Source: a virus. From it: 24,704 bases of DNA. Every line of letters begins with the position of its first letter. Positions within the stretch are counted from its first letter, which is position 1. This document shows positions 1 through 24,704 of this stretch, in pieces. The position numbers and the translations under genes are program-made. The DNA lies in the IMG/VR virus record IMGVR_UViG_3300042303_000715, positions 1 through 24,704 of that record, one strand, 5' to 3'. The notes beneath the pieces were generated by a model, which was given only the letters and a program-made list of their open reading frames with translations, did not search any database and had not been told where the DNA came from.

Positions 1-1
1 G

Positions 2-328
2 ATTAAACGCCAACTACAAGGTCAATCAAACTATATTGTAAATGGTGGTTTAAATTTCCACAAAGATAAAAACACACTAAATGTTACATACAACCGTGTT
101 GGAGATAGATTATCCGCCGTTGGTTTTCAAGGATATGCAGACATATTTGAAAATAGTAGAAATATTTTAGATGTAGTATACTTAAGAAAAATAAATAAAG
201 GCGAAATTAAGGTTGCAATAAACGATGTTTTCGCTCAATCATCAATATATTATCAAAAAACAAAAGGCGATTTAATTAAAACAAACAACGAACAAACAGT
301 CTCATTAACTATCAATTTTAATTTATGA
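2..328 (+). CDS. TonB-dependent receptor, C-terminal end (partial, 5' end outside window)
   Basis: An open frame enters from the left edge and ends at TGA 326-328, giving the last 108 residues of a larger protein. The sequence alternates hydrophobic and polar residues as in beta-strands (NYIVNGGLNF, TLNVTYNRVG, NILDVVYLRKI, GEIKVAINDVF) and ends in SLTINFNL, with an aromatic penultimate strand typical of an outer-membrane barrel. The pattern G-Q-S-x-Y-x-x-N-G-G-L and N-x-L-D-V-x-x-x-x-K resembles the final strands of Bacteroidota TonB-dependent receptors, which import siderophores, glycans or other nutrients using the TonB/ExbBD motor. The plug and most of the barrel lie outside the window, so the substrate cannot be named. 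The stop overlaps the start of the lipoprotein gene (ATGA), so the two are probably translated together. A receptor in a phage late region is unusual. Confidence 0.72.
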   Translation: MKRQLQGQSNYIVNGGLNFHKDKNTLNVTYNRVGDRLSAVGFQGYADIFENSRNILDVVYLRKINKGEIKVAINDVFAQSSIYYQKTKGDLIKTNNEQTVSLTINFNL

Positions 329-1527
329 AAAAATTATTAGCATTAGTACTTATTTTTGGTATTTTTAGTTGCACAAAAGAATTAGGAGGTAACACCGAAC
401 CCATCAATGTACCTTCAACTACAACATTGGTTGGTAACATTAACACAACAACCACATTAACATCAGACAAAGTTTGGACATTAAAAGGTTATGTATATGT
501 AACTGATGGTGCTAAACTTATTATCCAACCTGGCACTACTATTGTAAGTGATATTGCTGAAAAAGGTGCCCTGTGTATTGAAAGAGGAGCCCAAATTATA
601 GCTGAAGGTACAGCTGCAAAACCAATCATATTCACCTCAGGTAAAAACGCTGGCGAGAGGTCTCCTGGTGATTGGGGTGGTATTGTAATTTTAGGTCGTG
701 CTAAAACCAATAGATCATCAGAACCAACTATTGAAGGTGGTATTGGTAGAGCATTTGGTGGTATAAATGATGCTGATAATAGTGGAATATTAAAGTATGT
801 TCGTATTGAATATGCTGGTATAGCTGCTTTACCAAATTCAGAAATTAACGCTTTGACATTAGGTGCTGTAGGTAGTGGTACTGTAATTGAACATGTTCAA
901 ACAGTATATGCTAATGACGATGCATTTGAATTTTTCGGTGGTACTGTAAATGCTAAAAATTTATACGCATTCGCTACAGCCGATGATGATTATGATTTTG
1001 ATTTTGGCTACACCGGAACTATAACAAATAGTGTATCAAAGCGTGATCCTCAATTTGTAGATAACGGCGATGCAGGCAATGGTGTAGAATGCGACAATGA
1101 TGGTACAGGCTCACCTGCAACACCCTTTACACATCCTAAATTAATAGGTATGGTATTGGTTGGACCATTTGATGCTGCTTCATTAGCAAACCATAACTTA
1201 GGTTTGAGATGGAGAAGAGCCACTCAATTCACAATGACTAATTCTAAAATATTAGGATATCAAAAAGGTGGATTTAGTATTGAATCAAATGAAACAGCTC
1301 AAGCCTATAAAGATGGTATTAGCAAGTTTGAAAATAACGAAGTACAATCATTCGATCCACTATTAAACTTCAGATCTACATCTACAGCATTTACCGCAGT
1401 TAATATGAAAGAAAAAGCATTATCTCAAGGCAATAAAGAGGTAAAATATACTAAATTAGAAATGGAAGCCTTAGCAAGACCATCATGGATCAACGGATGG
1501 ACTCGCTTTCCACTTAAGGGACAATAA
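325..1527 (+). CDS. Surface lipoprotein with right-handed beta-helix-like body, partner of the TonB-dependent receptor
   Basis: This 400-residue protein has a lipoprotein signal peptide: MKKLLALVLIFGIFS then Cys16, with T-K-E after the Cys, similar to the Lys/acidic surface-export signal of Bacteroidota lipoproteins. The mature part has repeated short beta segments with Gly/Asn turns (GYVYVTDGAKLIIQPGTTIV, GAQIIAEGTAAKPIIFTSG, PGDWGGIVILG at about 114-124), typical of a beta-helix. A D-rich stretch (ADDDYDFDFGY, about 218-228) could bind metal. I recognise the family as a conserved Bacteroidota secreted protein usually encoded right after a TonB-dependent receptor; database names for it vary and its function is not established. 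No type IX secretion tail is visible. It overlaps the receptor stop by four bases and is followed by a hairpin and a TATTTATA motif. Its A+T-rich codons look like the phage genes around it, which suggests either a related host or long residence. Confidence 0.8.
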   Translation: MKKLLALVLIFGIFSCTKELGGNTEPINVPSTTTLVGNINTTTTLTSDKVWTLKGYVYVTDGAKLIIQPGTTIVSDIAEKGALCIERGAQIIAEGTAAKPIIFTSGKNAGERSPGDWGGIVILGRAKTNRSSEPTIEGGIGRAFGGINDADNSGILKYVRIEYAGIAALPNSEINALTLGAVGSGTVIEHVQTVYANDDAFEFFGGTVNAKNLYAFATADDDYDFDFGYTGTITNSVSKRDPQFVDNGDAGNGVECDNDGTGSPATPFTHPKLIGMVLVGPFDAASLANHNLGLRWRRATQFTMTNSKILGYQKGGFSIESNETAQAYKDGISKFENNEVQSFDPLLNFRSTSTAFTAVNMKEKALSQGNKEVKYTKLEMEALARPSWINGWTRFPLKGQ

Positions 1528-1540
1528 TTATAAATTAACA

Positions 1541-1577
1541 AATATTTATAGGTAGCTTGGACTGTCCATGCTACCTA
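1541..1577 (+). promoter_or_regulatory. AATATTTATA motif fused to a stem-loop
   Basis: AATATTTATA at 1541-1550 is the motif that recurs in gaps across the window. Its last two bases begin a hairpin: TAGGTAGC (1549-1556) pairs with GCTACCTA (1570-1577), with an inner TGGA/TCCA extension after a T-T mismatch. It lies between the lipoprotein stop and the next start at 1591. It could be a late promoter with a structured leader, or the terminator of the receptor operon; the bases after it (TTTATGTTT) are only weakly T-rich. Confidence 0.5.
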
Positions 1578-1590
1578 TTTATGTTTAATT

Positions 1591-2562
1591 ATGATCAAAT
1601 TACTTAACCTAGCTAAGCAAATACTAAAAGAAGGTGGTAACGTATTCGGTACTACAGACTCAATTGAAAAAGATAATATTGAACCTACAATTGAAAAATT
1701 TGTAGAGCAATTATCTAAAATATTCCCTGCTAAAGCATCTACATTCACATCATTTGAAAAATTAGGATCAGCCGGTAAAAAAGCAGTATCAGGCGATATT
1801 GATTTATCATATGATATTAAAAATATATTCCCTGGTGGTAAACCTGACTTTAAAGGTTGGGGTGTAGATGAAAACAAATACAACGAATTATTAGCACAAT
1901 TTACTAAAAAAGCTAGAACAGCATCACCTGAAAAACTTCAGTTACGTGCTATGATTGTATTAATTGGAGATAAAATTAACGATTCATTACCTGACGTTGA
2001 AGTAGATCTTAAAGCATCGGGCGCCGGCTCTATATTTTGTGCTATACCTCAGTACGGACCTAATGGTGAAAAAATAGGTAAAGCCGTTCAAACTGATATC
2101 AATGTAGGTAATCCTGAATGGTTACGTTTTAGCTACTATTCCCAATCATATGAGGGTAATGTTAAAGGTTTACACCGTACACAATTAATGTTAGCTTTAT
2201 TCTCTAATAAAGGTAAATCATTTGGTCACACTACAGGTGTAGTTGATAAAGAAAGTGGTCAACAAGAAGCATCTAATCCTAAAGAAGCTATTGATTTATT
2301 AAATCAATTATATGGCTTTAATTTAACTCAAGATACATTAGATAATTATTTTAAGTTAGAAGATTTTATGAGGAAAAATATATCTAAAGAAGAATATAAT
2401 TCTATCATGGATCGATATCTTAAAATACTTGATTCAACTAGAGCCGATATACCAGAGAATTTACAAAAATATTGGATTGGTAATCAAGATAGATTAGGAT
2501 TAAAAGGTAAATTCTTACCTGATAATTCTAAATTAATTCCTTACCAAAAAGAAAAAGCATAA
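1591..2562 (+). CDS. Nucleotidyltransferase-fold protein with putative capsid-targeting leader
   Basis: This 323-residue protein starts MIKLLNLAKQILKE|GG, a short amphipathic helix ending in L-K-E like a T4 capsid-targeting sequence. The pol-beta nucleotidyltransferase signature follows: Gly59-Ser60, then S-G-D69-I-D71-L. A third acidic residue is likely Asp169 in QTDINVG, just before an F-S-Y-Y-S segment. This is the layout of minimal nucleotidyltransferases that transfer NMP groups to RNA, proteins or small molecules; the substrate is not evident. Related proteins are, from memory, common in aquatic T4-like phages without a known role. The start is supported by the shared leader, and the TAA stop overlaps the next ATG (TAATG). 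If the leader is real, the enzyme would be inside the capsid. An alternative is an inactive structural protein that kept the fold. Confidence 0.72.
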   Translation: MIKLLNLAKQILKEGGNVFGTTDSIEKDNIEPTIEKFVEQLSKIFPAKASTFTSFEKLGSAGKKAVSGDIDLSYDIKNIFPGGKPDFKGWGVDENKYNELLAQFTKKARTASPEKLQLRAMIVLIGDKINDSLPDVEVDLKASGAGSIFCAIPQYGPNGEKIGKAVQTDINVGNPEWLRFSYYSQSYEGNVKGLHRTQLMLALFSNKGKSFGHTTGVVDKESGQQEASNPKEAIDLLNQLYGFNLTQDTLDNYFKLEDFMRKNISKEEYNSIMDRYLKILDSTRADIPENLQKYWIGNQDRLGLKGKFLPDNSKLIPYQKEKA

Positions 2563-3395
2563 TGATTAAGTTATTAGATATATTAAAAGAAATAGCCCAA
2601 AATAAAACCGCTATACTAATTGATGGAACCTCATCTGCAGGAAAATCTATGGCTGCTCAAGTATTAAAAGCTGTTCCTTTTTATAAAGCTACTGACCCAA
2701 ATCAATGGGTCCAGATAGATAGTGATATGTTTGGTAAGGGAGAGGAAGAACAAAAAAGAAGATTAAAACATGATCATCCTAATATTAGGAAATGGTCAAT
2801 AGAAAATCAAGAACCAGGAATTGTTTCAGGCTTATATCGTAAAGCAGGTGAAAATGTTCCTGAAAATCCATATGAAGACACGTATATTGAAGATACAAAA
2901 GATGCAAGAGCATGGTATATGGCTCAAGAATATAAAAAAGGACCTTGGAAAAAAGTTATTTTTGATAGTGTAAACGATGATATTTTAAAATATATTCCTG
3001 ATATAAAACATGTACTTTTACATGCTCCTATTCCAATTTTACTTTCAAATATTACAGCAAGAAAAGAAAAAGACCCAAGAGATATTGATAAGGTTTTAGA
3101 TCAATATCTTGAAAAATATGAAGCTACTACCTCTAAACCTTCTGAAAATATTGGAGATCCAAATACTGTTTTAACAAAAAGTGGATTAGAAGAATTATTA
3201 TCCCAATATACAACTGATCAAAAATATATTAATGATTTTATTAAAAAACTAGGTATTACAGGAAATGGTAATTATTATATTAAAGCAAAGAATATAGATC
3301 CAAATAAAATCGTACTTGTTAACGTAGATCAAAAATCAAGAGACGCAAAAGTAGCTCCTGCTAAATTACAACAAATGTTTAATAAAATTAAATAA
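2562..3395 (+). CDS. P-loop kinase-like protein (chloramphenicol phosphotransferase/zeta-toxin-like) with capsid-targeting-like leader
   Basis: This 277-residue protein begins MIKLLDILKE|IA, nearly identical in DNA to the start of the gene at 6780. A Walker A loop follows at once: I-D-G-T-S-S-A-G27-K28-S29, preceded by a hydrophobic strand. The T/S-S-S-x-G-K-S form is typical of chloramphenicol phosphotransferase-like and zeta-toxin-like small kinases. An acidic pair after the next strand (QIDSDMF, Asp53/Asp55) fits the position of the catalytic or sugar-binding Asp. Later KKVIFDSVNDD and HVLLHAPIPILLSNITARK look like core strands with a basic lid region. The phosphate acceptor cannot be predicted. 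It shares TAATG with the upstream nucleotidyltransferase, so the two may act as a pair. A gap of 39 bases separates it from the next gene. Kinase fold is fairly secure; exact family is not. Confidence 0.68.
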   Translation: MIKLLDILKEIAQNKTAILIDGTSSAGKSMAAQVLKAVPFYKATDPNQWVQIDSDMFGKGEEEQKRRLKHDHPNIRKWSIENQEPGIVSGLYRKAGENVPENPYEDTYIEDTKDARAWYMAQEYKKGPWKKVIFDSVNDDILKYIPDIKHVLLHAPIPILLSNITARKEKDPRDIDKVLDQYLEKYEATTSKPSENIGDPNTVLTKSGLEELLSQYTTDQKYINDFIKKLGITGNGNYYIKAKNIDPNKIVLVNVDQKSRDAKVAPAKLQQMFNKIK

Positions 3396-3434
3396 GAAAA
3401 CCAGAATCATAATAATTTTAAATTAATTTAATAA

Positions 3435-5618
3435 ATGTCAGGTTCAGCAGGTGGAAATAGAATTACTAGAGGATCAGTTGCTAAAACTGTTGATTCCTAT
3501 ATTAATAGAATACTAAAGAAATTCCCAGCTTTTAAAAGTGCTAAAGTTTCAGGCTCATATAATACAAGTACTAAAGAAGACTTTGGTGATATTGATTTGA
3601 TCGTTAATTTAGAAGCAACAGATAAAAAAAATATTAAATTAGAATTAGCTAAATTTTTATCTGACCTACCAGATAATGTTATAGTTCCTTTTAAAAGTGA
3701 AAAATATAAAGGTAAAAAATATCTAAACACAGGAGAAATAATCACTATATTACACCCTATAGAAGGCCAACCAGGTGAATATGTTCAAATAGACAATATA
3801 GTTTCTATAAGTGATGATGAAGCTGAATTTAAGAAAGAATTTTTAGATTATCCTGCTGAAATACAAGGATTATTATTAGGATTAGCTAAAGTAATATGTT
3901 TAGAGGAAGATCCTAAATCAATATTTGCTCGTATGGGTATTAAAAATATACCTGAACTTGAGGCAAATCAAGAATATGAATTTAATTTATCGAGCGCCGG
4001 ATTAACACTGCGTATCGTAACGTTAGATAATTTTAAAGAAGTTGATCGTACCGAAGTATGGAAAACTAGTAATTGGTCCAATATTAAGCAGCTATTTACT
4101 AATTACAAAATAGATGGTAGCTTCGAGGATCTATTAAATGATATATCATCTAAGGTAAAAAACCCACGCTCAAAAAATCGCATTAAAGGCATTTTTAATT
4201 CGATGGTATCTATTAAAAGTGGTGAAGTAGGTACACCTAAGGGCGATAATAAACAAAAATCATTAGATAAAGTGAATAATACATTAAGCGAAACAAATTT
4301 AGGCAGATACCTTGTATCATTACTATTAGAACAAGACCAACCAACAATAGCATTATTCCCAGGCAAATTTAAACCACCACATAAAGGTCATTTTAGTGTA
4401 GTAAAACAACTACTTAACAAGGCAGATCAAGTAGTGGTATTAATTTCACCTAAAATACATGATGGTATTTCACCTGATGAAAGTGTTGCTGCTTGGAAAT
4501 TATATAAAGACCAATTAGTAGACGGTGATAAAGTTGAATTAAGAGTATCAGCTGTTACCCCTGTTAGAGATGTATATGATTTTGTAGAAAATAATCCTGA
4601 ATTAACAGTATATGCTGCTTACGGTAAAGGTGAAGAGAGTAGGTATAAAAATTTAAGTAAGTTTCCAAACGCAAAAATATTTGATGCTGGTAATTTTGGT
4701 GGTTTAAATGCTACTGATCTTAGACAAGCTATACGCGATGGCAATGAGGAAGAAATTAAAAAATTCTTACCTGATGGGGTTGAAGTAGCTGATTTTCTAC
4801 TAGCAATGGGTAAAAAGGCTAAAGAAGAACCTAAACCCGAACCACAGCCTGAACCACAACCTGCAGTACCACCTACAGCTCCAATAGCTGAAAGAAAATA
4901 TCAGAATCAAGACGATATGTTTGCTGATTATGTCTTATCTAGAGAGGCAGATGTTGAAGATACAGCTCAAGTATTTAATATACCTATCCCAGATGTAAGA
5001 TATGCATTTACAGTAGGTAACATGGTAATATTATCTGATGATATGTGGGATAAATTAGAAAATAAAAATCATGAAGATGCTGATGGTGAAATCAGTGGTC
5101 CTCCTATGATTTTAAATTATGATAAAGACAGATATTATTTAACATACGGTAGTCGTATATTAGCTGATTATAAAAAATTAGGTAAAACACCCAATGTGTT
5201 AATGGGTGTTTTAGATTTAGAAGGTCCTAAACCCTGGCCTTTAAAAGAAGGTAAACTAAACGAAAGCGAAACCGCTACTATAGGTGAATTTGTAAAGTAT
5301 GCGATTAAAAACTTGGAAATACAAAAACCTCCACGTAACTTAACCTTCTCATACGATAATGCGGCTGCTAAAGAGAAACGTAGTTTTGGTTATTTTGATC
5401 CGAATGCTAATAAAATATGGGTGTATTGCGGAAATAGAAACATGGCTGATATATTAAGAACACTAGCACATGAATTAGTACACCGTAAGCAAGACGAAGA
5501 CGGACGTATTAATTACGAAAGTGGAAAAACAGGAAGTGATATAGAAAACGAAGCAAACGCTAAAGCAGGAATCTTATTAAGAGATTTCGGCAAACAACAT
5601 AAAGAAATATACCAATAA
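3435..5618 (+). CDS. Three-part fusion: nucleotidyltransferase, cytidylyltransferase-like domain, HExxH zinc metallopeptidase
   Basis: This is a 727-residue multidomain protein. Residues 1-280 are a nucleotidyltransferase: Gly40-Ser41, D-F-G-D52-I-D54-L, and probably Asp120 in YVQID. Residues 303-445 are a nucleotidyltransferase of the HxGH class: IALFPGKFKPPH316-K-G-H319, with GGLNATDLRQAI (422-433) in the place of the usual S-x-T-x-x-R motif. A Pro/Glu-rich linker (464-475) leads to a region of unknown fold (490-600). The C-terminus is a zinc peptidase: H679-E680-L-V-H683, with D-I-E-N-E (702-706) supplying a likely third ligand, as in gluzincin/ImmA-like proteins. It lacks an N-terminal leader, but L-L-E (297-299) and L-N-E (608-610) fall exactly between domains and look like prohead-protease sites, so it may be cut into separate enzymes. 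The family is known to me from marine phages; the biological role is unknown. Confidence 0.78.
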   Translation: MSGSAGGNRITRGSVAKTVDSYINRILKKFPAFKSAKVSGSYNTSTKEDFGDIDLIVNLEATDKKNIKLELAKFLSDLPDNVIVPFKSEKYKGKKYLNTGEIITILHPIEGQPGEYVQIDNIVSISDDEAEFKKEFLDYPAEIQGLLLGLAKVICLEEDPKSIFARMGIKNIPELEANQEYEFNLSSAGLTLRIVTLDNFKEVDRTEVWKTSNWSNIKQLFTNYKIDGSFEDLLNDISSKVKNPRSKNRIKGIFNSMVSIKSGEVGTPKGDNKQKSLDKVNNTLSETNLGRYLVSLLLEQDQPTIALFPGKFKPPHKGHFSVVKQLLNKADQVVVLISPKIHDGISPDESVAAWKLYKDQLVDGDKVELRVSAVTPVRDVYDFVENNPELTVYAAYGKGEESRYKNLSKFPNAKIFDAGNFGGLNATDLRQAIRDGNEEEIKKFLPDGVEVADFLLAMGKKAKEEPKPEPQPEPQPAVPPTAPIAERKYQNQDDMFADYVLSREADVEDTAQVFNIPIPDVRYAFTVGNMVILSDDMWDKLENKNHEDADGEISGPPMILNYDKDRYYLTYGSRILADYKKLGKTPNVLMGVLDLEGPKPWPLKEGKLNESETATIGEFVKYAIKNLEIQKPPRNLTFSYDNAAAKEKRSFGYFDPNANKIWVYCGNRNMADILRTLAHELVHRKQDEDGRINYESGKTGSDIENEANAKAGILLRDFGKQHKEIYQ

Positions 5619-5621
5619 GTT

Positions 5622-6206
5622 ATGAGTGAATCAATGTTACAGCGCGAATTTAAAGGTAAAGATGTGCAAAGAATGCGCAACATCATTACTAAAGACTATA
5701 CAGCCAAAACAACAACCCAAATTGGCTATTCTAAAACCCAGACTGACTATAAAGAAGGTGATGTGTGGGATGAGAATGGTAAGCAATGGACAATTAAAAA
5801 TGGTATTAAACAAACGGTTACGCGCTTCGATAAATTAAAAGAATCTATTCATCTTCCACTTACCTGTCCTAAATGCGGTAACGCTATGAAGGGTGACAAG
5901 TTGAATAAAAAAATGTGGCCTATCCACAAAACATGTTTCGATTGTGTTATATTAATGGAAACTAAACTTAAACTCACAGGCCAATACGAGGCATATGCTC
6001 GTGGTTTAGTAACGGGTGGTGTTAAAGCCCATATTAAAGATTTAGAAGACGTTATGTTAGAATTAGCACTAAACGACAACAATGAAAGTTTTGTTACCGA
6101 AGCTGGCGATGTTGAGAAATGGGCTGGTAAGGGTGTAGACAAGCAAAAAATCACCACAGAACTACAGGAGTACATACAGAAACTTAAAGAGCATATTAGT
6201 TCTTAA
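5622..6206 (+). CDS. Zinc-ribbon phage protein of unknown function
   Basis: This 194-residue protein has two recognisable parts. Residues 40-75 contain G-D-V-W-D-E-N-G-K-Q-W-T-I-K-N-G-I-K-Q-T, a conserved phage motif in my memory. A four-Cys zinc ribbon follows: C82-P-K-C85 and C105-F-D-C108 with a His at 102. The C-terminal half is helical and charged, ending in QEYIQKLKEHISS. It has no obvious amphipathic leader, unlike its neighbours. The ATG is three bases after the previous stop, and the gene ends where a TATTTATA motif starts, so it closes the first transcription block. Zinc binding is supported by the Cys spacing; nucleic-acid binding or a structural part in the virion are both possible. 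Confidence 0.68.
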   Translation: MSESMLQREFKGKDVQRMRNIITKDYTAKTTTQIGYSKTQTDYKEGDVWDENGKQWTIKNGIKQTVTRFDKLKESIHLPLTCPKCGNAMKGDKLNKKMWPIHKTCFDCVILMETKLKLTGQYEAYARGLVTGGVKAHIKDLEDVMLELALNDNNESFVTEAGDVEKWAGKGVDKQKITTELQEYIQKLKEHISS

Positions 6207-6243
6207 TATTTATAGGTAATGATTTACTAATTAAATCAACCTA
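6205..6243 (+). promoter_or_regulatory. AATATTTATA motif fused to a stem-loop (second copy)
   Basis: AATATTTATAGGTA at 6205-6218 repeats the first 14 bases of the element at 1541. The downstream bases can fold: TAGGT (6213-6217) with ACCTA (6239-6243), and GATTTA (6221-6226) with TAAATC (6232-6237). The sequence in the stem differs from the 1541 copy while pairing is kept, which suggests the structure matters. It overlaps the upstream stop codon and lies 10 bases before the next start. Confidence 0.5.
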
Positions 6244-6252
6244 CTAAATATA

Positions 6253-6540
6253 ATGGAGAATAGCAACTTATGGTCAGTATTAGTTACTGCAATAACAGTT
6301 TTAGGAGGCACTACCGCTTTTAGATATTATGAAAAAAGAGCAATGCGTAGAGAACAAGATGACGACTTTATTCGTCACGATTGCAAAGATCGTATCTCCA
6401 AATTAGAAGCATTATTGGAAGCATCTTCTAAGGAAAAAGATGATTTAAGAAATCTAGTGCTAAAACTTACTTCAGAAGTAGCTGAACTACGTGTTAAGGT
6501 TGAATTCCTATCCAGTGAAAATACTAAACTAAAAAATTAA
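6253..6540 (+). CDS. Small membrane protein with N-terminal helix and coiled coil
   Basis: This 95-residue protein has one hydrophobic segment near the start (LWSVLVTAITVLGGTTAF, about 6-23), then basic residues (YYEKRAMRRE). A long charged heptad-like region follows (ISKLEALLEASSKEKDDLRNLVLKLTSEVAELRVKVEFLSSENTKL, split by no prolines). The layout suggests a membrane anchor with a cytoplasmic or periplasmic coiled coil. Holins and inner-membrane spanins can look like this, but nothing specific identifies it. The positive residues after the helix argue for the coiled coil being cytoplasmic. Its stop shares a base with the next ATG (TAATG). Confidence 0.6.
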   Translation: MENSNLWSVLVTAITVLGGTTAFRYYEKRAMRREQDDDFIRHDCKDRISKLEALLEASSKEKDDLRNLVLKLTSEVAELRVKVEFLSSENTKLKN

Positions 6541-6773
6541 TGTATAGTCTACTCGAATTACTTACACTCCAAGAAGGCCCAGCAGAATATCCAGCAGACC
6601 ATAAACCAGGAATGCGTGTAACTAAAGGTGGTTCAATGTGTGCTAACTGTGAATATTGGGTTGAAAAAGGTAACTTATGTAATAACAAATACTGGTTGCA
6701 GTGGCACGATGGTGATGCTAAAATCCCTGCCCCCGCAGACGAGTATTGTTGTAATTGGTGGCACGCAAAATAA
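6540..6773 (+). CDS. Small Cys-rich protein, HiPIP-like
   Basis: This 77-residue protein starts MYSLLELLTLQE|GP, a hydrophobic leader ending L-Q-E. The rest has Cys34-A-N-Cys37, Cys47, and Cys70-Cys71 next to W-W, with the pattern C-x2-C-x9-C-x22-C and aromatic residues beside each Cys (CEYW, KYW, CNWW). This resembles high-potential iron-sulfur proteins, which hold a 4Fe-4S cluster with four Cys and pack it with aromatics; spacing is not identical to the classical family. From memory, similar small proteins occur in marine phages. It may be a redox or structural cluster protein; zinc binding is an alternative. It overlaps the upstream stop by one base. Confidence 0.6.
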   Translation: MYSLLELLTLQEGPAEYPADHKPGMRVTKGGSMCANCEYWVEKGNLCNNKYWLQWHDGDAKIPAPADEYCCNWWHAK

Positions 6774-6779
6774 AACACT

Positions 6780-7271
6780 ATGATTAAATTATTAGATATA
6801 TTAAATGAAGATATTATAGGTGGTGAAATTGAATGTGGAAAGTGTGGATGGAAATGGAAATTAGCAGATGGAGGACAAGAACCTTATATTTGCCATAAAT
6901 GTGATTACGATAATAGTGATCAAATAGAAGAATACGACGTTGAAAATGCTGATGATATAAGAGAATTTGTTGAATTTATGGAATCATATCAACAAGAACT
7001 TAATGAGGCCGATTGTGATTGTTTACTTGAAGCTAAATATCAAGGTCGTACTGTACCATTAGGTAAACCAATGCGTGGTGACAGTAAAAAATTTAAAGTA
7101 TATGTTAAAAATCCTAAAACAGGTAAAGTTGTAAAAGTAAACTTTGGTGCTAAGGGAATGAACATCAAGAAAAATAATCCTGTAAGACGTAAAGCATTCA
7201 GGGCAAGACATAATTGTGCTAACCCAGGACCACGTACTAAAGCTAGATACTGGTCTTGTAGAAAATGGTAA
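6780..7271 (+). CDS. Zinc-ribbon plus basic Arg/Lys-rich domain, with capsid-targeting-like leader
   Basis: This 163-residue protein begins MIKLLDILNE|DI, the clearest copy of the shared leader. A zinc ribbon follows: C19-G-K-C22 and C38-H-K-C41, with G-W-K-W-K-L-A-D-G-G between. After an acidic stretch (about 48-75), residues 90-163 form a basic domain: FKVYVKNPKTGKVVKVNFGA, then R-R-K-A-F-R-A-R-H-N-C and Y-W-S-C-R-K-W at the end. I recognise this C-terminal domain as a widespread protein of aquatic T4-like phages with no assigned function; the net positive charge suits contact with packaged DNA. Internal L-L-E (around 82) precedes the basic domain and could be another cleavage site. The start is fixed by the leader and the short gap after the previous stop. 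Confidence 0.75.
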   Translation: MIKLLDILNEDIIGGEIECGKCGWKWKLADGGQEPYICHKCDYDNSDQIEEYDVENADDIREFVEFMESYQQELNEADCDCLLEAKYQGRTVPLGKPMRGDSKKFKVYVKNPKTGKVVKVNFGAKGMNIKKNNPVRRKAFRARHNCANPGPRTKARYWSCRKW

Positions 7272-7272
7272 T

Positions 7273-7686
7273 ATGATAAAACTAACTGAAATATTAGACG
7301 AAATATTATTTGAAAAAAAGCTATGCCCTAAAGGTAGAGCTTATTATAATCGTCGTAAAGCTGCTGGTGAAAAACCATCAGCCTATCTTTCTGGTCGTGC
7401 TGTTAAAGTGTGTAAAGGATTAATGGAAGAAGATGATTTAGACATGCATGAATCACTTCGTGATTGGTTTAAAAAAGAAGATTGGGTTCGTATTGATACA
7501 GCAGGTAATATAACTGGTCCTTGTGGTACAATGAAAAAAGGTAATAAAACAACTCGTTGTTTGCCTCGTGCTAAAGCAAATAGTTTAACTAAAGCTGAAC
7601 GCGCTGCTACATCAAAGAAAAAAGCAGCATCAGATAAACAATTTGTACCTAATACTAAAAAAGCAAAAGTAAAATTGAATAAATAA
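7273..7686 (+). CDS. Small basic phage protein with capsid-targeting-like leader
   Basis: The start is set at ATG 7273, not at the in-frame upstream ATG at 7216, because 7216 lies deep inside the previous gene and the protein from 7273 opens with MIKLTEILDE|IL, the shared leader. It has 137 residues. Residues 15-50 carry KKLCPKGRAYYNRRKAAGEK and P-S-A-Y-L-S-G-R-A-V-K-V-C-K-G; residues 60-115 carry S-L-R-D-W-F-K-K-E-D-W-V and C-G-T-M-K-K. The tail is Lys-rich. Both blocks are conserved small domains I have seen in marine phage proteins, without known function. High basic charge suggests nucleic-acid contact within the head. Stop TAA overlaps the next ATG (TAATG). Confidence 0.7.
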   Translation: MIKLTEILDEILFEKKLCPKGRAYYNRRKAAGEKPSAYLSGRAVKVCKGLMEEDDLDMHESLRDWFKKEDWVRIDTAGNITGPCGTMKKGNKTTRCLPRAKANSLTKAERAATSKKKAASDKQFVPNTKKAKVKLNK

Positions 7687-10307
7687 TGAGATCAATAGAT
7701 AAATTCATATTACACGTTGTTCATAATTTATTTCCTTTAAACGAATATAAGGAAGGGGAAATAAATAGATTAATGGCTCAATTTAAAGCCGAAGCCGAAG
7801 ATTTAAATATTCAGGTTAGTGATGAGCAACTTAAAAAATATATTGAGCGTTTTGATGTTTTAAAGAATTCACCTAAAGTAACAGATAAAGATTTACGTAA
7901 ATATTCTTTATCTAAATTAATTAAAATAGTTACAGCATCTCCAGGAGCTGAAGTAGATAATGAAGATGAAGAAGATAGTACTCCCGATATGGTATATCGT
8001 GAAGGTGATATTACTATATGGAATGGTGCTAAACAAGGTAATTGTATTACCTATGGAGCTAATCAACCAATGCAAGGGGGTAGTAGATGGTGTATTACTC
8101 AACCTGGAGGAAGCTATTTTGGAAGATATAGATATGGATCTGACTATAGGTATCCAACATTTTATTTAGCTAAAAATGATGCCTTACCCGATAGTGATAA
8201 ATTAAGTTTTGTTGCATTGCAAGTATTAGATAATGGTGAATATAAATTCACCAATAGAGCTAATAACCCGGGAATGGAAGGTCCATTTAGTTGGGAAGAA
8301 TTAAATAGACGTATTCCTTGGTTAAGTAGTATTCCTAATTTAAAAAACATTTTAAAATATATTCCTTTTTCTAAGTCTGAAAAAGAAAGTGAAGTTTTTA
8401 AAAACAATCCTATTAGTATTAAACAATGGATAAAAGAACCATTTAGTACTAAAAAACAATATTTACTAATTAGAGCAGGAACATCTCAATTATTTAGTGA
8501 TATATCTAATGATCTTTTTATTTCAAAATATCTCCCTCAATATCCACAGATTGCTACAGTAATAGCAGGAACTACTGGAATTATTGATATTGAGCGCTTA
8601 ATACCCCAGTTAGATAAATTTTCAAAACAAGATCAAGTATCTATTGCTAAACAAATAAGAAATAAATTTAAATTAAGTATCTTTAACCAAGATATACCCT
8701 TTGATCTTAAAAAATTCCTTGTAAAGACAGATAAAATTGGCCTTGAGTCAAATCAAAGAATATATGTAACTAAAGATAATCAATCTATTGTTTTATTAAC
8801 ATTAGGAGATAATATTAAAGTAGGATTGTATACTGAAGATGATGAATATCCTAATATTAAATTAAATAAACGCACTGCAAAATATCTACTTGAATATCCT
8901 GAATTAGATAAAATACCATTTAAAATTCTAATCGACCTAGTCTCAGAAGACGTTATCGATAAAACTTTAGTTGACAAAGTAATTGAAAATGCTAAAAACG
9001 ACCCTAACTCAGCTATTATAGTTAAAGATATAGATGGTACTGATATATTATTAGATTCAAATGCATTTGTATCATATAAAATTGAAAATGGAAAAATAAC
9101 TAAAATACCATTTAATAGTGAAGAGGTACAACAAGTATTTAATGATTCAAAAGATAATGAAGGACTTCAAACCAATGTTATAGGAATGTTAGATCAACAA
9201 TCCATTCCTGAAACAGTAGATAGAGATGGATTATTATCTGTTGTAAAAGCTATACCATACAGTAAAAGAATAACACCTGATGGTCGTATAGTAATGGTAA
9301 CAGACGATCCTAACATTTCTATGTTTAGTTTGGATCCAAACAGTATAAATAATTTAAGACCTAGCTATATATGGGGTGATGTAAATGGTAACTGGAGAAG
9401 AAGAGGTACGGGTGACTGGATAGATAGTATACCAGCATGGCAATCATATTTTACATATTTAAGAAGTATAAATAGAAGTTATAACGGTAATGAATTACAA
9501 AGAATACTAAAAACAGACGGTGGTAGAAGAGCTATAGCTGCTAAAAAAGCATTTATTAGAGCTAATCCTCCAATAACAGATGATAGCATATATCGTCCTG
9601 TAATGAATGGAGATACTGCTTTACTTATTAATTTACAAGATCCAAGAAGTAGCTTTAAAGTATCTGATTCAACAGGTAAATTAAATCAAGCAAATGTACC
9701 ATTAGCATTAGCAAGGCAATTAACAGGACAAGGCCAACCAGCTGCTGGCCAAGTAGCAGCTCAAGCAGGTGGTGTTGCACGAAGAGGTAGACCTGCAGGT
9801 CAACCAAATGCTCCTCAACCAGCAGCACCTGCCGCTGCCGGTAATACAAATGTAGGAGCATATATGCAAGCAGCAGGAATAATGAATGGATTTATGGATT
9901 TACCTCGTACTATTCTTCGTAAATTAAATGTTAATAATGCTAGGGGTGTTTCTACAGCAAATAATAGAGGAGCGTCTCGTCGTCAAAACATATTAGGGAA
10001 TGCTGGTCGAGTTATAAGCTCAGTAGAAGTAGGATCTAGCACAATATACCTTATACGTCTACCAAATGGAAGCTCAGTTGCTTCAGTTGTAGTACAGCCA
10101 GGCAATGGCCATTATATCATTACTCCTCAATCAGCATATCAACTAGACTCCCCATCTCAGCTATTATCTGCATTACAACAACGCAATTTGGCAGAGATCC
10201 ATCAGTATCTTGTAAATGAGTACATGGAGCGCAATCCTGAACAATTAACTGAATTTAAAGAATTATTACGTAAACATATAAACGAAAAGAAAAATGCAAA
10301 TAAATAA
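7686..10307 (+). CDS. Large putative virion protein with Cys/Trp/Tyr-rich domain
   Basis: This 873-residue protein begins with a hydrophobic segment, MRSIDKFILHVVHNLFPLNE|YKEG, ending L-N-E as in the other leaders. A conserved-looking domain spans about 103-212: VYREGDITIWNGAKQGNC120, R-W-C136-I-T, F-G-R-Y-R-Y, T-F-Y-L-A, then K-F-T-N-R-A-N-N and W-E-E-L close to a P-W-L. I remember this arrangement from large virion proteins of several phages, but not its function. The middle (220-650) has no recognisable motif. A Gln/Ala/Gly/Pro-rich linker covers about 680-720, and the C-terminus (about 725-873) is alpha/beta with E-x-L-L-R-K-H near the end. It is possibly an ejected effector or inner head protein. 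Neighbouring overlaps (1 and 14 bases) place it in the same unit. Confidence 0.66.
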   Translation: MRSIDKFILHVVHNLFPLNEYKEGEINRLMAQFKAEAEDLNIQVSDEQLKKYIERFDVLKNSPKVTDKDLRKYSLSKLIKIVTASPGAEVDNEDEEDSTPDMVYREGDITIWNGAKQGNCITYGANQPMQGGSRWCITQPGGSYFGRYRYGSDYRYPTFYLAKNDALPDSDKLSFVALQVLDNGEYKFTNRANNPGMEGPFSWEELNRRIPWLSSIPNLKNILKYIPFSKSEKESEVFKNNPISIKQWIKEPFSTKKQYLLIRAGTSQLFSDISNDLFISKYLPQYPQIATVIAGTTGIIDIERLIPQLDKFSKQDQVSIAKQIRNKFKLSIFNQDIPFDLKKFLVKTDKIGLESNQRIYVTKDNQSIVLLTLGDNIKVGLYTEDDEYPNIKLNKRTAKYLLEYPELDKIPFKILIDLVSEDVIDKTLVDKVIENAKNDPNSAIIVKDIDGTDILLDSNAFVSYKIENGKITKIPFNSEEVQQVFNDSKDNEGLQTNVIGMLDQQSIPETVDRDGLLSVVKAIPYSKRITPDGRIVMVTDDPNISMFSLDPNSINNLRPSYIWGDVNGNWRRRGTGDWIDSIPAWQSYFTYLRSINRSYNGNELQRILKTDGGRRAIAAKKAFIRANPPITDDSIYRPVMNGDTALLINLQDPRSSFKVSDSTGKLNQANVPLALARQLTGQGQPAAGQVAAQAGGVARRGRPAGQPNAPQPAAPAAAGNTNVGAYMQAAGIMNGFMDLPRTILRKLNVNNARGVSTANNRGASRRQNILGNAGRVISSVEVGSSTIYLIRLPNGSSVASVVVQPGNGHYIITPQSAYQLDSPSQLLSALQQRNLAEIHQYLVNEYMERNPEQLTEFKELLRKHINEKKNANK

Positions 10308-10539
10308 ATTAAAAGAAGCAATTCGCGAAGCTATTGATAAAGTATTATCTGAAAACGCTCCGGCTCCTAGCAAACCAAAACCATCCCCAGGACCTGCAGT
10401 AGCACCTGGTAAACCAAGTACAGATAAGCCAAAACCTCGTCGTCCATTAGGAAATCCTGATGTTAAACCTGGTCCTAAAGCAATGAACGAAGAAGAAATG
10501 CTTAAAAAGATAGTAGCACGCTTTAAATCTAAAAAATAA
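10294..10539 (+). CDS. Small Pro/Lys-rich protein with IREAI-type leader
   Basis: This 81-residue protein opens MQINKLKEAIREAIDKVLSE|N: an amphipathic helix ending L18-S-E20. The middle (about 21-65) is almost all Pro, Lys, Ala and Gly and must be disordered; the C-terminus NEEEMLKKIVARFKSKK is a short basic helix. From memory, close relatives with the same P-R-R-P-L-G-N-P core occur in flavobacterial and pelagic phages. It overlaps the large gene upstream by 14 bases and the next gene by one base. No function is known; small disordered internal head or scaffold-associated proteins would fit. Confidence 0.7.
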   Translation: MQINKLKEAIREAIDKVLSENAPAPSKPKPSPGPAVAPGKPSTDKPKPRRPLGNPDVKPGPKAMNEEEMLKKIVARFKSKK

Positions 10540-11558
10540 TGGGACAATTATTAGAAGTAGATTACGAGAAAATATTCTCACCCCAAACAATGACTGCCCT
10601 AAAAGGCAAATCAGGTGAATCATTACGTCAAATGCTTGGCGATAAAAATCTAATGCAAGCTTTAACTAAATCTAAAGCTGTATTAGATGAAATAATTGAG
10701 GCTGAAGATGGATATCGTGATGAACTTGAAATGGTAGCTGCTCAAATGGTAACTGATGCTTATCCAATTATCGACTATGCAAATATCAAAATTGATGCTA
10801 AAATAGTTGGATTAGGTGATTTAGATATTCAACCTGGAGGTGGTGATGAAGTAAGCATAGATAATATACCTGCTGAAGCTGAAAAAGCAAAACGCCGTAT
10901 TATTAATGGTATTACTCAAGGCGCCTCAATTAGAGGTGCTTTTGGATTTATGTTATTTAGAGAATATCTTAACGACATCAACCCAGCATTAGTAGATAAA
11001 TACAGTGAAATATTAAAATTAGCATTTGGTATTTACGATGATGAAAACGCCATTGCCATGATGTTAGCTGCATTAGCACAAGGACAGAAAATGCAAGGTG
11101 GTGAAAGTGAAATGGAATATGATGAGGAAAATGAACAATTTGTTATTAAAGCTAAAGCGATTTGCTTTCCAATGTTAGTACATGAAATTGTAAAAGGATT
11201 ATACGAGATTGTAGGTACAGAAGGATTTGGTGCTGATAGGGAAAAAAACCAAGCTATTGTAGGTGCTGTAGATAAATTATCAAATGAACCTCGTGATTTA
11301 CAATACGGTAAATTCATATATGATGCTATTAGTAAGATATATAATGAATCAAATATAGACGATGCTCGCGTTCGTGAATTATTCTTTGCTGAAGTATATA
11401 AATTAATTGATGATGAATTTTTTCCATTCATCGAAAATGCAATCAATGGTGAATTAAAACCACTACAACGCAAATGGGCAATGGATACAATGCGCGACAT
11501 TGATCGTGACTTGAAGAAAGACGACACCGGCCTATCCGATCTAGATGAAACCCTATAA
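10539..11558 (+). CDS. Conserved phage virion-type protein, unknown function
   Basis: This 339-residue, mostly helical and acidic protein starts MGQLLEVDYEKIF. Notable segments are S-G-E-S-L-R-Q-M-L-G-D-K near 30, a Gly-rich turn (IQPGGGDEV) near 105, and the hydrophobic helix P-M-L-V-H-E-I-V-K-G-L-Y-E-I-V-G-T-E-G-F near 216-235. I recognise the family as a conserved T4-like aquatic phage protein of unknown role. Only L-L-E at 4-6 recalls the leader motif, so packaging is uncertain. The gene ends directly on a promoter-like motif (11554-11573), marking the end of a transcription block. The H-E-I-V motif is not HExxH, so no protease is claimed. Confidence 0.62.
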   Translation: MGQLLEVDYEKIFSPQTMTALKGKSGESLRQMLGDKNLMQALTKSKAVLDEIIEAEDGYRDELEMVAAQMVTDAYPIIDYANIKIDAKIVGLGDLDIQPGGGDEVSIDNIPAEAEKAKRRIINGITQGASIRGAFGFMLFREYLNDINPALVDKYSEILKLAFGIYDDENAIAMMLAALAQGQKMQGGESEMEYDEENEQFVIKAKAICFPMLVHEIVKGLYEIVGTEGFGADREKNQAIVGAVDKLSNEPRDLQYGKFIYDAISKIYNESNIDDARVRELFFAEVYKLIDDEFFPFIENAINGELKPLQRKWAMDTMRDIDRDLKKDDTGLSDLDETL

Positions 11559-11573
11559 TATTTATACACATAA
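11554..11573 (+). promoter_or_regulatory. Candidate late promoter motif, 20-bp exact repeat of 16853-16872
   Basis: TATAATATTTATACACATAA occurs here and again, base for base, at 16853-16872, each time overlapping the end of one gene and lying before the next start (20 bases before ATG 11593). It contains the AATATTTATA core. Exact conservation over 20 bases at two distant gaps indicates a functional signal, most simply a phage promoter. Confidence 0.58.
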
Positions 11574-11592
11574 ACACGACAAAAACAAAATC

Positions 11593-12069
11593 ATGAATAT
11601 CACAGAAGTACGTAACGTTGTTCGTCTAGCAATTGCTGAAGCAATGGAAAAAGGTGGATTATCTAAAAGTGGTGGAACACTAGTAGAACTTAAGAAAGAA
11701 TTAGCTAGTTTAAAGAAAATGAAAGAATCTTTAGGTTCCTTCACAATTAACGAAGGTGGTGACGGCCAGTTTGTAGCTGAATACGCCCACATGCAAAAAT
11801 TCGTTAACGAATTAGAAAAAATTAAAATGGCTCATTCTAAATTATCTGAAATGTTGGATAATCAAATTTCTAATGTTGAGGGTAGAGTAACAACTGAAAC
11901 TCAAAAGGTTAAAGAAATGATGGGTCTTATCGAAAAAGCTCCTAAAAAGTCTGCTGCAAAGAAGGACGATAAAAAAGCTCCTGCTAAAAAAGACGATAAG
12001 AAAGAAGAACCTAAAGAAAAACCTAAAGCCGAAAAACCTGCTCCTAAAAAAGCAAACGATAAAAAATAA
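11593..12069 (+). CDS. Helical protein with Lys/Pro/Ala-rich tail and IREAI-type leader
   Basis: The start at ATG 11593 is chosen over the in-frame ATG at 11545 because 11545 lies inside the previous gene and upstream of the promoter-like motif, and because the protein from 11593 opens with the leader-like MNITEVRNVVRLAIAEAMEK. It has 158 residues. Residues 25-115 are helical and coiled-coil-like (LVELKKELASLKKMKESL, then KFVNELEKIKMAHSKLSEML). Residues 118-158 are Lys/Ala/Pro/Asp repeats (KKDDKKAPAKKDDKKEE), resembling histone-H1-like tails. It may bind DNA or act in the scaffold core. No enzyme motif is visible. Confidence 0.66.
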   Translation: MNITEVRNVVRLAIAEAMEKGGLSKSGGTLVELKKELASLKKMKESLGSFTINEGGDGQFVAEYAHMQKFVNELEKIKMAHSKLSEMLDNQISNVEGRVTTETQKVKEMMGLIEKAPKKSAAKKDDKKAPAKKDDKKEEPKEKPKAEKPAPKKANDKK

Positions 12070-12075
12070 TCGCAC

Positions 12076-12447
12076 ATGATTAAGCTACTTGATCTTATAG
12101 AAAAACTTGACCCCGTAGGTCAAGAAGATGATGATATCAATAATGATGGTAAAGTAGATAAGACTGATAATTACTTATCTAAGCGTCGTAAAGCAGTAGC
12201 TGCTAATATGAAAGAAAATCATTTAAGTTGGCCCCCAACTCAAGATCATGAAGCAACAATGGCTAAAAGTGAATTAAGAGATATGGTTAACAATGCTGCC
12301 AAAATATATCAAATAATTCAACCTAACCAACAACTACCAGGTTGGGTATCAGCATATATTACCTTAGCTTCAGATTATATGCATAGCATAGCTGAATACC
12401 TAACTGAAGAAGAAATTCAATATAGCCAAAATCCAGATAGTGAATAA
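12076..12447 (+). CDS. Phage protein with EF-hand/dockerin-like calcium loop and leader
   Basis: This 123-residue protein begins MIKLLDLIEKLDPVG. Residues 20-31 are a perfect EF-hand loop: D20-I-N22-N-D24-G25-K-V27-D28-K-T-D31, followed by N-Y-L-S-K-R-R-K-A-V, as in dockerin and phage EF-loop proteins. Residues 60-110 (AKSELRDMVNNAAKIYQIIQ, then Q-L-P-G-W-V-S-A-Y-I-T-L-A-S-D-Y) form a helical domain I recognise from many marine T4-like phages. Calcium binding is a fair prediction from the loop; the role is unknown. It overlaps the next gene by eight bases. Confidence 0.7.
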   Translation: MIKLLDLIEKLDPVGQEDDDINNDGKVDKTDNYLSKRRKAVAANMKENHLSWPPTQDHEATMAKSELRDMVNNAAKIYQIIQPNQQLPGWVSAYITLASDYMHSIAEYLTEEEIQYSQNPDSE

Positions 12448-12967
12448 ACAACTCTTACTAGAGAAATATATTAAAGTAGCTGTTCGTAAAGCCCTCAAAG
12501 AAGAGGAAGCAAAACAACAGCGCGCCACGAAAGCGATGTATTTAGTATATCGCTTTCCTGGTTTAAAGAAAACGATGATAGACTTAATGTCTCCATCATT
12601 TGGTCGTTTTATTCAAGACGTTAGTTTAGTTGCTCCAAAACCAACTACATTTAACATTAAATTGATCAATGATCAAGAATTTTATGTTACATATGATGGT
12701 AGAAAAAATTGGACCTCAAAAATATCTGGTAAAAGATATAACATGCAGGAATTAAGTGAAATTGAAAGAGGATCTCAAGCAATAGCTGATTTATTGGAAT
12801 TAAGTTATGCTTTAGATGAAAAAGCATTAGGCGGAGGTGAAGCTCCACCACCACCAGACGCTGGAGCAGAAGCATTTACAGCAGCCGCAGCTCCTGAAAT
12901 AACACCACCAGCTGAAGAACCAGCTCCTGAAGCACCAGCCGAAGAAACCCCACCAGCAGAAGCATAA
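12440..12967 (+). CDS. Conserved phage protein with Pro/Glu-rich tail
   Basis: The start is GTG 12440, as no earlier ATG exists and the protein then opens MNKQLLLEKYIKVAVRKALK|E, a leader-like amphipathic helix with L-K-E at 19-21. It has 175 residues. A compact domain at about 30-125 contains Y-L-V-Y-R-F-P-G-L-K-K-T-M-I-D-L-M-S-P and V-A-P-K-P-T-T-F-N-I-K-L, then Y-V-T-Y-D-G-R-K and a Y-N-M-Q motif; I know this domain from aquatic phages but not its job. The tail (about 130-175) is Pro/Ala/Glu-rich and disordered. The start overlaps the upstream gene by eight bases, suggesting coupled translation. Confidence 0.66.
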   Translation: MNKQLLLEKYIKVAVRKALKEEEAKQQRATKAMYLVYRFPGLKKTMIDLMSPSFGRFIQDVSLVAPKPTTFNIKLINDQEFYVTYDGRKNWTSKISGKRYNMQELSEIERGSQAIADLLELSYALDEKALGGGEAPPPPDAGAEAFTAAAAPEITPPAEEPAPEAPAEETPPAEA

Positions 12968-12968
12968 T

Positions 12969-14000
12969 ATGGAAGTTATAGATAAAATATTAAGTGAGTG
13001 GTCATTTCGTTGCCACGATGGGATTGTTGATATGAACGATCCTATTAAATTATCTGTATTGGATGAAGTTTTAAGTGAATATGGATTAGAATCTTTTAAC
13101 GAAATGAAAACTTCTCCTACGAATAAAGCTATAGATGCTATATTAAGTTCTCCTGAAGCTGCAGACAAACTATCTTATCATAGTAGGCCAAAAAGAGTAA
13201 AAAACATAGGTAATATAAGCAATGATTCTTTTGCCGATATTATTTCTAATGTACTAGATATTGCTCCTGAAGAAATTAAAATTATCCCCCCTAAAGGCCA
13301 GGATAATCCTAGTGGTAGAAATTTTGCATTTAAATTTCCATATCAAGGAAAAGAAGCTTTAATTGTATTAGGATTAGATAAATCTGCAGGAACCGATATA
13401 GAAGAATATGAAATAAATAACATTAACAATGTTATAAAACAAGAAGGAGGAAGTATAAATATACAAGTGGGAGAATCAATTTATAATAATATTACTAAAG
13501 TAGAAAAAATAATTGGAAATAAACAAGCTGATTTTGAATTTTTTGGAGATCAAAATTTATTTGTCCAACATAAAGATCTTAAAGGATCCCAACAATACTC
13601 TGGAATATATGATATAAGTAGTGATCCTGAAGTAAAAGCTTTTGTTGATGATGTTAAAAGTAATACTAAAGATAGTGTTTTACAACCTCGACAAAATTAT
13701 AAAAGAAAAATACAAAGCGATGAATTAAAAGCTTTAGCTTGTTATGGTCGTGGAACTGAATTTGGTAAAGATAAAGTTCAAGTTATTTGTTTTGGAAACA
13801 TTAGTTTAGAAAAAAATGAAGATAGTGGAAATTTTGAAATAAAAAGTCCTAAAATTTTTATTTATCCTTCAACCCCTTCTGGAGATTATGAGCCTTATAT
13901 GTATGTAACATACAGAACTGGTATGAATCAACAAGGCATTAAAAACGCTAGATTTGGATTTTACCCTGAAAAATATTATAGAGCTGCAAGAGAAATTTAA
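12969..14000 (+). CDS. Possible PD-(D/E)XK nuclease-like protein with capsid-targeting-like leader
   Basis: This 343-residue protein starts MEVIDKILSE|W and has a second similar segment, V-L-D-E-V-L-S-E, at 30-37. The core resembles a phage family in which K-x-A-D-F is followed by a strand, then Q/S-x-K and Q-Q-Y-S-G: here K185-Q-A-D188-F-E-F-F, F-V-Q200-H-K202, then G-S-Q-Q-Y-S-G (206-212). D188, Q200 and K202 match the metal-binding Asp and the (E/Q)-x-K pair of restriction-endonuclease folds. A later A-C-Y-G-R-G-T-E-F-G (257-266) is also typical of that family. Nuclease activity is not shown. The gene ends next to the 45-bp repeat. Confidence 0.55.
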   Translation: MEVIDKILSEWSFRCHDGIVDMNDPIKLSVLDEVLSEYGLESFNEMKTSPTNKAIDAILSSPEAADKLSYHSRPKRVKNIGNISNDSFADIISNVLDIAPEEIKIIPPKGQDNPSGRNFAFKFPYQGKEALIVLGLDKSAGTDIEEYEINNINNVIKQEGGSINIQVGESIYNNITKVEKIIGNKQADFEFFGDQNLFVQHKDLKGSQQYSGIYDISSDPEVKAFVDDVKSNTKDSVLQPRQNYKRKIQSDELKALACYGRGTEFGKDKVQVICFGNISLEKNEDSGNFEIKSPKIFIYPSTPSGDYEPYMYVTYRTGMNQQGIKNARFGFYPEKYYRAAREI

Positions 14001-14002
14001 TT

Positions 14003-14047
14003 TATAGAACAGATTTATAGCCTGTTCGCTCGCAAGAGATAAAATAT
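14003..14047 (+). repeat. 45-bp perfect direct repeat, copy 1
   Basis: This copy is identical over 45 bases to 14420-14464. It contains a stem GAACAG (14007-14012) / CTGTTC (14022-14027) with a 9-base loop, then CTC-GCAA-GAG (14029-14038), a GNRA-tetraloop mini-hairpin. It begins three bases after the stop of the upstream gene and is followed at once by the AATATTTATA motif. Together the copies bracket one small gene. Confidence 0.92.
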
Positions 14048-14048
14048 A

Positions 14049-14062
14049 AATATTTATAAATA
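14049..14062 (+). promoter_or_regulatory. Candidate late promoter motif before the small repeat-bracketed gene
   Basis: AATATTTATA at 14049-14058 overlaps TATAAATA at 14055-14062, which is the exact T4 late -10 box in the sense direction. The start codon is at 14070, so a transcript beginning near here would have almost no leader. Either reading of the palindromic region is possible. Confidence 0.48.
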
Positions 14063-14069
14063 AAAAAAA

Positions 14070-14417
14070 ATGAAAAAGCAAATTAACGAAATTAAAAGAA
14101 TGCAGCAATTAGCTGGTTTAATTAATGAATCACAACTAAATGAAGAAAATAATAATTTTGAATTTATATTAGATCCTAACACAGAAACTGCTACTATAAA
14201 AGGATTTGGAGAAGAGTATGAAGGAACATATGACCCCAATAACCCATCAGATGAAATACTTTTTATTCATTATTTTAAAGATGAAGAATACCATGGAGAA
14301 GGAGATATACCTCAATTATTTAGTTATTTAAAACAACACGGAGGAATAACATTTATTGATGATGAAGAAGCTACACTTACCATCTCCCCAAATCAATTAG
14401 AAATAACTAAACAATAA
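14070..14417 (+). CDS. Small acidic protein with NEIKRMQxLAG leader, between direct repeats
   Basis: This 115-residue protein opens MKKQINEIKRMQQLAGLINE|S and then Q-L-N-E, a leader type I remember as very common in phages of Bacteroidota and pelagic bacteria, ending I-N-E and L-N-E. The remainder is acidic and mixed alpha/beta (FEFILDPNTETATIKGFGEE, then F-I-H-Y-F-K-D-E-E, and GGITFIDDEEATLTISPNQL). No family was recognised for the body. It sits alone between the two 45-bp repeats, with its own promoter-like motif upstream and a terminator downstream, so it looks like a self-contained cassette. Confidence 0.66.
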   Translation: MKKQINEIKRMQQLAGLINESQLNEENNNFEFILDPNTETATIKGFGEEYEGTYDPNNPSDEILFIHYFKDEEYHGEGDIPQLFSYLKQHGGITFIDDEEATLTISPNQLEITKQ

Positions 14418-14419
14418 CA

Positions 14420-14464
14420 TATAGAACAGATTTATAGCCTGTTCGCTCGCAAGAGATAAAATAT
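14420..14464 (+). repeat. 45-bp perfect direct repeat, copy 2
   Basis: This second copy lies 417 bases downstream of the first and is identical over the full 45 bases, including both small hairpins. It starts just after the stop of the small gene and runs into the terminator region. Flanking bases differ on both sides, so the repeat ends are sharp. Confidence 0.92.
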
Positions 14465-14473
14465 TGGAGCTGT

Positions 14474-14500
14474 AGCCCACCCTAAAGGTGGGCTTTCTCT
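14474..14500 (+). terminator. Intrinsic terminator
   Basis: AGCCCACC (14474-14481) pairs with GGTGGGCT (14487-14494) around a CTAAA loop, followed by TTCTCT and then ATTTT. The GC-rich stem stands out from AT-rich surroundings. It ends the block that includes the repeat cassette and isolates the following oxidoreductase gene. Confidence 0.82.
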
Positions 14501-14507
14501 ATTTTAG

Positions 14508-14534
14508 GCAAAATAAATTTATTATATTTACATG
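14508..14534 (+). promoter_or_regulatory. Possible second-type promoter before the oxidoreductase
   Basis: GCAAAAT (14508-14514) followed by TTATATTTACATG (14522-14534) resembles the gap at 16109-16132, which has GCAAAAT then TTATATCTTTAC. TATATTTAC partly fits the Bacteroidota -7 box TAnnTTTG. It lies between a terminator and the start at 14548, where a promoter is needed. Weak evidence. Confidence 0.35.
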
Positions 14535-14547
14535 TTTAATTTAATTT

Positions 14548-15864
14548 ATGAATAAAAAAATAGTAATTGTAGGTGCCGGTGTAGCAGGCATTAATGCTGC
14601 AACTAAATTAGTAGATAATGGCTACGATGGTAGTCTAATTACCATTATTGACAAAGGTAATGACCCACACAACCGCTTACCTGAAGAAGTAATGACAGGT
14701 ATGCTTGGTGCTGGTGGATGGAGTGATGGTAAATTAACATACCATACAGCAATTGGTGGTCAATTATCTAAGTATTGCGGTGAAGAAAAAGCAATGGAAT
14801 TGATGGATCAAGTTATCAGCAATTTCAGACGTTTTCACCCTAAACCAGAAGAAATATTTATGTCTGATCCACAAGCAGAACCTGAATTTATTAAACCATA
14901 TTTTGGTTTAAGGTTGTTTCCTGTGTGGCACATTGGTTCTAATTTCTTACATGAAATTGCTAAATCATGGTATCAATATTTAGTTGATAAAGGTATTTTA
15001 TTTTTATGGAATGCTGAGGTGAATAATATTGATTTTATTGAAAATAAAATAATAGGAAAGGGAAATATGCTAAGTACGCTTCCTTTTCAATTTGAAACCC
15101 CATATGATACACTCATATTTGCAGTAGGTAAATCAGGTATTGACTTTGCACAACAACTAGCAGATGACTATCAACTACCTAATGAACCTAAATCAGTACA
15201 AATTGGAGTTCGATTTGAAGCACCACAGAAATATTTTCAAAAATTAATAGATGTATCATATGATTTTAAATTATATCAAAAATTTGATAATGTATCCCTT
15301 CGTAGCTTTTGTACTAATAACAACGCTGCTTATGTGGCGGTTGAAGAAACTTATGGGGATATAAGCTATAATGGCCACGCCAAAAAAGGGGAAGAATTCA
15401 GAAACAACATGACCAATTTTGGTATCTTAATGGAAATCAAAGGTATTGAAGATCCATTTGAATGGAGTAGAGATGTAGTACAAAAACTCCAAATTAATGG
15501 AACTGGTACTTACTATTCACCAAATAAAACTCGCAAACCAGGGTCAACATCAGAAAATAATACAGTATCTGCTGTACAAGTAGATACAATGGATATTTTA
15601 TTTGAATCATTAGGTGAAGAATATGCTCAATATATTGAGGATTTTATTACTAATATGCAAATTATATTTCCCGAAATGGGGGATGATTGGGGTATATATA
15701 TGCCTGAAGTAAAATACCTATCACCAGAACCACTTGTTAATTACACAGACTTATCATTAAATGAGTACCCAAATGTACACTTTGTAGGTGATGCTCTATC
15801 AGCTAGAGGTATTACAGTTTCAGGAGCACACGGAATTTATGTTGCAGAATCACTTTTAAAATAA
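14548..15864 (+). CDS. FAD-dependent oxidoreductase (uncharacterised dehydrogenase family)
   Basis: This 438-residue protein has an N-terminal dinucleotide-binding fold: I-V-I-V-G9-A-G11-V-A-G14-I-N-A-A, with an acidic residue ending the second strand (TIIDKG). The block G-A-G-G-W-S-D-G-K-L-T-Y-H (about 54-66) matches a signature of the uncharacterised FAD-dependent dehydrogenases (COG2509-like). The C-terminus V-H-F-V-G-D-A-L-S-A-R-G-I-T-V-S-G-A-H-G is the usual FAD-closing motif, where the flavin ribityl meets an Asp. The substrate is unknown. No membrane segment or leader is present, so it is likely a cytoplasmic enzyme acting during infection, a candidate auxiliary metabolic gene. It begins after a terminator and leads a short cluster with a P-loop kinase. 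Function assignment is good at fold level only. Confidence 0.76.
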   Translation: MNKKIVIVGAGVAGINAATKLVDNGYDGSLITIIDKGNDPHNRLPEEVMTGMLGAGGWSDGKLTYHTAIGGQLSKYCGEEKAMELMDQVISNFRRFHPKPEEIFMSDPQAEPEFIKPYFGLRLFPVWHIGSNFLHEIAKSWYQYLVDKGILFLWNAEVNNIDFIENKIIGKGNMLSTLPFQFETPYDTLIFAVGKSGIDFAQQLADDYQLPNEPKSVQIGVRFEAPQKYFQKLIDVSYDFKLYQKFDNVSLRSFCTNNNAAYVAVEETYGDISYNGHAKKGEEFRNNMTNFGILMEIKGIEDPFEWSRDVVQKLQINGTGTYYSPNKTRKPGSTSENNTVSAVQVDTMDILFESLGEEYAQYIEDFITNMQIIFPEMGDDWGIYMPEVKYLSPEPLVNYTDLSLNEYPNVHFVGDALSARGITVSGAHGIYVAESLLK

Positions 15865-15871
15865 AACAAAC

Positions 15872-16108
15872 ATGTCAGAAGTAAAGAAAATGAAGTCAGC
15901 TGATGGTAGTATCATCTACTATCTAAATGGAAAAATTCACAACTGGGAAGGGCCAGCTTTAATACCACAAGGTAATAAACGTTTAGCTGAATATTATCTA
16001 TTCGGAATTAAGCATACTAAAGAGCAATGGGAAGAAAAGAAAAAAGACGTTAACGGACAACCCTTCTATAAATCAGCTGCTGGTAAAGCTGCTGGAGCCA
16101 GAGTTTAA
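15872..16108 (+). CDS. Small protein with MORN/YwqK-like motif
   Basis: This 78-residue protein contains A-D-G-S-I-I-Y-Y-L-N-G-K-I-H-N-W-E-G-P-A (10-29) then A-E-Y-Y-L-F-G-I-K-H-T-K-E-Q-W-E-E. The D-G-x-x-x-Y-Y-x-N-G-x-x-H-x-x-x-G-P-A pattern is like one repeat of YwqK/MORN-type beta-hairpin proteins, common as small phage proteins. The C-terminus is Ala/Gly/Lys-rich. It follows the oxidoreductase by seven bases and probably shares its transcript. Function unknown. Confidence 0.62.
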   Translation: MSEVKKMKSADGSIIYYLNGKIHNWEGPALIPQGNKRLAEYYLFGIKHTKEQWEEKKKDVNGQPFYKSAAGKAAGARV

Positions 16109-16135
16109 GCAAAATTAATATTATATCTTTACTAT

Positions 16136-16342
16136 ATGAAATTTACTCGTGTATATGAAGATGAAGAAACTATTGAAACATGGACTTTCGATTTAGATAA
16201 ATTTAAACGAGGTCCTGTTTCTGTAGATATTAAATATAAGGCTGGAGCTGAGAAAGCATCTAAAGCACGTGCTAAAGAAGCTAAACAAATTAAGAAAACA
16301 GCACGTCAAATGAAAAAAATAAATAATAAGAATAAAAAATGA
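16136..16342 (+). CDS. Small basic protein of unknown function
   Basis: This 68-residue protein has a short beta-like N-terminus (MKFTRVYEDEETIETWTFDL) and a strongly basic helical C-terminus (AEKASKARAKEAKQIKKTAR, then QMKKINNKNKK). It could bind nucleic acid. Its stop overlaps the kinase start (ATGA), which supports it as a real gene. A promoter-like TTATATCTTTAC lies just upstream (16121-16132). Confidence 0.58.
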   Translation: MKFTRVYEDEETIETWTFDLDKFKRGPVSVDIKYKAGAEKASKARAKEAKQIKKTARQMKKINNKNKK

Positions 16343-16857
16343 GAATAGGATTAACTGGTACGATGTCATGTGGGAAAACTACATTAGCAAAAGCATTAGG
16401 TGAGTTAGACCAATTTAAAGGCTATACTATACAAACTGAACGTAGTAAATATCTTAGCAATTTAGGTATTCCATTAAATACTGATTCTACCCTACCAGGT
16501 CAATTTATATTTTTAGCCGAGCGTGCTAGTGAATTACTACAGGAAAATATTGTTACTGACAGAACAATATGGGATGTATGCTCATTTACATTATCAGCTA
16601 AATCAATTGATGATTGGGCAAAACAATCATTTGTTACTGCTGCTATGTATCTTAAAGATCATTATGATTTAGTTGTTTATGTATCTCCACGTGGTGTTAG
16701 TGTAGAAGATAATGGTATTAGAACTACTGACTTAGGTTATCGTGTTAAAATAGATACTGCAATCCAGATGGCATTGGAAGAATATAAACCAAAGCGTTTG
16801 ATTAGTGTTGAAGGTACAACTGAGGAACGTATTGCGACAATTTTACAAAACATATAA
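16339..16857 (+). CDS. P-loop nucleotide/nucleoside kinase-like ATPase (AAA_28/NadR-type)
   Basis: This 172-residue protein has Walker A G7-T-M-S-C-G-K13-T-T15 at its very start, then T-E-R-S-K-Y-L-S-N-L-G-I-P (34-46). The motif I-V-T-D-R-T-I-W-D-V (72-81) has the D-R pair of deoxynucleoside-kinase-like enzymes. D-L-V-V-Y-V-S-P-R-G-V (115-125) and a lid-like R-T-T-D-L-G-Y-R-V (129-137) follow. The layout matches small AAA_28/NadR-like kinases widespread in T4-like phages. Likely role: phosphorylating nucleotides or nicotinamide riboside-type substrates during infection; the substrate is uncertain. It lacks a capsid leader, unlike the kinase-like gene at 2562, so it is probably a cytoplasmic enzyme. 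Confidence 0.76.
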   Translation: MRIGLTGTMSCGKTTLAKALGELDQFKGYTIQTERSKYLSNLGIPLNTDSTLPGQFIFLAERASELLQENIVTDRTIWDVCSFTLSAKSIDDWAKQSFVTAAMYLKDHYDLVVYVSPRGVSVEDNGIRTTDLGYRVKIDTAIQMALEEYKPKRLISVEGTTEERIATILQNI

Positions 16858-16872
16858 TATTTATACACATAA
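16853..16872 (+). promoter_or_regulatory. Candidate late promoter motif, copy of 11554-11573
   Basis: Same 20 bases, TATAATATTTATACACATAA, overlapping the stop of the kinase gene and nine bases before ATG 16882. It separates the metabolic-looking cluster from the following virion-type genes. Confidence 0.58.
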
Positions 16873-16881
16873 TAGATAAAA

Positions 16882-17838
16882 ATGAAAAAAACCGACTTAC
16901 ATAAAATTGTTCGTGAAGCTATTCAAGAAGTAATGAGCGAAGCTGAGATTTCTCCTCAAGAAAAAGCAGCTAAAGATGCAGAATTGAATGCAATAAATAA
17001 ACAAATCCAAGCTTTACAAGCTAAAAAAAGCGACTTAGCCTCAGGAAGATCATCAGTAGTATCTGAAAACGATTTAGATGAATTAGCAAACGTAGCAGTA
17101 CGTTATGAATTAGCTCCTGGTACTAACGCTGGTGATTTTAGCGGTAAGAAAAATCGTATTATTACTGCAATGCAAGCTACAGGCGAACCAATGTCTAAAA
17201 TTGATGTAGCAGGTGAATTAGGATATGATAAACAAAATCCAATTAATGCTGATTTTATGGCTCTTGTTGCTTCAGGAGCAATTAATCAATCAGGTGGACA
17301 AGCAGCACCACGTCTTAATCGTCCACAACCAGCAGTTGCTGAACCAGAAGATGGTGAAGATGTACCAGCTGGATATGAAGGACCAGAAGGTGGAATTGAA
17401 GGTGATATGAGTGATGAAGAAATTGAAGCATCATTCGCTAAAATGATGGGTAGTGGAGAAGAAGAACCAGAAGCAGGTGAAATTGAAACAGCTGACGTAG
17501 CAACAGGTAGAATGTCTGATGAAGATTACGAAGCGTTTATGCAATATACTGATTTGGAAAATCGTCTATCCAAAGTAAAAAGCGATATCTTAAAAACAAA
17601 ACGCTCCAGACCATCTATAGGTGATATTTCAGATACACCATCTAATGAATTACAAAATCTCCGTGATCTTAAAGCTAGATTACAAACTAAAATGGATGGT
17701 TTATTAGCAGGAAATGAATATCTTCAATCTCGTCAAGCTAAATTAAATAAAAAAGCAGCTCCTGAAGAAACAGAAGCCGAACCACTTGATGAGTGGACAA
17801 AAGGAAGAATGCAATATTACGCTGGTATTAAAAAATAA
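16882..17838 (+). CDS. Acidic protein with IREAI-type leader, putative internal head protein
   Basis: This 318-residue protein opens MKKTDLHKIVREAIQEVMSE|A, an amphipathic helix ending M18-S-E20, at the same position as in the gene at 10294. A coiled-coil segment follows (27-50). Residues 62-140 may form a winged-helix-like domain (N-D-L-D-E-L-A-N-V-A-V-R-Y, then ITAMQATGEPMSKIDVAGEL). A very acidic, Gly/Glu-rich region spans 150-215, and a second coiled coil covers 224-275. The end is W-T-K-G-R-M-Q-Y-Y-A-G. No enzyme motif is visible. Scaffold-like acidity and the leader suggest a head-interior protein. Confidence 0.6.
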   Translation: MKKTDLHKIVREAIQEVMSEAEISPQEKAAKDAELNAINKQIQALQAKKSDLASGRSSVVSENDLDELANVAVRYELAPGTNAGDFSGKKNRIITAMQATGEPMSKIDVAGELGYDKQNPINADFMALVASGAINQSGGQAAPRLNRPQPAVAEPEDGEDVPAGYEGPEGGIEGDMSDEEIEASFAKMMGSGEEEPEAGEIETADVATGRMSDEDYEAFMQYTDLENRLSKVKSDILKTKRSRPSIGDISDTPSNELQNLRDLKARLQTKMDGLLAGNEYLQSRQAKLNKKAAPEETEAEPLDEWTKGRMQYYAGIKK

Positions 17839-17841
17839 ATT

Positions 17842-18516
17842 ATGAAAAAATATATATTACCTATTATTGTTATATTATTGTTCGGTTGGTTAGTGTGCAA
17901 TAAAGTTGAATATTACGGATTATCCGATCAATTCAGGACAACACAGGATAGCTTAACAAAAGCTGTTGATTCAATGGAAGTTGAAATCCAAAAACATGAT
18001 TCTGCCGTTGCTGTTTTAAGCCAAATTGATGATTCATTGCAATATGTTATTGATCATCAAAAAGCTAAAGTTAAAACCATCGTTCAATACGTTGAAGTAG
18101 AATCAGTTAAAATAGATGAATTCTCTGAAGTTGAATTAGTTAGTTCATTTTATAAACGCTACCCTAAAGACACAGTAACTAATCCTCTACCAGTAGCTCA
18201 ACCAGTATTAGTATCTGCTGCTAAAGATTTAGTAGAATTAGATGGTGCTAAACAAATTATTATTATTAAAGATAGTGTTATTGCTTCTACAGAAAATAGA
18301 GTAGCAGTTAAAGATAGTACTATTGCTTTATATGTTAAAAAAGAAGATAACTACAAAGGTATTATGCTTAACCAACAAACACAAATTAAAGATTGGAAAT
18401 TCCAACACAGTATTTTACAATTAGAAAATACAAAATTAAAAACTAAAAACAAATTTACTAAAATAGGTGCTGGTTTAATAGCTGGTGGTTTAGTATATTT
18501 GATGTTAGTAAAATAA
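17842..18516 (+). CDS. Membrane protein with two terminal helices and coiled coil, spanin-like
   Basis: This 224-residue protein has an N-terminal hydrophobic helix, MKKYILPIIVILLFGWLVC, ending at Cys19. A long charged, coiled-coil-rich middle holds S-L-T-K-A-V-D-S-M-E-V-E-I-Q-K-H-D-S-A, a form I have seen in Bacteroidota phage spanin-like proteins. A second hydrophobic helix closes the protein: KIGAGLIAGGLVYLMLVK (207-224). Two anchors with a periplasmic linker fit a unimolecular spanin that fuses the two membranes at lysis, if Cys19 is lipidated. The lipobox is poor because the residue before Cys is Val, so a plain inner-membrane protein remains possible. A strong terminator follows. Confidence 0.55.
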   Translation: MKKYILPIIVILLFGWLVCNKVEYYGLSDQFRTTQDSLTKAVDSMEVEIQKHDSAVAVLSQIDDSLQYVIDHQKAKVKTIVQYVEVESVKIDEFSEVELVSSFYKRYPKDTVTNPLPVAQPVLVSAAKDLVELDGAKQIIIIKDSVIASTENRVAVKDSTIALYVKKEDNYKGIMLNQQTQIKDWKFQHSILQLENTKLKTKNKFTKIGAGLIAGGLVYLMLVK

Positions 18517-18560
18517 TCCATACCCATGCAAGCCCCTCCTATGATAGTATTATAGGACTG

Positions 18561-18589
18561 ACCCCAACGTAAGTTGGGGTTTCTTTTTA
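18561..18589 (+). terminator. Intrinsic terminator
   Basis: ACCCCAAC (18561-18568) pairs perfectly with GTTGGGGT (18573-18580) around a GTAA tetraloop (GNRA type), followed by TTCTTTTTA. This ends the spanin-like gene's transcript immediately before the terminase promoter region. Confidence 0.9.
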
Positions 18590-18599
18590 TATATTTATA
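18590..18599 (+). promoter_or_regulatory. TATATTTATA motif just before terminase start
   Basis: This matches the recurring AATATTTATA with one base changed, directly after the terminator and only three bases before ATG 18603. If it is a -10 box, transcription would begin inside or after the start codon, so the motif may instead mark a different signal, or the true start could be internal. Confidence 0.42.
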
Positions 18600-18602
18600 T
18601 AC

Positions 18603-20183
18603 ATGAGTCAAGCTAATATTAAAGAAATAATAAAGCAGGAGTATATCAAGTGCGCTACTGATCCTGTACATTTTTTCCGTAAATACTGTTATATTACACA
18701 CCCAATCAAGGGAAGAGTACTATTTCATTTATACCCATTCCAGGAAGATGTATTAAATGATTTTAGAAATAATCGTTTTAGTATTATAAATAAATCAAGA
18801 CAATTAGGTATATCAACATTATCTGCAGGATATTCATTGTGGACAATGCTATTTAATAAAGATAAAACAGTACTTTGTATAGCAACTAAGCAAGAAACTG
18901 CCAAAGGAATGGTTGAAAAGGTACAGTTTATGTACAATAATCTACCTTCTTGGTTAAAAGGTAATCAAAAACCTGTATCAGATAATAAATTATCACTAAA
19001 ATTATCCAATAACTCTCAAATAGTTGCCACATCAGCTGCATCAGATGCAGGTCGATCTTACGCAGTATCTTTATTATTGATAGATGAGGCTGCGTTTATT
19101 GAGGGTATTGATAAAATATATACAAGTATTAAACCTACAATTGCAACTGGTGGAGGTATCATTGCGTTATCTTCTCCAAATGGGGTTGGTAATTGGTTTC
19201 ATAGAATGTATGCTGAAGCTGAAATAGGTAAAAATGACTTCAAAGCAATTAAATTAAGATGGAATTTACACCCAGATAGAGATGAATCCTGGGAGCAAAG
19301 AGAAAGAACAAATATGTCACCTCGTGAGTTTGCTCAAGAATACGACTGTGACTTTTTAGGATCTGGTAACTCAGTAATCGAACCCGACTTATTATCATTT
19401 TATGAAGAAACATTTGTACAAGATCCTGTCGAGCGCCGCTTTATGGGTGGCGACTTTTGGATTTGGCAGTATCCTGATTATAGTAAGCAGTATATTGTAT
19501 GTGCTGATGTTGCTCGTGGAGATAGTAGCGACTTTTCTGCTTTCCATATCATTGATGCGACAACTTGTGAGCAAGTGGCAGAATATAAATCGCAGATCGA
19601 CACGCGCACTTTTGGAAACATGCTCGTTTCTGTTGCTACTGAGTATAATAATGCTTTGCTTGTGGTGGAAAACGCAAATATAGGTTGGGATGTGATTAAT
19701 ACAATTATAGAAAAAGGATATCAAAAACTATATTATTCACCTCGTGCTTACGGTGAAATGCATATTGATAAATGGATGGATAAAATGGAAAAGGAACAAA
19801 CAGTTCCTGGTTTTACTACATCAGCTAAAACAAGACCTCTTGTTGTAGCAAAAATGGAGTCGTATATTCGTGAAAAGGCTTTTACTTTTCGTTCTAAACG
19901 TTTATTAGAAGAATTACGTGTGTTTATTTGGCAACACGGTAAGGCTCAAGCACAAAACGGATATAATGATGATTTAGTAATGTCTTTAGGAATAGGATTA
20001 TTCACAAGAGACACAGCAATGAAATTCTACGAACAAGGAATGGATCTGAATCGAGCAATGATATCTAATATTACTAGAACAAGCTATGAAATGGGTCCAT
20101 TACTTCCTAGTGGACAACAAAACCCATATGCAATGAATGACGGCCGCGGGGGATTTGAAGATGCATCATGGATATTAGGATAA
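18603..20183 (+). CDS. Terminase large subunit (DNA-packaging ATPase/nuclease, T4 gp17-like)
   Basis: This 526-residue protein pumps phage DNA into the prohead and cuts it. ATPase: the Walker A position is S65-R-Q-L-G-I-S-T72, and Walker B is L-L-L-I-D161-E162. Between them, C-I-A-T-K-Q-E-T-A-K and L-P-S-W-L-K are typical of T4-like terminases, and A-L-S-S-P-N-G (188-194) is the coupling motif. Nuclease: Y-I-V-C-A-D302-V-A-R-G-D, L-L-V-V-E356-N, and Y-N-D456-D-L supply the RNase-H-like acidic triad. Odd point: the Lys expected in T4 (SRQLGKTT) is Ile here, so Lys64 or Arg66 may take that role, as in deviant Walker A loops. It is slightly shorter than T4 gp17, and the portal gene follows directly. 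Confidence 0.95.
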   Translation: MSQANIKEIIKQEYIKCATDPVHFFRKYCYITHPIKGRVLFHLYPFQEDVLNDFRNNRFSIINKSRQLGISTLSAGYSLWTMLFNKDKTVLCIATKQETAKGMVEKVQFMYNNLPSWLKGNQKPVSDNKLSLKLSNNSQIVATSAASDAGRSYAVSLLLIDEAAFIEGIDKIYTSIKPTIATGGGIIALSSPNGVGNWFHRMYAEAEIGKNDFKAIKLRWNLHPDRDESWEQRERTNMSPREFAQEYDCDFLGSGNSVIEPDLLSFYEETFVQDPVERRFMGGDFWIWQYPDYSKQYIVCADVARGDSSDFSAFHIIDATTCEQVAEYKSQIDTRTFGNMLVSVATEYNNALLVVENANIGWDVINTIIEKGYQKLYYSPRAYGEMHIDKWMDKMEKEQTVPGFTTSAKTRPLVVAKMESYIREKAFTFRSKRLLEELRVFIWQHGKAQAQNGYNDDLVMSLGIGLFTRDTAMKFYEQGMDLNRAMISNITRTSYEMGPLLPSGQQNPYAMNDGRGGFEDASWILG

Positions 20184-20185
20184 TA

Positions 20186-20205
20186 AATATTTATACATAT
20201 AAATA
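20186..20205 (+). promoter_or_regulatory. Candidate late promoter before portal
   Basis: AATATTTATA (20186-20195) is followed by CA and TATAAATA (20198-20205), which is the exact T4 late -10 box. The portal ATG is at 20216, about 10 bases past the second box. This gap between terminase and portal is the best place to ask which orientation of the motif is active. Confidence 0.55.
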
Positions 20206-20215
20206 AAACAACATA

Positions 20216-22102
20216 ATGGCAGATAACCAACCAGGTTTATTTAATAGATTAACACGCTTATTTAGTACTGATGTAATCATACGAAATGTAGGTGGTAATC
20301 AACTAAAGGTAATAGATGTAGACAAAATCCAATCCTTTGGTAATGTAAAAACCAACGCACTTATAGATAGATTTACTAAACTTCATCGTTATGGCGCTAA
20401 TATGCCATATAACCCAACGATGAACTACCAAACACTTCGTATTCAGTTATACACTGACTATGAAGCAATGGATACAGATTCTATCATTGCTTCTACTCTA
20501 GATATCATTTCAGATGAGTCTACTCTTAAAAATGAAATGGGTGAAGTATTACAGATTAGAAGTGCTGATGAAAATATTCAACGTATTTTATATAATTTAT
20601 TTTACGATGTTTTAAATATTGAATTTAATTTATGGTTGTGGATTAGAAACATGTGTAAATATGGTGATTTTTATTTACATATGGAAATTGCTGAAAAATT
20701 CGGTATTTACAATGTAACACCATTATCAGTATATGATATGGTTCGTGAAGAAGGACAAAATCCTGAAAATCCATCTTACGTATGTTTTAGAATCGATCCA
20801 ATGGTAATCGCTGCTGGTGGTATTAGTTCACGTGTTAAAGATAGAGATGGTAAAATTAAATTTGAAAACTACGAAATAGCTCACTTTAGACTATTAACAG
20901 ATGCTAACTATCTACCTTATGGTCGTTCATACATTGAGCCTGCTCGTAAAACATATAAGCAATATGTGCTAATGAAAGATGCGATGTTGCTACATCGTAT
21001 TACTCGCGCCCCAGAAAAACGTGTATTCACTGTAAATGTTGGTAATATACCACCACATGAAGTTGATGCATATATGCAGAAGATAATACAGAAGATGAAG
21101 AAAACTCCATACATGGATCATCAAACTGGCGATTATAATCTGCGTTATAATTTACAAAACATGATGGAAGATTTTTATCTTCCAACTCGTGGAAATGATA
21201 CAGCAACTAAAATTGATACTCTTAAAGGATTAGAGTATGGTGGAATTGAAGACGTAGTATTCCTACGTGATGAAATGTTAGCTGCGCTTAAGATACCAAA
21301 AGCATATTTTGGATTTGAAAAAGATCTACAAGGTAAAGCTACATTAGCTGCTGAAGATATTAGATTTGCTCGTACAGTTGAACGTATTCAACGTGTTGCT
21401 TTATCTGAGCTATATAAAATGGCATTAGTACATTTATATGTTCAAGGATATGAAGGTGAATCATTGGCTAACTTTGAATTATCGTTAACTGTTCCGTCAA
21501 TCATCTATGAACAAGAAAAAGTTGCATTGTGGAAAGAAAAAGTTGATCTAGCTAAATCAATTCAAGATACTAATCTATTACCCTCAGATTGGATTTATGA
21601 TAATATATTCCAATTTAGTGAAGATGAATTTGATGAATATCGTGATCTAGTAATCGAAGATAAAAAACGAGTATTTAGAATGGCTCAGGTTGAAAACGAA
21701 GGCAATGATCCAGCTAAAACAGGTAGATCATTTGGTACACCACACGACCTAGCATCGTTATATGGTAAAGGTAGAGCAGGAATGAATGTTGATGGTCCTG
21801 TACCTCCTGGATACGATGAAAAACGTCCTATTGGCCGTCCTATAGAGAAAGCATCAATGATCAATACACAAGACGATCCATTGGGTAAAGATAGATTAGG
21901 TAGAAAAGATAATAATACATTATATACTGCTAATATACCTAGTGAAGATGGTACACCAAAAGGTGGATCACCCGTTGGTTTATCTGAATTAAATAAACAC
22001 AAAGGATTGTTTGAAGGTATGAATATAACTCGTAAGACATTAGTGGTTGGACCTGATCAGGAACCATCACTATTAGATGAGAAAAATATTAAGGACATAT
22101 AA
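20216..22102 (+). CDS. Portal protein (T4 gp20-like)
   Basis: This 628-residue protein forms the ring at the head vertex through which DNA enters and leaves. It is recognised by overall likeness to T4-like portals: an N-terminal segment with Y-Q-T-L-R-I-Q-L-Y-T-D-Y-E-A-M-D-T-D-S-I (64-83). A W-L-W-I-R-N-M-C-K-Y-G-D-F-Y-L region follows near 140, then H-F-R-L-L-T-D-A-N-Y-L-P-Y-G-R-S near 225 and T-R-A-P-E-K-R-V-F-T-V-N-V-G-N-I-P near 263. Q-G-K-A-T-L-A-A-E-D-I-R-F-A-R-T (about 368-383) is the conserved clip/stem part. The C-terminal 130 residues are charged and Gly/Pro-rich. The start has no Shine-Dalgarno sequence but an A-rich leader. Neighbours, terminase upstream and head-assembly genes downstream, agree. 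Confidence 0.93.
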   Translation: MADNQPGLFNRLTRLFSTDVIIRNVGGNQLKVIDVDKIQSFGNVKTNALIDRFTKLHRYGANMPYNPTMNYQTLRIQLYTDYEAMDTDSIIASTLDIISDESTLKNEMGEVLQIRSADENIQRILYNLFYDVLNIEFNLWLWIRNMCKYGDFYLHMEIAEKFGIYNVTPLSVYDMVREEGQNPENPSYVCFRIDPMVIAAGGISSRVKDRDGKIKFENYEIAHFRLLTDANYLPYGRSYIEPARKTYKQYVLMKDAMLLHRITRAPEKRVFTVNVGNIPPHEVDAYMQKIIQKMKKTPYMDHQTGDYNLRYNLQNMMEDFYLPTRGNDTATKIDTLKGLEYGGIEDVVFLRDEMLAALKIPKAYFGFEKDLQGKATLAAEDIRFARTVERIQRVALSELYKMALVHLYVQGYEGESLANFELSLTVPSIIYEQEKVALWKEKVDLAKSIQDTNLLPSDWIYDNIFQFSEDEFDEYRDLVIEDKKRVFRMAQVENEGNDPAKTGRSFGTPHDLASLYGKGRAGMNVDGPVPPGYDEKRPIGRPIEKASMINTQDDPLGKDRLGRKDNNTLYTANIPSEDGTPKGGSPVGLSELNKHKGLFEGMNITRKTLVVGPDQEPSLLDEKNIKDI

Positions 22103-22110
22103 TAAATACA

Positions 22111-22118
22111 TATTTATT
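22111..22118 (+). promoter_or_regulatory. Weak TATTTATT motif before the next gene
   Basis: CATATTTATT in the 36-base gap after the portal resembles the recurring motif but differs at its end. It lies about 20 bases before ATG 22139. Listed only because each other gap of this size has the motif. Confidence 0.25.
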
Positions 22119-22138
22119 GATAGTGTACACTACTCATT

Positions 22139-22993
22139 ATGAAAATAAAACATTCAAAGTTTAAAAACACAGGTATATTATTCGAACTATTAGTTCGTCA
22201 AATAGCATCTGATACTGTATCTAATAAAGATTCGGCCGCTATTGGAATAGTTAGAAAATACTTTAACAAATCTGAATTAGCTAAAGAATATAAATTATAC
22301 CAAGCGTTAATTACACCTAAATCTCTTAGCGAAGCTAAAGCCGAAACGTTTATCAATTCAACGTTAGAGGCTTCTTTGCGTTTGAATAAAACCGCTTTAC
22401 GCAAGGAGAAATACAACATAATTAAAGAAATTCGTGATCATTATGATATTGAGGAATTCTTTAAGGCAAAAATTAACCATTACAAACAATATGCTGCTGC
22501 CTTTAATTTAATTGAAGCACACAATTCATTAGAATTTACTGAACCACAGCATATTATTGATAATAAGATTACCTTATTAGAACATATTACACGTAAAGAA
22601 ATTGACAAGGAAAGTGTAAAGGATCGTGTAATGGAAGAATTTACTAATATGGATAAAGGATCTCGCATATTAGCTTATCGTATGTTGTTGGAGAAATTTA
22701 ACAGCAAATATGCTACATTATCAGATCGCCAAAAATTAATATTAAAAGAATTCATTAACAATATCTCTAATACAACTAAGTTGAGAGATTTTGTTAATAA
22801 AAATTTTACAATAATTAATGAACAAATTACCAAAATTATACCTACAGTAGCTGATAAAACAACTCAGATTAAATTAGCTGAGGTAATTACATTATTACAT
22901 CCATTAGATAAAACACAAAATGTAAAAGATGAAAACATTATTTCTCTTTTACAATATTATCAATTAATTGAAGAATTAAAAGCTGTTAAATAG
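22139..22993 (+). CDS. Conserved protein downstream of portal, unknown function
   Basis: This 284-residue helical, Lys-rich protein opens MKIKHSKFKNTGILFELLVR. That N-terminus and R-K-Y-F-N-K-S-E-L-A-K-E-Y-K-L-Y (45-60) are familiar to me from T4-like aquatic phages, where the gene also follows the portal. Later S-R-I-L-A-Y-R-M-L-L-E-K-F-N-S-K-Y (176-192) and helical repeats suggest an all-alpha fold. No catalytic motif, signal peptide or leader was found. Position suggests a part in prohead assembly or portal completion. Its TAG shares a base with the GTG start of the next gene. Confidence 0.68.
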   Translation: MKIKHSKFKNTGILFELLVRQIASDTVSNKDSAAIGIVRKYFNKSELAKEYKLYQALITPKSLSEAKAETFINSTLEASLRLNKTALRKEKYNIIKEIRDHYDIEEFFKAKINHYKQYAAAFNLIEAHNSLEFTEPQHIIDNKITLLEHITRKEIDKESVKDRVMEEFTNMDKGSRILAYRMLLEKFNSKYATLSDRQKLILKEFINNISNTTKLRDFVNKNFTIINEQITKIIPTVADKTTQIKLAEVITLLHPLDKTQNVKDENIISLLQYYQLIEELKAVK

Positions 22994-23523
22994 TGGATAT
23001 CAAAGAATATATTAAATCACTTGTATACGAGATGTTAGACGAAATGTCTGTTTCTGGAGATGCAGGTGGATATTTAACTCCTCAAGCATTTGCCAAAAAA
23101 GGACAAGGTCTAAATGCAGCTACTAAACAAGCACAAAGATCAGGATGGAAATTAGCAGGTGGAATGCCTAAAAATTCCAAAGTACTTGATTATAAAGAAT
23201 TATGGAAAGGTAAAAAATCCGCTATGAACGAAACATTACTACAAATTATCGAGCAAGAATTACTTAACGAAGTAACATACAATAAATTTAAAAACGATGT
23301 AAAATTTCGTACTAAAAACGAACAATTACATAAAGCAATTCGTGAAGTAAAACGTAAATTACAAGAAATTGATCGTATTGTAGAATATACATCTCGTATG
23401 AAGCAAGAATTAAGTGAAGGTGAGGAAGGTATAAAATATTGGAAAGCAACCCAAAATAACGTTTCCAAAATATCAGAAATGGTAAACCATCTTAACAATA
23501 AAATTAAAAATCTCCAGCAGTAA
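22993..23523 (+). CDS. Helical head-region protein with leader and internal LxE sites
   Basis: The start is GTG 22993 (TAGTG overlap with the previous stop). The 176-residue protein opens MDIKEYIKSLVYEMLDE|MS, an IREAI-type amphipathic leader with L15-D-E17. Residues 20-70 include Y-L-T-P-Q-A-F-A-K-K-G-Q-G and N-A-A-T-K-Q-A-Q-R-S-G-W-K-L-A. A second leader-like stretch, M-N-E-T-L-L-Q-I-I-E-Q-E-L-L-N-E|V (78-93), precedes a coiled-coil C-terminus. Two leader-like units in one chain suggest it may be processed into two pieces. No enzyme motif was recognised. Confidence 0.66.
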   Translation: MDIKEYIKSLVYEMLDEMSVSGDAGGYLTPQAFAKKGQGLNAATKQAQRSGWKLAGGMPKNSKVLDYKELWKGKKSAMNETLLQIIEQELLNEVTYNKFKNDVKFRTKNEQLHKAIREVKRKLQEIDRIVEYTSRMKQELSEGEEGIKYWKATQNNVSKISEMVNHLNNKIKNLQQ

Positions 23524-23654
23524 TGGCAAAGAGTAAAGGCGGTGGTGAAATCCACAAAATATCATTCGGTAAGCGTAAAAAAGGTAAAGCAAAAAAATCA
23601 TATAACAAGCACGATCATTCTGAAAGAAACTATCGTGGACAAGGAAAAGCATAA
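23523..23654 (+). CDS. Tiny basic protein (43 residues)
   Basis: ATG 23523 overlaps the preceding TAA by one base, and the frame runs to TAA 23652-23654, giving 43 residues: it begins MAKSKGGGEIHKISFGKRKK, then Lys/Gly-rich, ending Y-R-G-Q-G-K-A. About a third of the residues are Lys or Arg. I remember very similar tiny proteins at this place in marine T4-like phages, which supports it as real despite its size. Likely a nucleic-acid or capsid binding peptide; the role is unknown. Confidence 0.66.
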   Translation: MAKSKGGGEIHKISFGKRKKGKAKKSYNKHDHSERNYRGQGKA

Positions 23655-23659
23655 TAACT

Positions 23660-24704
23660 ATGAAAAGTATAAAACAACAGTACATTGATTTAATGGAAGG
23701 TAGAATGTCCCAACATAACTTCATGAGAAGTTTACGTATGACAATGCCTCAATACGTTACTAATGTAACTTCATTTAAAGATTCAGTTAGAATCCTTAAA
23801 AATAAGGGTATACTAAATGAAGCATATGCTAATGAAGCTCCTTCTTATGACTATAATGGTAAAAAATTATATGTTGATAATCAAAGCGGAGAACCAGATG
23901 CCCCGGGAGGAAAAGTATCATTATACGATGAAGAAGAAAATGAATATATTGGTACTATTTCTTCAATAGATAGAGAAGGATTTATATCTGTTAATCCTGA
24001 ATCAATTCAACCAGCAAATGGTGAAGATGAAGATGCTGAATTTATTGACATGATTGCTAAAGCAGAAGAAGAAGAAGCAGGTAAATACACTAAATTTGAT
24101 GATTTTGAAGGTGGACTTAGTGAAGCTAAAAAGAAAAAAGAACCTAAAGCTGAATTACATCCAAATCAAATCCACCCACAAGAATTAAGGATGGGTATTA
24201 AAGTTGAATTGGAACATACAGATGATTTAGATAAAGCTAAAAAAATTGCTTTAGATCATTTAGCTGAAAACCCATTCTACTATACTGCACTTAAACTCTC
24301 AGGTATTGAATCACCTTCAGCTCCTAAAGTTAAACCTCCAGTAGAGAAAAAGGCTAAAAAGAAAAAAGAAGCTGTTGAAATGGTAGATGCTGCTAATCAA
24401 ATGCAGAAAGTTAAAATGCCTAAAGTTGTTAAAGAAAATCTAAACGAAGGTGGTGAATGGACAATTACAGGTACTCTTACTAAAGATGAGCAAACTGAAT
24501 TAAAGAATATGATCGGTAATTATGAATTAGATGTTCAAGCTACTGATGATACTCTTGAAACAACGATTTCACATCCGATGTACAATGATAAATCTTTAGA
24601 ACAAGCTCTTAAACAAGTAAGAGGAATGCTTACTCCTTCTAAAGATAAAAAAGATTTAGGTGGATCATTTGATAAATTTAAATCTCAACTAGAATCACTT
24701 GTAC
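23660..24704 (+). CDS. Head-region protein with DUF5661-like segment (partial, 3' end outside window)
   Basis: ATG 23660 opens a frame with no stop up to the window end (348 residues visible). It begins MKSIKQQYIDLMEGRMSQHN and F-M-R-S-L-R-M-T-M-P-Q-Y, familiar from flavobacterial phage head genes. Several L-x-E sites occur: L11-M-E, I-L52-N-E54|A, G-L-S-E155|A and N-L261-N-E263|G, each between segments. Residues 172-213 (H-P-Q-E-L-R-M-G-I-K-V-E-L-E-H-T-D-D, then I-A-L-D-H-L-A-E-N-P-F-Y-Y) look like the small DUF5661 family. An acidic linker spans 119-142 and a Lys-rich linker 225-238. Scaffold or prohead-core polyprotein fits the position after the portal; I cannot see a protease signature in the visible part. 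Confidence 0.66.
   Translation, partial: MKSIKQQYIDLMEGRMSQHNFMRSLRMTMPQYVTNVTSFKDSVRILKNKGILNEAYANEAPSYDYNGKKLYVDNQSGEPDAPGGKVSLYDEEENEYIGTISSIDREGFISVNPESIQPANGEDEDAEFIDMIAKAEEEEAGKYTKFDDFEGGLSEAKKKKEPKAELHPNQIHPQELRMGIKVELEHTDDLDKAKKIALDHLAENPFYYTALKLSGIESPSAPKVKPPVEKKAKKKKEAVEMVDAANQMQKVKMPKVVKENLNEGGEWTITGTLTKDEQTELKNMIGNYELDVQATDDTLETTISHPMYNDKSLEQALKQVRGMLTPSKDKKDLGGSFDKFKSQLESLV

Follow-up and report, generated by a model that had tools for sequence, protein, structure and literature searches.

A four-domain phage protein with an internal leader is a candidate head-cargo polyprotein

The internal head proteins of phage T4, IPI-III and Alt, are packaged cargo that carry a short leader ending in L/I-x-E. 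These capsid-targeting leaders, about 10 residues long, are N-terminal, one per protein. Cleavage by the T4 prohead protease gp21 follows L/I-X-E, and for IPIII to be packaged its first 10 residues are enough (PMC9026906). In the giant phages phiKZ and SPN3US, a prohead protease also cuts head proteins, some of them ejected, after the E of a short motif, and some propeptides are cut more than once (PMC10052503). The products there are one mature protein and a discarded propeptide, unlike the multi-enzyme chain proposed below. The word 'polyprotein' is absent from the two SPN3US papers searched by word, PMC10052503 included, and a literature search, with most subscription journals outside its reach, found no paper on phage head-cargo polyproteins. 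The nearest cultured relative of the gene described here, in the phage collection, is gp088 of Flavobacterium phage immuto, which aligns to 68% of the chain at 45% identity. Annotated as an NMN adenylyltransferase (NadR), gp088 likewise joins a nucleotidyltransferase, an NMNAT-like domain and an HExxH domain, has L-A-E at joint 1, and lies upstream of the genes for the terminase, a gp20-like portal, the prohead protease and gp23. Here, we analysed a window of 24,704 bases, which is the whole of one IMG/VR virus record, and in it a chain that resembles T4 cargo in having a short leader ending in L/I-x-E, with enzymes as the likely cargo. In the chain, however, the leader is internal, four domains are joined, and motifs are found at every joint. 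Since the leader lies at residues 287-299 and not at the N-terminus, we describe the chain as working like T4 cargo, not as an ordinary member of that group.

The gene (3435-5618; this and all features below are on the plus strand) is an intact open reading frame of 727 amino acids, with homologs in relatives, and its chain has four domains. The chain starts with MSGSAGGNRITR, and the first domain has no N-terminal leader of its own. This domain, residues 1-286 (3435-4292), is by Pfam and alignment a predicted Pol-beta-like nucleotidyltransferase, in which G40-S41, D52-x-D54 and the third acid, D120, are invariant among seven homologs. The second domain, residues 300-461 (4332-4817), is predicted to be an NMNAT/NadD/CoaD-like nucleotidylyltransferase. 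It contains the HKGH motif at 316-319, and Pfam CTP_transf_like matches it above the cut-off at 307-338. In a Foldseek search against the PDB the NMNAT/NadD/CoaD fold ranks first, with structures of NadD, NadM and CoaD mixed at the top. The HxGH motif and the fold are thus common to these enzymes and to the predicted domain, which here is embedded between other domains. As phage NAD reconstitution pathways are known, NAD metabolism is a natural guess for its role. The third domain, residues 487-602 (4893-5240), is small, has no Pfam name, and was delimited from homologs and an AlphaFold2 model. The fourth, residues 611-727 (5265-5615), is by Pfam and alignment a predicted zincin-like metallopeptidase with HELVH at 679-683. 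Residues H679, E680, H683, E704 and E706 are invariant in 16 sequences, and either E704 or E706 may be the downstream ligand. The Pfam matches to Polbeta and to the metallopeptidase family DUF6782 are both below the cut-off.

The AlphaFold2 model of the chain is modest (mean pLDDT 70, from 16 sequences). Its low-confidence stretches correspond to the three joints, at 259-277, 282-284, 293-302, 462-493 and 596-605, and further ones fall within the nucleotidyltransferase. A sequence-only reading had recognised three enzyme classes in this chain and proposed structure prediction as a check. Its GS/DxD, HKGH and HELVH motifs, as well as LLE at 297-299 and LNE at 608-610, are all where it placed them. 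The three enzyme-like domains are present, the NMNAT fold and the linker character of the joints agree with it, and the domain at about 487-602 had escaped it.

Joint 1 comprises a 13-residue peptide, TNLGRYLVSLLLE, at residues 287-299 (4293-4331), bounded by the motifs L-S-E (284-286; 4284-4292), in which the middle residue is S, T or N in aligned close relatives, and L-L-E (297-299; 4323-4331), assigned by motif reading and alignment. In seven IMG/VR relatives (L025, L026, L027, L029, L030, L031 and L033), the part that includes the NMNAT-like and peptidase domains is a separate gene. These split genes begin with MNLGQYIAQQLLE/AEDQSTIALFPGAFKPPHKGH or a close variant, where a slash, here and below, marks the end of a leader or motif. 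Their general form is MNLG[QK]xxxxx[LI]LE followed by the NMNAT-like domain. The counterpart in the window, NLGRYLVSLLLE/QDQPTIALFPGKFKPPHKGH, is internal and collinear with these starts, and the fused forms have ACA or ACT at the position of the start ATG of the split relatives. A short leader ending in L/I-x-E is therefore internal in the window and N-terminal in the split relatives, and the earlier proposal that the stretch before residue 299 is an internal copy of the leaders is borne out. In L032, the leader stands before a different cassette, and in L028, a related leader, MTHKELGLFLAKALLE, precedes domain 3. The peptidase also occurs alone, as a 124-amino acid gene of cyanophage B23 with the leader MNYKQFLRE/S. 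Stand-alone versions with their own leaders, which the sequence-only reading had suggested looking for, thus exist for the NMNAT-like domain, domain 3, the peptidase and an extra cassette.

When six fused forms are compared, codon differences in the internal leader are synonymous in 93 cases and nonsynonymous in 17, and the linker right after it has 15 and 31, respectively; these are pairwise sums and hence non-independent. By this codon pattern, the internal leader of the fused forms is under purifying selection. Among 74 loci with both domains, [LIV]-x-E was sought up to 26 residues from the NMNAT strand, and it is found at joint 1 in all 22 distinct junction types, compared with 14.7 +/- 2.1 in shuffles. 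Two of the 22 have LEGK at the site of the first motif (286). This motif ends a predicted helix, and structure may explain its retention.

The motif by itself carries little information. The chain has 8 L/I-x-E sites and shuffled chains have 8.6, a chance level for which counting was rejected as evidence of cut sites. A position matrix made from 90 leaders of other genes, mostly of the MIKLLDILKE type, does not single out residue 299, and in immuto a score as high is reached by 39% of 615 internal motif sites. The case made by the sequence-only reading therefore needed other evidence. What is beyond chance in these sequence comparisons is the homology to true N-terminal leaders, the conservation of the joints, and the exchange of cassettes at the joints.

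Joint 2 has I-A-E at 484-486 (4884-4892), in the proline-rich low-confidence linker 462-493, and 11 of the 12 aligned homologs retain E486. Joint 3 has, by alignment, L-K-E at 603-605 (5241-5249), where the extra cassettes of relatives enter, and L-N-E at 608-610 (5256-5264). E605 is invariant in 16 sequences and is the best conserved of all, within the motifs LKE, VTE, INE, LFE, LME, ISE and LNE, while residues 608-610 are LNE, LTE or LDE in 14 of the 16. In all three joints, [LIV]-x-E is retained inside predicted linkers while its middle residue varies. The earlier reading, which had put protease-like sites at the domain borders and would have been undone by L-x-E sites that are not conserved in relatives, stands on both counts, but it had missed LSE at 284-286, IAE at 484-486 and LKE at 603-605. 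At these joints, whole domains are inserted, doubled or lost among relatives. The chains have 601 amino acids in L004, 727 in the window, 965 in L008, 1125 in L001 and L002, and 1358 in L005, in which the same cassette type is present twice. The cassettes of the longer relatives are bounded by such motifs, as in LKE/YS... and LMKE/GL....

An extra C-terminal cassette follows the peptidase in L028 (5352-6056) and L035 (5379-6023), and in L028 it is preceded by LLKE/G. An assignment of this cassette as an ADP-ribosyltransferase, from a YRG...SWSTN-like pattern seen by eye, was rejected, as Pfam, PHROG and confident fold matches gave it no support.

Leaders of this kind are found on other genes of the window. 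By sequence comparison, a neighbour gene has the leader MIKLLNLAKQILKE before GGNVF (1591-1632); its leaders are variable among relatives and are followed by an invariant E/GGNVF. A neighbouring P-loop kinase, identified by translation and Pfam, starts with MIKLLDILKE (2562-2591). The same 10-residue type is seen in the translation of an unrelated zinc-ribbon-like protein, as MIKLLDILNE (6780-6809), and, from reading the sequence, on another unrelated protein, as MIKLTEILDE (7273-7302). The leader MRSIDKFILHVVHNLFPLNE (7686-7745) belongs to a protein whose start resembles, by eye, the LKE/YS... cassette of the longer relatives. Immuto genes with leader-like starts are densest at 100-131 kb, close to the head genes, with 24 of 35 genes against 34 of 154 (Fisher p = 3e-7).

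The S77 prohead protease and the gp23 capsid protein of T4 have counterparts in the clade of the window. Genes for both are present in 7/7 related records, six IMG/VR relatives and immuto, a count for relatives only, as the window record ends before these genes. The proteases of the clade have L/I-x-E close to their start (e.g. LTLSE/GK) and to their end (L[ASN]E/[SNG]K), and LVTE/A, or IVSE/A in immuto, is found in the capsid proteins. The motif therefore recurs in likely substrates of the protease. In one phage record, that of L037, two gp23-type capsid genes (L068 and L070) lie in tandem.

The immuto clade retains the fusion without the internal leader, and there the neighbour gene starts with M-GGNVF, also without a leader. 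Both leaders are absent in 23 of 74 loci, immuto included, both are present in 51, and none is mixed. On a tree of the loci, the leader state is a single change with full support. The 74/74 agreement therefore counts as one event, and reading it as 74 independent cases was rejected. It suggests that the internal leader and the leader of the neighbour gene travel together. Because both are absent in the immuto clade, the chain may be unpackaged there. Immuto gp088 (L012 20001-22724) also differs from the chain of the window in having a C-terminal extension, an extra cassette in which HEIEHLTH follows VMAE/GR as a second HExxH-like motif.

As a copy of a leader and motifs resembling T4-type cut sites are found at the joints, the chain probably enters the head and is cut. 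We consider it reasonably probable that it is a head-cargo polyprotein, which the prohead protease would cut into separate enzymes during prohead maturation. This is the interpretation of the sequence-only reading, and it is the best supported by the sequence comparisons and the analogy with T4. The chain would have arisen by in-frame fusion of a leaderless nucleotidyltransferase gene to a second gene, which encoded a capsid-targeting leader of its own followed by the NMNAT-like domain, the small domain and the peptidase. The leader, now internal, would carry the chain into the prohead core, although the known T4 leaders are N-terminal. The S77 protease would then cut after the [LIV]-x-E motifs at every joint, setting free the nucleotidyltransferase, the NMNAT-like enzyme, domain 3 and the peptidase, while the leader, cut at both sides, would be removed as a short peptide. 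The enzymes would remain in the head and reach the host together with the DNA. The homology, the selection on the leader, the exchange at the motifs, and the protease and gp23 genes of the relatives are read directly from the sequences. Packaging, cutting and injection are modelled on T4, and targeting, ejection and enzyme activity are likewise inferred.

The chain could also be packaged and stay uncut, the internal leader targeting one multi-domain enzyme in which the L-x-E motifs are tolerated linkers. Targeting alone would account for the purifying selection on the leader, and the chance-level motif count is in agreement with this. We regard it as rather unlikely, as targeting does not account for why E605 and E486 are retained at leaderless joints whose motifs vary in the middle residue, nor for why cassettes are exchanged at the same motifs. 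An ordinary cytoplasmic multi-domain enzyme, neither packaged nor cut, with the leader-like helix as a docking or folding element, is distinctly unlikely. It would fit the immuto clade, which keeps the fusion without the leader, and the NMNAT-like genes of other phages, which are known as NAD metabolism genes; however, leaders of this kind, likewise ending in L-x-E, are borne by many unrelated small proteins next to the head genes, and the module boundaries coincide with the leader. That the joints are cut by the HELVH domain itself is very improbable, even though the chain holds a zincin-like domain with an invariant HExxH and downstream E residues, as the joint motifs fit the rule of the S77 protease and the same motifs end the leaders of proteins that have no peptidase.

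If the proposed head-cargo polyprotein is real, a tailed phage packs several enzymes from one gene by means of an internal targeting signal and parts them inside the head, a polyprotein route for phage cargo that is undescribed in the literature found. The NMNAT-like enzyme would then arrive as infection begins, the stage at which NAD-based defences act. A leader together with an L-x-E joint could serve as a sequence rule to predict injected proteins among the unnamed genes of T4-like phages.

A second modular protein of the window is encoded by ORF 22993-23523. It has one leader, MDIKEYIKSLVYEMLDE/MSVSG, and a second, internal one, MNETLLQIIEQELLNE/VTYNKFK (leader at 23224-23271), which has Met at its start. 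In immuto, the first module of this protein stands alone (CDS 123355-123576, 73 amino acids), and in L096, L119, L140 and L147, further, variable N-terminal modules are placed in front, so that former leaders have become internal. By these comparisons, internal leaders point to a general habit beyond the peculiarity of one gene. A wider reading, in which enzyme cassettes bounded by capsid-targeting leaders and L-x-E sites form an exchange system in T4-like phages of Bacteroidota, are gained, doubled or lost within a single reading frame, and yield chains that the head protease cuts into injected enzymes, with this ORF and its longer relatives as the second case, is tentative, and we give it less than an even chance.

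Putative Bacteroidota outer-membrane proteins (TonB-dependent-receptor-like ORFs and a lipoprotein), recognised by eye only, lie directly upstream of the putative cargo genes, in the window (2-1527), L026 (3-3253), L029 (3-3286), L031 (310-3621) and L035 (1201-3738). In L051-L053, an NMNAT-like gene and a further domain are linked by FTKAWWKEIINEILLTE/GGAAGH, which is a different type of internal leader; this fusion in L051 has one phage match, which is weak.
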